From Planctomycetia bacterium (GTDB lineage Bacteria > Planctomycetota > Planctomycetia > Pirellulales > UBA1268), in the NCBI GenBank assembly GCA_014192425.1, contig BJHK01000001.1, positions 190,623-254,622 on the forward strand: a DNA stretch of 64,000 nucleotides. The letters are read 5' to 3'. Below, piece by piece: positions 1-64,000 of the stretch (position 1 is the first letter of the stretch; the number at the start of each line of letters is the position of its first letter). The position numbers and the translations under genes were made by a program. The notes below the pieces were generated by a model. The model was given only the letters and a program-made list of their open reading frames with translations. It did no database searches and was not told where the DNA came from.

Positions 1-89
1 CCTACGCCGACTCGTTGGGCACGGGCAACCCCTCACGGACTCCACAACCAAAAACGCCAACAGCAACGACCGCTCGTTAGTATCACCCC

Positions 90-420
90 GCGGCCAGGAT
101 GGCCGCGGCCGCCCGTCCGGGCAACCCTTGGCGTTGCCCATGACGGGCCAAGCGAAAACGGGCAGGATGCCCGTGCTGGCTTCCCGTGGAAAAAGGCATC
201 CCTGCCCTTTTCCCACTTGGTCGACCGCAGGAAAAGCCGAGGTTTTCCTGGGTCGACAATCGCCGCTTCCTGCGGCAGCGCGAAAACGGCAAGGCTTTGC
301 AGCCGTGCCGTTACGCGTCAGCGTAACGTGCAACGCGGCCAGGATGGCCGCGGCCGCCCGTCCGGGCAACCCTTGGCGTTGCCCATGACGGGCCAAGCGA
401 AAACGGGCAGGATGCCCGTG
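90..420. repeat. Two copies of an 86-bp palindrome-rich repeat
   Basis: Positions 90-175 and 335-420 carry the same 86-bp sequence 245 bp apart. Each copy contains short palindromes such as GGCCAGGATGGCC and ACGGGCAGGATGCCCGT. The DNA between them (176-334) has related short palindromes and includes the palindrome GTTACGCGTCAGCGTAAC at 310-327. I see no convincing gene in 1-641. The first 50 bases resemble the end of the repeat found at 47282 (CCCTCACGGACT followed by a TCCAC/TCTAC variant). Confidence 0.85.
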
Positions 421-440
421 TTTCGCGTGTATACAGCAGG

Positions 441-665
441 CCGCGGGCTCGCGCGGGAACCCTTGGCGTTCCCCCGCGAGCCGAAGGCTGCGAAGGCCAT
501 GGATGGCTTCGCAGCCGCGCCGTTACGCGTCAGCGTAACGTGCAACGCGGCCCGGAAGGCCGCGGGCTCGCGCGGGAACCCTTGGCGTTCCCCCGCGAGC
601 CGAAGGCTGCGAAGGCCATGGATGGCTTCGCAGCCGCGCCGTTACGCGTCAGCGTAACGTGCAAC
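441..665. repeat. 119-bp tandem repeat overlapping the pyc stop codon
   Basis: Positions 441-546 and 560-665 are near-identical 106-bp blocks with a 119-bp period, separated by a 13-bp spacer. Each ends in the 18-bp palindrome GTTACGCGTCAGCGTAAC (522-539 and 641-658), whose 7-bp arms flank GTCA. The second copy runs into the pyruvate carboxylase gene: its terminal part encodes the last seven residues (VARYADA) and the TAA stop (642-644, minus strand). Confidence 0.85.
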
Positions 666-3600
666 AAGCTCCCCCGCCTCCACCGGCGTGCCCGGCGCCA
701 CGAGCACTTCGCCGATCCGCCCGTCGCGCTCGGCGTAGACCGTCGTTTCCATCTTCATCGCCTCGAGCGAGAGCAGCTTCTGCCCCTTCGTCACCACGTC
801 GCCCGGCCGCACCGCAACCGTCACGATCAGGCCCGGCATCGGGGCCCCCACCTCGCGGGCGTCGCCGACCGTCGCCTTCGGCCGACGCTGGACCTTGGCC
901 TCCAGGCTGCGGTCGGCCACCGTCACGCTCCGCGGCTGGCCGTTGAGCTCGAAGAACACCGTCCGCGTGCCGTCGGCATGGGGCTCGCCCACCGTCAGCA
1001 GCCTCACGACCAGCGTCTTGCCCGGCTCGATGCTGATCGAGAGTTCCTCCCCCGGCTTCGGGCCTTCCAGGAAGGCCGGCGTCGGGATCACGCTCACGTC
1101 GCCATGCTTGGCGCGGTGCTGCGCGAAATCCTGGAACACCCGAGGATAGAGGAGCCAGGACAGGACCTCGCGTGGGGAGGCGGTGCGGCCGACGATGTCG
1201 GTGGCCTTGCGGGCCGCGGCGGCGAAGTCGGCCGGCGGCAGCGACTCGCCGGGCCGCCCCGTCACAAGGTCGGCGTCGCGGACGATCCGCTTCACGACGG
1301 CCGCCGGAAAGCCTCCCGGCGGCTGGCCCATCCGGCCGGCGAGCAGGTCGATGACCGACTCCGGAAAGGCGATCTCGCGGGAGTCGGTGAGCAGCTCGTC
1401 GGCCCGCATTCCGTTGGTCACGAGCATCAGCGCCAGGTCGCCCACCGACTTGCTCGTCGGTGTCACCTTGACGATGTCGCCGAGCAGCCGATTGACGTCG
1501 GCATAGGCCCGGCAGACATCTTCCCAGCGGTCGCCGAGGCCGAGGGCCTTGGCCTGCTCGAGAAGGTTCGTGAACTGGCCGCCCGGCATCTCGTGGAGGT
1601 AGAGGTCGACGTCGGGAGCCTTCATGCCACACTCGAACGCGGTGTAGTGCTCGCGGACGCCCGCCCAGTAGTGGGCGAGGTGGCGGAACGGCTCCGGGTC
1701 GAGGCCGGTGTCGAGCGGCGTGTTGCGCGTCGCCTCGATGATGGCGTTGAGGTTCGGCTGGCTGGTGAGGCCGGCGAACGGGCCGCAGGCCGCGTCCACC
1801 ACGCTGGCGCCGTGGCGGGCCGCCTCGAGGGCGCTGGCCAGGGCGGCGCCGGAGGTGTCGTGGGTGTGGAAGTGGATCGGGATGCCGATCTCGTCGCGGA
1901 GCGCCTTGACCAGCCGGCCGGCCGCGAACGGCTTGCAGAGGCCGGCCATGTCCTTGATGGCGAGCATGTGGGCGCCGTGCCGCTCCAGCTGCTTGGCGAG
2001 CGTCACGTAGTAGTCGAGCGAATACTTCGTCCGCGCCGGGTCGAGGACGTCCCCCGTGTAGCAGATCGCCGCCTCGCAGATCGCCCCGCTCTCGACGACG
2101 GCGTCGATCGCCACCCGCATGTTGGGGACCCAGTTGAGCGGGTCGAAGACGCGGAACACGTCGATGCCGGCCGCCGCCGACTCCTTGACGAAGGCCTGCA
2201 CGACGTTGTCGGGGTAGTTCGTGTAGCCGACGGCGTTGCTGGCCCGGAGGAGCATCTGGAACAGGACGTTGGGGATCCGCTCGCGCAGGGCGCCGAGCCG
2301 GTCCCAGGGGCATTCGCGCAGGAACCGCATCGCGGTGTCGAACGTCGCGCCGCCCCACATCTCCAGCGAAAACAGCCCGGCGCCGAGCCGGGCGTAGGCG
2401 TCGGCCACGGCGAGCATGTCGTGGGTCCGCATCCGCGTGGCGAGCAGTGACTGGTGGGCGTCACGCATCGTCGTGTCGGTGAGCAGCAGCCGGTTCTGGT
2501 CCCGGACCCAGGTGGCGAACCGGGCCGGGCCCAGTTCCCGCAGCCGGTCGCGGGTGCCGGCCGGCGGCGCGGCGAGCGGGTCGAAGTCGGGTACCAGCGC
2601 CGGCTGGCGGCGGGCGGCGGCGGGACGCCCCTTGACCAGCGGGTTGCCGTTGACGATCACGTCGCCGAGGAACTCGAGCAGCTTCGTCGCCCGATCGCGG
2701 CGGATGGGGAAGTCGAACAGGGCCGGTGTCTCGTCGATGAACCGCGTCGTGCACTCTCCGGCGAGGAACGCCGGGTGGGTGACGAGGTTGATGAGGAACG
2801 GGATGTTGGTCTTCACGCCGCGGATGCGAAATTCCTGCAGGCAGCGCTCGATGTGGCCGGCCGCCTCCTGGTGGGTCAGGCCGCGGGCCGTGACCTTCAC
2901 GAGCAGCGAGTCGAAGTAGGGTGTGACGACAGCGCCTGAGAAGGCGGTGCCGGCGTCGAGCCGGATGCCCATGCCGCTGGCGGAGCGGTAGGCGGTGATC
3001 CGGCCGTAGTCGGGGAGGAAGCGGTTCTCGGGATCCTCGGTCGTCACCCGGCACTGGATCGCCGCCCCCATGAGCTGGATTTTCGCCTGGTCGCCGAGGC
3101 CGATCTGCGGATCGGAGAGGCGGTGCCCCTGGGCCACGAGCAGCTGGCGGCGCACGATGTCGATCCCGGTGATCTCCTCGGTGACGGTGTGCTCCACCTG
3201 GATCCGCGGGTTGACCTCGATGAAGTAGAACCGGCCGGTGTCGGCGTCGACGAGGAACTCGACCGTGCCGGCGTTCTCGTAGCGGGCGGTGCGGCCGATG
3301 GCCAGGGCCGCCTCGCAGATCGCCGCCCGGGTCCGGGCATCGAGGTTCGGCGCGGGGGCCATCTCCACCACCTTCTGATGGCGGCGCTGCACGGAGCAGT
3401 CGCGCTCGAAGAGGTGGACGAGGCCGCCGTGCAGGTCGCCAAGCAGTTGGACCTCGATGTGCCGCGCCCGGGAGATGAACTTCTCCACGAACACGCTGGC
3501 GCTGCCGAAGGCGGTCTTGCTCTCGCGCTGGGCGCTCTCCAGGGCGACGGCGAGCTCGTCCTCGCCGCGGACCACGCGCATGCCGCGGCCGCCGCCGCCA

Positions 3601-4091
3601 TGGGCCGCCTTGAGGATCACCGGCCAGCCGAGCTGGCGGGCGATCTGCAGGGCGTCGGCGTGGCTCGCGACCGGCTTGGGGCTGCCGGCGAGGATCGGCA
3701 CGCCGGCCCTGGCGGCCAGGTCGCGGGCCGCCGTCTTGTCGCCGAGCGTCTCGAGCAGCTCGACCCGCGGGCCGACGAAGGTGATGCCGGCCTTGGCACA
3801 TGCCGCGGCGAAGGCCGGGTTTTCCGAGAGGAAGCCGTAGCCGGGATGGATCGCGTCCACGCCGTGCGCCTTGGCGGTCGCCACGACGGCGTCGATGTCC
3901 AGATACGAGCGGATCGGTTCTCCCGGCCTGCCGACGGCATACGCCTCGTCGGCCTTGAAGCGGTGCAGCGCGAACCGGTCCTCGTGGGCGTAGATGGCGA
4001 CGGTGCGGATGCCGAGCTCGTGGGCCGAGCGGAAGACGCGGATCGCGATCTCGCTGCGGTTGGCGACGAGCAGCTTCTTGATGGAGCGCAT
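642..4091 (-). CDS. pyc: Pyruvate carboxylase
   Basis: This cytoplasmic enzyme carboxylates pyruvate to oxaloacetate using biotin, ATP and bicarbonate (anaplerosis). The 1149-residue protein has the full single-chain order. An N-terminal biotin carboxylase/ATP-grasp domain spans about 1-455 (starting KKLLVANRSEIAIRVFRSA, with a GGGGRGMR loop). A carboxyltransferase TIM barrel starts near 535 with LLTDTTMRDAHQSLLATRMR, followed by the conserved linker domain. The C-terminal biotinyl domain carries EAMKMET, with the biotin-accepting lysine near residue 1113. The length matches the family. The final residues and stop lie inside a palindromic repeat (560-665), so the natural C-terminus may have been replaced; the domain fold itself looks complete. 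It stands alone on the minus strand, with a 105-bp gap to the next gene. Confidence 0.97.
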   Translation of the reverse strand: MRSIKKLLVANRSEIAIRVFRSAHELGIRTVAIYAHEDRFALHRFKADEAYAVGRPGEPIRSYLDIDAVVATAKAHGVDAIHPGYGFLSENPAFAAACAKAGITFVGPRVELLETLGDKTAARDLAARAGVPILAGSPKPVASHADALQIARQLGWPVILKAAHGGGGRGMRVVRGEDELAVALESAQRESKTAFGSASVFVEKFISRARHIEVQLLGDLHGGLVHLFERDCSVQRRHQKVVEMAPAPNLDARTRAAICEAALAIGRTARYENAGTVEFLVDADTGRFYFIEVNPRIQVEHTVTEEITGIDIVRRQLLVAQGHRLSDPQIGLGDQAKIQLMGAAIQCRVTTEDPENRFLPDYGRITAYRSASGMGIRLDAGTAFSGAVVTPYFDSLLVKVTARGLTHQEAAGHIERCLQEFRIRGVKTNIPFLINLVTHPAFLAGECTTRFIDETPALFDFPIRRDRATKLLEFLGDVIVNGNPLVKGRPAAARRQPALVPDFDPLAAPPAGTRDRLRELGPARFATWVRDQNRLLLTDTTMRDAHQSLLATRMRTHDMLAVADAYARLGAGLFSLEMWGGATFDTAMRFLRECPWDRLGALRERIPNVLFQMLLRASNAVGYTNYPDNVVQAFVKESAAAGIDVFRVFDPLNWVPNMRVAIDAVVESGAICEAAICYTGDVLDPARTKYSLDYYVTLAKQLERHGAHMLAIKDMAGLCKPFAAGRLVKALRDEIGIPIHFHTHDTSGAALASALEAARHGASVVDAACGPFAGLTSQPNLNAIIEATRNTPLDTGLDPEPFRHLAHYWAGVREHYTAFECGMKAPDVDLYLHEMPGGQFTNLLEQAKALGLGDRWEDVCRAYADVNRLLGDIVKVTPTSKSVGDLALMLVTNGMRADELLTDSREIAFPESVIDLLAGRMGQPPGGFPAAVVKRIVRDADLVTGRPGESLPPADFAAAARKATDIVGRTASPREVLSWLLYPRVFQDFAQHRAKHGDVSVIPTPAFLEGPKPGEELSISIEPGKTLVVRLLTVGEPHADGTRTVFFELNGQPRSVTVADRSLEAKVQRRPKATVGDAREVGAPMPGLIVTVAVRPGDVVTKGQKLLSLEAMKMETTVYAERDGRIGEVLVAPGTPVEAGELVARYADA

Positions 4092-4196
4092 GCGGGACCC
4101 GGGGCTGTGGCCTGAAGGGTGCGGAAAGGGAGCGGAAAACGCCCTATGGTACCGCCCCCCCGCCGGCAGCCTAGGGGGACCCGCGCAGGCTTCGGG

Positions 4197-5345
4197 TCAC
4201 TTGGGTTCCGGAGGAGCCGCGTGCTTCGTCACGGACGTGCGGCGATGCTCCTTGTCGTAGACGAGGACGTGGTTCCAGGGCTTGCCTTCCACGTAGACGA
4301 GCACCAGCACGGCGTCGCGGCCCGTGCCGTCTGTGAAATACTTCACGTTCGCCACGCCGGGCCGCTCGGACTTCGGCAGGGCCTCGATGTACTCGTTGTA
4401 GTCGGTGACCACGGTGTCGTCGGGTAGGTCCTCGGTCGGCTTCCAGCCGGCGAGCGGGTCGGTCGCGACGCCCGCGTAGGGATACTTTGAGACCGTCTCC
4501 CAGGCGAGCTTCTGGAGGATCGCGCGCTGCTCGGCGGTCACGCCCTCCTTGACGTCGAGTCCCTCGGGCGAACGCCGGTAGATCGCGGCGTAGTTGCAGG
4601 AGGCGGCGAGTTCGGCGGCCAGGGGCCCGGCGTGCGGCATCGCGTCGGACCAGACAGCGGATTGCTTGGTGACGCCGGGCACCTTGCCGGCGACGATCAT
4701 GCGCCGAAGCTGCGTGACGGCATCGCCGACGGGGACGAGGAAGAAGACGGGCTTGCCATGCTTCTTGTTGATGGCATCGGCCCAGGGCTCGACGGTCTTG
4801 CGGGAGGCGTCGATCGCCTTCTGCACGTCGTCGAGGTCGGAGTCGTCGTAGTCGGCGACGGTCTCGATCTTTTTTTTGCCGCCGAGGCCGTCGTGCACCT
4901 TCCAGGCCATCTGCAGGTAGAAGCGGAAGTCCGGATTGCCGGCGAGCCCGTCGGTGACGAGGTCATCGCCGTACTTCTCGTTGAACTGGCTGTCGGCCCA
5001 GCCGGGCCGGCCCCAGCTCATGACGTCGATCGTGCCGCCGGCAAGGAGCGCCTTGATCTCGTCGGGCTTGCCCGACCACCCGGTCGTCTGCCCCTTGATT
5101 CCGGCCGCGGCGGCGAGCCGCGGCATCGTGCCCGGCATCCAGCGGTGCCAGCTGTCGCCGCTGTAGAGGATCCGCAGCCCGGCGGGAGGGGCGTCCTTGG
5201 CCGCCGCATCCGGCGGGGCCGGCGGCGCGGCCGTGACCCGGGCCGCCGCCACAGCCAGGCAAGCAATCGCCGTGAAGGTCATGAGGAAACGGGGACAGCG
5301 AAACGGGCACGCATGGAACCACGTATCGAACATGGTCTGGCTCAC
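4197..5345 (-). CDS. Secreted SGNH-like hypothetical protein
   Basis: This is a 382-residue protein of unknown substrate. The N-terminus has a hydrophobic signal-like stretch (LMTFTAIACLAVAAARVTAA), so export is likely. A second in-frame ATG at 5282 would place this stretch at the very N-terminus and is an equally good start. After the signal comes RILYSGDSWHRWMPGTMPRL, which resembles block I (GDS) of SGNH/GDSL hydrolases. A His in KHGKPVFFLVPVGDAV could fit a later block, but I cannot assign the full catalytic set. It lies on the same strand as tsaB, 102 bp downstream of it, with no visible functional link. The hydrolase assignment is tentative; that the gene is real is well supported by length and composition. 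Confidence 0.75.
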   Translation of the reverse strand: MSQTMFDTWFHACPFRCPRFLMTFTAIACLAVAAARVTAAPPAPPDAAAKDAPPAGLRILYSGDSWHRWMPGTMPRLAAAAGIKGQTTGWSGKPDEIKALLAGGTIDVMSWGRPGWADSQFNEKYGDDLVTDGLAGNPDFRFYLQMAWKVHDGLGGKKKIETVADYDDSDLDDVQKAIDASRKTVEPWADAINKKHGKPVFFLVPVGDAVTQLRRMIVAGKVPGVTKQSAVWSDAMPHAGPLAAELAASCNYAAIYRRSPEGLDVKEGVTAEQRAILQKLAWETVSKYPYAGVATDPLAGWKPTEDLPDDTVVTDYNEYIEALPKSERPGVANVKYFTDGTGRDAVLVLVYVEGKPWNHVLVYDKEHRRTSVTKHAAPPEPK

Positions 5346-5447
5346 TCGTTGTGGAGGACGGATCGGACCTGTGGTGGCGGGAGACCTGACGCACGAGCGT
5401 GTTACCTGCGCGACGGCCTCCTGTCCACCACCGCGGAGAAAGGAGTC

Positions 5448-6134
5448 TCAGCCGCGGTCTTCGGCATAGCTCGGCCGCAGGTAGTCGGGCACGAGCAGGG
5501 CCGGGTCGTCGGTGCGGCCTGCGGCCGACTCCGCGCCGGCGATCGCGGCCGCCGCCGCGGCACCGGCTGTCCAGCAGGACGCGGGGGCGATGGCCACGTC
5601 GGGCCGCACCGCCAGCCGCTCCGCAAGGACCGCGAGGGCCGGGCCCGCGACGACGGCGGAGGCGGGCAGGGTCGCGATCCAGGATTCCGCGCCGACGATC
5701 CGGGGCGGCCCGACCGTCCAGCCGCTGGCGGCAGTCCCGCATGGGGTGGCCGTCGCGGCATACACGTCTCCGCGTCCGGCGTCGTAGGCGATCTCGAGCG
5801 GCCGGCCCAGCAGTTCGATCGCGCGGTCCGACTTCCAGGCGATCGTCTCGAAGCCGGATACGCCGACGAGCCGTGCACCGCAGGCCCAGGCGATCCCCTT
5901 CGCGAGGGCCACGCCGACGCGCAGGCCGGTGAACGAGCCCGGGCCGCGGACGACGGCGACGAGCTCCGCCGTGCCGATGTCCCAGCCGAGTTCCCCGGCG
6001 GCATCGCGCAGTGCCGCCGCCACGAGCCGGGCATGCGCGCCGGGAATCGGCAGGGCCCGCTCGATGGACAGGCCGGTGCCGGAGGCGGAGATCGAGCCGG
6101 CTGCCAGGCTGGTGTCGATGGCCAGTGTTCGCAT
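5448..6134 (-). CDS. tsaB: tRNA threonylcarbamoyladenosine biosynthesis protein TsaB
   Basis: TsaB is an inactive ASKHA-fold partner of TsaD and helps form t6A37 on ANN-decoding tRNAs. The 228-residue product begins MRTLAIDTSLAAGSIS, the usual DTS start of the family, and carries GPGSFTGLRVGVALAKGIA at about 62-80, the signature of TsaB. I chose the ATG at 6134; the frame stays open 63 bases further upstream, but those residues look non-native. It is divergent from the phosphoesterase gene, with 143 bp between the two starts. Length is normal for the family. Confidence 0.92.
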   Translation of the reverse strand: MRTLAIDTSLAAGSISASGTGLSIERALPIPGAHARLVAAALRDAAGELGWDIGTAELVAVVRGPGSFTGLRVGVALAKGIAWACGARLVGVSGFETIAWKSDRAIELLGRPLEIAYDAGRGDVYAATATPCGTAASGWTVGPPRIVGAESWIATLPASAVVAGPALAVLAERLAVRPDVAIAPASCWTAGAAAAAAIAGAESAAGRTDDPALLVPDYLRPSYAEDRG

Positions 6135-6277
6135 ACGATCGCGCTCGTGATGAGGCCCGAACTCCTTGACCCACCGTCGAGGCGGACGTACGCTCATCGC
6201 GGAGCGTGCGTTTCAGTGCACCGGGCGTTCATCACGATCCAGCATCCGCGGCCGGCCTGCAAGAGGGTGGCGATCAC

Positions 6278-7051
6278 TTGAAGCGGGCCATCATCAGCGA
6301 CATCCACGGCAACATCGAGGCCCTGCAGGTGGTTCTCGAGGACATCGACCGCGAGAAGGTCGATGCGGTCTTCTGCCTGGGCGACATCGTCGGCTACGGG
6401 CCGAATCCCTGCGAGTGCGTGAAACTCGTTCGCGACCGGTGCAGTCTCGTCCTGCTCGGCAACCACGACCAGGGCGCGCTCTTCGACCCCGACGGTTTCA
6501 ACGTCGGCGCGGAGCGTGCGATCCGTTGGACGCGTGGTCAGATCGAGGCCCACGACCGGCTGCCGCGAAACTCCAAGGCGATGCTCGCCGACTTCCTCGG
6601 CGAGCTGCCGCGGACGCACGTGGAGGGAGACGTCATGTTCGTCCACGGGTCGGCCCGCCGGCCGCTCGACGAATACGTTTTTCCGGAGGACATCTACAGC
6701 CCCCTGAAGATGGAACTGATCTTCGAACTCATCGGTCGGGTCTGCTTCCAGGGACACACGCACATCCCCGGCGTGTTCACCAACGCCCCCGATTTCATCG
6801 CGCCCGCGGCGGCGAAGGGGGATGCGGCCGAGGTGCGGATCGAACTCGCCGGCGACAAGGCGATGGTCAACGTGGGCTCGGTCGGTCAGCCGCGGGACGG
6901 CGATCCCCGCGCCTGCTACGCCATCGTGGAGGACGAGGCGGCGGTCCGGTTTCGCCGGCTGCAGTATCCGTGGGAAACGACCTGCAAGAAGATTCACGCC
7001 ATCCCGGATCTCGACAACTTCCTCGGCGATCGGCTCGGCCAGGGCCGGTAG
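6278..7051 (+). CDS. Calcineurin-like metallophosphoesterase
   Basis: A predicted 257-residue cytoplasmic phosphoesterase of the YfcE/MJ0936-like group. Metal-binding blocks appear in order: [11 protein letters not shown] at the N-terminus, [26 protein letters not shown] and [11 protein letters not shown], followed by [13 protein letters not shown]. These give the Asp, His and Asn ligands of a di-metal site. The natural substrate cannot be told from sequence. The start chosen is TTG at 6278: it is preceded by an AGAGGGTGG ribosome-binding site, and it places the first metal motif at residue 6, as is usual. The open frame extends upstream to 6206 with no family similarity. The gene ends 69 bp before yidC. 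Confidence 0.9.
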
Positions 7052-7120
7052 GCGTTCGGTGCCGGTGTGCAGGGGCCGCAGAGCCGCCTATACTGGAGGC
7101 TTTGCCCGCCGGAGCCTGCC

Positions 7121-9430
7121 GTGGAACGCCGCACCTTCACGTTCATCGCCCTGTCGCTGGCGATTCTTCTCGGCGCACAGGCGCTACAGGCCTGGTTCTA
7201 TCCGCAGCCCAAGCGCGACCTGCGGCAGCAGGCCGAGAACACCGCCGCGCCGGCGGCGGCGAGCCGGCCCGAGAGCCGCGATGCCACGACCGGCCGGCCG
7301 ACGGACGAATCGTCGGCCGTTGCCCCGGCCGTCAGCGTGGAGACTCCGGAGGCCGCAGTTCCGGCGCCGCGGACCAGGTTCACGCTCGGGTCGCTCGATC
7401 CCGCGGCGCCGGCCCGGATGCTCGTCACGCTCACCAGCCGCGGTGCGGCGATCGAACGGATCGAACTCGCCGACGAGCAGTTTCACGATCAGGACGACCG
7501 CGGCGGCTATCTCGGCCACCTCGCCGGCGCGGCGACGCCCGAGGGGTGCCAGGTCGGCGTCGTCGGACCGGGCACGCCGGCCGATCGGTCGGGACTGAAG
7601 CCTGGCGACGTGATCACGGCCGTCGATTCGTCGCCGGTGGCCGACGCCCGGTCGCTCCGCGAGATCCTCGCGGCCCGGCGGCCCGGTCAGAAGGTGATGC
7701 TCGCCGTGCTGCGCGGCGAGAGCAAGGCGACACTCGAGGCGGCGCTCGAGCGCCGGCCGCTGGAGGTCGTGCGGCCCGAAATCCGCGGCGCTCCGGTGGC
7801 CGATCCCGACGGCGACCCGCACGATCCGCTCTCCTTCCGGCTGGCGATCGAGTCGCGGGACGGCCGCGGCCGGCGGCCGCAGGACGGGGAACTTCCCGGA
7901 CAGGACCTGGCCGACGTCGACTGGCTCGCGGAGACGACGACCGACGGCGCCGTGCGGTTCACGCGGACGCTCGCCGACGGGCTCCTGGTCGTCAAGGAGT
8001 TTCGACTCGCGCCCGCCGGTGAGGCCGAGAACCGGCTGGAACTCACCGTCGAATTTCGGGCTGCGGGAGAGGGGGCCCGGGCGACGTCGGTGGCCTACGC
8101 GCTCGACGGTCCGACCGGCCTGCCGACCGAAGGCTGGTGGTATGCCCAGCGGGTTGCCCGCGATTGGGGATCGCTCGCGGTGCGGGACGTCGCCATGCGG
8201 TTCGTGGGCGAACCGACGGCGCTCGTCAGCGGCCTGAAGATCGCCGATGGCTCGCTCGCCCACCCCGCGACGGCTGTGCAGGAAGGCAAGCCGCTGGCGT
8301 TCGCCGGCGTGGACGCCCTGTACTTCGCGGCGGCCCTGATCCCGGCGGCCTCGGGGCCCGAGGCGCCGCCTCTGGCGGAGGTCCGGCCGCTGGCCGTCGG
8401 CGAACCGCCGGCGGCCGCCCGGCGCAGGCTCGTGGACGTCACCCCGCGGCTCGTGTCGCGGACGTTCGACGTCGCCCCCGGCGCCGCGGTGCGGCACCAG
8501 TACGAGATCTTCGCCGGACCGAAGAAGCCCGATTTGCTGCGCCGCTTCGGCGCCGGTGACGCGCGGATGGACGACCTCGTCTACTTCGGCTGGTTCGGCT
8601 GGGTGGCCCGGCCACTGATCGCCCTGCTCCACGGGCTGCACGCGCTGATCGGCAACTACGGGATCGCGATCATCCTCCTCACGGTGCTGGTCCGGGGAGC
8701 GATGTTTCCGCTCTCGCGCCGGCAGGCGATCTCGTCGCAGAAGATGCAGGCCCTGCAGCCAGAGATGAAGGTGATCGCCGACAAGTTCAAGAACGAGCCC
8801 GAGAAGCGGCACCGGGCGACGCAGGACCTGTGGCGGAAGCACGGTGTCAACCCGGTCGGCGGCTGCCTGCCGGTGTTCATCCAGATCCCGATCTTCATGG
8901 GGCTGTACCGGGCCTTGGCCACCGACGTCGAGCTCCGCCAGGCGCCGCTGTTCAGTTCCGCGATCCGCTGGTGCTCGAACCTCGCCGCCCCCGACATGCT
9001 CCTCGACTGGTCGAAGTACCTGCCGGCCTTCCTCACCGCGCCGGAGGGCTATCTGGGCCCGTACCTGAACCTGTTCCCGATCGCCACGATCGCGCTCATG
9101 CTCTGGCAGCAGAAGCTCTTCATGCCGCCGGCCATGGACGAGCAGCAGCGGATGCAGCAGCAGATGATGAACTTCATGATGTGGTTCATGGCCCTGGCGT
9201 TCTTCAAGGTCCCCTGCGGCCTGTGCCTGTATTTCATCGCCTCGAGCCTGTGGGGCGTAGCCGAGCGGCTCCTCTGGCTGCCCAAATCGCTGCCGGCTGT
9301 GGCAGCCGGCGGATCGGCCGCCACGCGCACGGTCGACGCCGTGTTCGCGCCGGTGGAGAAGTCGGCCTCGGGAAACGGTGCCGCCGACATCGCCCGGCAG
9401 AAGCGCGAGTCGCGAAAGAAACAGCGTTGA
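7121..9430 (+). CDS. yidC: Membrane protein insertase YidC with an embedded PDZ domain
   Basis: YidC inserts and folds inner-membrane proteins, alone or with SecYEG. The 769-residue protein has one N-terminal membrane anchor (about 6-24), a large periplasmic domain, and the C-terminal 60KD_IMP insertase core (about 485-720) with several transmembrane helices and the charged loop ISSQKMQALQPEMKVIADKF. Start is GTG at 7121 with GGAG six bases upstream. The unusual part is at about residues 140-210: GTPADRSGLKPGDVITAVDS followed by a VMLAVLRG strand is a typical PDZ domain set into the beta-sandwich periplasmic region. That region of E. coli YidC has no PDZ domain. The yidC-mnmE order resembles the conserved rnpA-yidC-mnmE neighbourhood. 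No rpmH or rnpA is present here. Confidence 0.95.
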   Translation: MERRTFTFIALSLAILLGAQALQAWFYPQPKRDLRQQAENTAAPAAASRPESRDATTGRPTDESSAVAPAVSVETPEAAVPAPRTRFTLGSLDPAAPARMLVTLTSRGAAIERIELADEQFHDQDDRGGYLGHLAGAATPEGCQVGVVGPGTPADRSGLKPGDVITAVDSSPVADARSLREILAARRPGQKVMLAVLRGESKATLEAALERRPLEVVRPEIRGAPVADPDGDPHDPLSFRLAIESRDGRGRRPQDGELPGQDLADVDWLAETTTDGAVRFTRTLADGLLVVKEFRLAPAGEAENRLELTVEFRAAGEGARATSVAYALDGPTGLPTEGWWYAQRVARDWGSLAVRDVAMRFVGEPTALVSGLKIADGSLAHPATAVQEGKPLAFAGVDALYFAAALIPAASGPEAPPLAEVRPLAVGEPPAAARRRLVDVTPRLVSRTFDVAPGAAVRHQYEIFAGPKKPDLLRRFGAGDARMDDLVYFGWFGWVARPLIALLHGLHALIGNYGIAIILLTVLVRGAMFPLSRRQAISSQKMQALQPEMKVIADKFKNEPEKRHRATQDLWRKHGVNPVGGCLPVFIQIPIFMGLYRALATDVELRQAPLFSSAIRWCSNLAAPDMLLDWSKYLPAFLTAPEGYLGPYLNLFPIATIALMLWQQKLFMPPAMDEQQRMQQQMMNFMMWFMALAFFKVPCGLCLYFIASSLWGVAERLLWLPKSLPAVAAGGSAATRTVDAVFAPVEKSASGNGAADIARQKRESRKKQR

Positions 9431-9455
9431 ACAGCGGCCGCCGGGGATGCCCACC

Positions 9456-10925
9456 ATGTGGTCGGCGCATGACCTGATCGTGGCCCCGGCGACCGTGCCC
9501 GGCGGCGGGGCGCGGGCGATCGTGCGGATCGCGGGGGACGGGCTCGACCGGCTCCTGGCGACGCTCTTCACGCCGGAGAGGAGCGGCTTTGCAGCGTCAG
9601 GCACGCGGCCGCGCGTGGTTTCAGCGCGGCTCGCGGCCGCCGGGCTGGGTCGGGAATGGGGCGCGATCGAGGTCGCGATCCTCCACTGGCCCGGGCCGGC
9701 CGGGCCGACGGGCGGCCCGCTGGCCGAGGTCCAGCTTCCCGCCAGCCCGCCCCTCGTCGAGGCGGTCGTCGCCGAGGCGTGCAGACGCGGCGCCCGGCTC
9801 GCCCGCGGCGGCGAGTTCACGCTCCGCGGCTTCCTCGCCGGCCGGCTCGACCTCGTGCAGGCGGAGGCGGTGCTGGCGGTCGTCGACGCGCAGTCGCCCG
9901 CGGAACTCGCCGTCGCCCTCGACCGGATGGCGGGGGGCGCAGGAAAGGCCCTCGGCCGCGTCCGCGACGATCTCCTCGACCTGCTTGCCGACATCGAGGC
10001 GACGATCGACTTCGCCGATGAGACGGCCCCCGACACGGTTCCCACGCCGCTCGCCCACGGGCCCGTGGGCGAGCGGCTGCGGGTGGCCAGGGCGGCCCTG
10101 GCCGCGGAGCTGGCGCGGCTGGGAACGCGGGCCGCCGCGGCGCACGACCTGCCGCGGGTCGTCTTCATGGGTCGGCCGAACATCGGCAAGAGCAGCCTCT
10201 TCAATGTGCTCGTCGGTCGTGATGCCGCGCTCGTCGCCGACGAGCAGGGAACCACCCGCGACTGGATCGAGTGCCGGCTCGAGCCGCCGGGCGGGGCAGG
10301 GCCGGCCTGCGTACTCGTGGACGTGGCGGGCGTCGATGGAGCCTGCGGCGGCGACGGTCTCGATGCGGCAGCCCACTCCGCGACGGGCGTTGCCATGGGG
10401 CCCGCGGCCAGCGCTCATCAGCCCGCCTCGCCGGCCGCCATCGACGCGGCGGCGGCGGACGTGGCCCGGCGCGAGATCGCGCGGGCCGATCTGGTCGTTG
10501 TCTGCCGCGACGCGGGCGAGCCGGCCGCTGCGGCGCTGCCGGCCGGCAGTGTTGCCGATGCGCGGCGGATCGACGTCGTCACCCGGTGTGACCGTGATGC
10601 GGACGCCGCGGTTCGCGTGGGGGAATACGCCACGAGCGCGGTCAGCGGTCGGGGGACCGGCGCACTGCGCGAGGCGATCCTCGCGGCCGTGGCAGCGCTG
10701 CCGCCACGCGGCTCGCCGGCCACGCTCCGGCTGGCGGCGGGGCTCGAGGCCGCCGCGGCGGCGCTGGCCGCGGCGGCGGCGATCCTCGAGCACGGGCAGG
10801 CCGACGAACCGCTGCTCGCGGCCCACGTCCGCCAGGCGCTCGACGCCCTCGACGAGGTCACGGGGCGGAGCATGGGGGCCGACCTGCTCGACCGGATCTT
10901 CGCCCGGCACTGCATCGGCAAGTGA
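9456..10925 (+). CDS. mnmE: tRNA uridine-5-carboxymethylaminomethyl modification GTPase MnmE
   Basis: With MnmG this GTPase makes the 5-carboxymethylaminomethyl modification of U34 in certain tRNAs. The 489-residue protein has the N-terminal formyl-THF-binding domain (AHDLIVAPATVPGGGARAIV; RGGEFTLRGFLAGRLDLVQA), a helical domain, and an inserted G domain starting near 235 with MGRPNIGKSSLF (P-loop) and GTTRDW (switch I). It ends in HCIGK, the C-terminal CxGK hallmark. Two GTPase motifs are drifted: the G3 motif reads DVAG instead of DTAG, and the expected NKxD reads TRCD. An Ala/Pro-rich stretch of about 40 residues follows G3. Start 9456 has GGGG nine bases upstream; ATG 9447 is an alternative. 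It ends 4 bp before the next gene. Confidence 0.94.
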   Translation: MWSAHDLIVAPATVPGGGARAIVRIAGDGLDRLLATLFTPERSGFAASGTRPRVVSARLAAAGLGREWGAIEVAILHWPGPAGPTGGPLAEVQLPASPPLVEAVVAEACRRGARLARGGEFTLRGFLAGRLDLVQAEAVLAVVDAQSPAELAVALDRMAGGAGKALGRVRDDLLDLLADIEATIDFADETAPDTVPTPLAHGPVGERLRVARAALAAELARLGTRAAAAHDLPRVVFMGRPNIGKSSLFNVLVGRDAALVADEQGTTRDWIECRLEPPGGAGPACVLVDVAGVDGACGGDGLDAAAHSATGVAMGPAASAHQPASPAAIDAAAADVARREIARADLVVVCRDAGEPAAAALPAGSVADARRIDVVTRCDRDADAAVRVGEYATSAVSGRGTGALREAILAAVAALPPRGSPATLRLAAGLEAAAAALAAAAAILEHGQADEPLLAAHVRQALDALDEVTGRSMGADLLDRIFARHCIGK

Positions 10926-10929
10926 CGCC

Positions 10930-11475
10930 ATGGACAGTTCGGAGGATTCCCGCCAGGCGATGGTCGACCTTTTTCAACGGCACGTGCAGGCGGAACTCGA
11001 TGGCAACCTCGAGATGACAATGGCGACGATGACGGATTCACCACACCTCAACCATGTCCCGACCATGATGGGAGGCGTCGGCCGCGAGGGCGTGCGGGCT
11101 TTCTATCGGGACCATCTCGTTGGCAAGTTCTTCCCGCCCGACGTCACGATGACGGCCGTCTCCCGGACCGTGGGGGAGAGCCAGATCGTGGAGGAAATGG
11201 TCATCTCGTTCACGCACACGGCCGAGATCGAGTGGATGCTTCCGGGTATCGAGCCAACCGGGAAGCGGGTCGAAGCCGCATTCGTCGTCGTGGTGGGTAT
11301 GAAGGACGGCAAGGTGTCTCACGAACATATCTATTGGGACCAGGCGAGCGTTCTCGTGCAGATCGGGTTACTTGATCCCACAGGCCTGCCGGTCGTGGGC
11401 GCCGAAGCCGCCCGCAAGGTGCTCGACCCCGGCCTTCCCGGCCGGACCCTCTCGAGCCCGACGCGGAATGCATAA
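10930..11475 (+). CDS. SnoaL-like (NTF2-fold) protein
   Basis: A 181-residue protein that I assign to the SnoaL-like/NTF2-like alpha+beta-barrel superfamily. Its pattern is an N-terminal helix (MVDLFQRHVQAELDGNLEMT), a central VGREGVRAFYRDHLVGKFFP segment, then long strands with a KDGKVSHEHIYWDQASVLVQ end typical of ester-cyclase-like members. Members include cyclases, dehydratases and proteins of unknown role, so no reaction can be named. No signal peptide is visible. It starts 4 bp after mnmE, so the two are probably co-transcribed. That may be coincidence rather than functional linkage. Confidence 0.8.
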   Translation: MDSSEDSRQAMVDLFQRHVQAELDGNLEMTMATMTDSPHLNHVPTMMGGVGREGVRAFYRDHLVGKFFPPDVTMTAVSRTVGESQIVEEMVISFTHTAEIEWMLPGIEPTGKRVEAAFVVVVGMKDGKVSHEHIYWDQASVLVQIGLLDPTGLPVVGAEAARKVLDPGLPGRTLSSPTRNA

Positions 11476-11510
11476 CCGCTGTCGCGGCTGATCGATCGGG
11501 ACCCGGGTCC

Positions 11511-11569
11511 GCGAAAAGGGTGCCAGCCACCATTTCCGGGGCGGAAATGGGTGCAGGCACCGTTTTCGC
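11511..11569. repeat. Long imperfect hairpin in the 418-bp gap 11476-11893
   Basis: Two 27-base arms (11511-11537 and 11543-11569) are inverted copies with four mismatches around a 5-base loop. The arms begin GCGAAAA and contain GGTGCC. No T-run follows on either strand, so it is not a classical intrinsic terminator. It looks like an intergenic palindromic (REP-like) element. The rest of 11476-11893 shows no convincing gene. Confidence 0.85.
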
Positions 11570-11893
11570 TGGGGCTGACGAGCGCCTGAATCGCGAAACA
11601 GCGGTCCGCCCGGACGGCATGGCGGTCATTCCGATCGGCAGCCTCGGGCCCTGATGTGTGCGGCCGACGGGGGGGAGCGGCTGGGGGGCGAGGACAATGC
11701 CGCCGATGATCGCTGAAAAGCCATTCGGTATCCCCCGCTCTGGAATCACTTCCGGCGGGCGGTTGACGCCATCCACCTTTTGCCCATCCGCGCGATCGCT
11801 GACTACGATTGCTGGCGGTTTCGATGTCGCAGACGCGTGTCGCGTCGGCTCCGGCGACGTCTGAGCGGAGGAGCGGAAACGGTTCGGGGTCCC

Positions 11894-13585
11894 ATGCACG
11901 TCACGAGCGACGATCTGACTGCCGCCTGCACCCGGCTCGCGGCCGGCGCCACGCGGCACGCCGGTCGCGACGCCGGCAGTCGGGCAGCGCTCGCCCGCAG
12001 CACCGCCGTCGCCGTGGCCCGCGTCGCCGACGAGTGGGTCGCCACCGCGCTCGCCATCAAGTCGGCTTCCGGCTCGGCGGTGGCCGCCGCCGAGGAGACG
12101 GCGACGGGGCCGATCGCCACGCTGCGACTGCTCCTGATCAGCGCCCGGGCGCTCGCCGACGTCGCCGCCAGAGGCGTGCCGCGGGGGGCCGGCGCACCGC
12201 GAGTGTTCAACGCCGTCACCGGCCGCGCCGGGCCCGTGTCGCTCATCGGCGTCGACGTCCTCCCCGAGCCCGGCCTGCACGACGCCGCCATCGCCGCGGG
12301 GATGAAGGCCACCGTCCGCTGCGTCGATCCCGGCGGCACCGCGGCCTTCGCCCGCTCGTGGGCCGAGGAGGCCCGGACGCGGCCGGCGTCGGGCGGCGTG
12401 GCGGTCGTGCTCGGCGCCGGCAACGTCACCGGGCTTGCCGTCGCCGACAGCGTCGCCCAGATCTTCGAGCATGGCCGGGCCGTGCTCGTGAAACTCCATC
12501 CGCTCCACGCCCCGCTCGCCGACACGCTGCGGGCCGCCCTCGCGCCGCTCGTGGCGGCCGATCTCGTCGCCATCGTGGCCGGCGGCGCGGACGTCGCCGC
12601 ACAGGCCGTGGCCGAGCCGCGGATCACCCACGTCCACCTCACCGGCGGCCAGGCCGCATTCGACGCGATCGTCTGGGGCGGCCCCGGGCCGCGGCCCGCC
12701 GGTGCCGTGCCCCGGCTCGCGAAGCCGATCACCTGCGAACTCGGCAACGTCACCCCGTGGATCATCGTGCCCGGCCGCTACACGCCGCGGCAGCTGCGGC
12801 ACCAGGCTGACGTCGTCGCCGCCTCGATCGCCAACAACGCGTCGTTCAACTGCATCGCCACGAAGTGCGTCGTCACCTGCCGGTCGTGGGAGCAGCGCGA
12901 CGAGTTTCTCTCACTCGTGGCCGGCCGGCTGGCGGCGCTGCAGCCGCGGCCGGCCTGGTATCCCGGCGCCGCCGCCGCCTGGGAGACCGTGACGGGACGC
13001 CCGGCGCCTGCCGACGGCACGCTCCCCTGGGTGTTTCACGTGGGGCTGGATCGCGACCGCGAGCCGCGCTGGCTGGAACGCGAGTGGTTCGGGCCGGTCG
13101 CCGTCGAGACGCCGCTGGCCGGCGATTCGATCGACGACTTCTGCAGCCGGGCCATGGCTTTCGTCCACACGCTGCCCGGCGCGCTGGCGGCGAGCGTCAC
13201 GGCGCCGTCCGGGCTCGACGCCCACGCCGCCCGCCGGATCGACCTGCTCGTCGAGCACCTCGAATACGGCGTCGTCGCCTGCAACACGTGGTCGGCGCTC
13301 GCCTATTCCTTCGGCAGCGTGCCGTGGGGAGGATTTCCCGGGGCCACGCTCGCCGAGCCGAAGAGCGGCATCGGCCGCGTCCACGACCCACTCCTCCTGC
13401 CCCTCGTGCACAACGCGATCATCCGGGCGCCGCTCGAATCGTGGCCGAAGCCGCCATGGTTTCCCTGGCACCCGCACGGGGCGGTGCTGGCGCGGGGCGT
13501 GGCGGAGATGTACGGGAGCATTGCCGCCGGCCGCAGCGGCGTCTGGGAATTGCTGCGGATGCTGCCGGGGGTGTTGCGCGGGTGA
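11894..13585 (+). CDS. Aldehyde dehydrogenase superfamily protein
   Basis: A 563-residue protein that matches the ALDH superfamily in its middle and C-terminal parts. VAVVLGAGNVTGLAVADSV looks like the nucleotide-binding loop and LTGGQAAFDAIV the NAD-site helix. ITCELGNVTPWIIVPG holds the general-base Glu position, and NNASFNCIATKCVV contains the presumed catalytic Cys. The C-terminus VPWGGFPGATLAEPKSGIGR resembles the family's closing motif. Substrate is unknown, and the protein is diverged from textbook ALDHs. I start at ATG 11894 because residues encoded further upstream are Arg-rich and unlike the family. Repeat-rich gaps flank it on both sides. Confidence 0.85.
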   Translation: MHVTSDDLTAACTRLAAGATRHAGRDAGSRAALARSTAVAVARVADEWVATALAIKSASGSAVAAAEETATGPIATLRLLLISARALADVAARGVPRGAGAPRVFNAVTGRAGPVSLIGVDVLPEPGLHDAAIAAGMKATVRCVDPGGTAAFARSWAEEARTRPASGGVAVVLGAGNVTGLAVADSVAQIFEHGRAVLVKLHPLHAPLADTLRAALAPLVAADLVAIVAGGADVAAQAVAEPRITHVHLTGGQAAFDAIVWGGPGPRPAGAVPRLAKPITCELGNVTPWIIVPGRYTPRQLRHQADVVAASIANNASFNCIATKCVVTCRSWEQRDEFLSLVAGRLAALQPRPAWYPGAAAAWETVTGRPAPADGTLPWVFHVGLDRDREPRWLEREWFGPVAVETPLAGDSIDDFCSRAMAFVHTLPGALAASVTAPSGLDAHAARRIDLLVEHLEYGVVACNTWSALAYSFGSVPWGGFPGATLAEPKSGIGRVHDPLLLPLVHNAIIRAPLESWPKPPWFPWHPHGAVLARGVAEMYGSIAAGRSGVWELLRMLPGVLRG

Positions 13586-13639
13586 CGGGGTTTCCTGACC
13601 GCGGCAGCGTGACAGTCCGCACGTCGCCAAGCCCAACCC

Positions 13640-13713
13640 GCCGGTGGCCGGCGGAAGTCTCCTCGCTGAGGCAGGATAGCCTCACGCTCGTCGAGCTTCC
13701 GCCGGCCACCGGC
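13640..13713. repeat. 18-bp inverted repeat after the aldehyde dehydrogenase
   Basis: GCCGGTGGCCGGCGGAAG at 13640-13657 is exactly inverted at 13696-13713, with 38 bases between. The right arm and its left flank (CTCACGCTCGTCGAG) recur at about 13800-13834. Both belong to the repeat-filled 594-bp gap 13586-14179, which holds no recognisable gene. No T-run follows. Confidence 0.85.
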
Positions 13714-13719
13714 TGCGCA

Positions 13720-14132
13720 GCGGGGAGCCGGGCTACGCCCGGCGACCGTAAGCCGGAGCAGCCGCTGTGTCGGCTGCGACGGCGCGCAAGGCATCCAGCC
13801 TCACGCTCGTCGAGCTTCCGCCGGCCACCGGCTGCCGCGAGAGCGGAGCGTGGACAGTATTGGACGCCGGCAAGGGGAAAGCGAGACGCAAGCCTCGCGG
13901 AGCCGGGCTACGCCCGGCGACCGTAAGCCGGAGCAGCCGCTGTGTCGGCTGCTGAGAGTATCTGTAACGGTGCGATGATCGCTTGCGGGGAGCCGGGCTA
14001 CGCCCGGCGACCGTAAGCCGGAGCAGCCGCTGTGTCGGCTGCTGAGAGTATCTGTAACGGTGCGATGATCGCTTGCGGGGAGCCGGGCTACGCCCGGCGA
14101 CCGTAAGCCGGAGCAGCCGCTGTGTCGGCTGC
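13720..14132. repeat. Four-copy repeat; last three in a 90-bp tandem array
   Basis: A 56-58 bp unit beginning GCGG(GG)AGCCGGGCTACG and ending GTGTCGGCTGC occurs at 13720-13777, 13897-13952, 13985-14042 and 14075-14132. The last three ends are exactly 90 bp apart, and two identical 32-bp spacers (13953-13984, 14043-14074) separate them. Identical spacers exclude a CRISPR array. Confidence 0.9.
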
Positions 14133-14136
14133 GACG

Positions 14137-14180
14137 GCGCGAATGCCGGCGCGAATGCCGGCGCGACTGCCGGCGCGAGT
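14137..14180. repeat. 12-bp tandem repeat at the 3' end of the helicase gene
   Basis: The 12-mer GGCGCGAATGCC is repeated about three and a half times with one-base variation, directly downstream of the helicase stop codon on its minus-strand side. Confidence 0.8.
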
Positions 14181-16294
14181 CACGCGCGGCGGCCGCGGGG
14201 GCGGCGGCCGGAGGGGCGCGGGCCGGGTTCGGGCTTCTCTTCCCCCGCCTCGCGAAACTTCTCCGGCTGGCCCGTGAGTTCGTAGAGAAACCGGCTCGGA
14301 CGCGTCGGCTTGCTCCGCCCCCACTTCGTCCGCGTCAGGCAGAGCGAGAGCACGAGCCGGCGCTTGGCCCGCGTCACGCCCACGTAGCACAGCCGGCGCT
14401 CCTCGTCGATCGCCAACAGGCCGGCCGCCAGCGAGCGGTGGTGCGGCAGGAGCGTCTCCTCCATCCCGACCATCCACACGCAGTCGAACTCCAGCCCCTT
14501 CGCCGCATGGAGCGTCATCAGCCGGATCGCCCCCGGCTTGGGCTTGTCGGACTCGAAGCGGTCGTCCTGCTCCGTGTCGAGCACGAAGTCGTCGAGGAAG
14601 CCGCGGACCAGCGCCGCCGGATCCGTGACCTGCGGATGCCCACGCTCGTACTGGTCGAGCGCCGTCGCCACCTCCTCGACGCAGTCCCAGCGCTGCTCGG
14701 CCTCGTTCGGCTCCGCCTCGTACTCCTTCTCCAGGTGCCGGCGGTAACCGACCGTGTCGAGCAGGCCGCGGAGCATCGTGCCGCAGCGGGTCAGGCCCGG
14801 CTCGGCGGCCGGCGGGCCCTGCCGCAGGGCGATCAACCGTTCGAGTGTTGCGACCCCGCCAGCCGCGGCCCCCGACAGCCGGCCCGAGTCACGGGAGGCG
14901 ACGAGCTCCTGCCACATGCTCGCCCCGCGCTCCTGGGCCCGCGCCCGCGCCCCCTGGATCGCCTGCGACGACAGGCCGCGGGGCGGGACGTTGGCGATCC
15001 GCGACAGCGCCAGGTCGTCGTCGGGATCGACGAGCACGCGCAGGAAGGCCATCACGTCCTTGACTTCGCGCCGGTCGAAGAACGAGCGGCTGCCGACGAG
15101 CTCGTAGGCCACGTTCCGCCGGCGTAGCTCCTGCTCGAAGACGCGGGTCTGTTCGCCGGTGCGGACGAGGATCGCCGCCTCGGCGGGATCGACGCGGCGC
15201 TCCTTGAGCAGGCCCTCCAGGTCGCCGACCACGCGCCGGGCTTCGTCGATCTCGTCCTGGGCCTGGACGATCGCCGGCGGCTGGCCCGAGGGGAGCGCGG
15301 CGACGAGCGTTTTGCCGTGCCGCCGGGCGTTGCGCTCGATGAGCATGTTTGCGGCGCGGATGATTTCCGGCGTGGAGCGGTAGTTTTCCTCGAGCTTGAC
15401 GATCCGCGCGCCGGGCCAGCGCCGGGCGAAGTCGAGGATGTGCGACACCTCCGCACCACGCCACGAATAGATCGACTGGTCGTCGTCTCCGACCACGCAC
15501 AGGCTCGCGTGGTCGCGGGCCAACGCCGTCAGGATCCGCTCCTGAATCGCGCTCGTGTCCTGATACTCGTCGATGAGCAGGTGGTCGAACCGGCCCGCCT
15601 CGACGCGCCGGGCGGCCTCGTCGGCCGCGAACAGCTCGTCCACGAGGAGCAGCAGGTCGTCGAAGTCGACCGCGCCGGCCGTCCGCAGCGCGTTCTGGTA
15701 GCGGCGGTAGGCCGCCGCCGTCAGCGTCCACGAGTCGTCGGCGTCGGCGGCGATCGTGTCGAGGGCCGTGTCGGGGCGGACGCCGCGACTTTTCCAGCCG
15801 CCGATCCGCGCCAGCAGGTCGCCGGGGCGGAGCGTCGTCTCCGGCACGCGCAGCTCCTTGAGCGCCGTGCGGGCCGCCGTCTCCTGTTCGCCGCGGTCGA
15901 TGATCGCGAACCGCTCCGGATAGCCAAGCGCGGCGGCATGCCGGCGCAGGATGCGCACGCACAGCGAATGGATCGTGGAGATCTCCGGCCGGTCGCCATC
16001 CTTGCGGCCGAGGAGTGCGGCGGCCCGGGCCTGCATCTCGCGGGCCGCCTTGTTGGTGAAGGTGACGGCGAGGATCCGCGACGGACGCGCCCCACGCCGC
16101 ACGAGCTGGGCGATGCGGGCGATCACGACCCGCGTCTTGCCGGTGCCGGCGCCGGCGAGGACGAGCAGCGGGCCCGGCGGGGCGAGCACGGCGTCGGACT
16201 GGGCCGCGTTCAGGCCGGGCACCCCGGTGCGCCGGACAGGCCGCTCGCGGGCCGACGGCAGTGCCGCATCGGCCTCGGTCGTCACTCCATCCAT
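14180..16294 (-). CDS. UvrD/PcrA-type superfamily 1 DNA helicase
   Basis: A 704-residue 3'-5' DNA helicase of the UvrD/Rep/PcrA family, acting in repair and replication restart. Motifs run in order. LNAAQSDAVLAPPGPLLVLA precedes the Walker A GAGTGKTR; then come ILAVTFTNKAAREM (Ia), LLIDEYQDTS (II), CVVGDDDQSIYSWRGA (III), KLEENYRSTPEIIRAANML (IV), VRLMTLHAAKGLEFDCVW-type motif V and EERRLCYVGVTRAKRRLVL (VI). Start is ATG 16294; the frame remains open upstream, but those residues are outside the family. The tail is basic (RPSGRRPRGRRA), and short tandem repeats lie beyond its stop. UvrD and PcrA cannot be separated by eye. Confidence 0.95.
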   Translation of the reverse strand: MDGVTTEADAALPSARERPVRRTGVPGLNAAQSDAVLAPPGPLLVLAGAGTGKTRVVIARIAQLVRRGARPSRILAVTFTNKAAREMQARAAALLGRKDGDRPEISTIHSLCVRILRRHAAALGYPERFAIIDRGEQETAARTALKELRVPETTLRPGDLLARIGGWKSRGVRPDTALDTIAADADDSWTLTAAAYRRYQNALRTAGAVDFDDLLLLVDELFAADEAARRVEAGRFDHLLIDEYQDTSAIQERILTALARDHASLCVVGDDDQSIYSWRGAEVSHILDFARRWPGARIVKLEENYRSTPEIIRAANMLIERNARRHGKTLVAALPSGQPPAIVQAQDEIDEARRVVGDLEGLLKERRVDPAEAAILVRTGEQTRVFEQELRRRNVAYELVGSRSFFDRREVKDVMAFLRVLVDPDDDLALSRIANVPPRGLSSQAIQGARARAQERGASMWQELVASRDSGRLSGAAAGGVATLERLIALRQGPPAAEPGLTRCGTMLRGLLDTVGYRRHLEKEYEAEPNEAEQRWDCVEEVATALDQYERGHPQVTDPAALVRGFLDDFVLDTEQDDRFESDKPKPGAIRLMTLHAAKGLEFDCVWMVGMEETLLPHHRSLAAGLLAIDEERRLCYVGVTRAKRRLVLSLCLTRTKWGRSKPTRPSRFLYELTGQPEKFREAGEEKPEPGPRPSGRRPRGRRA

Positions 16295-16491
16295 GGCGGC
16301 TCGCAGCGTCGGGGGGTTTGGGGCTCGACCCGGAACGGAGAATGTCGAACCGAGAATGTAGCAGACGATCAGGCCGCCTCCGGGGCAGCGGCGCACGAGC
16401 CCGGGAAGCCCGATTCGCCTTGACGGAATCGGTTCGAACTTTTCTATTGACCCGCCTTCGCCAGCGCCGAAGAGCCAGGGAGAGACGGCAC

Positions 16492-17256
16492 ATGCAGCCC
16501 CCACAACGGATCGATCTCGAGGACAACGACCTGGCCGCTGCCACGATGCAGACGGTCGACCGGATACGTCCGCACGTCCGCTCGATCGCGGCGCTGGTGG
16601 GGCTGCTGTTCGCGGGGCTCGCCCTGTGGACGGTGCTTACAGGGCAGCGGGCCGCCTCGGGCGGGGCGAGTTGGCGGGCCGGGCTCTCCGCCGCCCGCGA
16701 TGGCAACCCCGCCGCGCTGGCGGAAGTCGCCCGGCTGTACCCGGGCACGTCGGCGGCCGACTGGGCCGAACTGACCACGGCCGACATGGCCTTCGAGGAA
16801 GGGGCCGACCTGCTGTTCACCGATCGTGTGCAGGCGAAGAAGCGGCTGGAGGAAGCGGTGGCCCGCTACGGACAGTTGATGCAGGGACGGACGAGCCGGA
16901 TCGTGGCGGAGCGGGCGGTATTCGGCCTCGCCAAGACGAACGAGTCGCTCGGCAACCTGGCCGAGGCCCGCCGGGGCTACGAGGCCGTGGCTCGCGACTA
17001 CGCCGACGGCGCCTGTGCCGGGTTGGCCGCCACCCGCGCCGCAGCGCTGGCTCGGCCAGCCGTTGCCGAGTGGTATGCTTGGTTTGCGGCGCAGGATTTT
17101 GCGGCCCTCGACAAGCCGCAGGAACAGGCCACGCCTCCCGTCAATGCGACGCCCGAATCATCAGGCAAGCCGGCCGCAGAGCCAGCCGCCGGAGCCGGCA
17201 CCGAGCCCGGAGCCGCGGCAAAGCCGGAGTCCGGCGCCGAGCCTGCCGCCAAGTGA
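16492..17256 (+). CDS. Membrane-anchored TPR-like protein
   Basis: A 254-residue protein with one membrane helix (about 31-52, IAALVGLLFAGLALWTVL). Behind it is a helical region with tetratricopeptide-like pairs: DLLFTDRVQAKKRLEEAVAR, then VFGLAKTNESLGNLAEARRG and YEAVARDYADGACAGLAATR. The layout resembles YfgM-like ancillary proteins that bind partners at the membrane. The last 45 residues are a low-complexity Ala/Pro/Glu tail. An AGGGAGAG ribosome-binding site precedes ATG 16492. It ends 13 bp before the pseudouridine synthase gene, so co-transcription is likely. Function is not known. Confidence 0.75.
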   Translation: MQPPQRIDLEDNDLAAATMQTVDRIRPHVRSIAALVGLLFAGLALWTVLTGQRAASGGASWRAGLSAARDGNPAALAEVARLYPGTSAADWAELTTADMAFEEGADLLFTDRVQAKKRLEEAVARYGQLMQGRTSRIVAERAVFGLAKTNESLGNLAEARRGYEAVARDYADGACAGLAATRAAALARPAVAEWYAWFAAQDFAALDKPQEQATPPVNATPESSGKPAAEPAAGAGTEPGAAAKPESGAEPAAK

Positions 17257-17269
17257 CGACCACGACGCG

Positions 17270-18328
17270 ATGAACGACCTGGGCGGCGCCGACGATCCGG
17301 AGCCGGGCCCGCAGGCGGAGTCCGCAGAGGATGCGGAACCGTCCCCCGGCACCGAGGTCGCGGTCGACGTCGACGAGGCCGCGGCGGGCATGCGGCTCGA
17401 CCAGTTTCTCGTCCGGGCGCTGCCCGGCCGGAGTCGGTCGTTTCTGGCCCGCGCGATCGAGAAGTCGGCCGTTCGCGTGGACGGCGTGGTGGAACGGGCG
17501 TCCCACAAGCTCAGGGCCGGAGCCTGCGTCCGCTTCACGGTGCCCGAGCCTCCCCGGGCCGGGCCGGTCGCCGAGGAGATCCCGCTCGTCTTCCTCCACG
17601 TGGACGAGTGGATCGCGGTCGTCGACAAGCCGCCGGGGATGGTCGTCCATCCCGCCAAGGGCAACTGGAAGGGAACGCTCGCCGGGGCGCTCAAGTGGCA
17701 CCTCGGCGGCGCGGCCGGGGAGGGGCTGTCGACCGCCGGCGGCCCGACGCGGCCGGGCATCGTCCACCGGCTTGACCGCGACACCAGCGGCGCGATCATC
17801 GTCGCCCGCAGCGAGGAGGCCCACCACGTCTTGGCCCGCCAGTTCGAGCAGCGGACCGTCGAGAAGACCTACCTGGCCATCACCCAGGGCACGCCGCGGT
17901 TCGACCGCGACGAGATCAACCTCCCGATCGGCATCCATCCCTACCAGCGCGAGAAGATGGCGATCCGCGACGGCCACTCCACCAGCCGCGAGGCCGTCAC
18001 CCGGTTCGAGGTCGTGGAGCGGTTCCGCACGGCGGCGCTGGTGCGCGTGACGCCGAAAACAGGCCGGACCCACCAGATCCGCGTCCACCTCGCCGCCATC
18101 GGCTGCCCGGTGCTGTGCGACGCCCTGTACAGCGGCCGGAGCCGGATCGACCAGGGCTTTCCCGGTCCGCCCGCGGGAGCGACGGTCGCGGAGCCGCTCC
18201 TCGCCCGCCAGGCGCTGCACGCTGCGCGGCTCGTCGTCGATCATCCGCGGACCGGCGTGCGCATGGCCTTCGAGGCGCCGCTGCCCGCCGACATGCGGCG
18301 CGTCCTCGACGCCCTGCGGGCGGAATGA
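17270..18328 (+). CDS. RluD-family 23S rRNA pseudouridine synthase
   Basis: This enzyme isomerises specific uridines to pseudouridine in RNA, by family most likely in 23S rRNA. The 352-residue protein has an acidic N-terminal extension (1-35), an S4 domain (AGMRLDQFLVRALPGRSRSF), and the RluA/RluD catalytic domain. The signature GIVHRLDRDTSGAIIVA contains the catalytic Asp, and KTGRTHQIRVHLAAIGCPVL is the conserved later block. The S4 domain and length favour RluC/RluD over RluA. The target uridine is not deducible. The 5' end lies 13 bp after the TPR-like gene. Confidence 0.93.
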   Translation: MNDLGGADDPEPGPQAESAEDAEPSPGTEVAVDVDEAAAGMRLDQFLVRALPGRSRSFLARAIEKSAVRVDGVVERASHKLRAGACVRFTVPEPPRAGPVAEEIPLVFLHVDEWIAVVDKPPGMVVHPAKGNWKGTLAGALKWHLGGAAGEGLSTAGGPTRPGIVHRLDRDTSGAIIVARSEEAHHVLARQFEQRTVEKTYLAITQGTPRFDRDEINLPIGIHPYQREKMAIRDGHSTSREAVTRFEVVERFRTAALVRVTPKTGRTHQIRVHLAAIGCPVLCDALYSGRSRIDQGFPGPPAGATVAEPLLARQALHAARLVVDHPRTGVRMAFEAPLPADMRRVLDALRAE

Positions 18329-18378
18329 GTGACGGGCGGCCCCCCGCTGCCGGGCGGATGGATGCTCTTCGCGCCGCG

Positions 18379-19140
18379 TCAACCGCGGCGGTCGAAGCGC
18401 AGCAGGGCGCGGGGCAGAGTCGAGTCGATCGCCCGGGCCAGCCCGATCACGAAGCCGGCTGCGCCGTCCCGCCAGCCGCCGCGCAGGAGGAACGCCTTGA
18501 GGAACACCGCCAGCGCCCGGAAGGGGAGCGTCCAGAGCCGGACCCGCTCCCCCCTGTCGCGGATTAGCGTTGCCTTGAGCGGGGCGTACCGCAGCGTGCG
18601 GGCGAGCACGTCGACGAGATCGACGTAGCTGTAATGGAGCATCGATCCGGGCAGGAGCCGCGGGGCTGACGCGGCCGCGACCTGCTCGTGCACGAGCAGG
18701 GGCTTGAAGGCGGCCCGCGTGCGATTGAAGAGCCGCAGGACGCGATCATCGCGCCACGGCCCGTGGTGGATCTCGCGACTGCCGATGAAGGTCCGGCGCC
18801 GCACCTCCCAGCAGGCCGCCGGATCGGAGAGATCGAGGCCGCGGATCGCGGCGGCGGCCTCCGCGTCGAGGATCTCGTCGGCGTCGATGGACAGGATCCA
18901 GTCGTGGCTCGCCAGCGCCACCGCCCGGGCCTTCTGCGGACCGTAGCCGAGAAACGGCTGCCGCTCGACGCGGACGCCGGCCGCGCTGGCGACCGCCGCC
19001 ACGCCGGGCCCCGGTCCGGAATCGAGGACGAGCCGCTCGGCGCAGAAGTCGAGGGCCGCAAGGACGGCCTCGAGGTGCGGGGCGCACTCCCCCACGATGA
19101 TCACGGCCGAGATCGCGGCGCCGCGGTCCGCGGCCGTCAT
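18379..19140 (-). CDS. Family 2 glycosyltransferase, WaaE/KdtX-like
   Basis: A 253-residue GT-A fold glycosyltransferase. AVIIVGECAPHLEAVLAAL is the family 2 opening, RLVLDSGPGPG and DWILSIDADEIL give the nucleotide-sugar and metal (DAD) motifs, and AACWEVRRRTFIGSREIHHG with FNRTRAAFKPLLVHE resembles the WaaE/KdtX group that adds sugars to the lipopolysaccharide core. The C-terminus has an amphipathic or membrane-associated stretch (LPFRALAVFLKAFLLRGGW). Donor and acceptor are unknown. Its ATG overlaps the stop of the upstream kinase gene by four bases (ATGA), so translation is coupled. Lipid A genes lie 4-6 kb away, which fits an envelope role. Confidence 0.85.
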   Translation of the reverse strand: MTAADRGAAISAVIIVGECAPHLEAVLAALDFCAERLVLDSGPGPGVAAVASAAGVRVERQPFLGYGPQKARAVALASHDWILSIDADEILDAEAAAAIRGLDLSDPAACWEVRRRTFIGSREIHHGPWRDDRVLRLFNRTRAAFKPLLVHEQVAAASAPRLLPGSMLHYSYVDLVDVLARTLRYAPLKATLIRDRGERVRLWTLPFRALAVFLKAFLLRGGWRDGAAGFVIGLARAIDSTLPRALLRFDRRG

Positions 19141-20843
19141 GGGCGTTCTCCCTCGGCGGCCGGGTCCGGGGCAGGGGGAGCCGCGACCGACGCGGCGGCC
19201 ACATCGTCCGCGAGCCGGAGCGGAAACTCCAGCACAAACGTGCTCCCTTGCCCCACGCTGCTCGTGCAGCGGATGTCGCCGCCGTGCTCGCGGAGGATCT
19301 TCCGGCTCACCGGCAGGCCGAGCCCCGTGCCGCGCGTTCCCTTCGTCGACACGAAGAGGTCGAAGATCGTCCCCCGCGCCTCTTCCGCAATCCCCGCGCC
19401 GTTATCGGACACGGTGACCCGCGCGAGCCGGGCTGTCTCGTCGAACGCCACGTCGAGGCCGATCGCCGGGCCGGGCCGCTCCTCGACGGCGTCGAGAGCG
19501 TTCGTGACCACGTTGAGGATCGCCCGGAACATCCCCTCGGCGTCGAAGAGCAGGAGTGGCAGGTCCGCGCGGGGCTGCCAGCGGATCGCGACGCCCGCCG
19601 CGGCGGCCCGCTGCCGCACCGTCTCGACGACCTCCGTGACGACGGCGCCAAGGTCGGCGGGGGCCAGCTCCGGCTCCCGCGTTTTGCTGAAGGTCAGCAT
19701 GTCCATGACCAGCGAGGCGATCTTGTCCTGGTTGCGGGAGACGATCCCCCAGCCCTTGCGCAGCGTGTCGGTATCGCCGTCGGCGAGGCCCATCTCCACG
19801 AGGTAACTGCCGCCGCGGATCCCCTGGAGGATGTTCTTGATGTGGTGCGACACGGTGGCGATCGTCTCGCCGATCGCCGCCAGCCGCTCGGCCTGCACCA
19901 GCGCCGAGTAGTAGGAGGTGTCCTCGACCGCGAGGGCCGCCTGGTTGCCGATGGCGACGAGGAGCTTCAGGTGGTCGTCGCCGAACACGGCCGGGCCCGT
20001 CGTGTCGCTGGAGAGCGGGGTCGTGGTGTCGACGTAGATCGCCCCCACCATGCCGTAGCGGCCCTGCATCGGCACGCAGATCGCCTCGCGGATGCCGGTG
20101 CGAATGACGCTGTTGCCGGCGGAGAAGCGGTCGTCGTCGCGTGCGTCGCTGGTGATCACGCCCTCGCGGCGGGTCACCACGTAGTCGAGGATCGTGCGGC
20201 TCACGACCAACTCCCCGCCGTCGCCGTGCCGGTCGCGCCGGGCCCGCGTCGTCAGAGCGCCGCTGGCGGGATCGACGAGCATGATGCAGCCCCGGTCGGC
20301 CGCCACCCAGTCGAACACGAGGTCGAGGATCCGGCCGAGGAGCTCGTCGATGTCGAGCGTGTGGCTGACCGCCATCGCCGTCCGGTACATCACCTGCAGG
20401 CTGCCGCGGGCCCGGGCAAGCCAGCGGTCGTGGGTGTCGAGCGGCGTGGCCATGGCGATCGAGTCGTCCTCGCGGATCGCGGCCACGATGTGCGAGCCGT
20501 CGAGGCCGTCGGCCGTGACCACGTCGTCGAGGCCGGCGGCGATCGGTCCGGTGCCGTCCGTGAACGCCAGCACCGTCTGGCCGACACGGATTCGATCCCC
20601 CCAGCGCAGGTCGGCCTGCTCGATCTGGCGGTCGTTGAGGAACGTGCCGTTGGAGCTCTTCAGGTCGGCGATGCGAAACCGGTCCCCGATGCGGCGAATC
20701 TCCGCGTGGCGGCGCGAGATCTCGCTGTCGTCGAGCCGGATCAGGTTGCCCGCCTCGCGGCCGATGGTGGCCGCGCCGGCGAGCCCGCCGAGGTCGTGCT
20801 GCACGCCCGTGTTCGTGCCTTGGATGACGAGGAGCGATGCCAC
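19137..20843 (-). CDS. FHA-GAF sensor histidine kinase
   Basis: A 568-residue soluble kinase without a transmembrane segment. Residues about 5-90 form an FHA domain (IGREAGNLIRLDDSEISRRH and DLKSSNGTFLND), which binds phosphothreonine peptides. A GAF domain follows at about 165-310. The dimerisation helix has VSHHIKNILQGIRGG with the likely phosphorylated His near 331. The ATPase domain carries the N box ILNVVTNALDAVEE, the G1 box VSDNGAGI, FDLFVSTKGTRGTGLGLPVS and a final IRCTSSVGQGSTFVLEFPL. GTG 20843 is chosen because the FHA domain follows directly; upstream codons are Arg/Pro-rich noise. No response regulator is adjacent. The coupled glycosyltransferase downstream is the only linked gene. 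Confidence 0.9.
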   Translation of the reverse strand: MASLLVIQGTNTGVQHDLGGLAGAATIGREAGNLIRLDDSEISRRHAEIRRIGDRFRIADLKSSNGTFLNDRQIEQADLRWGDRIRVGQTVLAFTDGTGPIAAGLDDVVTADGLDGSHIVAAIREDDSIAMATPLDTHDRWLARARGSLQVMYRTAMAVSHTLDIDELLGRILDLVFDWVAADRGCIMLVDPASGALTTRARRDRHGDGGELVVSRTILDYVVTRREGVITSDARDDDRFSAGNSVIRTGIREAICVPMQGRYGMVGAIYVDTTTPLSSDTTGPAVFGDDHLKLLVAIGNQAALAVEDTSYYSALVQAERLAAIGETIATVSHHIKNILQGIRGGSYLVEMGLADGDTDTLRKGWGIVSRNQDKIASLVMDMLTFSKTREPELAPADLGAVVTEVVETVRQRAAAAGVAIRWQPRADLPLLLFDAEGMFRAILNVVTNALDAVEERPGPAIGLDVAFDETARLARVTVSDNGAGIAEEARGTIFDLFVSTKGTRGTGLGLPVSRKILREHGGDIRCTSSVGQGSTFVLEFPLRLADDVAAASVAAPPAPDPAAEGERP

Positions 20844-21040
20844 GGGCCGGCTGCCAGCGGGGAAGGGGGCGAAAAGTCGCCGAGGTTCCCGGATTGTGGC
20901 ACAGGATCGCGGCGGCCGGAAGCGCGGCCACGACGCCGTCGCTGCGAACGCTGGCGCGGGGGCTAGAATGGCGGGGGTTCGGCGGCGCGCGAGCCGTGGA
21001 TCCGACACGACGGATTGACTTCGGAAAGTGGAGGCAGGGC

Positions 21041-22957
21041 ATGGCGGTACAGCGGGGATCGATGCGCCGGTGGCGTGCGGCGTGCGGCGGTGTTCTCGGC
21101 ATGACGGTCCTCGGAGCCCTGGCCCACGCCGGCGAGCCGGCAGCGGCCGGCCGGTCGCCCGACAGCGACGCCGTCGGCCGCATGCGGGCGGCGGTCGAGT
21201 GGCTCGCGGCCCCGGACCGCGAGGGACGCGGCCCCGGCACGAAGGGCATCGACGCCGCGGCGGAGTACGTGGCCGCGCGGCTGGCCGAGACCGGCCTGGA
21301 CACGAAGGTCGTCGGCGACGGCCCCTACCAGGCGTTCGCGATGACGCTGGAGGCAAAGCTCGGGCCCGAGGCCCGCAACCGGGCCGAACTGGTCGGCCCA
21401 CCGGCTGCCGACGGCAGCCAGGCGACGGTGCCGCTCGTGCTCGGCAAGGATTTCACGCCGCTGGCCGCCGGCGGCTCGGGCGCGTTCGACCTGCCCCTGG
21501 CATTCGCCGGCTACGGCATCACGGCGCCGGCCGAGAAATACGACGACTACGCCCCGTTCGCCGGCCGCGACGGCCGGGCCCGGGGGCTGGCCGTGATCGT
21601 CCTCCGGCAGGAGCCGCAGAAGGACGACCCGCACAGCGTGTTCGCCGGCAACCAGGCGTCGCAGTACGCGGCGCTGGCCCGCAAGGTGGCCAACGCCTCG
21701 GAGCACGAGGCGGGCGGCATCGTGTTCGGCGACGACGCCGACACGGACGGCGACCGGTTGATGGAGTTCACGCGGGCGGGCGACGGCACCGACCGCCGGT
21801 CGCAGCCGATCCTCCACGTGCGGCGCGGCCTGCTCGACGATGTCGTGCGTCGATCGCTGGGCCGCGGCCTGAACGAGATCCAGAAGGGGATCGACGCGTC
21901 GCTGGCCCCGGCGAGCGGCCCGCTCGAGGGCTGGCGCATCCGCGGCGAGACGGCGATCGAGCGCCGCGAGACGCAGGCCAGGAACGTGCTCGCCATCCTC
22001 CGTGGCCGGGGCACGGAGGATGGCGAAGGGCGGCCCGCGATCCCGGCCGCCGAGACCGTCGTCCTCGGGGCCCACTACGACCACCTCGGTTTCGGCGGCG
22101 TCAACTCGGCCGCACCCGGCGTGAACGCCGTCCACCACGGTGCCGACGACAACGCCAGCGGCACCGCGCTGCTCATCGAAGTCGCCCGGCGGCTGGCGGC
22201 CGCCGGCCCGCTGCCGCGGACCGTGCTGTTCGTCGCCTTCTCCGGGGAGGAGCGCGGGCTGCTCGGCAGCGGTCATTACACCGCCAACGCCCCGCTCCCC
22301 CTCGCCGACACCGTGGCGATGGTGAACCTCGACATGGTGGGCCGGTTGAACGCCGACAAGCTCATCGTCCAAGGGGCCGACACCGGCACCGGCCTCGACC
22401 CGCTGATCGACCGGCTCGGGGCGGCGGGCACGTTCACGATCGCCAAGGAGTCGGGCGGGTTCGGGCCGAGCGATCACGCAAGTTTCTATGCCCGCAAGAT
22501 CCCGGTGCTGCACCTGTTCACCGGCTCCCACGCCGACTACCACCGCCCCACCGACACCGCCGAGAAGATCAACTACGAGGGGATGGAGCGGATCGCAACG
22601 CTCGTCACCGACCTGGTCAGGGAATTGGCCAGCGCCCCCGAGCGGCCCGACTACCTGGAGGTGGCAGGCAAGCAACTGGCCCGCGGCGGTGATCGCCCGT
22701 ACTTCGGCAGCATTCCCGAATTCGGGTCGGCCGGCAAAGGCTATGCGATCTCGGGTGTCGCCAAGGACTCGCCGGCGGAGAAGGGGGGGCTCAAGGGGGG
22801 CGACCTGATCGTGCGGCTCGGCGAGAGTGCCATCACCGGGCTCGATGACTTCGACAGCGCGCTGCGGAAGCACAAGGGAGGCGACACCGTGACCGTGGTG
22901 GTCGTCCGTGCCGGTGCGGAACTGCGGCTGGAGGTCGTCCTCGGCCCGCCGAAGTGA
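21041..22957 (+). CDS. Secreted M28-family aminopeptidase with PA and PDZ domains
   Basis: A 638-residue exported zinc metallopeptidase. An N-terminal signal peptide (GGVLGMTVLGALAHAG) precedes a protease-associated insert (about 95-265). The M28 catalytic domain has VVLGAHYDHLGFGG and HHGADDNASGTALLIE, the catalytic Glu pair in FSGEERGLLGSGHY, AMVNLDMVGRL, and the distal ligand His in HLFTGSHADYHRPTDTAEKI. The C-terminal PDZ domain (about 545-638) includes KDSPAEKGGLKGGDLIVRLG. The order fits planctomycete M28-PDZ peptidases. Preferred substrates are unknown; the family removes N-terminal residues from peptides. GGAGG lies five bases before ATG 21041. Confidence 0.93.
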   Translation: MAVQRGSMRRWRAACGGVLGMTVLGALAHAGEPAAAGRSPDSDAVGRMRAAVEWLAAPDREGRGPGTKGIDAAAEYVAARLAETGLDTKVVGDGPYQAFAMTLEAKLGPEARNRAELVGPPAADGSQATVPLVLGKDFTPLAAGGSGAFDLPLAFAGYGITAPAEKYDDYAPFAGRDGRARGLAVIVLRQEPQKDDPHSVFAGNQASQYAALARKVANASEHEAGGIVFGDDADTDGDRLMEFTRAGDGTDRRSQPILHVRRGLLDDVVRRSLGRGLNEIQKGIDASLAPASGPLEGWRIRGETAIERRETQARNVLAILRGRGTEDGEGRPAIPAAETVVLGAHYDHLGFGGVNSAAPGVNAVHHGADDNASGTALLIEVARRLAAAGPLPRTVLFVAFSGEERGLLGSGHYTANAPLPLADTVAMVNLDMVGRLNADKLIVQGADTGTGLDPLIDRLGAAGTFTIAKESGGFGPSDHASFYARKIPVLHLFTGSHADYHRPTDTAEKINYEGMERIATLVTDLVRELASAPERPDYLEVAGKQLARGGDRPYFGSIPEFGSAGKGYAISGVAKDSPAEKGGLKGGDLIVRLGESAITGLDDFDSALRKHKGGDTVTVVVVRAGAELRLEVVLGPPK

Positions 22958-23125
22958 CGCGCGGCGGGCGAGCGGGGGCGAATGCGGCCCGTTTTTCGGC
23001 GGAAATCTGGCCTTGAGCCGGCCGACGGCGATCGGCATCATCCTGCCGCATTCGAGTTCAGGACGGTCGCACGAGGCCGTCGGTGGTTCCCGTGAACCAT
23101 CCGGATGCGCGACCGTTTTGCCAGG

Positions 23126-23164
23126 CTATTTCGTCAGACTATTTCGCCAGCCTATTTCGCCAGA
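23126..23164. repeat. Three 13-bp tandem repeats upstream of ompH
   Basis: CTATTTCGTCAGA, CTATTTCGCCAGC and CTATTTCGCCAGA follow each other without gaps and end just before the AAGGAG ribosome-binding site of the ompH-like gene. They fall in the likely 5' untranslated region, or could be protein-binding sites. Confidence 0.85.
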
Positions 23165-23179
23165 CAAGGAGTGCTTCAC

Positions 23180-23893
23180 GTGAGCAGGACACATGTCGGT
23201 TTCGCGATCGCTGCGGTGATGATCACCGCGATGGCCTCGGCCTCGGGGCAGCCCGGCGGCCGCCCCGGACCAGGTGTCGCGCCCGCCGCCGGCGCTCCGG
23301 CTGTCGTCGCCGGCGCTCCGGCTCCCGTCGCCGTGCCTCGGCCGGCGGCCGCCCCCGCCGGTGCCGCGCCCACCCAAGTGGTCGTGCTCGACGTCGGCTA
23401 CATCTTCAAGAATCACGCCGGCTTCAACGCCGAAATGGCGAAGATCAAGGATGACGTGATGACGGTCGAGAACCGTCTCAAGCAGGAGCAGGAGCGGATT
23501 CGCGGCATGATGGAGCAGCTCAAGATCTTTCAGCCGGGGACGCCCGAGTATCGCAAGCTCGAGGGGGACGTCGCCAAGGCGCAGGGCGACTTCCAGGTCA
23601 AGGCCCAGCTGGAGAAGAAGGACTTCCTCGAACGCGAGGCGAAGGTCTATCACCGGGTGTATGGCGAGGTCGAGCAGGCGGTGTCGACGTTCGCCAAGTC
23701 GAACCGGATTGCCGTGGTGCTGCGGTTCGACGGCGAGGCCGTCGATCCCAAGGAGGCCGACCGCGGCAAGATCATGGCCCACCTGAGCCGACCGATCGTC
23801 TATCACGACGGGCTCGTCGACATCACTCCCGACGTCCTCCGGATGCTCAACGGCCCCGTCGCTGCGCAGCCGCAGCGGCAGCCGCTGCGCTGA
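23180..23893 (+). CDS. ompH: OmpH/Skp-family periplasmic chaperone
   Basis: A 237-residue exported protein whose family binds unfolded outer-membrane proteins in the periplasm. GTG 23180 has AAGGAG eight bases upstream and starts a signal peptide (HVGFAIAAVMITAMASASGQ). After a Pro/Ala-rich linker the mature part begins VVLDVGYIFKNHAGFNAEMA, the usual start of the Skp beta strand and first helix. A charged coiled-coil arm follows (NRLKQEQERIRGMMEQLKIF, then AQLEKKDFLEREAKVYHRVY) and returns to AIVVLRFDGE-like strands and an IVYHDGLVDIT end. It heads a cluster with lpxC and lpxA, as is common in Gram-negatives. Confidence 0.88.
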   Translation: MSRTHVGFAIAAVMITAMASASGQPGGRPGPGVAPAAGAPAVVAGAPAPVAVPRPAAAPAGAAPTQVVVLDVGYIFKNHAGFNAEMAKIKDDVMTVENRLKQEQERIRGMMEQLKIFQPGTPEYRKLEGDVAKAQGDFQVKAQLEKKDFLEREAKVYHRVYGEVEQAVSTFAKSNRIAVVLRFDGEAVDPKEADRGKIMAHLSRPIVYHDGLVDITPDVLRMLNGPVAAQPQRQPLR

Positions 23894-23968
23894 GCGGACC
23901 GCGGTTTCCGTGCCGGGCGGCTCGCGGTGGGTCGCCCGGCTCCGTTTCGCCTACCCGCGTCGAGCGTC

Positions 23969-24826
23969 ATGCGACTTCGATCCCAGCGCACCCTGTGTCG
24001 TCCCGCCGCGGTCTCCGGCCCGGGCTACTGGAGCGGCCGCGACTGCGTGGTCGAGCTGCTGCCCGCGCCGGCGAATGCAGGCCTGGTGTTCGTGCGTGGC
24101 GACGTCGGCGTCGGCGTGCGGATCCCGGCCGCCGTCGAGCATCGCGTCGAGGCCATGAATCGGACGACGCTCGCCGTGGCCGGCGTGCAGGTGCAGTTGG
24201 TCGAGCATTGCCTGAGCGCGCTGGCGGGGCTGGGCGTCGACGCCTGCGTCGTCCGCGTGTCGGCCGAGGAACTGCCCGGCCTCGACGGCTCGGCCCGGGC
24301 GTTCGTCGAGGCGATCGACGCCGCGGGGCTCGAGGATCTCGCGGCCCCCGTCGATCCGCTCGTCGTGGCGGGCACGGTGCGGGTCGAGGAGGGGGAGGCG
24401 TGGATCGAGGCCTCCGCGCCCCGCTCTGCCGGGCTGACGGTCGAATACGAGCTCGATTACGGGCCGGGGCCGATCGGCCGGCAGTCGCTGGCGGTCCGAG
24501 TCGATCCCGAGGTCTATCGGCAGGGGCTGGCCGCCGCCCGGACGTTCATCTCAGCCGCCGAGGCGACGCGGCTGCGGGCCAGCGGCCTCGGCCTGGCGGT
24601 GACGCCGCAGGATCTGGTCGTGTTCGGTGCCGATGGCCCGATCGGCAACACGCTGCGCTGGTCCGACGAGTGCGTGCGGCACAAGGTGCTCGACCTGGTC
24701 GGCGACCTGGCGCTCGTCGGCAGGCCGCTGCATGCCCATGTCCGCTGCTCACGGAGCGGGCACCGGCTCAATGCGGCGCTCGCCGCCCGGCTCGTGGCCC
24801 TTCACGGGAGGCGGGCTTCGGCCTGA
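23969..24826 (+). CDS. lpxC: UDP-3-O-acyl-N-acetylglucosamine deacetylase
   Basis: LpxC catalyses the committed step of lipid A synthesis: Zn-dependent removal of the N-acetyl group from UDP-3-O-acyl-GlcNAc. The 285-residue protein shows the duplicated fold and zinc ligands. LVEHCLSALAGLGVDAC holds the first His, SDECVRHKVLDLVGDLALVG has the HxxxD pair, and the catalytic His is in RSGHRLNAALAARL. GLDGSARAFVEAI and AARTFISAAEA are further conserved blocks. ATG 23969 is chosen because similarity begins a few residues later (RSQRTLCRPAAVSGPGYWSG). lpxA follows after 5 bp, so the two are probably translated from one transcript. Confidence 0.95.
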   Translation: MRLRSQRTLCRPAAVSGPGYWSGRDCVVELLPAPANAGLVFVRGDVGVGVRIPAAVEHRVEAMNRTTLAVAGVQVQLVEHCLSALAGLGVDACVVRVSAEELPGLDGSARAFVEAIDAAGLEDLAAPVDPLVVAGTVRVEEGEAWIEASAPRSAGLTVEYELDYGPGPIGRQSLAVRVDPEVYRQGLAAARTFISAAEATRLRASGLGLAVTPQDLVVFGADGPIGNTLRWSDECVRHKVLDLVGDLALVGRPLHAHVRCSRSGHRLNAALAARLVALHGRRASA

Positions 24827-24831
24827 CGGGC

Positions 24832-25695
24832 ATGGACGCGGCCGGTCGTCACGAGGAGGAAGGGGGGCTGACGCTGCCGATCGGCCGCGAGCCGACGCTC
24901 ATCCACCCGACCGCGATCGTCGAGCCGGGGGCCGTGCTCGGCGCGGGGGTCCGCATCGGGCCGTCCTGCGTCGTCTCGGCCCAGTCCGTGATTGGCCGGG
25001 GCACCGTGCTCGCCAACAACGTCACGCTGCTGGGGAGCGTGCGGATCGGGGAGCGGAACCGGATCTTCCCCAACTGCGTCATCGGCGGTGAGCCGCAGGA
25101 CGTCAGCTACCGGGGCACCGTGACGCGGGTCGAGATCGGCGACGACAACGTGATCCGCGAGGGTGTGACGATCAACCGGGCCTCGGAGAAGGAGGAGGGG
25201 CTGACGGCGATCGGGAGCTACAACTACCTGATGGCCAACTGCCATGTGGCCCACGACTGCCGGATCGGTGACCACGTCATCATCGCCAACGGCACGCTCC
25301 TCGGCGGTCACGTCCGCATCCAGTCCCGGGCCTCGCTCTCCGGGGCCGTGGCCGTCCATCATTGGGCCACGATCGGCGGCTGGGCGTTCGTGGCCGGCCT
25401 GACGCGTGTGCTGCACGACGTGCCCCCCTTCATGCTCGTGGAGGGATCGCCGGCGCGGCCGCGGTGCGTCAACCTCGTGGCCCTCAAGCGCGGAGATTTT
25501 CACGACGACACGAAGGACGCGATCGTCGAGGCCCATCGGCTCCTGTACCGGGCGAAGGTCGGCTGCGAGGCGGCGCGGGAGGTGCTCCGGCAGCGGCAGA
25601 TGCTCGTCCCCGAGGTGATGCACCTGCTCGATTTTCTCGTCCTCCAGCAGGAGGGGCGACACGGACGGGCCCGGGAACGACGGAGGGCGGCATGA
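24832..25695 (+). CDS. lpxA: UDP-N-acetylglucosamine acyltransferase
   Basis: LpxA transfers a 3-hydroxyacyl chain from acyl carrier protein to the 3-OH of UDP-GlcNAc, the first step of lipid A synthesis. The 287-residue protein has a left-handed beta-helix of hexapeptide repeats starting IHPTAIVEPGAVLGAGVRIG. Family blocks include the GGEPQDVSYRG loop, EGVTINRASEKEEGLT, and NYLMANCHVAHDCRIGDHVI with the catalytic His. The C-terminal helical domain follows ALKRGDF. An N-terminal extension of about 20 acidic residues precedes the helix. Its stop overlaps the start of the Gfo/Idh gene (ATGA). lpxB and lpxD are not in this window. Confidence 0.95.
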   Translation: MDAAGRHEEEGGLTLPIGREPTLIHPTAIVEPGAVLGAGVRIGPSCVVSAQSVIGRGTVLANNVTLLGSVRIGERNRIFPNCVIGGEPQDVSYRGTVTRVEIGDDNVIREGVTINRASEKEEGLTAIGSYNYLMANCHVAHDCRIGDHVIIANGTLLGGHVRIQSRASLSGAVAVHHWATIGGWAFVAGLTRVLHDVPPFMLVEGSPARPRCVNLVALKRGDFHDDTKDAIVEAHRLLYRAKVGCEAAREVLRQRQMLVPEVMHLLDFLVLQQEGRHGRARERRRAA

Positions 25696-26777
25696 GCGAC
25701 AGCGCGGCGCAGGTGGGTTCGGAGCGGCGGCGGGTGGCGGTGGTCGGCTGCGGCCACCTGGGGGCGATCCACGCCCGGCTCGTCGCGGCGCGGGAGGACG
25801 CCACGTTGGTCGCGGTCGTCGATCCGTGCGCCGCGCCCAGGCAGCGGCAGGCCGAGGCCCACGGCTGTCGCGGGCTGGCCGATCCGCGCGAGATCGTCGG
25901 GCTCGCCGACGCCTGCATCGTCGCCGCGCCGACGGGGCTGCATGCCGCGATCGCGGTGCCGCTCCTCGAGGCGGGCATCGACCTGCTCGTGGAGAAGCCG
26001 ATCGCGGCAACGCCGGAGGATGCCCGGGCGATCGCCATCGCGGCCCGGCGGCACGGCCGCACGGTCGCCGTCGGCCACGTGGAGCGGTTCAATCCGGCCT
26101 GGCGGGCGGCCGCCGAGCGATTCGGCCGGCCGATCGCGGTCGAGGCCGCGCGGCTCGCCCCGTTCACGTTCCGATCGCTCGACGTGGGCGTCGTCCACGA
26201 CCTGATGATCCACGACATCGACCTCGTCCTGTCGCTCGATCCAGGCCGGCTGGAGCGGGTCGAGGCGCAGGGGATCGTGGCCGCGGGGGGGCACGAGGAC
26301 GCGGTTCGTGCCCGGCTCGTCTTCTCGTCGGGCCTCGTCGCCGACCTGACGGCGTCACGGATCAGCCCGGTGCTTCGCCGGTCGTTCACGGCCTGGTCTG
26401 CGGACGGCATCGTGACGGTCGATTTCAACGCCCGGTCCGTGGAGGCGGTCACGCCTTCCGCGATCGTTCGCGACGGGTCGTTCGTGGCGGCGCAGGTGCC
26501 GCCGGCCGACCGGTCCGGTCTCAAAGAGCGATTCTTCGCCGACGTCCTCCCGCTGGAGTCGCTGTCGGTCGCCGAGGCGAATGCGATCGCCGCGGAGCAT
26601 GACGATTTCCTGGAGGCGATCCGCGTTGGACGGCCGCCTTTGGTGCCGGCCGCCGCCGGTGCCGCGGCGGTGGAGATCGCCGCCCGGGTGCTCGATGCCC
26701 TCGAGTGCACCCGGCTGGGCGGCGACACGAGCCGACGGGGTACGATTCCGCTCTACCCGCGCCGCAAGACCGGCTGA
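25692..26777 (+). CDS. Gfo/Idh/MocA-family oxidoreductase
   Basis: A 361-residue NAD(P)-dependent oxidoreductase. The Rossmann start VAVVGCGHLGAIHARLVAAR has a GxGxxG-like turn, VAAPTGLHAAIAVPLLEAG and DLLVEKPIAATPEDA form the typical EKP motif, and GHVERFNPAWRA with HDLMIHDIDLVLSL supplies the His/Asp residues of the sugar site. The lpxA-Gfo/Idh overlap (ATGA) suggests a role in making or modifying a nucleotide sugar for lipid A or another envelope glycan; this is inference from context. Substrate cannot be read from the sequence. Confidence 0.9.
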   Translation: MSDSAAQVGSERRRVAVVGCGHLGAIHARLVAAREDATLVAVVDPCAAPRQRQAEAHGCRGLADPREIVGLADACIVAAPTGLHAAIAVPLLEAGIDLLVEKPIAATPEDARAIAIAARRHGRTVAVGHVERFNPAWRAAAERFGRPIAVEAARLAPFTFRSLDVGVVHDLMIHDIDLVLSLDPGRLERVEAQGIVAAGGHEDAVRARLVFSSGLVADLTASRISPVLRRSFTAWSADGIVTVDFNARSVEAVTPSAIVRDGSFVAAQVPPADRSGLKERFFADVLPLESLSVAEANAIAAEHDDFLEAIRVGRPPLVPAAAGAAAVEIAARVLDALECTRLGGDTSRRGTIPLYPRRKTG

Positions 26778-26911
26778 TATGGCGCGGGTGCGGCTCGCGC
26801 TGGAAGCTCGTATGGTTCGCTGGTCGGGGCTGCCGGGTGAAAGGTTCGCGGCACAGGCTGCCGATATCCGGCAAGGGAGATGGGGCCGGTGCCGGCCCCA
26901 GGAGGCAGCGA

Positions 26912-27565
26912 ATGAGGCGGGTCATCCTTCACATCGCAATCAGTGCCTGCGCTGCCCTGCTCGCGGGCGGTCGCGGACGGTGCGAGCCGCCCGCGGGCTC
27001 GCGGCCGGTCGACGACGCGGTCGAGGCCGCCGCGCCCGGCGTCGTCGGGCCTGTCGGCGATGGGTCGATCAGCGCGACGCTGCGCCGGTTCGAGGAGGAG
27101 CGCGCCCGCGAACAGGCCGGCCTGCTCCGGCTGCCCGGGTTCACCGTCCATGACGTGACCGTGCACGGCCCGAACGGTGGCGGGCCCGGGCCACTGTCCG
27201 CCGAACTGCGGTCGAGGATCAGGAACTTCGACGTCGCGGCCGGCGTTCGGGCCGAGCAGCGCAGCACGGCGCTCGAGGCCACGGAATGGTCGGGCCGCGT
27301 CGGGGTGGCGAACGAGCATCCGGCCGGCCGCGAGGTGTTTGAACTGCGCACGTCCCTCGGCGGCAGCGAAGCCGACCGCAAACTCGGTGTCGAACTGGGG
27401 CCGCGACTGGAGCGCCGGCTGCGCCGCGGAACGACCTTCTTCATCGACGGCCGGGCCGCGGCCGAGGCGCAGCGGCCGGAACAGGGCTGGCGGTCCCTGC
27501 CCGGAGCGGCGGGCGACGGCTCGACAACGGTCGGTGTGACGGCCCGGACCGGAATCGCCCGCTGA
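26912..27565 (+). CDS. Small exported protein of unknown function
   Basis: I do not recognise this 217-residue protein. It starts MRRVILHIAISACAALLAGG, a plausible signal peptide with cleavage before residue 25. The mature part is charged, has no Cys pairs, and shows two clusters: FEEERAREQAGLLRLPGFTV, and ELGPRLERRLRRGTTFFIDG near the C-terminus. AGGAGG lies six bases before ATG 26912, so the gene looks genuine. It sits 134 bp after the Gfo/Idh gene and 78 bp before the CapA-like gene, on the same strand; a shared envelope role is possible but unproven. Confidence 0.65.
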   Translation: MRRVILHIAISACAALLAGGRGRCEPPAGSRPVDDAVEAAAPGVVGPVGDGSISATLRRFEEERAREQAGLLRLPGFTVHDVTVHGPNGGGPGPLSAELRSRIRNFDVAAGVRAEQRSTALEATEWSGRVGVANEHPAGREVFELRTSLGGSEADRKLGVELGPRLERRLRRGTTFFIDGRAAAEAQRPEQGWRSLPGAAGDGSTTVGVTARTGIAR

Positions 27566-27643
27566 GGCCGCAGAAAAGGCCGGACGACGCGGCGGGTGCG
27601 ACGACGCGGCTGAACGTATGCTTGGGCAGGAAGGAGAACGCCC

Positions 27644-28582
27644 ATGCACATGCGCCCCCTGTCGATCGTGGTTGCCTGCGGGCTTGCCGCCGTCACGGCC
27701 GCCGCCGCACCACCCGCCCGACCGCCGGCCAGGCCCGGCACCCTGTCCGTGGCCTTCGTGGGCGACATCATGCTCGACGGCGGGCCGGGCCATGCGATCG
27801 GTTCGGGCCGCGATCCGTTCGCGGGATGCGCGGACCTGCTCGCCGCCGCCGACCTGACGGTGGGCAACCTCGAATGCGTGCTCGGCAAGGGTGGAAAGCA
27901 GATCCTCAAGGCATACTCGTTCCGGGCCGCGGCCGACGCGCCCCGGTGCCTGGCACGGCACTTCTCCGCGGTCTCGTTGGCCAACAACCACGCCTACGAC
28001 TTCGGCCCCGAGGGCCTGTTGGAATCGCTGCGGATCCTGGAGGCTGAGAAGATCCCCTGCTTCGGTGCCGGCCGGAACGACGCCGCGGCGCGGCGACCGC
28101 TCGTGCTTGAGAAAAATGGCATCCGGCTGGCCCTGCTCGGTGCCAACGCGTTCCGGGCGGACGCCTACGCGGCCGGCCCTGACCGGGCGGGGGTGGCGCC
28201 GCTCCGGGAGCGGGAGATCCTCGCCGACATCGCCGCTGCGCGTCAGGTCGCCGATGTGGTGGTGCCGTTCGTGCACTGGGGACCTGAACTCGTCGCCCAG
28301 CCGCGCGAGGCCGACATCGCGCTGGCCCACGCGATGGTCGAGGCCGGAGCCGCGGCCGTGATCGGCGCCCACCCGCACGTCACGCAGACGGTGGACATCC
28401 ACCGTGGGGCCCCGATCGTGTACAGCCTCGGCAATTTCGTCTTCGACTACTTCCCGGGCGATCCTGCCGAATGGACCGGCTGGATCGTCACGCTGACGTT
28501 CACCAAGGGGCGCGGTGTGGAGATGGCGACCCGGGCGGTCGTCCTCGACGCCGAGGGCCTGCCGCGGCCGGCCGCCGAGTGA
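27644..28582 (+). CDS. CapA-family (poly-gamma-glutamate synthesis-like) protein
   Basis: A 312-residue exported protein of the CapA family, which has a metallophosphatase-like fold. AAGGAG precedes ATG 27644, and residues 1-22 form a signal peptide. Blocks: LSVAFVGDIMLDGGPGHAIG, DLTVGNLECVLGKGG, AVSLANNHAYDFGPEGLLES, VPFVHWGPELVAQPREADIA, VIGAHPHVTQTVDIHRGAPI and YSLGNFVFDY. These Asp, Asn and His positions are the conserved metal-site residues of the family. In Bacillus, CapA takes part in poly-gamma-glutamate capsule formation; no capB or capC partners are visible here, so the actual role is open. Confidence 0.9.
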   Translation: MHMRPLSIVVACGLAAVTAAAAPPARPPARPGTLSVAFVGDIMLDGGPGHAIGSGRDPFAGCADLLAAADLTVGNLECVLGKGGKQILKAYSFRAAADAPRCLARHFSAVSLANNHAYDFGPEGLLESLRILEAEKIPCFGAGRNDAAARRPLVLEKNGIRLALLGANAFRADAYAAGPDRAGVAPLREREILADIAAARQVADVVVPFVHWGPELVAQPREADIALAHAMVEAGAAAVIGAHPHVTQTVDIHRGAPIVYSLGNFVFDYFPGDPAEWTGWIVTLTFTKGRGVEMATRAVVLDAEGLPRPAAE

Positions 28583-28598
28583 CCGGTCGTCGGCCGCG

Positions 28599-30128
28599 TC
28601 AGGCGAGGTCGCGATCCTGGAACAGCACGTAGGCCACCAGCAGGGCGACCGTCGCGTACAGTCCCGCGTACACGGCGGCCCAGCCGAGGTAGGCCCAGGG
28701 CACGGCCACCGACCTCATCACGGCCGCCTCCACCGTGAAGTGCTCGAGCACCGGCAGGATCGTCGCCAGCAGGCGGCCGACGAAGCGCACGATCTCGTTA
28801 CGGCCGACGCTCGACTGCACGATCAGGGGGACGAGGTGACCGAGGGTGTAGACCGTGAAACAGACGACCAGGTTCGGCACCATTCCCAGCCGGGTGGAGA
28901 CGGCGAGGCTGATCGACGCCAGCACGATCGTTTCCAGGAACGCCAGCGCCAGTCCCGGCACCAGCGTCGTCATCTCCGCGGCGCAGGCCTGCCAGAGCGG
29001 CTCGGTCTGGCTGCTCTCCCGGGCGTCGTAGACGACCTTGAAGTTCGTCGCCGCGAGGAGGACGCCACCGAGCACGAGAAACACCAGCAGCGACACGAGC
29101 GTCAGGCCGGCGAACTTGCCGACGAGGAACTGCCAGCGCCGCAGCGGCTTCGACAGCACGGTGAGCGCTGTCCGGCCCTCGACCTCGTCCGCCACGGCCA
29201 CGGAGGCGGTCCAGACGACGACCAGCAGGGCCAGCACCTTGACCAGCGTCAGGCCGCTGTCCTTGAACATCTTCACGTCCTCGCCGAAGGTGTTGTAGGG
29301 CAGGACGATGAACAGGAGGAGCAGAAAGCAGCCCACGATCAGGGCGATCGGGAACACGGGCTGCCCGATCGCCTCCTTCGTCGTCGCCGCCGCCACGGCG
29401 GCCGTGCGGCGGGCGCCGAGGCGGAACAGGGAGTAGAGGAGGACGATCGAGGCGAGTGTCGCGAACGCGGCGGGGAGAATGGCGACCTCGGGCTGCTCGG
29501 GGGCCAGGGACCAGAGGATGCGCAGTTCGGCCGGCTCGGTGCCGAGGTTGCTCACCTCGAGTTGCGGCCGCTGGCCGAGCAGCGGGTTCGGCGCCCCGTC
29601 CGTCCGCTGCCACGACCAGGGGCGGTCGGCCGCGATATCGAGATCCGGCGTCCGGGCGAGGCCGTCGCTCGGCTGCGGCGCGCGGACCACGAGCGGCTTG
29701 GTGCTCGTGAGTTCCAGCGATCGGATCTCCTGCGGTCGCAGTCGCGGGAAGGAGAGCCTGAAGACGGATCGCGGATTGATCGGCACGATCGCGCCGCTGC
29801 CGTCGTCGGCCACGAGGCGAACCAGCGAGCGGCCGATCTGTTCGAGTGGCGACGGGTTCGTGCTCCACAGGGCCGGCGTGATCGCCGCCGCCAGCGCGGC
29901 GAAGGCTGCCAGCAGCCAGCTGAGCGGTCCGAGGAAGCCGTCCCGCAGGCTGGCCCGCGCCTCGGCGGCGGACCGCGGCAGGACGAGCCGCAGCAGACCG
30001 TATCCGGCAAGGGCGCAGGCGAGCGTCGCCGCGGCGGCGACGCCGAGCAGCCAGATCGGCGGCAGGGGAATGAGCAGGCGATTGGCGAGGAGCGGCATGC
30101 GGGACCGTCCCGGGACATGGCGGAACAC
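28599..30128 (-). CDS. ABC-2 type membrane protein
   Basis: A 509-residue integral membrane protein. Two helices at the N-terminus (about 20-47 and 68-90) flank the membrane side of a 130-residue extracytoplasmic domain (about 95-215). At least six further helices follow, including PVFPIALIVGCFLLLLFIVL, LVKVLALLVVVWTASVAVAD and LTLVSLLVFLVLGGVLLAAT. EVEGRTALTVLSKPLRRWQF is typical of ABC-2 permeases of the NatB/YhaP type (EIERGTLLLLLSKPISR-like). No ATPase gene is adjacent. The gene may start at the internal ATG at 30098. What it transports is unknown. Confidence 0.8.
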   Translation of the reverse strand: MFRHVPGRSRMPLLANRLLIPLPPIWLLGVAAAATLACALAGYGLLRLVLPRSAAEARASLRDGFLGPLSWLLAAFAALAAAITPALWSTNPSPLEQIGRSLVRLVADDGSGAIVPINPRSVFRLSFPRLRPQEIRSLELTSTKPLVVRAPQPSDGLARTPDLDIAADRPWSWQRTDGAPNPLLGQRPQLEVSNLGTEPAELRILWSLAPEQPEVAILPAAFATLASIVLLYSLFRLGARRTAAVAAATTKEAIGQPVFPIALIVGCFLLLLFIVLPYNTFGEDVKMFKDSGLTLVKVLALLVVVWTASVAVADEVEGRTALTVLSKPLRRWQFLVGKFAGLTLVSLLVFLVLGGVLLAATNFKVVYDARESSQTEPLWQACAAEMTTLVPGLALAFLETIVLASISLAVSTRLGMVPNLVVCFTVYTLGHLVPLIVQSSVGRNEIVRFVGRLLATILPVLEHFTVEAAVMRSVAVPWAYLGWAAVYAGLYATVALLVAYVLFQDRDLA

Positions 30129-30236
30129 CGAGCATGATTATGCCCGGCCCGTCCCGGCGCGGAAAGCCACGGGGGTGGGAACGCCACGGGGAGCGGCACC
30201 ACCAGCAACCCGCGCGCGGATCGAGAAGGAGCCCTG

Positions 30237-31478
30237 TCAGCCGGCTTCCCGCGGGCCGGCGAGGACCGTGCAGGCGGCCCCGTCGAGCGGCCAGCGGTCG
30301 AGCACGCGCTGGACGTCGTCGAGGGTCAGCGACTCGACGATCGCCAGCGTCTCGGCCACCGTGCGATACCGCCCGGTGTGGGCCCACTCGCCGCCGACGT
30401 CGAACAGCCGGCGCCGGGGCCGTTCCCCGGCGAGGACGACGCGGCTGGCGAGTTTGCTCCGAGCGCGGGCGAATTCGCCCGCGTCGAGATGGTCCCGGCG
30501 CGCGGCGGCGTAGATTTCCAGCACCCGCTCGAGGAGGCCGTCGACATCGGCCGCGTCGCACGACAATTGGGTGACGAACAGGCCGGCGTCGAGGAAGTCG
30601 TGGTGGTGGAGCGTGGCCTGCTCGGCGGCGCCGGAATCGACGAGCGCCCAGTAGAGCCGGCTTCCGGATGAATCGCCGAGCACGGTGGCCAGCAGCTTGG
30701 CGGCATAGCGGTCGGCGTCGCGCTCGTCCGGCCCGGCCGACATGCGCACCGCGTACTCGAGGGCCGCCGCGGGCCGCACGACGTGGCTGGTGCCGGGGGC
30801 CGCGGGGGCCGCGGGGGCAGGGAGGAGCAGCCGGCCGCCGTCGGGCTGCGGCGCCCAGTCGCCGCACAGCCGCCGCGCCGACGCGACGAGCGCGGGAAAA
30901 TCGACGGCCCCGCTGGCCACCAGCACCATCGAATCGGGGGCGTAGCGGCGCCGGTGGTAGTCGCGCATCGCCTCCACCGGCAGGGCCTCGATGGACTCGA
31001 CCGTCCCGAGCACGCTGCGGGCCAGCGGGTGAGGGCCGAAGAACGCCGCCCGGCAGCGGTCGTCGGCGCCGAACGGCGGCTGGTCGTCGTACATCCTGAT
31101 CTCCTCGAGGATGACGAGCTTCTCGGTGGCGAAGTCCTCGGCCCGGAGCACCGGCCGCATCATCCGGCCGAGCAGGTCGACGACCTGCTCCTGCTGCTCG
31201 GGAAGGACGACCGCGTAGTAGACCGTGTCCTCCTCGCTGGTGAACGCGTTGGCCGCCGCGCCGAGGGCGTCGAACCGCCGGTTGATCTCGTCTCCCGAGA
31301 GGTCCGCGGTGCCCTTGAACACCATGTGCTCGAGGAAGTGGCTCGCGCCCCAGATTGCCGCGGTTTCGTCGCGGGCCCCGGTGCGCACGAAGAAGCCGAC
31401 GCTCGTCGAGCAGGCACCGGGCGTGGTCTCGGCGATCACGTCGAGACCGTTGTCGAGTCGCTCATGCAGGAACGGCAC
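30237..31478 (-). CDS. M16 zinc peptidase, catalytic subunit
   Basis: A 413-residue M16 (pitrilysin-type) peptidase. GASHFLEHMVFKGT carries the inverted zinc motif HxxEH, and the third ligand Glu lies downstream in EKLVILEEIRMYDD. NGLDVIAETTPGACSTSVGF is the usual start of the fold. Start is GTG 31478, with GGAGG in the preceding gene's 3' end; the frame stays open upstream, but those residues are unrelated to the family. It overlaps the end of the other M16 gene by 17 bp, so it is translated second in a coupled pair. By analogy with mitochondrial processing peptidase and bacterial two-chain M16 enzymes, the pair probably forms a heterodimer. Confidence 0.93.
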   Translation of the reverse strand: MPFLHERLDNGLDVIAETTPGACSTSVGFFVRTGARDETAAIWGASHFLEHMVFKGTADLSGDEINRRFDALGAAANAFTSEEDTVYYAVVLPEQQEQVVDLLGRMMRPVLRAEDFATEKLVILEEIRMYDDQPPFGADDRCRAAFFGPHPLARSVLGTVESIEALPVEAMRDYHRRRYAPDSMVLVASGAVDFPALVASARRLCGDWAPQPDGGRLLLPAPAAPAAPGTSHVVRPAAALEYAVRMSAGPDERDADRYAAKLLATVLGDSSGSRLYWALVDSGAAEQATLHHHDFLDAGLFVTQLSCDAADVDGLLERVLEIYAAARRDHLDAGEFARARSKLASRVVLAGERPRRRLFDVGGEWAHTGRYRTVAETLAIVESLTLDDVQRVLDRWPLDGAACTVLAGPREAG

Positions 31479-32709
31479 CGGGCACCTCCAGGGGCTCGCG
31501 GCCCAGCGAGACGACCGACAGGTCACGCGGCGGCTGGTCCGCCAGCCAGCCCTCGATCGAGGCCGCCGTGAGCCGGTCGTAGCGGGCCAGCTCCTCGGCG
31601 AGCGTGCGGACGCAGCCGAGGTGATACCACTGCCGGGCGATCGCGCCGGCCCGGGCGGCGCTCGACTCCTGCTGCATGACGAGCCCGCTCTTGGCCCGGG
31701 CCTTGACCCGCTCGACCTCGTCGGCCGTGATCGTGCCCGGCAGCCGGTCGATCTCCGCCCGCATCACGTCGAGCGTCTCCTGGGCCCGGGCCGCCGTCGT
31801 CCCCGCGTAGCAGACCGCCATGGCGAAGTCGCGGTGCGTCTGGTAGCCGGCCGAGACCGAATAGCAGAGGCCGCGCCGCTCCCGGACCTCCGTGAACAGC
31901 CGCGAGCTCGAGCCGCCGCCGAGGATCGCCAACGCTGCGGTCGCCTCGTAGGACTCGTCGCAGCGATACGGGGGCACCGACCAGCCGAGGGCGACGTGCG
32001 TCTGCTGAGAGTCGTGCGGCACGTGCCGCACGCTGGGGCCGCGGCTCCCGCCAACCACCGGCGCGGCGGCGGCCGGCGACCAGTCGCCGAGCAGCCGGTC
32101 GATGCGGGCCACGAAGTCGTCCCAGTCGATCCGTCCCGCGATTGCCACGATGGCGCCGTCGGGCCGCATGTGGGCGGAGAGAAACCGGCGGACGTCGTCC
32201 GGCACGAGCCGCTCGACGTCAACGCTGACGCCCTCGGACGGCATGCCCCACGGGGAGGGGTAGTGGAGTTGCCGGAGCGCCAGCAGCGTGCGGTGCGCCG
32301 GATCGTCCTCCGTGCCGGCGAGGTTCTGGAGGATCATCTGCCGGGCGTTCTCGAACTCCTCCTCGGGGAGCAGCGGCCGACGCAGGATGTCGGCGTAGAT
32401 CGGCAACGCCGCGGGGATCTGCCGGGCGACCATCGCACCGGAGAAGCTGGCGTGGCTCGAGGACACGGCCTGCGACCACTGCACGCCCGCCATCTCGAAC
32501 GCCTCGACCACCTCGCGACTCGTCCGCTCGCCGGCGCCGCGCAGGCACATCTCCCCGGCCAGCGTGGCCAGGCCGCAGCGGCCGGGCCCGTCGTGGATGG
32601 CGCCGGCGGGCGCATGAAAGGCGACGGCGGCCGACTCGAGGCCGGGCAGGTGCTCGCCGAGAAGCGTGAGGCCGTTGTCGAGGGTCGTGGAGAAAAGGGA
32701 TTGTTTCAC
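31462..32709 (-). CDS. M16 peptidase homologue, non-catalytic subunit
   Basis: A 415-residue protein of the M16 fold beginning TTLDNGLTLLGEHLPGLES. Where catalytic members have HxxEH it reads CGLATLAGEMCLRG, so zinc cannot be bound in the usual way. The C-terminal half keeps the R/Y-type block GGGSSSRLFTEVRERRGLCY that positions substrate in the partner's active site. This matches the alpha-type subunits of two-chain M16B peptidases. It is the first gene of the pair; its 3' end overlaps the catalytic gene. No signal peptide is seen, so a cytoplasmic role is likely. Confidence 0.92.
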   Translation of the reverse strand: MKQSLFSTTLDNGLTLLGEHLPGLESAAVAFHAPAGAIHDGPGRCGLATLAGEMCLRGAGERTSREVVEAFEMAGVQWSQAVSSSHASFSGAMVARQIPAALPIYADILRRPLLPEEEFENARQMILQNLAGTEDDPAHRTLLALRQLHYPSPWGMPSEGVSVDVERLVPDDVRRFLSAHMRPDGAIVAIAGRIDWDDFVARIDRLLGDWSPAAAAPVVGGSRGPSVRHVPHDSQQTHVALGWSVPPYRCDESYEATAALAILGGGSSSRLFTEVRERRGLCYSVSAGYQTHRDFAMAVCYAGTTAARAQETLDVMRAEIDRLPGTITADEVERVKARAKSGLVMQQESSAARAGAIARQWYHLGCVRTLAEELARYDRLTAASIEGWLADQPPRDLSVVSLGREPLEVPGAVPA

Positions 32710-32764
32710 GGTGCGGAGCTGGGAATGCGGTGGCGACGACGGCGGTCCCGACCGATCGGGTCGG

Positions 32765-33343
32765 TCAGAGGAGGGCCGGCTCGGCCAGGGCCGACTCCGC
32801 CGCCTGCACCACTTTGTACACGGTCCGCGTCCGACGGAAACCGAGCCGCTGGTAAAGCCGCACCGCCCGGGAGTTCTCCGCGGTCACCTCGAGGGCGGTG
32901 AGGCCGATTCCGGAGCGGCGGAAACCGGCCACGGCCTGGGCCAGCAGGCGGCTGCCGAGGCCGAGGCCGCGATGGCCGGGGACGACCCCGATGTTCTGGA
33001 TCATTCCCACGCCGGAGGCGTCCACGACCCCCTGGATCGTGCCGCACCACTGCAGGGTGGCGATGCCGTCCCCGTGGACGACGAGCCAGGTGGCGTCGGG
33101 AAGGAAGCCCGGTTTGCGCCGGATCTCCCGCATCAGCCGGCGGCAGCCGTCCAGGTCGCCGAGGCAGGGAAACACGACGGCGTCGATCTCGTCGCGGAAT
33201 GCCCGGTGCTTGGTGCGGGCGTGGGCGTCGAGCAGGTCCTCGCTCCAGGCCACGAACCGGTAGCCGGCCGGCAGATCGGTCGGCAGGGCCGGCGTCGACC
33301 GGTCCGCCTCCATGCGAAACCGCTTGAAATAGGTTGAATCCAC
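32765..33343 (-). CDS. GNAT-family N-acetyltransferase
   Basis: A 192-residue acyl-CoA-dependent acetyltransferase. The acetyl-CoA-binding motif A reads IQNIGVVPGHRGLGLGSRLL (R/QxxGxG/A-like loop GHRGLGLGS), followed by motif B LTALEVTAENSRAVRLYQRL and GFRRTRTVYKVV. GTG 33343 is the chosen start because it gives VDSTYFKRFRMEADRS, an ordinary beginning, and a GGAG lies about 9 bases upstream. ATG 33313 is an alternative. It lies 55 bp upstream of the M16 pair on the same strand and is divergent from the metal transporter operon. Substrate unknown. Confidence 0.85.
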   Translation of the reverse strand: MDSTYFKRFRMEADRSTPALPTDLPAGYRFVAWSEDLLDAHARTKHRAFRDEIDAVVFPCLGDLDGCRRLMREIRRKPGFLPDATWLVVHGDGIATLQWCGTIQGVVDASGVGMIQNIGVVPGHRGLGLGSRLLAQAVAGFRRSGIGLTALEVTAENSRAVRLYQRLGFRRTRTVYKVVQAAESALAEPALL

Positions 33344-33534
33344 GCCCCGGCTCCGGCTCGGAGGAATGCGATCCCGGCACCTGCCCTCCTGCACGGTAAG
33401 AATGCCACGCGAAACGGTCAACGCGCCGGTCGATTCGCGGCCGCTCAGACGCGGGAGGAGGACGTCGGCCCCGGCATCGTCCGGCCCGGTCATTCTCCGT
33501 GCGGGTTGCAGCCGGACGGGGTTTCAGCGTAAGA

Positions 33535-33550
33535 TTTTGAGCGGTCAAAA
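33535..33550. promoter_or_regulatory. Candidate operator TTTTGAGCGGTCAAAA
   Basis: A 16-bp perfect palindrome (6-bp arms around GCGG) ends one base before the ATG of the metal-binding lipoprotein gene. Its position over the ribosome-binding region would suit a metal-dependent repressor. That it is an operator is inference; no other copy was noticed in the window. Confidence 0.45.
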
Positions 33551-33551
33551 A

Positions 33552-34544
33552 ATGTTTTTTGGTTCTCCAAAACCTGTCGCCTGCGGCGGTCCGGTCCCTG
33601 GGCTGCTGGCGGCGGCGCTGCTCGGGCTGGCAGCCTTGATCGGCTGCGCACCCCGCGGCCCCGCGCCGGTGCGAGGCAAGCCCCTGGTCGTCGCCACGAC
33701 GACGATCGTGGCGGACCTCGTCCGCCAGGTGGCCGGGGACCGGGTCACGATCGACTGCCTGATGGGTGACGGCATCGATCCGCACTCCTACAAGGCCACG
33801 CCCCGCGATGCCGACCGGCTGCGGGCCGCCGACCTCGTCGTGGCATCCGGACTGCACCTCGAGGGCAAACTCGCCGACCTGCTGGAAAAACTCGCCGATC
33901 GCGTGCCGGTCGTGGCGGTCGCCGACAGCCTGCCGCGCGACCAGCTCCTCGACGCCGGGGCCGGATTTCACGATCCGCACGTCTGGTTCGACGCCCGGCT
34001 GTGGAGCGGGTGCATTCCGGCGGTCGAGAAGGCGCTCGTCGCGATCGACCCCGCGGGTGCCGCCGAGTACGGGCAGCGGGCGGATGCCCACCGCCGCGAA
34101 CTCGAGGCGGCGGACGAGGCGGTGCGGCGCACGATCGCCGCCATTCCTCCGTCGCGCCGGGTGCTCGTCACGGCCCACGATGCGTTCCGCTATTTCGGCC
34201 GGGCCTATCGTATCGAGGTCGTGGGCGTGCAGGGCACGAGCACGGAAAGCGAGGCCGGGCTGAACGACGTCAACCGGCTCGTCGGCCTGCTCGTGGAGCG
34301 GGGCATCCCCGCCGTGTTCGTGGAGACGAGCGTGTCGGACCGCAACGTCGCCGCGCTCGTCGAGGGGGCGGCGGTCGGGGGCCACAAGGTGGCGATCGGC
34401 GGCCGGCTGTACTCCGACTCACTGGGCGCTGCCGGCAGCGGCGCCGAAACACTCGTCGGCGCGGTCGAGGCCAACGCCCGCACGATCGCCGCCGCGCTCG
34501 ACGGCGCGGCGGACGGCACGCCCGTCCCACCCGGGAAGCCGTGA
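33552..34544 (+). CDS. Metal ABC transporter substrate-binding lipoprotein (Mn/Zn)
   Basis: A 330-residue cluster A-I (ZnuA/MntA/PsaA-type) binding protein. The N-terminus has a lipoprotein signal ending [27 protein letters not shown] is the standard opening. [19 protein letters not shown] supplies the first His, [15 protein letters not shown] the second, [16 protein letters not shown] a conserved loop, and [13 protein letters not shown] the carboxylate ligands. There is no His-rich loop between the first two blocks, which is more like Mn-type (PsaA/MntC) than high-affinity ZnuA proteins. The start at ATG 33552 is chosen for the lipobox distance; upstream residues are not signal-like. First gene of a four-gene operon. 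Confidence 0.92.
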
Positions 34545-34545
34545 C

Positions 34546-35331
34546 ATGGCCGCCGACGGTGCCACGCGGCAGCCGCTCGTCGAGTTTCACGACGTCACCG
34601 TCGCCTATGGCGGCCGGCCCGTGCTCTGGAACGTCGATCTGGCCATCGACGCCCCCTGCCTGTTCGGTGTGATCGGCCCCAATGGGGCCGGCAAGAGCAC
34701 ACTGCTCAAGGCGGCGCTCGGGCTCGTGCCCCTGCTCGGCGGGCAGGTGCGGTTTTTTGGCGCGCCGTTTGACGCCGTCCGGCGGCGTGTCGGCTACGTG
34801 CCGCAGCGCGAGACCGTGGACTGGGACTTCCCGGTGACCGCGATCGACGTCGTCTTGATGGGGACCTACGGCCGCCTCGGCTGGATCCGGCGGCCCGGGC
34901 CGCGGGAACGGGCCCTGGCCCGCGAGTGCCTCGACCGCGTCGGCCTCGTCGACGTGGCCGACCGGCAGATCGGCAGGCTCTCCGGCGGACAGCAGCAGCG
35001 GGTCTTTTTGGCGCGGGCGCTGGCCCAGCAGGCCGACGTCTACTTGCTCGACGAGCCGCTGGCGGGCGTCGACGTCCGCTCGCAGGAGCGGATCTTCGCG
35101 GTCCTCGCCGGCCTGCGCGCGGAGGGGCGGCTCGTGGTGGTCGTGCACCACGACCTGCGCACCGCCGTCGAGTGGTTCGACCGCGTGGCACTCATCGACA
35201 TGCGGCTCGTGGCCGCGGGCCCGACCGCGCAGGTGCTGACACCCGAGAACCTGCGCCGGACCTACGCTGGGCAGCTCGACGTGCTCGACGAACTGGGCCG
35301 GGCGGTCGCCGCACGGGGGCGGACATCATGA
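34546..35331 (+). CDS. Metal ABC transporter ATP-binding protein
   Basis: A 261-residue ATPase for the Mn/Zn importer. Walker A is [17 protein letters not shown], the Q loop lies in [20 protein letters not shown] (with the ...TVDWDFP signature typical of Mn/Zn transporters), the ABC signature is [19 protein letters not shown], Walker B is [11 protein letters not shown], and the H loop is VVHHDL. It starts one base after the binding-protein stop and its own stop overlaps the first permease start (ATGA), so all four genes are translationally linked. Confidence 0.95.
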
Positions 35332-36587
35332 GCCCCGCCGCGGTCCCGGGCGTGCTCGGCCATGCCCCGGGCATCCTGTGCACGATTCCCTACAACACGC
35401 TCGTCGTGGCGTCGGCCATGGCCGCGGTCGGCTTCGCCGCGGGCGTGGTCGGCAGCTTCGCGATGCTCCGCCGTCGGGCGCTCGTCGGCGATGCCGCCGC
35501 CCACGCCAGCCTCGCCGGCGTGGCGGGGGCGTTCCTGCTCACCGGCCGGCGCGACCTGCCGACGCTGCTGGCCGGCGCCTTCGTGGCCGCGGCGGCCGGG
35601 ATGGGGGCGCTGATCCTCGTCCGCCGCTTCACCCGGACCCGCGACGACGCCGCGACGGCCTTGGTGATCGGCGTCTCGTTCGGCCTCGGGATCATGCTCG
35701 TCTCGGGGATTCCGCGCTGGGGCTTCACCGGCAGCGCGGGGCTCGAGCAGATGCTGCTCGGCCATACGGCGGCCGTCACCGGCGCCGATGCGGCGCTCCT
35801 GGCCGCGGTCGCGGCGCTGGCGGTCCTCGTCGTGGCCTGCTTCGAGAAGGAGGCGACGCTCGTCGCCTTCGATGCCGCCTTCGCCGCGGCGGCGGGCTGG
35901 CCGGTCATGGCGATCGACGTGGTGCTGCTCGGGCTCGTGGCGGCGATGGTGGTGACCGGCCTGCCGGCCGCCGGGGCGGTGCTCGTCACGGCGTTGCTCG
36001 TCATTCCCCCCGTGGCCGCGCGGCAATGGACGGAGCGGATCGGGCCGCTGCTCCTCCTCGCCGGCGCGATCGGACTCGTCGCGGCACTCGCGGGGGTGAC
36101 CGCGAGCGCGTTCGTCCCGCGGCTGCCGACGGGACCGCTGGTGGTCCTGGCCGCGGCGGCCATCTGCGGCCTGTCGCTGCTTGCGGCACCGGGCCGCGGT
36201 CTCGTCGCCCGCCGGCTCGAGCAGGCCGCGGTCGCTCGGCGGGCGACCCGGGGGATGGTGCTCGACGCCTGCCGGCGGGCCGCGGGCGCGGCGGGTGAGG
36301 ATCCGTTCGCCGGCGCCGCGGTCGTGGCGTCGGTCGTCGGAGACGGCGCAGCTGCCGGGCGGGCAGTGCGTCGGGCGTGGGAGGCTCTCGTCCGCCAGGG
36401 AGTGGTCGCGCCGGCCGGTGTCGCGCCGGCCGGGGACCTCTGGCAGTTGACGGCAAGCGGTCGCGCGGAGGCCGGCGAACGGGCACGGCGCCGCGCGGGC
36501 TGGCTCCGGCTCCTCGAGACCGCGCCGGATGCCGTGCGGCGCGGGCTGACCATCGACCTGCCCGATCCCGGGAGGACCGAGCCGTGA
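35328..36587 (+). CDS. Metal ABC transporter permease with C-terminal winged-helix-like domain
   Basis: A 419-residue ABC-3 family permease. About residues 20-290 hold eight or so membrane helices with [20 protein letters not shown] (the conserved cytoplasmic loop with GDA..HA), [20 protein letters not shown], and [20 protein letters not shown]. The remaining 120 residues are not part of the transporter fold: they are soluble, with helix-turn-helix-like spacing ([20 protein letters not shown]) and a wing-like [18 protein letters not shown]. This resembles the start of DtxR-type winged helices but lacks an obvious metal-binding dimerisation part. Typical permeases of the family end near residue 290. 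Confidence 0.9.
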
Positions 36588-37864
36588 GCGGGGCCTGCCT
36601 GCCGATGCTGGCGACGATGGGAACCGCCGGGACGATGCACGGCTGGGCGATCGCCACGGCGGCGGTCGTCGCGGCCGGCTGTGCGCTCGTCGGCACGCTG
36701 CTCGTGGTGCGCCGGCTGAGCCTGCTCGGCGACGCGGTCAGCCATGCGGTCCTCCCCGGGCTCGCGATCGCGGTGCTCGCCGGCGGCCGGCCGGGGGGAG
36801 TGCTCGTGTTCGTCGGCGCGGTGACGGCGGCGCTCGTCACCGTCTGGGGGGCACGGGCCCTGGGGACGGCGGGCGGCCTCGACGAGGACTCGAACGCGGG
36901 CGTCGTGTTCACGACGATGTTCGCCCTCGGCGTCGTCCTCGTGACGGCCTTCGCCCGCGGGATGCACCTCGACCCGCAGTGCCTGCTATACGGCGACCTC
37001 GAATACGTCCCCTTCGACACGGTGGCGCTGGCGGGCGTCGACGTCCCCCGGGCCTTCGTCGTCGGCGCAGTCGTGCTCGCCGTGCTGGTGGCGGCCGCGC
37101 TGGCGACGTGGAAGCTGCAGGTGTTCACCGCCTTCGATGCCGCCGCGGCCCGGGCGGCGGGCGTCCCGGTGGCCGCGGTCACGGCCGGACTGCTCGCGGC
37201 GACGGCCGCCGCGACCGTCGCCAGCTTCGAGACGGTCGGGGCCGTGCTCGTCGTGGCCCTGCTCGTGGTGCCGGCGGCGGCGGCGGAACTGCTCGTCCGC
37301 CGGCTGCATCACGTGGCGGTCGTCGCCGTCCTCCTCGCCGTGGTTGGTGCGGCCGTCGGCTACCTCGCGGCCTGGACGTGGAACGTAAACGCGGCCGGTG
37401 CGATCGCCGTCGTGCTCGGCGTCGAGTATGTCCTCGCCGCCTGCCTCGCGCCGCAGGACGGGTTCGTCGCCCGGCTCCGGGCCCGAGTCGGCCTCGCCTG
37501 GCGGATTGCGTGCGAGGACGCGCTGGCAGGGCTGTGGCGTGCCGAGGAAAGCGGCGCGGTGCCGTCCGCCGGGCTGGGGGGGCTGGCGACGGCACGACTG
37601 CGGATCGGCGGCTTGATCGAGCGGCGCGGCACGCAGTGGCGGCTGACGCCGCGTGGGCGACGCGAGGCGGAGATGATCGTCCGTTCGCACCGGCTCTGGG
37701 AGGCATGGCTCGGCCGGCATGCGGACCTTCCGGTCGATCACCTCCATCCGCCGGCGGAGTGGGTCGAGCATCACCTCGGCAGCGGCCTCCGGCACCGCAT
37801 CGAGGAGGAGCTGGGCCGCGGCGTCGGGGATCCGCACGGCCGCGACATCCCTCCCGAGTCGTGA
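36584..37864 (+). CDS. Metal ABC transporter permease fused to a DtxR/MntR-like domain
   Basis: A 426-residue protein: an ABC-3 permease (about 15-285; [40 protein letters not shown]) followed by a soluble domain. Residues about 305-426 read as a winged helix ([20 protein letters not shown]) plus the iron-dependent-repressor metal-binding/dimerisation domain: [36 protein letters not shown] and DPHGRDIP. By eye alignment with B. subtilis MntR, the His of SHRLWE and the Glu, Glu, His of AEWVEHH occupy metal-ligand positions H77, E99, E102 and H103. The Cys expected in Fe-type DtxR is Glu, as in Mn-type members. GTG start overlaps the previous stop; GGGAGGA lies eight bases upstream. Confidence 0.9.
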
Positions 37865-37961
37865 CGCGGCGTTGTGGCCGTACCGGCGCGGGGACATAAT
37901 CCGCCGCAGACGGTCGGCGTGGCTCTCCTGCGCCGCGCTCGGACTCGAAGGGACGTCGATC

Positions 37962-38882
37962 ATGATGCCGCTCGGTTTCGTCAGTGCGATCCTGCCGGAG
38001 ATGGCGCTCGCCGAGGTGCTCGGCGTCGCGGCGAAGATCGGCTACGCGTGCGTCGAGGTGATGTGCTGGCCGCCGAGCCGGGCCGAGCGGCGCTACGCGG
38101 GGGTCACGCACGTGGACGTCGGCGACCTGTCCGCCGCCCGGATCGAGGAGATCAAGGGCCTGGTCCGGCAGACCGGCGTGCAGCTCAGCGGCCTCGGCTA
38201 CTACCCCAACTGCCTCGCCGCCGACGCGGCCGAGGCGGAGCAGTCGGTGGCGCACCTCGGCGCGGTGATCGCGGCCGCCCCCCGGCTCGGGCTCGCGCAG
38301 GTCAACACGTTCATCGGCCGCGATCACACCCGGAGCATCGCCGACAACTGGCCGCGGATGCTCGCCACGTGGAAGCCGCTCGTCGACCTCGCCGAGCGGC
38401 ACGGCGTGCGGATCGGGATCGAGAACTGCCCGATGCTGTTTACGGCCGACGAGTGGCCCGGCGGCAAGAACCTCGCCTCGTCGCCCGCCCTGTGGCGCCG
38501 GCTGTTCGCCGACCTCGGCAGCCCGAACCTCGGGCTGAACTACGATCCATCGCACATGGTGCTCCAGCAGATGGACCACCTGAAGCCGATCCGCGAGTTC
38601 CGCGAGCGGATCTTCCACGTCCACGCCAAGGACGTGCGGATCGACCGCCACCTGCTCGCCGAGCACGGCAGCTTCGCCCATCCGAACCTGTACCACGCGC
38701 CGAAACTTCCCGGGCTCGGCGAGATCGACTGGGGCCGGTTCTTCTCGGTGCTCGCCGACGCGGGCTATCGGGGCCCGGTGTGCGTGGAGGTGGAGGACCG
38801 GGCCTACGAGAAGACGACCGCCGACCGCGTCGCCGCCCTCGCCCAGAGCCACCGCCACCTCGCCCAGTTCACCGCCGGCTGA
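37962..38882 (+). CDS. Sugar phosphate isomerase/epimerase-like TIM-barrel protein
   Basis: A 306-residue protein of the xylose-isomerase-like/AP-endonuclease-2 superfamily. [20 protein letters not shown] starts the barrel. Metal-site residues appear at GIENCPM (Glu), [17 protein letters not shown] (Asp and His), [14 protein letters not shown] (His, Asp) and [15 protein letters not shown] (final Glu). The set is complete, so an active metal-dependent isomerase or epimerase is likely; the substrate is unknown. ATG 37962 is followed by a second ATG at 37965. Its 3' end overlaps that of the convergent endonuclease IV gene by 14 bp. Confidence 0.9.
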
Positions 38883-39804
38883 CGCCGCGAGTCGGTCGGC
38901 GGGCCGCCATGCAACGCCGCAGCACCGCGAGGTTGCGGATGTCGTTCTCCGGCGCGGGCCGGCCGTCGGGACCCTCCTTGGGCGTCTCGAGGATCAGCGG
39001 GATGCCGGCGAGGCCGGGGTGCGCGACGAGCAGGGCGAAGGCCACCCGACCGATCTTCCCCCGGCCGAGTTCCTCGTGGCGGTCGACCCGCGAGCCGCGC
39101 TCGCGCTTCGAGTCGTTGGCGTGGATCAGCTTGAGCCGGCCGAGGCCGACATGACGGTCGAAGGCCGCGAGTGTGTCGTCGAGCGCGGCCTTGGGAGCGA
39201 GCGGATAGCCGGCCGCGAACACGTGGCAGGTGTCGAGGCAGACGCCGATCCGCTTCCGCCGGCCGCGGTCGGCGTCGACCACGGCGAGGATCGCGCCGAT
39301 CTCCTCGAACCGGGCGCCGAGGCACGATCCCTGGCCGGCCGTCGTCTCGACGAGGATCCCGGCCTTCAGGCCGGCGGTCCGGTCGAGCGCCTCCGCGATG
39401 CCGTCGGCCGCGGCCCGCAGCGCCTCGTCCACCGGGCGATCGCCGGCGGCGCCCGGATGGGCGACCACCCACGGAAGCCCGAGCTGCTCCGCCCGCTCCA
39501 GTTCCAGCACCAGTCCGGCGATCGAGCGGCGGCGCAGGGTGGCGTCGGCGGAGGCGGGGTTGATCAGGTAGGAGTCGTGGGCGACGACGAGCCCGAGGCC
39601 GGCGGCGCGGACCGCGGCGCGAAACTCCGCGGCCGTGGCGGCGGGGATCGGTGCCGCATCCCAGCGGTTGATGTTGCGGGTGAAGATTTGCAGGCAGGTG
39701 CAGCCGGTCTCCGTGGCCCGCTCGACCGCGCGCTGGAAGCCGCCGGCGATCGATTGGTGTGCCCCAAGGAGTCGTTCGCCGTCCGCGCCGCGTTTTTTTG
39801 CCAT
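38869..39804 (-). CDS. nfo: Endonuclease IV (AP endonuclease)
   Basis: Endonuclease IV cleaves DNA 5' of abasic sites in base-excision repair using three zinc ions. The 311-residue protein has the family signatures: [100 protein letters not shown] and [13 protein letters not shown]. These carry the His, Glu and Asp zinc ligands. Length is slightly above E. coli Nfo because of the short basic ends. The gene is convergent with the isomerase gene and divergent from the small membrane protein. Confidence 0.95.
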
Positions 39805-39998
39805 CGACCGGTCCTCACCCGAGGAACGCGGTGCCGGGAAATACGCTCCCGGATCGCCGCCGTGGGGTGCGGCCGCAGTGTAGCGGTTTTCCGGCCGACT
39901 TTGCCGTCCGTGGCCGGGCGTCCTACACTGGTGCGTGCCGACTGACGGATGGCGATTTCGGCCCGTCCCCGGACGGACCGCCCTGCGGAGTGATTGCC

Positions 39999-40499
39999 GT
40001 GGTTGAACCCGTGCACCTCGTCGCGATCTTCGGCGCTGCCGCGGTGATCGGGATGGCGATCGCCGTGGCCCTGCGTCCGCTGCGCGAGGCGCGGACCGCC
40101 GAGAAATTGTCCATCGCCCAGCGCGACTTCCACCGCCAGCGCGAGATGCTGGAGGCGAAGTTCATCGAGCGGGCCGCCGCCAGTGGCAAGCCGCGCGGCC
40201 TGCGCTGGGCCGACGTCGCCTTCGACGACGACGTGATCTACGTTCGCGACCGGCGCAGCCGACGGCTCAAGGCGCTGGTCGCCATCGAGGTCAGCTTCGA
40301 GGCCATCGAGGGCGGCGGCATGGAGGAGGTCGAGGCGGTGTCCAACGTCCGGGCCGCGACCGCGGAGTTTCTCCACGACGGCGGCCGCTGGGGCACCGAG
40401 GGGCGGGTGTACTTCAACCTCGCCCCCTCGGCGACCGTCCGCTATCTCGCTGCCGACATGGAACTGGTGGCCGAGGAGCACGCGGCGCACAGGGGCTGA
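39999..40499 (+). CDS. Small membrane-anchored protein of unknown function
   Basis: A 166-residue protein I cannot assign to a named family. An N-terminal membrane helix (PVHLVAIFGAAAVIGMAIAV) is followed by a charged helical stretch (REARTAEKLSIAQRDFHRQR, EMLEAKFIERAA) and a compact alpha/beta C-terminal part: WADVAFDDDVIYVRDRRSRR, LVAIEVSFEAIEGGGMEEVE and YFNLAPSATVRYLAADMELV. The likely start is GTG 39999 with GGAG eight bases upstream; GTG 39990 is an in-frame alternative. Topology suggests a cytoplasmic C-terminal domain on the inner membrane. Confidence 0.7.
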   Translation: MVEPVHLVAIFGAAAVIGMAIAVALRPLREARTAEKLSIAQRDFHRQREMLEAKFIERAAASGKPRGLRWADVAFDDDVIYVRDRRSRRLKALVAIEVSFEAIEGGGMEEVEAVSNVRAATAEFLHDGGRWGTEGRVYFNLAPSATVRYLAADMELVAEEHAAHRG

Positions 40500-40675
40500 C
40501 GCCGTGGTGGTTCACGGGGGCCCGGGGCTCTGCGCCGCGTCCGACCGCGGAATCTGGCGAAAGTGTGCCGCTCACGTCCGGCGGCCGCGGGACGCGCGGC
40601 GGTAGCCGACGATTGGCAGAGCTGAGGCCGTCGTCGGCGGCCACGGGCGGAGCCTCTGCCGGGGGTCGGAAGACC

Positions 40676-42502
40676 ATGCGTAGCGCGTCGCGGACACGGG
40701 CTGCGGGTCGCTGGCCGGGAGCCGTTTGCCGCGGTCTGCTGGTCGGCGTCGCGCTCGGGGGCGTGCCGGCCTGGTCCGGCAACCATCCCGCTGCCGAGCC
40801 GCAGCCCGGCGTGGCCGGCGGCGTGCCGGCGGGCGCTCCGGTCGTCATCGACGGCACCGCGGATCCGCTGCCCGTCGCCCAGGGCCACCTGCGCCGGGCG
40901 CGGTCCCATCGTGATGCGTCGTGTGCGCTGCTGCGCGACGGCGACCGGCACGCCGTCGACGGTTACTACACGGCATGCGAGGAGGCCTGGAACGCCGTCT
41001 GGACATGCCCCGGTTCGGCCGAGGTTCTCGCTGAGGGGGCGGAGGTCTATGCCGACGGACTGGCCGGACTTCTCGAAGCGGCACGGCGGCACGACAGGCT
41101 CCGGCCCGAGGGGCTGTGGCTGGGGACGTCGTCGCGGCCGCTGCTGGTGCCGATCGAGCCGCGGGCGTTGCCGGTCGTCGCCGCCGACATCGGCAGCATC
41201 GAGCCGCAGGCCCAGCCCGACGACGACCGGATCAGCCGCCGGCACCTGCGGGCGGGGTTCGGTCTGCCGGTCGTGGTCCGGCTCGCCCCCGGCCCCGAGG
41301 GGAGCGTCGCGGCCGACTACGCGGCGGCGCGGCAGTCGCTCGCCGCCACCGCCGTGCTCCGCTTTCGCATGCCGGGCGGGGAGACGTTCCTGCAGTCGTT
41401 CGCCGGCCCCACGGCGCGGGATCATGCCCCGGCGGTCCTCGACCTCGCCAATCCGCAGGAGATCGCCGCCGTGCAGATCGGCCCGGCCCGCCCCCCGCTC
41501 GCCGCCGACCTGTCAGCGCCGCTCCTCGACGCGCTCGCCGACATGCCGCGGTCGGGGATCGAGGGCTTCCTGCAGCCCTTCGGTGCGGACGACACGCAGC
41601 CGCACCTGGAGATGCTCGAGCCGCGGCAGCCGGGCCGGATCCCGGTCGTCTTCATCCACGGCCTCGCGAGCGACGACGGCACGTGGTACGACATGATCAA
41701 CGAGCTCCGTGCCTGGCCCGTCTTCCAGCGCCGCTTCGAGCCCTGGGTCTTTCACTATCCGACCGGCGCGTCGTTCCTGCAATCGGCGGCCGCGATCCGC
41801 CGCCAGCTCACCGACGCGGTCACGCGGCTCGACCCGGCCGGCGCCGATCCCGGCCTGCGCAACGTCGTCCTCGTCGGTCACAGCATGGGCGGGTTGCACG
41901 CCAAGCTGCAGGTGGTGGACCCGGGCACGGCCCTCTGGGACGCGGTCAGCACCCGGCCGTACGCAGAGATCCGGCTGCGGCCGGACCTCAAGAAGCAGCT
42001 GGCCGGGAACTTCTTCTTCGCGCCGCGGCCGTTTGTGAAGCGGGTGGTGTGCATCGCCACGCCGCACCGCGGGTCGTCGCTGGCGGTGCGCGGCGTCGGC
42101 AAGGTGGCGTCGCTGACGGTTCGCCGGCCGCCCGAGATGACGGCCCTGTACGCCGACATCGAGCGGCAGAACCCCGGCACCTTCCGGGCCGACTTCGCCC
42201 GCCGGCTGCCGACGACGATCGACATCCTCCGTCCCGACTCGTCGATCCTCCAGGCGCTGGAGCGGCTCCGGCCGGCCTGCTGGGTGACGGTTCACAGCGT
42301 CGTGGGGGACGGCCACGTCTCGGTGCTCGGCGGCCGCGACGACTGCGTCGTGCCGGTGGAGAGCGCCCACACGGCGGCCGCCGTGAGCGAGATCACGGTG
42401 CCCACCTCGCACACCCGGGTTCACCATCACCCGCGGACGATCGAGGAGATGCAGCGCATCCTCCTCCAGCACCTCCACGAGACCGGCCTCCTCCGTCGCT
42501 AG
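40676..42502 (+). CDS. Secreted alpha/beta-hydrolase (lipase/PGAP1-like)
   Basis: A 608-residue exported hydrolase. The signal peptide lies in residues 1-35 (GAVCRGLLVGVALGGVPAWS). A 270-residue N-terminal region without assignable family precedes the alpha/beta-hydrolase domain. IPVVFIHGLASDDGTWYDMI holds the oxyanion HG motif, NVVLVGHSMGGLHAKLQV the nucleophile elbow GHSMGG, and VVCIATPHRGSSLAVRGVGK a lipase-like loop. The catalytic acid is likely in GGRDDCVVPVESA, and the His in the final SHTRVHHHP segment. Substrate is unknown; esters of lipids are the usual targets. The frame opens further upstream, but 40676 best fits a signal peptide. Confidence 0.88.
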   Translation: MRSASRTRAAGRWPGAVCRGLLVGVALGGVPAWSGNHPAAEPQPGVAGGVPAGAPVVIDGTADPLPVAQGHLRRARSHRDASCALLRDGDRHAVDGYYTACEEAWNAVWTCPGSAEVLAEGAEVYADGLAGLLEAARRHDRLRPEGLWLGTSSRPLLVPIEPRALPVVAADIGSIEPQAQPDDDRISRRHLRAGFGLPVVVRLAPGPEGSVAADYAAARQSLAATAVLRFRMPGGETFLQSFAGPTARDHAPAVLDLANPQEIAAVQIGPARPPLAADLSAPLLDALADMPRSGIEGFLQPFGADDTQPHLEMLEPRQPGRIPVVFIHGLASDDGTWYDMINELRAWPVFQRRFEPWVFHYPTGASFLQSAAAIRRQLTDAVTRLDPAGADPGLRNVVLVGHSMGGLHAKLQVVDPGTALWDAVSTRPYAEIRLRPDLKKQLAGNFFFAPRPFVKRVVCIATPHRGSSLAVRGVGKVASLTVRRPPEMTALYADIERQNPGTFRADFARRLPTTIDILRPDSSILQALERLRPACWVTVHSVVGDGHVSVLGGRDDCVVPVESAHTAAAVSEITVPTSHTRVHHHPRTIEEMQRILLQHLHETGLLRR

Positions 42503-42541
42503 CCGTGCCTGCCGCTCCGCGCTGCGGAGGCCGCCGGCCTT

Positions 42542-43942
42542 TCAGGCGAGGATCTCGGAGAGCGGGCCGCCGATCTTCATGTCCTTGAGGTCGTTGTCGG
42601 GCTCGCCGAACGACTCGCGCTTGTCCCTCACCGCGTGCAGCAGCGCGAGGTAGAAGCTCTGCAGCGTCTTGTGGCCGGCCTTCTGGTAGCCGGGGAACTC
42701 GAGCCACCGACCCGGCTGCTTGAGCCGCCCACCCATCGACCCCACGAGCACCATCGGCCAGTTAAGGCCGGTGCCATGATGGCTTTCGGCGGCGTCGCTC
42801 ATCCAGACGATCAGCGTGTTGTCGAGGAGCGTGCCATTGCCCTCCTTGAAGGCCTCGAGCCGCTGGGCGAGATCGACGACCCGCTTGGCGTGGTACTGGC
42901 GGATCGGCACCTGCATTTTTTCCACCTCGGGACCGGGCAGCGTGTGGCCGATGGCATGGCCGTCGGTCGTGATCCCGAGTTCCTTCCAGGTCTTGTAGTT
43001 GTGCGGGCCGCAGGAGGCGTCGAGCACGACCACGTTCGTGAGCCGCGAGGCGAGGGCCGCCACCGCGATGGCGCACTGGGCCTCGAACCGCTCGGTCTGA
43101 ACGCTGCTCTTGAAGGTCTCGATCGACGGGGTCGCCGCCCGGACGTCGGCGCGGATGGCGTCGATCTTGTCCTGCCGCTTCCGCATCTGCTCGAACGTGT
43201 CGAGATACACCTCGAGTTTCTGCTTGTCCATCGCCGGCAGGGCGTTCGCAACCCGGCGGATGTCGGACCGCAGGTAGTCGACGAGATCCTGCCGGGCCTG
43301 GAAGGTCTGGCCGGCCGCCCCCTCGGCCACGCTGCCGAAGAGCAGGCGGAAGGCGACGTCCGGATCGAGGACCATGGGCATCGACCGGCCCGGCTGCGAC
43401 GCCGAGACGGTGTCCTTGAAGACGCCGCTCGAGCCGCTGACGCCCAGCCCGACCACCGGGATGATCGAGGGATTCGCGGCGGCGATCGCATGGTCGATCG
43501 TCTGCCTGCGCGGGGCCTTACCGCTGCCGACGTTCGGGTTGAAGGCGCCGAGGGCACCGAAGGAGGCACCGTGGTTGGGCTGCGCGTTGACGCAGGAGAT
43601 CCCGCCCGGCAGGAGCGTGAGCCGATCCTTGAGGGGCGCGAGGGGCGCGATGGCCTCGGGAAGTTCGAGATCCTTCAGCGGCAGGTCGATGGTCTGATCA
43701 CCCTTGGAGTCCGGCCCCTTTGGCCGCAGGTGATGCGTCCAAAGCCCGTTGTTTTCGATGAAGAAGATGATCCGCGGCGGGGCCGCCTGGCCGGCGGCTT
43801 CGGCGGCCAGACCCTGGAGGAACGGTTGCAGGACGGTGGCGCCGGCACCGAGCGAGATCCCCTTGATGACCGACCGGCGGTCGAGCCTGTCGGGAGTGAC
43901 CATCGTGGGCCTGATCGAACGGAAGGAAGATCTCATCATCAT
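42542..43942 (-). CDS. DUF1552 Tat-exported protein
   Basis: A 466-residue protein of the DUF1552 family, common in planctomycetes and in the Verrucomicrobiota. The N-terminus LDRRSVIKGISLGAGA is a twin-arginine signal, so the protein is exported folded. Blocks include IIFFIENNGLWTHHLRPKGP, LLPGGISCVNAQPNHGASFG, VVGLGVSGSSGVFKD, TNVVVLDASCGPHNYKTWKE and NTLIVWMSDAAESHHGTGLN. The fold resembles the alkaline phosphatase/DUF1501 group, but no function is established. It starts MMM; the third ATG (43936) has the best spacing to AAGGAG. The usual partner, a DUF1592-type cytochrome, is not adjacent here; a related protein lies at 63421-64000. Confidence 0.88.
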   Translation of the reverse strand: MMMRSSFRSIRPTMVTPDRLDRRSVIKGISLGAGATVLQPFLQGLAAEAAGQAAPPRIIFFIENNGLWTHHLRPKGPDSKGDQTIDLPLKDLELPEAIAPLAPLKDRLTLLPGGISCVNAQPNHGASFGALGAFNPNVGSGKAPRRQTIDHAIAAANPSIIPVVGLGVSGSSGVFKDTVSASQPGRSMPMVLDPDVAFRLLFGSVAEGAAGQTFQARQDLVDYLRSDIRRVANALPAMDKQKLEVYLDTFEQMRKRQDKIDAIRADVRAATPSIETFKSSVQTERFEAQCAIAVAALASRLTNVVVLDASCGPHNYKTWKELGITTDGHAIGHTLPGPEVEKMQVPIRQYHAKRVVDLAQRLEAFKEGNGTLLDNTLIVWMSDAAESHHGTGLNWPMVLVGSMGGRLKQPGRWLEFPGYQKAGHKTLQSFYLALLHAVRDKRESFGEPDNDLKDMKIGGPLSEILA

Positions 43943-44104
43943 GGCTCCTTGCGACTCGCTGACTCAACGAATTGTCGTTCGACCGTGTATCGACTCCTCC
44001 GACAACTTTGAATCATACTGAAACGCGGCAGCGGAGTCATCGCTGCCGCCCGTGCGGACCCGGGGCGGGCGTCGGGAGATCCAGTTGCGCGGAGGACGCT
44101 GCAA

Positions 44105-44223
44105 AAAGAAAAGGACCCGTGGTTGGGGAAACCACGGGTCCGAAGCGGCTATCGAAGTGTGGGTCTTGGGGGGGGGAACAGCCGCTGACGAGACGCTCAT
44201 GTTCGGATAGTGGCGAAAATATA
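44105..44223 (-). ncRNA. Possible short transcript ending in an intrinsic terminator
   Basis: On the minus strand a TATATT box (44218-44223) is followed about 75 nt later by a strong terminator. This gives a candidate transcript of roughly 100 nt between acnA and the DUF1552 gene. No good -35 box is visible, and the only small reading frame inside (starting 44200) has no ribosome-binding site and runs through the terminator. It could be a small RNA or a leader. Otherwise the 570-bp gap 43943-44512 shows no gene. Confidence 0.3.
44107..44141 (-). terminator. Intrinsic terminator, minus strand
   Basis: A perfect 12-bp stem (arms 44113-44124 and 44130-44141, arm GGACCCGTGGTT) with a 5-base loop. 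Reading the minus strand, it is followed at once by TTTTCTTTTTGC. It therefore stops transcripts coming from the acnA side. No annotated minus-strand gene lies directly upstream of it. Confidence 0.75.
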
Positions 44224-44512
44224 CCTTCTCGCAAGGTAAAAGAACTATACGCCACGATTGGCGTCCGTGTCGAGCGGTTTTTTTTGGCCGGCCCATGAGG
44301 ACGGGGCAACCGGGGCAGTGCCCGCGAAACTGGGCGATTCGCGGGAGTTTCCCCATGGTGCCGGTCCACGGGCGGCGGCCGCCCGAGCGGGGGCACGTTT
44401 TGTCCGTCCCCTGCCGGGGCCGCTGGGCATCCATCCGCTCCATGCGGTACTTTCTCCCCGTCCGGCAGGCGGATTGCGCCGGCTCCCACCATCCCCACAC
44501 CCGGAATCACCC

Positions 44513-47227
44513 ATGACTGCTCGCGCCGCCGACCCGTTTTCCGCCCGCGCTTCCCTGCAGACCGGCGCCGGCCCGGTGGCCTATTACCGGCTCCGTGCCC
44601 TCGACGACGCCGGCGTCACGAACACCGCCCGGCTTCCCTACTGCCTGCGGATGGTCCTCGAGGCGCTGCTGCGCACCTGCGACGGCTACGAGGTGACCGA
44701 GGCTGACATCCGGGCGCTGGCGACCTGGAACGCGGCCCGGCCGGCGGAGGTCGAGATCCCCTTCAAGCCGGCCCGGGTCGTGCTCCAGGACTTCACCGGC
44801 GTTCCCTGCGTGGTCGACCTGGCGGCAATGCGGGCGGCGATGCGCCGGCTCGGCGGCGACCCGCGGAAGATCAACCCGCTCGTGCCGGTCGACCTCGTCA
44901 TCGATCACTCCGTGCAGGTCGACGCCTTCGGCACGGCCGACGCACTCGAACGGAACGTGGCGATCGAGTTCGAGCGCAACGCCGAACGGTACGCGTTCCT
45001 GCGCTGGGGGCAGCAGGCGTTCCGCAACTTCCGCGTCGTGCCGCCGGCGATCGGCATCGTGCACCAGGTGAATCTCGAATACCTCGCCGGCTGCGTCTTC
45101 CTGCGCGAGCCAGACCCGCGCGGTCCCGACGCCCTGCCCGTCGCCGTTCCCGACACGCTCGTGGGCACCGACAGCCACACCACGATGATCAACGGCCTCG
45201 GCGTGGTCGGCTGGGGCGTGGGGGGCATCGAGGCCGAGGCGGTGATGCTCGGGCAGGCGCTGTCCCTGCTCCTGCCGGAGGTCGTTGGCTTCGAGCTCAC
45301 CGGCCGGCTCCCCGCGGGCGCCACCGCCACCGACCTCGTGCTCACCGTCACCGAGATTCTGCGCAAGGCCGGCGTGGTCGGGAAGTTCGTCGAGTTCTTC
45401 GGACCGGGCCTGGACGGGATGTCGCTCGCCGACCGGGCGACGATCGCCAACATGGCCCCCGAATACGGGGCCACGATGGGCTTCTTCCCCATCGACGACG
45501 AGACCCTCGCCTACCTCCGGCTCACCGGCCGGCCCGAGGCCCAGGTGACGCTCGTCGAGCGGTACATGAAGGAGCAGGGAATGTTTCGCACCGCGGCCGC
45601 CCCGTTGCCCGAGTTCACCACGCGGCTGTCCCTCGACCTCGGCAGCGTCGTGCCGAGCCTCGCCGGGCCGAAGCGGCCGCAGGACCGGGTGCCGCTGGCT
45701 GACGTCAAGCGGGCCTTCGCCGAGTCGCTCACCGCCCCCACCGCCAAGCGCGGCTTCGGCCTCGAGGGGCCGGCGCTCGACCGCACCGGCACCGTCCGCA
45801 GCGACGGCCGGGCCGAGCGGATCCATCACGGCGCCGTCGTGATCGCCGCGATCACCAGTTGCACCAACACGAGTAACCCCAGCGTGATGGTCGCGGCCGG
45901 CCTCGTGGCACGGAAGGCGGTTGAGAAGGGGCTGTCACGGAAGCCATGGGTGAAAACGAGCCTCGCGCCCGGATCGCGTGTCGTCACCGACTACCTGGAG
46001 CGGTCGGGTCTGGCCAAGGATCTCGACGCCCTCGGCTTCCAGACCGTCGGCTACGGCTGCACGACCTGCATCGGCAACTCTGGGCCGCTCCCTGACGCCG
46101 TCGCCCAGGCGGTCACCGAGGGGGATCTCGTCGCCGCCGCCGTGCTCTCGGGCAACCGCAATTTCGAGGGCCGTGTCAATCCGCTCGTCAAGGCGAACTG
46201 GCTCGCCAGCCCGCCGCTCGTGGTGGCCTACGCCCTCGCGGGCACGACCGACATCGATCTCGCCACCGAGCCGCTCGGCACCGGCAAGGACGGCCGCCCC
46301 GTCTTCCTGCGCGACATCTGGCCGACGGCCGATGAGGTGCGGCGGACCGTCGAGCAGGCGGTTTTGCCGGCGCAGTTCCAGGCCCGCTACGGCAACGTCT
46401 GGGAGTCGAACCCGCGCTGGAACGCCGTGCCGACGACCGCCGGCGAGCTCTACGACTGGGATGCCGCGAGCACCTACATCCAGGAGCCGCCGTTCCTCGC
46501 CGACATCACCCGCGAGCCGACGCCGCCCGAGAGCGTCCGCGGAGCGCGGGTCCTGCTCGCGCTCGGCGACAGCGTGACGACCGACCACATCTCTCCCGCG
46601 GGAAGCATCGCCAAGGCGAGCCCGGCGGGAACGTATCTCGTCGAGCACGGCGTGCCACCGGCCGACTTCAACAGCTACGGCGCCCGGCGCGGCAACGACC
46701 GGGTCATGACCCGCGGCACGTTCGCCAACATCCGGATCCGCAACCTGCTCTGCCCGGGCACGGAGGGGGGCGTCACCCGGCTCTTCCCCGGAACCGACGT
46801 CATGCCGGTGTACGACGCCGCGATGCAGTATCGGGAGCGGGGCACGCCGCTGGTCGTGCTCGCCGGCACCGAATACGGCACCGGCAGTTCGCGCGATTGG
46901 GCGGCCAAGGGGACGATGCTCCTCGGCGTCCGGGCGGTGCTCGCGGCGAGCTTCGAGCGGATCCACCGCTCGAATCTCGTCGGCATGGGGGTGTTGCCGC
47001 TGGTCCTGCCCGAGCCCTGGCAGCAGCTCGGCCTGACGGGGGAGGAGACGTTCGACATCCCCTTCGAGGGGCTGGCGCCCCGGGCCACGGTCGTGGTGAA
47101 GGCGACCGCCCCGGACGGGAAGGTCCGGGAGATTCCCTGCCTCGTGCGTATCGACACGCCGGTGGAGCTCGATCAGTTCCGGGCCGGGGGGATCCTGCCC
47201 TTCGTGTTGCGGAAGCTGCTGGGATGA
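44513..47227 (+). CDS. acnA: Aconitate hydratase A
   Basis: Aconitase converts citrate to isocitrate through cis-aconitate in the TCA cycle, using a 4Fe-4S cluster. The 904-residue protein matches the AcnA/IRP1 type in length and order: [64 protein letters not shown] and [16 protein letters not shown]. The cluster cysteines lie in [11 protein letters not shown] and [14 protein letters not shown]. The swivel domain has [34 protein letters not shown] and [20 protein letters not shown] 44513 is chosen; the frame is open upstream without similarity. It is monocistronic, with no clear intrinsic terminator after it. Confidence 0.96.
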
Positions 47228-47281
47228 GCAGCGGTCGGGTGCTGGCGGGCGATTGACCGGCACGTGCTGAGAGCCGTGGTT

Positions 47282-47748
47282 GGCGGTTCGGGGGTGCCCA
47301 CGCCCCGAGCGTCGGACGTTCGCCTCGGCCCTCCAGGCCTCGGCTCTCTGCATGTCCGCTGCGCTTCGCCATCCTGGCTTCGCTTGCTCCCATAGCCCGA
47401 CACTCAGGGCCTGGGCACCCCCTCACGGACTCTACGACGGGTCGATGCTCATTCCCTTTTCCTTGGAGGATGGGGAAACGGAAGGCCCCGGATCGTCGCA
47501 GAGCGACGATCCGGGGCCGCTGATTGATGTCACACGACGACATGCTGTGGCGGTTCGGGGGTGCCCATGCCCCCGAGCGTCGGACGTTCGCCTCGGCCCT
47601 CCAGGCCTCGGTTCTCTGCATGTCCGCTGCGCTTCGCCATCCTGGCTTCGCTTGCTCCCACAGCCCGACACGCAGGGCATGGGCACCCCCTCACGGACCC
47701 TACGACGGGTCGATGCCCACCCCTTTTCCCTGGAGGATGGGGAAACGG
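47282..47748. repeat. Two copies of a 200-bp repeat
   Basis: Positions 47282-47482 and 47549-47748 are the same sequence with few differences, 267 bp apart. Each starts GGCGGTTCGGGGGTGCCCA and ends GGATGGGGAAACGG. Between them lie a hairpin (47484-47518) and about 30 further bases. Neither copy contains a credible gene. They form the left part of the accessory island 47228-50834. Confidence 0.9.
47484..47518. repeat. Perfect 16-bp hairpin between the two 200-bp repeats
   Basis: Arms 47484-47499 and 47503-47518 (GGCCCCGGATCGTCGC and its inverse) around AGA. There is no T-run on either side, so it is not a standard intrinsic terminator, although it could still help end the acnA transcript. Confidence 0.8.
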
Positions 47749-47767
47749 GACGCATCCGCTGTTTTGG

Positions 47768-47837
47768 GTCACTTGGCGGCCGGTAGGCGGCCGCCGAGAA
47801 GGCCGGTCATCGCCGGGGCGGCACCGCCGAAGATGCC
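47768..47837 (-). pseudogene. Fragment matching the 3' end of the MMPL transporter gene
   Basis: About 67 bp is roughly 90% identical to 50834-50903, the end of the MMPL gene, including its stop codon. Translated, it reads GIFGGAAPAMTGLLGGRLPA followed by AK and a stop, against GIFGGAAPAMTGLLGSRLPA and AE in the transporter. It is either the last trace of a second MMPL gene or a duplicated end. It directly follows the integrase remnant on the minus strand. Confidence 0.7.
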
Positions 47838-47920
47838 GGTCGAGGAATTCAAACAGCGCGAGGTTCATGACGCCGCTCGTGCCCGGCTGCGTGGGCTTTC
47901 GCTTCCGGCCGGGCCCGACC

Positions 47921-48073
47921 CAAAGCGATCACGCTTTCGCGGGAGACAGGCAGCGGGCCTTGCGGCGTGTTCGTGCCCTCAGCGCATCGGCGAATCCAGA
48001 TGGAAAACCACTGCTGATCAAACCGCTCAAGCGAGCTTTGCCGCAATCGCTCACAATACTGGTCAACACTCAT
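47921..48073 (-). pseudogene. intI: N-terminal remnant of an integron-type tyrosine recombinase
   Basis: Fifty-one codons from ATG 48073 encode MSVDQYCERLRQSSLERFDQ, then QWFSIWIRRCAEGTNTPQGP and LPVSRESVIA. From memory this matches the start of the SAM-like DNA-binding domain of integron integrases found in planctomycete genomes. After VIA the frame runs into unrelated sequence, and the rest (catalytic Arg, His, Tyr) is missing. It points away from the cassettes, the standard orientation of intI, and a promoter lies 50-80 bp upstream. The family call rests on pattern memory plus the adjoining attC sites. Confidence 0.6.
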
Positions 48074-48128
48074 GCCACACCCCGCACAGCGACGATCACT
48101 CCAGCCTGCGCTCGCCCGTATAGGAACA

Positions 48129-48157
48129 TGTGTACACTCTTTTCCTACCCGCGTCAA
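48129..48157 (-). promoter_or_regulatory. Promoter of the integrase remnant
   Basis: On the minus strand TTGACG (48152-48157) and TACACA (48129-48134) are separated by 17 bases, a good sigma70 -35 with a weak -10. The expected start point is about 50 bases upstream of the integrase ATG at 48073. Confidence 0.5.
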
Positions 48158-48283
48158 GACCCGTCCTTTTCGGGGATGTGTTCGCAGTTGGGTGCCGTGA
48201 ATCTCCGGCCGGCCTCGCTTGACGCCCCCGCCCGGCCGTTGGAATAATTCCGGCAATAACCGTATTCAAGCCGACTCAGTACG

Positions 48284-48303
48284 GCCCAACTAGATTGTTC
48301 GCG
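48284..48303 (+). other. attI-like core site
   Basis: GCCCAAC (48284-48290, fits RYYYAAC) and GTTCGCG (48297-48303) face each other across six bases, the layout of the integrase-binding simple site of attI. The expected crossover is between G 48297 and T 48298. TTCGCG then belongs to cassette 1 and pairs exactly with CGCGAAC at 48599-48605 in that cassette's attC. Confidence 0.55.
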
Positions 48304-48304
48304 G

Positions 48305-48589
48305 GTGGATCCGTCGATGCTTCAGCGATCTATCTGCCCTGTCTGCTGGCGTACATTCGAGGCGGGCGAAATTCAGGTCGAATGGCCAACTTGCCCCGAC
48401 TGTTGCAGCGAAGCTGTAGAGGTCGAAGTCTTGCCGTTCGACGATTTTGTTCGATCAAAGAGCATTGCGGATTTACAAGAGGCAGTTCGTTCGTGGCAAG
48501 ACAAGGGAGAGCTGCGAGAGTCGTTCCGGAAGACGGTCGTGAAGAGAATTCGCAGTGTGATCGAAGTTAAGCGAGAAGCCAAGGTCTAG
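48305..48589 (+). CDS. Cassette 1: small zinc-ribbon-like protein
   Basis: A 94-residue protein of unknown function. The N-terminus has CPVCWRTF and CPDCC, two Cys pairs 21 residues apart that could bind zinc as a ribbon. The rest is a charged helical region (FDDFVRSKSIADLQEAVRSW, then FRKTVVKRIRSVIEVKREAK). GTG 48305 lies only seven bases after the presumed attI crossover; ATG 48317 is the other possible start and omits four residues. No ribosome-binding site is seen for either. Base composition is visibly lower in GC than in the core genes, as expected for a captured cassette. Confidence 0.65.
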   Translation: MDPSMLQRSICPVCWRTFEAGEIQVEWPTCPDCCSEAVEVEVLPFDDFVRSKSIADLQEAVRSWQDKGELRESFRKTVVKRIRSVIEVKREAKV

Positions 48590-48598
48590 CCGCCTCGC

Positions 48599-48695
48599 CG
48601 CGAACAAGTCGCTGCACCCAACGGCGGCCGCATGCCGGCTTTTCGGAGTTCGCTCTCCCACCAGCGGCCGCCGTGGGTGAGCTCGACCGTTCGGC
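48599..48695 (+). other. attC site of cassette 1 (97 bp)
   Basis: R'' CGCGAAC (48599-48605) and R' GTTCGGC (48689-48695) bound an imperfect inverted repeat. Arms GTCGCTGCACCC..ACGGCGGCC (from 48608) and its inverse (48664-48687) pair except for a few unpaired bases on one side, as in attC bottom-strand folding. The loop is about 32 bases. The adjoining stop codon of cassette 1 ends at 48589. Confidence 0.75.
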
Positions 48696-48720
48696 AGCGG
48701 CGGTATCAGGAGTGCGTGCG

Positions 48721-49101
48721 ATGCGGCTGATGACCGTCTTGTCGCTCCTCATCAACGTGGCCGTTCTTGTGCCGGTGTGTGCCGGTCTGCTGTCGAACGC
48801 TTCGTGGACGACGTCGGCGTATGGCGAGGCTACGCCGGCCCGTGCCATCCTGCTATCGGTCTACATGGCGATCGGGCTCTGCTCAGGGCTGTTGCTGATC
48901 CGCCGCGAGCCGAAGGCGGTCGCGGCGTTGCTGCTCGTGCAGGTGTTGTACAAGGTCACGACGCCGCTGACGGTCGGGACGGTCACCAACCCGGTGGTGG
49001 CAAGCAACCTGATCGTCGCCGTGGTCCATACGGCCACCTTGGTTTGCCTATGGTCGGGCGGGGCACTGGGCGAATCGACCGATGATCGGCCGGCAGGGTG
49101 A
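48721..49101 (+). CDS. Cassette 2: small integral membrane protein
   Basis: A 126-residue protein with about four membrane helices: MTVLSLLINVAVLVPVCAGL, ARAILLSVYMAIGLCSGLLL, KAVAALLLVQVLYKVT and NPVVASNLIVAVVHTATLVC. An Asn/Ser/Thr-rich loop lies between helices 1 and 2. I do not recognise the family. AGGAG lies eight bases before ATG 48721; a GTG at 48673 is in frame but falls inside the attC site of cassette 1, so it is rejected. The stop is 11 bp before the attC of this cassette, typical cassette packing. Confidence 0.75.
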   Translation: MRLMTVLSLLINVAVLVPVCAGLLSNASWTTSAYGEATPARAILLSVYMAIGLCSGLLLIRREPKAVAALLLVQVLYKVTTPLTVGTVTNPVVASNLIVAVVHTATLVCLWSGGALGESTDDRPAG

Positions 49102-49111
49102 GGCTCAAGAC

Positions 49112-49209
49112 GGCGAACCAGCCGCTGCAGCAAACGGCGGGGACGGGTAGCGATGTTCAGAGTGCATAGCTCACTCGGCCCCCGCCGCTGCTCGGCTCTT
49201 TCGTTCGGC
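49112..49209 (+). other. attC site of cassette 2 (98 bp)
   Basis: R'' GGCGAAC (49112-49118) and R' GTTCGGC (49203-49209). Arms starting AGCCG at 49120 and the inverse at 49180-49197 share the stems AGCCG/CGGCT, GCAGC/GCTGC and GGCGGGG/CCCCGCC. They are separated by unpaired CT and AAA on one side, the extrahelical-base pattern of attC. The loop is about 37 bases. Confidence 0.78.
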
Positions 49210-49287
49210 CACTACGCTGACGTCTTCGTGTGATTGCCGCCCGGTATGATGAGCGGGGGCTTCTTCCAACTGCGGAGGACATCATCA

Positions 49288-49509
49288 ATGAGCCTGTCCT
49301 TATCGCAATTTGGCATCGACCGCCTCGACGCACAGCAGCGGGTGGAGTTGATCGGTCTGATATGGGACAGCCTTCCCGACGATGCGCCATACACACCTCC
49401 CGACTGGCATATCCAAGAACTAGACCGGCGAATTGCAGCCGCTGATGCCAATCCTGGGGCCGCTGAACCTTGGGAGACGGTGCTGGCGCGATTGTCGAGG
49501 AGTTCATGA
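49288..49509 (+). CDS. Cassette 3: addiction-module antitoxin
   Basis: A 73-residue protein fitting the family of small addiction module proteins paired with RelE/ParE toxins: LSQFGIDRLDAQQRVELIGL, IWDSLPDDAPYTPPDWHIQE, LDRRIAAADANPGAAEPWET and VLARLSRSS. GGAGGAC precedes ATG 49288 with good spacing. The usual role is neutralising the toxin encoded next. Its stop overlaps the toxin start (ATGA). Because the toxin gene is truncated, the module is probably no longer addictive, unless the antitoxin counters a toxin elsewhere. Confidence 0.8.
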   Translation: MSLSLSQFGIDRLDAQQRVELIGLIWDSLPDDAPYTPPDWHIQELDRRIAAADANPGAAEPWETVLARLSRSS

Positions 49510-49589
49510 GTTTGCCCGTCGTCCTGCGTCCGGAGGCCACGAAGGACGCGGCCGAGGCGATTGATTACTTTGGTCCAGGGAAACCGTGA
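49506..49589 (+). pseudogene. Cassette 3: truncated ParE/RelE-type toxin
   Basis: Twenty-seven codons encode MSLPVVLRPEATKDAAEAID followed by YFGPGKP and a stop. The beginning matches the first strand and helix of ParE-family toxins, which run to about 100 residues, so about three quarters of the gene is missing. The attC site of the cassette starts 41 bp after the stop, so the deletion predates or preserved the cassette end. Confidence 0.75.
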
Positions 49590-49629
49590 CGCTGCTGTGT
49601 GGCAGAGCCGCGAGTGAGAGCCCGCGCAG

Positions 49630-49725
49630 GCCGAACGAAGCGATGCAGCAGACTCGCGATAAATGATAAATTCGGTCGGTGTGGATAATCCCTTGGCCGC
49701 GAGCCGCTGATTGCCGCCGTTCGGC
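49630..49725 (+). other. attC site of cassette 3 (96 bp)
   Basis: R'' GCCGAAC (49630-49636) is an exact inverse of R' GTTCGGC (49719-49725) and of the cassette 3 start. Left arm GCGATGCAGCAGACTCGCG and right arm CGCGAGCCGCTGATTGCC pair through CTCGCG/CGCGAG and CAGC/GCTG with unpaired bases between. The loop is about 39 bases. Maturase sequence begins only 16 bp after this site. Confidence 0.75.
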
Positions 49726-49741
49726 TCTCAGTCCGCGATCC

Positions 49742-50089
49742 GGCAAGTACTTCACCAGCTGCGTGCCGGCGATGAGCCGGAATGCGATGAAGGAAATTGC
49801 ACGAACCGTTCGCGGGTGGCGGCTGCACATGGCCAGCGATAAGGAGTTGGCAGATCTCTCGCGAATGTTCGATAAGCGCATTCGTGGCTGGGTGAACGAT
49901 TACGGTCGCGACTATCCGTCAGCTCTTCATCGCACCTTCGACTGCATCAACAGGCGACAGGTGCGGTGGGGCATGAAGAAATGCAAGCGATTTCGCGGCC
50001 ACCATCGACTGGCGACGCAATGGCTTCGTCGGATCGCACAGGAGCAGCCCAGGCTGTCCGCGCACTGGGGACTCGGATTTGTGCCGTAA
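49742..50089 (+). pseudogene. Group II intron maturase, C-terminal fragment
   Basis: The frame encodes the last 115 residues of a group II intron reverse transcriptase/maturase: GKYFTSCVPAMSRNAMKEIA, then TVRGWRLHMASDKELADLSR, RIRGWVNDYGRDYPSALHRT, RQVRWGMKKCKRFRGHHRLA and AQEQPRLSAHWGLGFVP. This is the maturase (X) and DNA-binding end. The reverse transcriptase domains and the intron 5' end are absent. The fragment begins 16 bp after the third attC site, so the truncation point sits at a cassette boundary. Confidence 0.9.
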
Positions 50090-50105
50090 GGCGATGGGAT
50101 GATAG

Positions 50106-50176
50106 GAGCCGGATGAGTGGAGACGCTCACGTCCGATTCTGGCAGACCGCGGGGATGCAACTCCCCCGCGCTACTC
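50106..50176 (+). ncRNA. Group II intron domains V and VI
   Basis: Domain V is at 50106-50141: GAGCCGGATGAG opens the stem with the AGC triad, GAGTG and CGCTC pair around GAGA, CG is the two-base bulge, and TCCGATTC closes it. Domain VI follows (stem CGCGGGG/CTCCCCCGCG at about 50148-50170). The 3' splice end falls near 50176. This fixes the right end of the intron relic. Confidence 0.8.
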
Positions 50177-50231
50177 CACTTCCGGTGTATCGGCAGCGGG
50201 ACCTGTCTGCATCCTGCGGCTCGACGCTGAT

Positions 50232-50389
50232 GAAGGGGTGGCCGTGGGCCGGAAGAACTGGATGTTTATCGGCAGCGTCGCTGCGGGCTACCGCGCCGCG
50301 GACCTGATGTCGCTCGTGAGCAGCGCCGCTCCCGGGCAGACGCCAAGGCGGTCAAGCGGGCCCGGCGACGCATCGCGAGCAGGGGCTGA
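50232..50389 (+). pseudogene. IS66-family transposase C-terminal fragment with internal deletion
   Basis: EGVAVGRKNWMFIGSVAAGY and RAADLMSLVSSA match the conserved C-terminal block of IS66 transposases. After SSA a different frame continues RADAKAVKRARRRIASRG and a stop (50387-50389), which matches the family's extreme C-terminus. The segment between has been deleted with a frameshift. No IS66 ends or orfs A and B are present. Confidence 0.75.
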
Positions 50390-50489
50390 TGATTCCTTGC
50401 TCACCGCCGTCCGCTCCGCGGAGCCTATCGCGGTGGTGTGCGCTCACGATCGTCTCCGCATCCGGGCATCGGCCGGTTGGTTGCGTCGG

Positions 50490-50825
50490 CGTCACGGCGA
50501 GTGACTGTCGATCGCGGGCAGCTCGTCTGCCCGCCGCGTGAAAGCCATCGCGCTCGTCGTGCACCTGCACGATCTCGCCCCAGTCGGCAGGCGGGCCGCG
50601 CGCGGGTGAGACTGGCGGTGGCTCGAGCGGTTCGCCGAGGTAGCTCGGGATCATCCGGATCGGTCCGGGCCCGGCGATGAACCCGATCAGTCGGATGTCG
50701 CCGCCGCAACTCGGGCACTGCCGTGGAAACTCCCCCCACCCGGGCCATCAGTTTCGTCCAGCCGATCCTGAAGGCGTCGTGTGAACGGGGCTTCCAGCCC
50801 TCGTCTTCGGCGCACGAGGTGCCGC
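50490..50825 (-). pseudogene. IS91-like (Y2) transposase C-terminal fragment, frameshifted
   Basis: On the minus strand SCAEDEGWKPRSHDAFRIGW then TKLMARVGG continues, one frame over, as EFPRQCPSCGGDIRLIGFIA, GPGPIRMIPSYLGEPLEPPP and VSPARGPPADWGEIVQVHDE. This is the C-terminal Cys-pair and proline-rich tail of IS91/ISCR-like transposases. The frame changes at a six-base G run (50732-50737 on the plus strand shows CCCCCC). The N-terminal and catalytic Tyr parts are missing. It abuts the end of the MMPL gene. Confidence 0.75.
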
Positions 50826-50834
50826 TGACCGACG

Positions 50835-53141
50835 TCACTCGGCGGCCGGGAGGCGGCTGCCAAGGAGGCCGGTCATCGCCGGGGCCGCACCGCCGAAGAT
50901 GCCGTCGCGGAACGAGGGACGGCGTCGTCGAATCACGCTCTCCGTCACCACCAGCAGCGCCGGCAGGAAGACGAGCTCGGCGAGCGTGGCGGCCGCCACC
51001 GCACCGCAGGCGAGAAGCCCGAAGCCGGCCAGCGACGGCACGCTGCTCGCCGTCACCGCCGTGAACCCGACCGCCAGCACCACGCCACCGATCACCACCG
51101 CGTTGCCCGTCTCCGCGATCGCCCGACGCACCGACGTGGCGATCGACAGGCCGGCCCGCCGGTTGCGGGCCAGCGCCGAGAGCACGTGCACCGTGTCGTC
51201 CACCGCCAGCCCGAGACAGACGTTGAACACGATCACCGTGGCCGGATCGAGGGACCGGCCGGTGGCCTGGAGGATGGCGGCGATGACCGTCAGCGGGAAG
51301 ACGTTGGGCACGAGGCTCACCAGCCCCGCCACCGGCGAGCGGAAGGCGCTGGCGAGGATCGCGCCGATCACGCAGACCTCGAGGAGCAGGCTCGAGCCGA
51401 GGTCGCGGACGAGCTGGCGGATGTTGCGGGCCGACACCACCGACATGCCGGCGAGCTCGAACCGCCAGCCCGGATGCCGGGCGGCAAGGTCCTCGAGCGC
51501 CGCGTCGATCCGGCCGTAGGCGGCGTCGAGGTTTCGCGAGCCCCGGTCCGCCACCCGAGCCCGCACCACCGCCGCCCGCTCGCCGGGGGCGACGAGGTCG
51601 CGAAACTGCTCGGCATCGAGCCGGCGCCGGGCCCGGTCGCCGAGATCGCCGGCGATATTCGACAGCGAGACCGCGTGGGAGATGCCGGCGGCGGAGTCGA
51701 GGATGCCGTGCACTTCTCCGAGGGCGTTCGTCACCGTGGGCTCGCGCCAGTCGATGCCTTCCGGCCAGCGGACCAAGACGTCCACCCCGAGCGCCCCGCC
51801 AAACTCCGCATCGACGCGGGCCAGGGCCCGGGCCGCCGGTGCCCCGCGCGGCAGCGAATCGACGACCCGGTTGTCGGCGTCGAGGCCGAGCCCGGCGAGG
51901 CCGAGGAGGAGCGTTGCCGCACAGCCGAGGGCCGCGACCGGCCGGGCATGGCGAACGGAAAACGCCGCCAGGGCATTGGCCAGCCGGCCGGCGCGGCGGG
52001 ACGACCGTCCCAGCCGCATGCCGCTGCAGAACCGGGTCGAGGCGATCAGCGGCGTGAGCAGCGTGACGGCGAGAAAGCTCGCCAGCGCCCCCACCGCGGC
52101 GGCGATCCCGAAGGTCCGGACGGCGTCGATCCGGGCCGCCGCCAGCGAGGCGAAGCCGACGGCGGTAACGAGGCTGGTGAGCCCGCAGGCCGTCCCCACG
52201 CGCCGGACAGCGGCTGTCGAGGCGGCGAACGGGTCGATGCCGCGGCGTGCGCTGCGCCGCATGTCCTCGATGAAGTGGATCGAGTCGCAGGTGCCGACGA
52301 CGAGCGCCAGCGAGGGGACCACGCTGGTGAGAATGTTGACCGGCGCGCCGCACAGCCCGAGCGCGCCCAGCGCCCAGACGGCGCCCACGAACGGGGGCAC
52401 GCAGGCCACGACCGTCGACCGCAGGCTGCGGGCCACCACGGCCGAGAGGATCACCGCCAGCGACAGGCCGAGCGAGTTGAAGACGAGCATGTCGCGCCGC
52501 AGCGCCCGCGCGGCCTGCTCGCGGAGCGCCGGCAGGCCGGTGAGCTCGAGGTCGATCGCCGCGGACCCGCCGGTGCGGGACGCGAGCGCCTCCTCCAGCC
52601 GGGTGACCGTCGCCGCGAGCCGCGGGGGGCGGTCGGCCGCGGGCGTAAGACGGACGAGCAGCAGCGCGACGGTGGCGTCGGCGGTGAGCAAGTGCCCGGC
52701 GACGAGGGGGTGCCGCAGCGCCCGCTCCCGGGCAGCCTCACGCGCGTCGTCGTCGAGGGCCGTCGCCGACCGGGGGATCACGGGGAGCAGGGCGCCGGCC
52801 GCACCGCTGCGCCGCACGTCGAAGATCGACCGCACCGTCTCCACGCCCTCGACCGCCGCCAGCGCGGTGACGACGTCGCGCAGCTCTTCGAGCGCCGGCT
52901 CGGTGAACAGGTCGCCGGAGCGGGCTCGGGCGAGCACGATGCAGTCGCGATCGGGGGTGCCGAACAGGGCCGCCACCTCGTCCACGAGGCGGAAGTCTCC
53001 GCGCACGTCGCGGACGAGCGACCGCAGGTCATCGTCGAACCGCAGCCGGGAGAGGCCGGCGACCGCCAGGCCGCTGAGGGCGATCACCGCCAGCCAGGCC
53101 AGCCTGCGGCCGGCCCGCGGCGGCCATCGAGCGTCAGACAT
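50835..53141 (-). CDS. MMPL/RND-superfamily membrane transporter
   Basis: A 768-residue transporter of the MMPL/HpnN type, the RND relatives that move lipids or hydrophobic compounds. A first helix (LAWLAVIALSGLAVAGL) precedes a periplasmic domain, then a five- to six-helix block (NSLGLSLAVILSAVVARSLR, VVPSLALVVGTCDSIHFIED with the conserved GxxxDxxH-like motif). The pattern repeats in the second half (VNVFPLTVIAAILQA-like, FNVCLGLAVDDTVHVLSALA). Both halves keep the conserved Asp in helix 4. Its ATG overlaps the SET gene stop by one base (TGATG), so the two are coupled. Cargo is unknown; with lipid A genes nearby, a lipid role is plausible. Confidence 0.9.
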   Translation of the reverse strand: MSDARWPPRAGRRLAWLAVIALSGLAVAGLSRLRFDDDLRSLVRDVRGDFRLVDEVAALFGTPDRDCIVLARARSGDLFTEPALEELRDVVTALAAVEGVETVRSIFDVRRSGAAGALLPVIPRSATALDDDAREAARERALRHPLVAGHLLTADATVALLLVRLTPAADRPPRLAATVTRLEEALASRTGGSAAIDLELTGLPALREQAARALRRDMLVFNSLGLSLAVILSAVVARSLRSTVVACVPPFVGAVWALGALGLCGAPVNILTSVVPSLALVVGTCDSIHFIEDMRRSARRGIDPFAASTAAVRRVGTACGLTSLVTAVGFASLAAARIDAVRTFGIAAAVGALASFLAVTLLTPLIASTRFCSGMRLGRSSRRAGRLANALAAFSVRHARPVAALGCAATLLLGLAGLGLDADNRVVDSLPRGAPAARALARVDAEFGGALGVDVLVRWPEGIDWREPTVTNALGEVHGILDSAAGISHAVSLSNIAGDLGDRARRRLDAEQFRDLVAPGERAAVVRARVADRGSRNLDAAYGRIDAALEDLAARHPGWRFELAGMSVVSARNIRQLVRDLGSSLLLEVCVIGAILASAFRSPVAGLVSLVPNVFPLTVIAAILQATGRSLDPATVIVFNVCLGLAVDDTVHVLSALARNRRAGLSIATSVRRAIAETGNAVVIGGVVLAVGFTAVTASSVPSLAGFGLLACGAVAAATLAELVFLPALLVVTESVIRRRRPSFRDGIFGGAAPAMTGLLGSRLPAAE

Positions 53142-53641
53142 CAGGGCGTCGGCGGGGTGTCCTCGTCCGACGACCCCTCCGGCGGCATCAGGTGGAGCTC
53201 CGCCGGATCGACGATCCAGCCCCGGCAATTCCCCGCCCCGCAGCGGCAGGCGATCGCGGCGTCGGCCGGCCAACTGTAGTCGATCAGGAGTTCGTCGCCC
53301 GGTTCGATCGGACGGATCGTTTGCAGCCACAACCGGTCTTCCTGGACGGTCTGGTCCTCGTCGAACCAGTAGAAGAGTTCGCAGTTCGGGTCGCAACTAT
53401 GGTTCATGAACCGCAGCGGTGCGGCCGGCTCCAGCAGTTTCCCGCTCGGCAGTTCCATCACGTAGCTCGAGTCCTCGGGATGGTCGTCGAGGATCTCGCC
53501 GAGGATCTCGCCGAGGACGGCCCCGCCGGGGATCCGGCGCCGGGCGAAGACCCCGCGGCCGACGTGGGTCTCGCCGACGCGGATCAGGCGGTCCAGTTTT
53601 GCGGACGGGGCGGAAGGGGACGGTGTATTGTGGTGGGTCAT
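53141..53641 (-). CDS. SET-domain protein (lysine methyltransferase-like)
   Basis: A 166-residue protein made almost entirely of a SET domain. RVGETHVGRGVFARRRIPGG is the SET-N region, FMNHSCDPNCELFYW holds the NHS cofactor/pseudoknot motif, and GDELLIDYSW the second pseudoknot strand with the catalytic Tyr. CRCGAGNCRGWI is a post-SET zinc-binding Cys cluster. The set of active-site motifs is complete, so it is likely an active S-adenosylmethionine-dependent protein lysine methyltransferase. The target is unknown. ATG 53641 is chosen; upstream residues are unrelated. It is divergent from the EEP-family gene (46 bp between starts) and overlaps the transporter start. Confidence 0.9.
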   Translation of the reverse strand: MTHHNTPSPSAPSAKLDRLIRVGETHVGRGVFARRRIPGGAVLGEILGEILDDHPEDSSYVMELPSGKLLEPAAPLRFMNHSCDPNCELFYWFDEDQTVQEDRLWLQTIRPIEPGDELLIDYSWPADAAIACRCGAGNCRGWIVDPAELHLMPPEGSSDEDTPPTP

Positions 53642-53687
53642 GGATCGCCGGGTATCAGACTCACGAACTGAAGGCGGAACTCTACCG

Positions 53688-54878
53688 ATGCGCCGAGTCA
53701 CAGGTCAACGGTCGGCCATGCCGCTGCCGCGGCTATGCGGATTGCTCGTCGGAGGAACGCTCCTGGTTCTGGCGGCGGCCGCGGTCGGCGACGAACCCGG
53801 GGGCCGCCCGGCAGGCCACGTCACGGCCGCAGACAGGGCCGCAGACAGGGCCGCCGGCACCGGCTGCCGGCTGCGAATCGCCTGTTTCAACGTCGAGAAC
53901 CTGGCGGCGCCGGGGGAGCAGCCGCGGATGAACCGGTTCCGCTTCGAGCCGGCGCGGCGCCGGCACCTGGAGCGAGTCGCGGCGGTCATCGAGGCTCTCG
54001 CCCCGGACATCATCGTCCTGCCCGAGATGGTGTCGAGCCGCGGCGTCGAGGCGCTGGCCGCGATCCTGCGCGAGAAGGGGCTGGCCGAGTACCGCGGCTG
54101 GCACGTCGACGGGAGCGACGTGTTCTCCGGGTTCGACGTCGCGATACTCGCGCGGATCGAGCCCGACCTCGTGGATGGCAAACGGATCACGATCCACGTG
54201 CCGGCCAAGAAGTCGGCTCGCCGCCGCGACGACGCCGAGCCGGCCGGCCCGGCGCAGGCCGCGGCCGACGACGCCTGGCTGCGGCAGGCGTACACGACCG
54301 TCGACGACACGGGCCGCGAACGGGCCGAGGAGGCCGTGCTGCAGCGCCACGCGCTGGCCTACTTCACGGTCTGTGGCCGCAAGCTGGGGATCCTCGGCGT
54401 GCACCTGAAGAGCAATCCCTCCGACCGCTCGGCCAACGCCCAGCGGACGGCCGAGACGCGGATCGCGCGGGACATCATCCGGCGCGAGATCGTGGCCCGG
54501 GGCTATCTGCCGGTGGTGCTCGGCGACATCAACGACTACGACCCCGACGTGCCGATGGCCGACCAGCGCCGCAAGACGCAGACCACCGTGCTCCGCGACC
54601 TCAAGGACTTCGATCCCGACCGGGAGGGGGCTGAGCTCGTCAACGTCGCGGCCTTCATTCCCCGGGTGGCCGACCGCTACACGTCGCACTGGGACTTCAA
54701 CGAGAACGGCGGCCCGGACTCCGACGACGTGATGACGATGATCGACCACATCCTCGTGCCGCGGGAACTCGAGCCGGCGATCCGCCGGGCCTTCATCTGC
54801 CACGCCACCGACCTCGACGTCTCCGACCATTTTCCGGTGGTCGTCGATCTCGACTTCGAGGCCGGCGCAGGCCGCTGA
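53688..54878 (+). CDS. Secreted endonuclease/exonuclease/phosphatase-family protein
   Basis: A 396-residue exported EEP-fold hydrolase. A signal peptide lies in residues 10-35 (LCGLLVGGTLLVLAAAAVGD). The catalytic fold starts RLRIACFNVENLAAPG (FNVEN motif) and has IIVLPEMVSS (Glu). ILGVHLKSNPSDRSANAQRT carries the His and the Asn/Arg residues, VVLGDINDYDPDVP the DxN pair, and SDHFPVVVDL the catalytic His at the C-terminus. MIDHILV is the conserved tail. Metal-dependent cleavage of phosphodiesters is expected; DNA, RNA or lipid head groups are all possible. The start may instead be ATG 53718. Confidence 0.88.
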   Translation: MRRVTGQRSAMPLPRLCGLLVGGTLLVLAAAAVGDEPGGRPAGHVTAADRAADRAAGTGCRLRIACFNVENLAAPGEQPRMNRFRFEPARRRHLERVAAVIEALAPDIIVLPEMVSSRGVEALAAILREKGLAEYRGWHVDGSDVFSGFDVAILARIEPDLVDGKRITIHVPAKKSARRRDDAEPAGPAQAAADDAWLRQAYTTVDDTGRERAEEAVLQRHALAYFTVCGRKLGILGVHLKSNPSDRSANAQRTAETRIARDIIRREIVARGYLPVVLGDINDYDPDVPMADQRRKTQTTVLRDLKDFDPDREGAELVNVAAFIPRVADRYTSHWDFNENGGPDSDDVMTMIDHILVPRELEPAIRRAFICHATDLDVSDHFPVVVDLDFEAGAGR

Positions 54879-54885
54879 CGGCGGC

Positions 54886-56310
54886 TCAGTGGCCGGGGCC
54901 TGAGTCCTGGAGGTATTCCCGCGGCTTGTAGAGGAGCACTACCGGCACGAGCAGCACCGTCGCCAGGGCCATGCAGCCGGTGAAGAACCAGTAGTAGGAG
55001 GCGCCGGCGAGCGTGGAATTGCCGGCACCGTCTTTCGTCAGCCAGTTCACCAGGGCCGTGAACAGGTTCCCGAGCGAGACGCTCAGCAGGTACAGGCTCA
55101 TGACGAGCGACTTCATGTGAGGCGGGGCCTGCGTGTAGCTGAATTCCAGGCAGGTGATCGAGACGAGCACCTCGGCGGCGGTGATGACCACGAAGGCCGC
55201 CAGCTGCCAGACCACCGAGGGCCAGCGGGCCGCCTCCGGCCCGAGGCCGTCCGCCGTCAGCCGGGCCGACTCGGCGTCGATCAATCCCTGGGCGTGGGCC
55301 GAGATCGCGAACGCCGCCACGGCGAGGGCGAAGCCGACGAGGATCCGGCGCAGCGGCGTGAACTCGAGCAGGCGGCCGACCGCCGGATAGATCACCATTC
55401 CGAACAGCGGGATGAAGAGCAGGATGAGGAGCGGGTTGATCGCCTGGATCTGGCTCTCCAGCCAGTCGATGCCGAGGAACCGCCGGTCCATCCGCTCGGC
55501 CTGCTGCACCCAGGCGCCTCCGGTCTGATCGTAGAGCGACCAGAACACGGCCACGAGCAGGTACAGCGGCACGAGCTTGAGGATCGCGGTCAGCCCCTCG
55601 CGGCTGAAGGTCTCGCGGAAGTAGGCGGGGCCGCGCGGGGGCACGTGGATGAAGCGGTTGCGGCCCAGCCAGAAAACGAGCGTGGCCAGCGCCATGAGGA
55701 TCCCCGGCACGCCGAAGGCCCAGCCGGGGCCGTAGTGCTCGAGCAGCCAGGGCGTGAGGAGCGTGGAGAAGAACGAGCCGAAGTTGATCGCGAAGTAGAA
55801 CCAGCCGAAGACCCGCTCCAGCAGGTGCCGGTTGGAGTGGCTGAACTGGTCGCCGACGTGCGCCGAGACGCAGGGCTTGATGCCGCCGGCGCCGATGGCG
55901 ATCAGGCCGAGGCCGGCGAGCAGCCATCCGCGCGGCTCGAGCGTCGCCTGCAGGAACCAGCCGGGCATGTCCATCAGCGCCAGGCAGAGGTGGCCGAGGC
56001 AGTAGACGACCGAGAGCAGGAGGATCGTCCGGTACTTGCCCAGGAAGGCGTCGGCAACGAGGCCGCCGATGATCGGGAAGAAGTAGGCGCTGGCGACGAA
56101 CAGGTGCATCCACTCACGCGACTCGGTCTCCTTCATCCCGGCCGGCTCACCGGCGGCGGAGAGGAGGTGCTTCATCATGAAGACGACGAGGATCGTCTTC
56201 ATGCCGTAGTAGGAAAACCGCTCCGCTGCCTCGTTGCCGATGATGAACGGGATGCCGTGCGGCATGCCGGCGGTGTCGGCGGGCTGGGTGCGGAAACGGG
56301 GTGCGGTCAT
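54886..56310 (-). CDS. POT/PTR-family peptide transporter
   Basis: A 474-residue proton-coupled oligopeptide transporter of the MFS. Helix 1 has IIGNEAAERFSYYGMKTILV with the ExxER proton-coupling motif. YFFPIIGGLVADAFLGKYRT is the MFS loop motif, GLIAIGAGGIKPCVSAHVGD and VFGWFYFAINFGSF are PTR signatures, and KLVPLYLLVAVFWSLYDQTG is helix 7. The count is consistent with 12-14 helices. Start ATG 56310, with AGGATGG upstream; the frame stays open further but adds no membrane segment. It is divergent from the phosphatase-fold gene (82 bp). Natural substrates are di- and tripeptides in the family. Confidence 0.93.
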   Translation of the reverse strand: MTAPRFRTQPADTAGMPHGIPFIIGNEAAERFSYYGMKTILVVFMMKHLLSAAGEPAGMKETESREWMHLFVASAYFFPIIGGLVADAFLGKYRTILLLSVVYCLGHLCLALMDMPGWFLQATLEPRGWLLAGLGLIAIGAGGIKPCVSAHVGDQFSHSNRHLLERVFGWFYFAINFGSFFSTLLTPWLLEHYGPGWAFGVPGILMALATLVFWLGRNRFIHVPPRGPAYFRETFSREGLTAILKLVPLYLLVAVFWSLYDQTGGAWVQQAERMDRRFLGIDWLESQIQAINPLLILLFIPLFGMVIYPAVGRLLEFTPLRRILVGFALAVAAFAISAHAQGLIDAESARLTADGLGPEAARWPSVVWQLAAFVVITAAEVLVSITCLEFSYTQAPPHMKSLVMSLYLLSVSLGNLFTALVNWLTKDGAGNSTLAGASYYWFFTGCMALATVLLVPVVLLYKPREYLQDSGPGH

Positions 56311-56392
56311 GCCATCCTGCCTCGGTTGAAATAAGCCGGGAGGTGACAGCATGGGCGATGGTCGGGCATAACGGCAACTATCAGGAGTTTTC

Positions 56393-57601
56393 ATGCCGCA
56401 GCCCGTGCCCGCGTCCTCCCCGGCCATCCTCGTCACCATCGACCGCCTCCCGGCCTGGATGCTTCCCGCCTACGGCTGCAGCTGGGTGGCGATGCCGGCC
56501 CTCGCCGGCCTCGCCGGCCGGGGCGTGTTGTTTGACCGGCTGATCGCCACCGGCGACGACGTGCGTGACACGCTCGCCCAGCTCGTCGCCGGGCCGTTGG
56601 CGGCGGCGCGGGCTGCGGAGCAGGGGACGTCCCTCGTCACCGACGACGCGGCCGTGGCCGCCGGACCCTTGGCGGCAGCCGCTGCGGATGTGCGGCTGAT
56701 CGAGGCCCGCGCGGTGGCTGACTGTGCGGCGAGCGTCGCGGAGACGAGCCTCGGCCGGCTCTTCGCCGCGGCCGCCGAGACGCTCGCCGCGCGGCCGCGG
56801 GACCTCCTCTGGTGTCACGTCGCCAGCCTCGGCGTCGCCTGGGATGCGCCGGAGGAGTTTCGCGATGCCTACGTCGATCCGGAGGATCCGCCGCCGCCGG
56901 AGGGCGCAGCCGTGCCCGACGTCACCGTGACGGCCGACACCGATCCAGACCTGCTCGTCGGCGTGCGCCAGGCCTTCGCCGGTCAGCTGACGCTCCTCGA
57001 CCGCTGCCTCGGGGCCCTGCTGGCGCTCCCGGAGGCGCAGGACCGCGCCGTGCTCGTCGCCGGCGTCCGCGGCATGCCGCTCGGCCTCCACGGCCGGGCG
57101 GGCACCGGGCCGCTGCCGCCCTACGGCGAGCTCGTCCACCTGCCGGCGATCCTCGTGGACGCCCGCGGTCGGATGGCGGCTCAGCGGTATGGCGGCCTGG
57201 TGGTGCCGGCCGATCTCGGTGCCACGCTCGTCGATCGCGCGGCCGATCGCGCGCCGGCGGAGGAGAACGTGCCGGGGCCTGGCCGCGCGGGGCGCAGCCT
57301 GGCCGGACTGTTCACGTCGTGGTCCGCTCCGGCCCGCGACCGCGTGCTCGTCCGCGGCAGTGCCGGCGGCGCGGTCGTCACGCCGGGCTGGCATCTCGTC
57401 GTGCCGTCGTCCGCGGCCGGCCCGCGGCCGGCGGCGCGGCTGTTTCACAAGCCGGATGATTTTTTCGAGCTCTGCGACGTGGCAAACCGCTGCCCCGCCG
57501 TGGCTGAGGAACTCCAGGCCGTGTGGGCCGAGGTCGCAGATGAAAAGGCCGAGCAGGCCTGGGAGGTGCCCCTGTCGGCAGCGGCCCGCGACGGGGCCTG
57601 A
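56393..57601 (+). CDS. Degenerate sulfatase/alkaline-phosphatase-fold protein
   Basis: A 402-residue cytoplasmic protein whose N-terminus AILVTIDRLPAWMLPAYG and PALAGLAGRGVLFDRLIATG matches the start of sulfatase-like alkaline phosphatase superfamily members. The catalytic CxPxR/SxPxR segment is replaced by VRDTLAQLVAGP. The later metal-binding Asp-His block is reduced to VAGVRGMPLGLHGRAG, so the enzyme site is probably lost. PPYGELVHLPAILVDARGRM resembles the family region after the metal site. CAGGAG lies six bases before ATG 56393. The role is unknown; a binding or regulatory function is possible. Confidence 0.75.
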   Translation: MPQPVPASSPAILVTIDRLPAWMLPAYGCSWVAMPALAGLAGRGVLFDRLIATGDDVRDTLAQLVAGPLAAARAAEQGTSLVTDDAAVAAGPLAAAAADVRLIEARAVADCAASVAETSLGRLFAAAAETLAARPRDLLWCHVASLGVAWDAPEEFRDAYVDPEDPPPPEGAAVPDVTVTADTDPDLLVGVRQAFAGQLTLLDRCLGALLALPEAQDRAVLVAGVRGMPLGLHGRAGTGPLPPYGELVHLPAILVDARGRMAAQRYGGLVVPADLGATLVDRAADRAPAEENVPGPGRAGRSLAGLFTSWSAPARDRVLVRGSAGGAVVTPGWHLVVPSSAAGPRPAARLFHKPDDFFELCDVANRCPAVAEELQAVWAEVADEKAEQAWEVPLSAAARDGA

Positions 57602-57722
57602 CGGTCGGGCAGCGCGGCCGCGTCGGGCACGGATGCGGTTGGTGCCTGTCCGGCAGGCGACTATCATTGTTCACGCGCGAGCCGCATTCCGCCTCCCTCG
57701 GACATGCCCGGAGACTGTCCCC

Positions 57723-60700
57723 ATGCCTGCCCATCGAGTGGGTTCAGGTCTGACGCATCGCCCGGCCCGGAGAACTGGCTTCGCGTTCGCCGTCGCGATG
57801 GCCTGGATGGCGATCGCCGCCGCGGCACCGCCGGTCGTGCAGACCGAGCCGCTCACGCCCGAGCAGGAGCGGGACAGGTTCAAGCTGCCGGCGGGCTTCG
57901 AGATCCAGCTCGTGGCGGCGGAGCCGCAGATCCAGAAGCCGATGAACATGGCGTTCGACGGCCGCGGCCGGCTCTGGGTGACGCACTCCGTCGAGTATCC
58001 ATTCGCGGCCGCCGCCGACAGGAAGCCGCGGGATGGCCTGACGGTCCTCGAGGATTTCGGTCCCGACGGCCGGGCCCGCAAGGCGACGCTGTTCGCCGAC
58101 GAGCTCAACATCCCGATCGGCGTCCTGCCGCTGCCGCGGCCACCGGGCGGAAAGACGGCCGCCATCGTCTGGTCGATCCCGCACATCTGGAAACTCACCG
58201 ACACCGACGACGACGGCAAGGCCGACCAGCGGGAGGTGCTCTACGGGCCGTTCGATTTCAAGGATACGCATGGCAACCAGAATGCCTTTCGCCTCGGCGC
58301 CGACGGCTGGGTGTATGCGAACCACGGTTTTGCGAACCACTCGAAGATCAAATCTCGTGGCGTGGGAGACGTCGTTCTCGAACTGATCTCCGGCAACACC
58401 TATCGCTTCCGCCCCGACGGGTCCGCCATCGAGCACGTCACCTGGGGACAGGTCAACCCGTTCGGGATGGCCTTCGACGCCCTCGGCAACCGGTTCAATG
58501 CGGACTGCCACACCCGCCCGTTGACGATGCTGCTCCCCGGCGGCCGCTACACGAGCGTGTTCGCGGGGAAGAATGCCGACTACGACGACGGCCTCGGGCC
58601 GGCGCCCGAGACGACGCGGAACGACCACGGCTCGACCGGGATCTGTGCGGTGGCGATCAGTGACACGGATCGATTTCCCCCCGCCTATCGCGATCAGGTG
58701 TTTGTCGGTAACGCCGTTACCTGCCGGGTGCACGCCGACGCGATCGAGTGGCGCGGCTCGTCGCCATGGGTGGAGAAACCGACCGACTTCCTGACCTGCG
58801 ACGACCTCTGGTTTCGGCCGGTCGATCTCCAGCTCGGGCCGGATGGCGGGCTGTACGTCGCCGACTTCTACAACTGCATCATCGGCCACTACGAGGTCGA
58901 CCTGAAGCACCCGCGGCGCGATCGCGAACGGGGCCGGATCTGGCGGGTGGTGTGGAAGGGGGAGCCAGGAGCCGCACCCGTCGAGCCGGCCGTGCCGCTG
59001 GACCTCACCAGACTCGCGACCGACGCCCTCGTGGCCCGGCTTGGAGACACCTCCGAGACCGTCCGGCGGCTGGCGATGGAGGAACTGGTGGAGCGGGGCC
59101 GCGGCGACGCCGCGGTCGCGGCGGCGCTGCGCCGCACGTCGCCCTCGGAGCAGCACCGGGCCCGGGCGGTGCGGGCCCTGGCCCTGCTCGGCAAACTCGA
59201 CGCGGCCGCGACCGCCGCGGCGCTGGCCGACGAGTCGCGGCTCGTCCGCGTGCATGCCGTGAAGGCGGTCGCAGCCCTGCCGGGCTGGGACGATTCACGG
59301 GCGGCGATCGTCCGCGAGCGGCTCGCCGACGCCGACCCGTTCGTGCGCCGGGCGGCGGTCGATGCGCTGGCGGCATTTCCGGCGGCCGCATCGATCGCGC
59401 CGCTCCTGCGCTGCTGGCGGGAGACGCCGGCGGAGGACACCCAGCTCATCCACTTGCTGCGGATCGCCATCCGCTGCCAGTTCGCGGCGGCAAAGCCGGA
59501 GGAGCTGTCGGCGATCACGTCGCTCGGGGCCACGGCAGAGGATGCGGGGCGGCTGAGCGAGATCGCGGCGACCGTCAAAACCCCGGCGACCGCGTGGCTG
59601 GCGTTCCAGATCGCCCGCGACGCCGGACTGCCGGCCGCGGCGTGGGCGAAGCCCGTGGAGGCCGTGGCCGCCGTGTGCACCCCGGAGCAGGTCCAGGAGG
59701 CGGTGCGGGCCGCCCGGCGCGCCTGCGGCGAAGACGTCGGCCTGCAGGCCGATGTGCTGCAACCGTTGCTGGGCGCGGGGCTGGCGAAGGGACAGGGGCC
59801 CGATGCGGGCACGGAACTCGGCCGCTGGGCCGTGGAGTGCGCCGCCGGGCTGCTGGCCGGCGGCGGCACGAGCGTGCCCGAACCGCGCCTGAAGACGGCG
59901 GTCGCCGTCGCCCGGCTGGTGAAGGAGCCGCGGTTCGCGGCCGCCTGGGACGACATCCTGCAGATCGCGCGGAAGGGCGGCCGGGACGACACGCTGCGGG
60001 CCGAGGCGATCGCGGCGCTCCTGGCCATCGATCGCAGCCGGGCGCTGGAGGCGGCCGTGGCGACGATCGCGGCCGGCGACCAGCCGTTTCCGGTGCGGAT
60101 CGCGTTCGCCCGGCAGTGTGCCGCCGAGGATTCCGCGCCGCTGCGTGGGGCGATCGGTGCGGCCATCAAAACGGCCGGCGCGGCACAGCAGAAGGACTTG
60201 GCGATCGCGCTGCTGACGCGGCCCGAGGGCGGCCCGGCCCTCCTCGACCTCGTCAACGCGGGCAAGGCGTCGGCCCTGCTGCTTCAGGACGGTCAGATCG
60301 TCGATCGGCTCAGGAAGTGCGGCATCGCCGACCTCGACGGTCGGATCAAGGCGCTGACGACCGGCCTGCAGTCGGCCGACACGCGGATCGAAAGGGCAAT
60401 CCGCGAGGTGGCGGGGCAGTTCGGCAAGGGTGGCTGGTCGGCCGAGACCGGGGCCCAACTGTTCACGAAGAACTGTGCCGCCTGCCATCGGTTCGCCAAT
60501 CAGGGCGGGCTCGTTGGCCCGCAACTCGCGGGCATCGGACAGCGCGGGCCGGAGCGGCTGCTGGAGGACATGCTCGATCCGAGCCGGAACGTCGACGAGG
60601 CGTTCCGCACGACGACGGTGACGCTCGCCGACGGCCGCGTGGTCTCCGGACTCCGGCTCCGTGAGGAGGGGGGCGACGTGGTGTTCGCCGACGCGACGGG

Positions 60701-60857
60701 CACGGAGGTGCGGGTGCCGAAGGTGGAGATCGAGGAGACGATGACGTCGCGGCTGTCACCGATGCCGGCGAACGTTATTGACCAGATCGGCGAGGCGAAC
60801 CTGCCGCATCTGCTCGCCTACCTGCTGCAGCAGCCCGCGGCCGCCACCAAACCCTGA
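57723..60857 (+). CDS. PVC-type protein: beta-propeller, HEAT repeats and c-type heme domain
   Basis: A 1044-residue exported protein. A signal sequence (FAFAVAMAWMAIAAA) precedes a propeller of the membrane-bound dehydrogenase/PQQ-GDH-like type (about 50-420: FEIQLVAAEPQIQKPMNMAF, DGRGRLWVTH, YGPFDFKDTHGNQNAFRLGA and LQLGPDGGLYVADFYN). HEAT-type helical repeats fill about 430-720. The C-terminal PVC-type heme domain has LFTKNCAACHRFANQGGLVG (CxxCH) and a Met ligand candidate in SRLSPMPANVIDQ. Such proteins are typical of planctomycetes and may oxidise sugars or pass electrons at the cell envelope. The substrate is not known. It stands alone, 121 bp after the previous gene. Confidence 0.9.
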   Translation: MPAHRVGSGLTHRPARRTGFAFAVAMAWMAIAAAAPPVVQTEPLTPEQERDRFKLPAGFEIQLVAAEPQIQKPMNMAFDGRGRLWVTHSVEYPFAAAADRKPRDGLTVLEDFGPDGRARKATLFADELNIPIGVLPLPRPPGGKTAAIVWSIPHIWKLTDTDDDGKADQREVLYGPFDFKDTHGNQNAFRLGADGWVYANHGFANHSKIKSRGVGDVVLELISGNTYRFRPDGSAIEHVTWGQVNPFGMAFDALGNRFNADCHTRPLTMLLPGGRYTSVFAGKNADYDDGLGPAPETTRNDHGSTGICAVAISDTDRFPPAYRDQVFVGNAVTCRVHADAIEWRGSSPWVEKPTDFLTCDDLWFRPVDLQLGPDGGLYVADFYNCIIGHYEVDLKHPRRDRERGRIWRVVWKGEPGAAPVEPAVPLDLTRLATDALVARLGDTSETVRRLAMEELVERGRGDAAVAAALRRTSPSEQHRARAVRALALLGKLDAAATAAALADESRLVRVHAVKAVAALPGWDDSRAAIVRERLADADPFVRRAAVDALAAFPAAASIAPLLRCWRETPAEDTQLIHLLRIAIRCQFAAAKPEELSAITSLGATAEDAGRLSEIAATVKTPATAWLAFQIARDAGLPAAAWAKPVEAVAAVCTPEQVQEAVRAARRACGEDVGLQADVLQPLLGAGLAKGQGPDAGTELGRWAVECAAGLLAGGGTSVPEPRLKTAVAVARLVKEPRFAAAWDDILQIARKGGRDDTLRAEAIAALLAIDRSRALEAAVATIAAGDQPFPVRIAFARQCAAEDSAPLRGAIGAAIKTAGAAQQKDLAIALLTRPEGGPALLDLVNAGKASALLLQDGQIVDRLRKCGIADLDGRIKALTTGLQSADTRIERAIREVAGQFGKGGWSAETGAQLFTKNCAACHRFANQGGLVGPQLAGIGQRGPERLLEDMLDPSRNVDEAFRTTTVTLADGRVVSGLRLREEGGDVVFADATGTEVRVPKVEIEETMTSRLSPMPANVIDQIGEANLPHLLAYLLQQPAAATKP

Positions 60858-61006
60858 CGCCGGGCGGCGCCGGCGGCCCGGCCGGCAGACACGCTACTGC
60901 GCCGCCAGCCCGCCAGGGCGGTGTCCCACAGCCCTGGAGGCATCGGGGGAGTTTCATGCCCCCTCGTCGTCCACGGCGCACCGCGCTCGCGAGGAGTCGT
61001 CGGTGC

Positions 61007-61470
61007 CCGCCGGTCGCGGCGTCGCGCCGCTTGCCAATGTTCCCTTTTCGCCAGCAACGTGACGGCTTTCCGCAGCCGGTGATTCGGCGCGAATACTCCG
61101 TGATAGCGATGCCGGTGCTTCCGCGGCGGCGGCACGAGATCGGCGAGCCGGTCGAGCTTGCATTCCGGCGGCAGGGCCATCCCTGGCCCCTGCCGCCTTG
61201 GGCGGTCGCAGCCAAAGCCAAGGTTTGGCTGGACCGCCGCACCGGCATCCTGTCGGCGAACGGCGAGAGTTCGACGACGCCATTGGCGCCCGGCCGCGTG
61301 GACTTGCGAGCGCGGCCCGGGCCGACCCAGTTGGCGGCTTTGTGCCCTGGCAGCGCGTGGCGGATGCGGGCGATACGGCCGTCTGGGCCGCGGATCACGG
61401 AGAGTCGCCCGAGCGCCCTGAGCCCGCAGCCGCAGTCGGCCGCCTCCGACGTCCACGGCCTCAGAGGGTA
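61007..61470 (-). pseudogene. Second IS91-like transposase remnant, interrupted and frameshifted
   Basis: On the minus strand LGRLSVIRGPDGRIARIRHA, LPGHKAANWVGPGRARKSTR and PGANGVVELSPF match the middle of IS91-like transposases. The match resumes, in another frame, as LDRLADLVPPPRKHRHRYHG and VFAPNHRLRKAVT, then NIGKRRDAATGG. About 105 bp of palindrome-rich repeat DNA separates the two parts, inserted after SPF. It has the same style as the repeat at 90-175. The rest of the 635-bp gap 60858-61492 shows no gene. Confidence 0.7.
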
Positions 61471-61492
61471 AACACCATGAGCCAGCGGTCCG

Positions 61493-63226
61493 TCATAAGC
61501 CAAACCGCTTGATGGCACCATCGGCGCGTGCTCGCGTCTCTGGCGCAGCCTCGACCGATCGCGCGATGGATTCCCTTGCTTCCGCCTTCCGTCCAAGCTG
61601 TGCGAGCGCGACACCGCGATTAAAAAGCGCCAGTTCATAGTCCGGCTTGGCTTTCAATGCCGCGTCACAGTCGGCAAGCGCCTTGTCTGGCTCCCCGAAC
61701 TCGAGGTGCAAATACGCCATATTGGCCAGGACCTGGAAATCGCTCGGAGACAGCTCGACCGCCTTGCAGTAGTCCTCCATAGCCTCGTGGAGTCGTCCAA
61801 GCTGGGACCGGCAAATACCGCGGGAACTCCAACCAGCGCTCACGCCCGGGTCGACCGTCAGTAAGGCATCGCAGTCTCTCTCGGCCGCCTCGTACTCACC
61901 GCGGTGCATCCGAACGTTCACCCTCGCGCGCAAGGCGCTGCTGTTCTTTGGATCCCGTGCCAGCACGAAGTCGGCGTCAACCAGGGCCCCTTCGAGGTTC
62001 CCTTCCCAACTTCGAAGCTCGGCTCGCAACGCCAATGCCCCAAGGTGGTTCGGTGCAAGTCGCAGGGCTGTAGCCACATCCTTGCTGGCACTTTGCCGTT
62101 CCTCGAGACAGTGGTAGCAGAGCGCCCGTGAGACAAGCGTGTTCGGCGCCTCCGGTAAAAGCGCAATTGCCCGGTTGAACAAAGGCTGCGCCTCCTTGAG
62201 CCGCCCCCTACGCAAGAGGTGTTCCGCATAGCGACCGTAACAGTTCGCGCGATCCGGATCGTTTTGCAGGGCTTGCTCGAGAAAGGCTTCAGCCCGGTCG
62301 ACGTCTCCGTCCTTGTGCTCAAGCCAACGAGCCATCGCCAACAAGACTAACGAGGAGTCGGGAGAGAGTTCAAAAGCCGTCTCGACCAAAGGACGTCCGA
62401 TGTGCGAGCGATCAGAATCGAAGAACGAGGCAGCGGTGCCCACGAGAACGTAAGCCCGCACTTCATTGAGATCAATGGGCCTGACCTGGCGATGCAATCG
62501 CAGGGGATTCGTTCGATCGATCAATTTCCAAGACGAGCCATGCCGTTTGTAGTGTTCGCTGAAGACAAATGGCGGACTGTTGACCTCGCCACGGTCATCG
62601 ATGATACGGATGCGACCGTCCGCCAGACGGACCACCGGCGCCATGTGAAACGTGTGTTCATCGAGACATCCAACCGAAGGGAAAATGACGTCAATAGCCC
62701 GGGCATCCAGCCCGACGGCAGATCCCAGCACGATATACAACTGGCTGTTTCCTACGCACTGCGACTGTCGTGTCTCAAGAATCCGTTGCAGGTGATGAAA
62801 TTCCTGCGAGTTGTTACCCGGCCCAATGTCAACCTGCTTGAACGTTGCACGCACGTATTGCTGTATCTGGTCGAGCACTTCACTCTGCGCTCGCGCCACG
62901 TCCGCCGTTGCCCGAGGCCCCTCTGCACGTTTTTGCTTTGCGTTGTCGATTCGTTGGCTCAGTTCGGGAAGCCGCCACGTGTCGACGAACTCGACAAACA
63001 GGTCGCCAACCTTGCTGTCATAACCAAGTTCGCTCGTCAGTCGCCGGATGCGGGCAGGAACGCCGTCGTCTGCAGCGGTTGGGCCTGCACTGCCGGTCTC
63101 GTCAGCACCGCGAGACGCGGCTGCGAAAAAAATGAGTCCAATCAACCCAACGCAAGACACAAAAAAACGTCGAGTCCCGAAGGGTTGAGGGGCGAGGCGA
63201 TGGACCGATAAACCAAACTCGAACAT
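61493..63226 (-). CDS. Exported TPR protein with transglutaminase-like N-terminal part
   Basis: A 577-residue protein with an N-terminal hydrophobic segment (RRFFVSCVGLIGLIFFAAAS) that exports or anchors it. Residues 55-270 contain SQCVGNSQLYIVLGSAVGLD and ECHTFH-like DEHTFHMAPVVRLADGR/IRIIDDR blocks. This pattern of Cys, His and Asp in order recalls transglutaminase-like cysteine peptidases, although activity is uncertain. Residues about 285-570 are seven or eight tetratricopeptide repeats, such as SALCYHC-type helix pairs and LANMAYLHLEFGEPDKALAD, CDAALKAKPDYELALFNRGV. GC content is visibly lower than neighbouring genes, suggesting acquisition. A related IS91 remnant lies beside it. Confidence 0.85.
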   Translation of the reverse strand: MFEFGLSVHRLAPQPFGTRRFFVSCVGLIGLIFFAAASRGADETGSAGPTAADDGVPARIRRLTSELGYDSKVGDLFVEFVDTWRLPELSQRIDNAKQKRAEGPRATADVARAQSEVLDQIQQYVRATFKQVDIGPGNNSQEFHHLQRILETRQSQCVGNSQLYIVLGSAVGLDARAIDVIFPSVGCLDEHTFHMAPVVRLADGRIRIIDDRGEVNSPPFVFSEHYKRHGSSWKLIDRTNPLRLHRQVRPIDLNEVRAYVLVGTAASFFDSDRSHIGRPLVETAFELSPDSSLVLLAMARWLEHKDGDVDRAEAFLEQALQNDPDRANCYGRYAEHLLRRGRLKEAQPLFNRAIALLPEAPNTLVSRALCYHCLEERQSASKDVATALRLAPNHLGALALRAELRSWEGNLEGALVDADFVLARDPKNSSALRARVNVRMHRGEYEAAERDCDALLTVDPGVSAGWSSRGICRSQLGRLHEAMEDYCKAVELSPSDFQVLANMAYLHLEFGEPDKALADCDAALKAKPDYELALFNRGVALAQLGRKAEARESIARSVEAAPETRARADGAIKRFGL

Positions 63227-63420
63227 CGTCGTTACCAGAGACGTTGCGTCGTGGAGAATGCGTTCACGAGTCGAACGCTGACTTATAGCCTCACCGCGCG
63301 TGCCGAGGCAACGCGGTGCGTGAGGCTTGTGGTCGGCGTCGGCTTCTCGCGGGAAACCCCTGTGACCGCGGCGACCATGGACGGACCGGCGAGGAGTCGT
63401 CGGTGCCGGCCGGATCAGGC

Positions 63421-64000
63421 TCAGCGTTGCGCCGTCTTGGCTGGCGGCTTGGCTGGTCCGGCTGCCGGCCCGCTCACGGTCCGGTATAGGAACGACTCCG
63501 AGGACAGCAGCGACACGAGCAGCGCCCTGAAGCTCCCGTCGCTCTCAACATAGGCGCGGTCGGCGTCCTGGAGGGTCGGGGCATCGCCGGGCGTCTCGTT
63601 GCGGCCCATGAAGAACCGGAAGGCGTAGCGGACGAAGACCTGCCGGACCCGCTCAGAAGAGGCCAGCCGGCGGAGCATTTCCGGTGCGTCGGCGACCGGG
63701 CCGTCGAGGGCCGGGTCGCCGCTGTTGGCGATGAACCCGGTGGTGTCGAGCGGGGCGCTGCGGAACAGCTTCTGCCCCTTGTTGCCCGACTTCTCCATCG
63801 CGGCGAGATCCACGACCTCCTCGCCTTCCATCGACCAGCCGTAATGATCGTAGGCCTCGAAGGGCAGGCCAAGGTCCTCCATCCGGTAGTGGCACTTCCA
63901 GCACTGCGCCTCGCGGGTCACGAACTGCCGCTCGCGGAGCGTGCGGTGCGGGTCGTCGGGGATCATGGCCGCCGCGTTGATCGGCAGGTCGGGGACGCGG
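63421..64000 (-). CDS. DUF1588/DUF1585 cytochrome (C-terminal part, cut by window edge)
   Basis: At least 193 residues of the end of a DUF1592-type planctomycete protein; the frame is still open at 64000, so the start lies outside. VPDLPINAAAMIPDDPHRTL and REAQCWKCHYRMEDLGLPFE (CxxCH heme site, DUF1588) are followed by a DUF1585 region: LDGPVADAPEMLRRLASSER, VRYAFRFFMGRNETPGD and LLVSLLSSESFLYRT. Such proteins are usually encoded beside a DUF1552 protein; the one in this window is 19.5 kb away. The C-terminal tail is Pro/Ala/Lys-rich. Confidence 0.88.
   Translation of the reverse strand, partial: RVPDLPINAAAMIPDDPHRTLRERQFVTREAQCWKCHYRMEDLGLPFEAYDHYGWSMEGEEVVDLAAMEKSGNKGQKLFRSAPLDTTGFIANSGDPALDGPVADAPEMLRRLASSERVRQVFVRYAFRFFMGRNETPGDAPTLQDADRAYVESDGSFRALLVSLLSSESFLYRTVSGPAAGPAKPPAKTAQR

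Follow-up and report, generated by a model that had tools for sequence, protein, structure and literature searches.

Integrons capture gene cassettes at an attI site through an integrase, IntI, which acts on the folded bottom strand of the attC site carried by the cassette, with the crossover at G^TT. The occurrence of integrons in planctomycetes, which an initial annotation of the DNA analysed here had mentioned, is established in the literature (PMC2426708, PMC3108266, PMC8352920): the first of these papers lists the phylum, the second lists the intI of Rhodopirellula baltica and the third contains a phylum-specific attC model. Clusters of attC sites without an integrase have also been published, and a CALIN is defined as two or more attC sites spaced by less than 4 kb, with no intI nearby (PMC9668308, PMC7923331). 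Group IIC-attC introns insert in the bottom strand of attC, usually opposite to cassette orientation, and a truncated group II intron lies near a toxin–antitoxin cassette with a broken toxin in a CALIN of Halorhodospira halochloris (PMC7923331).

The window (the whole stretch of 64,000 nucleotides that was analysed, taken from an assembly that is fragmented into 70 contigs) contains at 47921–49725 what is almost certainly a sedentary chromosomal integron in decay, comprising an N-terminal remnant of intI, attI, and three cassettes with attC sites (Table 1). The layout is the canonical divergent one, in which the intI remnant points away from attI and the three gene cassettes, each with a terminal attC. 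As in the chromosomal integrons of Planctomycetes such as R. baltica, a long-N IntI diverges from the array, and the attC sites belong to the same structural family and are matched by the same model; unlike those integrons, the locus keeps no more than 51 codons of the integrase and three cassettes. It resembles a CALIN in that several attC sites are spaced by less than 4 kb and have no functional integrase beside them, but its platform (the intI start, the cassette promoter Pc and attI) is still recognizable. The decayed integron with three self-consistent cassettes that the initial annotation had proposed is supported by the attC model, the IntI alignment, the R'' statistics and the sharing of cassettes with other arrays. 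That annotation had not noted the conserved attI, a further relict platform and full-length integrases in the genome, the recurrence of cassettes in a different genus, the 185-bp loss from the toxin gene, or the group II intron and IS66 scraps behind attC3. The element type is well known; what is unusual is that one genome contains two fossil platforms that are paralogues, and that an intact integron from another genus has some of the same cassettes.

Table 1 Features assigned to the putative relict integron and its surroundings, in window coordinates
Feature	Position	Strand	Details
Partial copy of RND-type transporter gene 3' end	47768–47847		80 bp, repeat of 50834–50912
intI remnant	47921–48073	−	codons 1–51 of a long-N integron integrase; remainder deleted or frameshifted
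Putative cassette promoter Pc	48219–48248	+	TTGACG-18-AATAAT
attI region	48261–48300	+	crossover G^TTC at 48297/48298
Cassette 1	48298–48689	+	94-aa ORF at 48305–48589, CxxC motifs
attC1	48599–48695	−	97 bp; model 40.4 bits, 4.5e-10; 0 non-standard pairs marked among 14 model pairs
Cassette 2	48690–49203	+	126-aa predicted membrane protein at 48721–49101
attC2	49112–49209	−	98 bp; model 39.4 bits, 8.8e-10
Cassette 3	49204–49719	+	toxin–antitoxin cassette, toxin gene broken
Antitoxin gene, intact	49288–49509	+	PF09720 Unstab_antitox 5.3e-14 / TIGR02574 9.5e-12 (in that order)
ParE-like toxin gene 5' remnant	49506–49589	+	deletion junction ~49570/49571
attC3	49630–49725	−	96 bp; model 81.5 bits, 5.6e-23
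Group II intron 3' fragment	49736–50179	+	maturase C-terminus to 50089; domains 5 and 6 at 50104–50179
IS66 transposase remnant	50238–50327	+	NF033517 7.7e-5

The intI remnant encodes 51 residues beginning MSVDQY. Its closest match is the 498-residue full-length integrase of a genome from the same genus (L029/L106), with which it aligns from residue 1 at 63% identity; 10 further planctomycete loci, Neorhodopirellula pilleata among them, give 31–45% identity. The IntI comparison that had been proposed as a check on the remnant therefore finds it collinear with full-length planctomycete IntIs from the first residue onwards. The 498-residue integrase has phage-integrase catalytic and SAM-like domains and scores 407 bits against TIGR02249. 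A TIGR02249 search of the window's own genome detected no catalytic domain in the integron block, and the remnant has no match in Pfam or NCBIfam because this N-terminal extension lies outside those models. With its integrase domain lost, the platform cannot recombine alone. Weak matches to the remnant in genomes G013 and G133 were rejected as chance matches inside unrelated genes, and no IntI relatives were found in viral contigs.

A single promoter-like match is present in 47900–49800, and its orientation towards the cassettes suggests that it would be the cassette promoter. It aligns with TTGACA-N18-AATAAT in a second relict on contig C4 of the same genome and with a TTGACA-based site in genome G311. 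The initial annotation had placed an intI N-terminal remnant with a promoter divergently upstream of the cassettes; the remnant is confirmed by its alignment and the promoter-like site faces the cassettes, but the promoter scan of 47900–49800 found no consensus promoter for the integrase. The attI core of the window, ACTCAGTACGGCCCAACTAGATTG^TTC, aligns with those of C4, G311 and G301, with which it has the conserved consensus AAYTAGATTG^TTC in common.

The second decayed platform, on C4, retains an intI N-terminal remnant with an in-frame stop, together with the region of the promoter and attI and a pair of attC sites. Over 317 bp the C4 block has 90.5% identity to that of the window, and this similarity breaks off precisely at the attI crossover, at window position 48300; the C4 cassettes are unlike those of the window. 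The C4 platform has also been broken differently, by the in-frame stop plus a later loss. The two are a paired fossil, paralogous platforms in one genome that are alike up to attI and have different cassettes, which allows the duplication and decay of platforms and their possible mobilization in trans to be studied.

Downstream of both intI remnants, 47835–47897 and a stretch at ~6940–7040 of locus L015 are 76% identical in DNA over 66 bp, with the translation GPGRxRK...FEFLDR; an origin from an IS91 transposase was considered for this sequence and dropped, as it matches no family. A TGTAC or TGTACA motif occurs upstream of several intI genes (window ~48127, L015 ~6300, and L019, L023, L024, L027, L028, L030 and L031). 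Its interpretation as a LexA-like operator was abandoned because no such motif precedes the lexA gene of this genome.

The initial annotation had suggested a covariance-model search as a check on the three attC sites. The model used here, built for this analysis and distinct from the published one, was derived from 28 attC sites, all from other genomes and all from arrays beside the full-length integrases of relatives; the profile behind an initial list of candidates had included the window sites, and the final model contains none of them. Its consensus has 14 pairs, 12 of which show compensatory changes among the relatives, with both sides altered and the pair kept. In the window the model matches exactly the three claimed sites, all on the bottom strand, and the next best place scores 15.7 bits; there is no match in 100 kb of control loci. 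The model also matches sites beside IntI in R. baltica, Planctomycetes bacterium K23_9 and N. pilleata with scores of 20 to 52 bits, a range into which attC1 and attC2, both more divergent than attC3, also fall. A 97-bp attC at L042 13628–13724 resembles attC2.

All three sites end in the box GTTCGGC (48689, 49203 and 49719), and their R'' boxes are CGCGAAC (48599), GGCGAAC (49112) and GCCGAAC (49630). These coordinates and boxes reproduce the earlier description of sites of 97, 98 and 96 bp with an identical end. The imperfect inverted repeats with extrahelical bases described at the same time are borne out by folding, in which each of the three bottom strands forms one long hairpin with bulged bases. 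Folding energy was set aside as a sole test for attC, because shuffled windows give hairpins of similar energy in this GC-rich DNA.

The R'' box complements the start of its own cassette at 7/7, 6/7 and 7/7 positions in cassettes 1, 2 and 3 (cassette 1 starts with GTTCGCG at 48297), the values first reported. We assessed this relation in 48 consecutive cassettes drawn from the window's genome and from relatives. On average, 3.63 of the 4 variable R'' positions match the complement of the bases that open the same cassette, compared with 2.10 for shuffled pairings; the match is exact in 33 of the 48 cassettes, where shuffles predict 5.9, and none of 20,000 shuffles reaches the observed value. 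The initial argument that such a match is no coincidence thus extends well beyond the three cassettes from which it was drawn, and describes a general property here. Contig C23 has a pair of attC-like sites that are very short, with lengths of 51 and 49 bp (L084 419–469 and 688–736), and both obey the R'' rule exactly.

The 94-residue protein of cassette 1 has no family match above cut-off and no homologue in 60 relatives. The other two cassettes recur in an intact integron of genome G320, from another genus. Cassette 2 is 89.5% identical in DNA to its G320 counterpart over 420 bp, and a different attC follows in G320; the encoded protein is 90% identical in G320 and 76% identical in G298. Cassette 3 is 91.3% identical to the G320 copy over 389 bp, with a 185-bp deletion in the window copy, beyond which homology resumes. 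The deletion lies inside the toxin gene and breaks it, whereas the intact G320 toxin gene matches PF05016 (1.7e-5). In G320 several kilobases separate the two cassettes and their order is opposite to that in the window; homology breaks close to the core sites. Judged from these alignments, cassettes 2 and 3 have been mobile units common to different arrays. Cassette sharing is thereby documented between genera of one planctomycete family, with homology breaks near predicted core sites.

By analogy with known integrons, the cassettes would have entered at attI through IntI recombining the folded attC bottom strand, with crossover at G^TTRRRY, and once captured would have been expressed from Pc. 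Later, the catalytic domain of the integrase and a portion of the cassette 3 toxin gene would have disappeared from the platform, and a fragment of a group II intron and scraps of insertion sequences would have ended up behind attC3. Wherever the sequence could test the integron mechanism, it is matched by the anatomy of the locus, by the sharing of cassettes and by the R'' rule.

A chance origin of the array is excluded by the covariance-model matches, the R''/start statistics and the recurrence of cassettes 2 and 3 in an intact integron. Similar observations bear on the idea that unrelated inverted repeats, such as REP-like elements or terminators behind small genes, mimic attC. Hairpins of similar energy do arise by chance in this GC-rich window, but the specificity of the covariance model, the R''/start relation and the sharing of mobile cassettes with breaks near the cores give this idea a negligible probability. 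Nothing that we found argues against the identification as an integron.

The state and history of that integron could still be read in other ways. A CALIN that formed away from any platform, with an integrase-like fragment present by chance, would fit both the lack of a functional intI in the window and the failure of the integrase HMM search to pick up the remnant. Such an origin is highly improbable, given that the remnant, promoter and attI stand in the canonical divergent arrangement, that the remnant aligns from its first residue with true IntIs beside arrays, that the same 317-bp intI–attI block occurs at the C4 cassette array and stops there at the attI crossover, and that a related block is present in G311. 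The integron might instead be active still, its integrase only seemingly broken through an assembly error, since the assembly is in fragments and seems to be interrupted by integrons, both full-length intI genes being located at contig ends. That the paralogous C4 platform is broken too, in a different way, and that the deletion in the toxin gene is clean make an error of this kind extremely improbable.

Beyond the decayed integron of the window, TIGR02249, with which the full-length integrases of relatives were located, has matches in 20 of 60 genomes of relatives. The window's own genome encodes two full-length integrases, one on contig C22 and one on C10, both close to the end of their contig. 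The covariance model used for the window also detects about 36 attC-like sites in this genome (~30 beyond those of the window) on C23, C2, C25, C11, C4, C28 and other contigs, in a list for which 150 of 5,332 candidates were scored and which does not include attC1, although a direct search finds that site. Many attC arrays end near contig ends, and population heterogeneity at the arrays would explain these breaks. C22 (L009 1–19) and C10 (L010 1–20) both start with CAGAAC, the reverse complement of GTTCTG; on C22 this motif lies upstream of intI in surroundings that resemble attI, as though the contig had been interrupted at the insertion point.

Because the attC sites of the window are still well formed, the C22 and C10 integrases could in principle move its cassettes in trans, and rescue by either of them is possible. 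A broader proposal, which we make tentatively and consider rather doubtful, is that the genus keeps several platforms with two integrase types and one attC family, and that relicts stay in a common cassette pool on which intact integrases act in trans. If correct, this would amount to a multi-platform cassette economy instead of a single integron per chromosome.

The 5'-truncated group II intron begins ~10 bases past the end of attC3 and lies in cassette orientation. It matches PF08388 (GIIM, 5.6e-9) and scores 38.5 bits for Intron_gpII, which is slightly under the gathering score of 40. Among annotated relatives in plasmids, the closest to the maturase fragment are rhizobial intron maturases, with 53% identity. 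No intact copy of the intron was found in this genome by DNA search or in the relatives by protein search at 1e-10. Like the intron in the H. halochloris CALIN, it is represented by its 3' part alone and is near a toxin–antitoxin cassette with a broken toxin; unlike that intron, which is inside a cassette, the window fragment abuts the last attC core.

The integron block is flanked by an 80-bp direct repeat of 90% identity, and an RND-type transporter gene ends in the right copy, which forms its 3' end; the repeat may be a trace of the insertion or duplication of the block. A syntenic empty site was sought in 19 other genomes of the genus, and the aconitase gene was not found within flanks of up to 1.5 kb of the transporter. 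Of the 22 genus genomes searched, 20 carry the transporter gene itself, counting this genome. A further direct repeat of 202 bp (47281–47482 and 47548–47749, 94.6% identity) is located in the interval from the aconitase gene to the integron.
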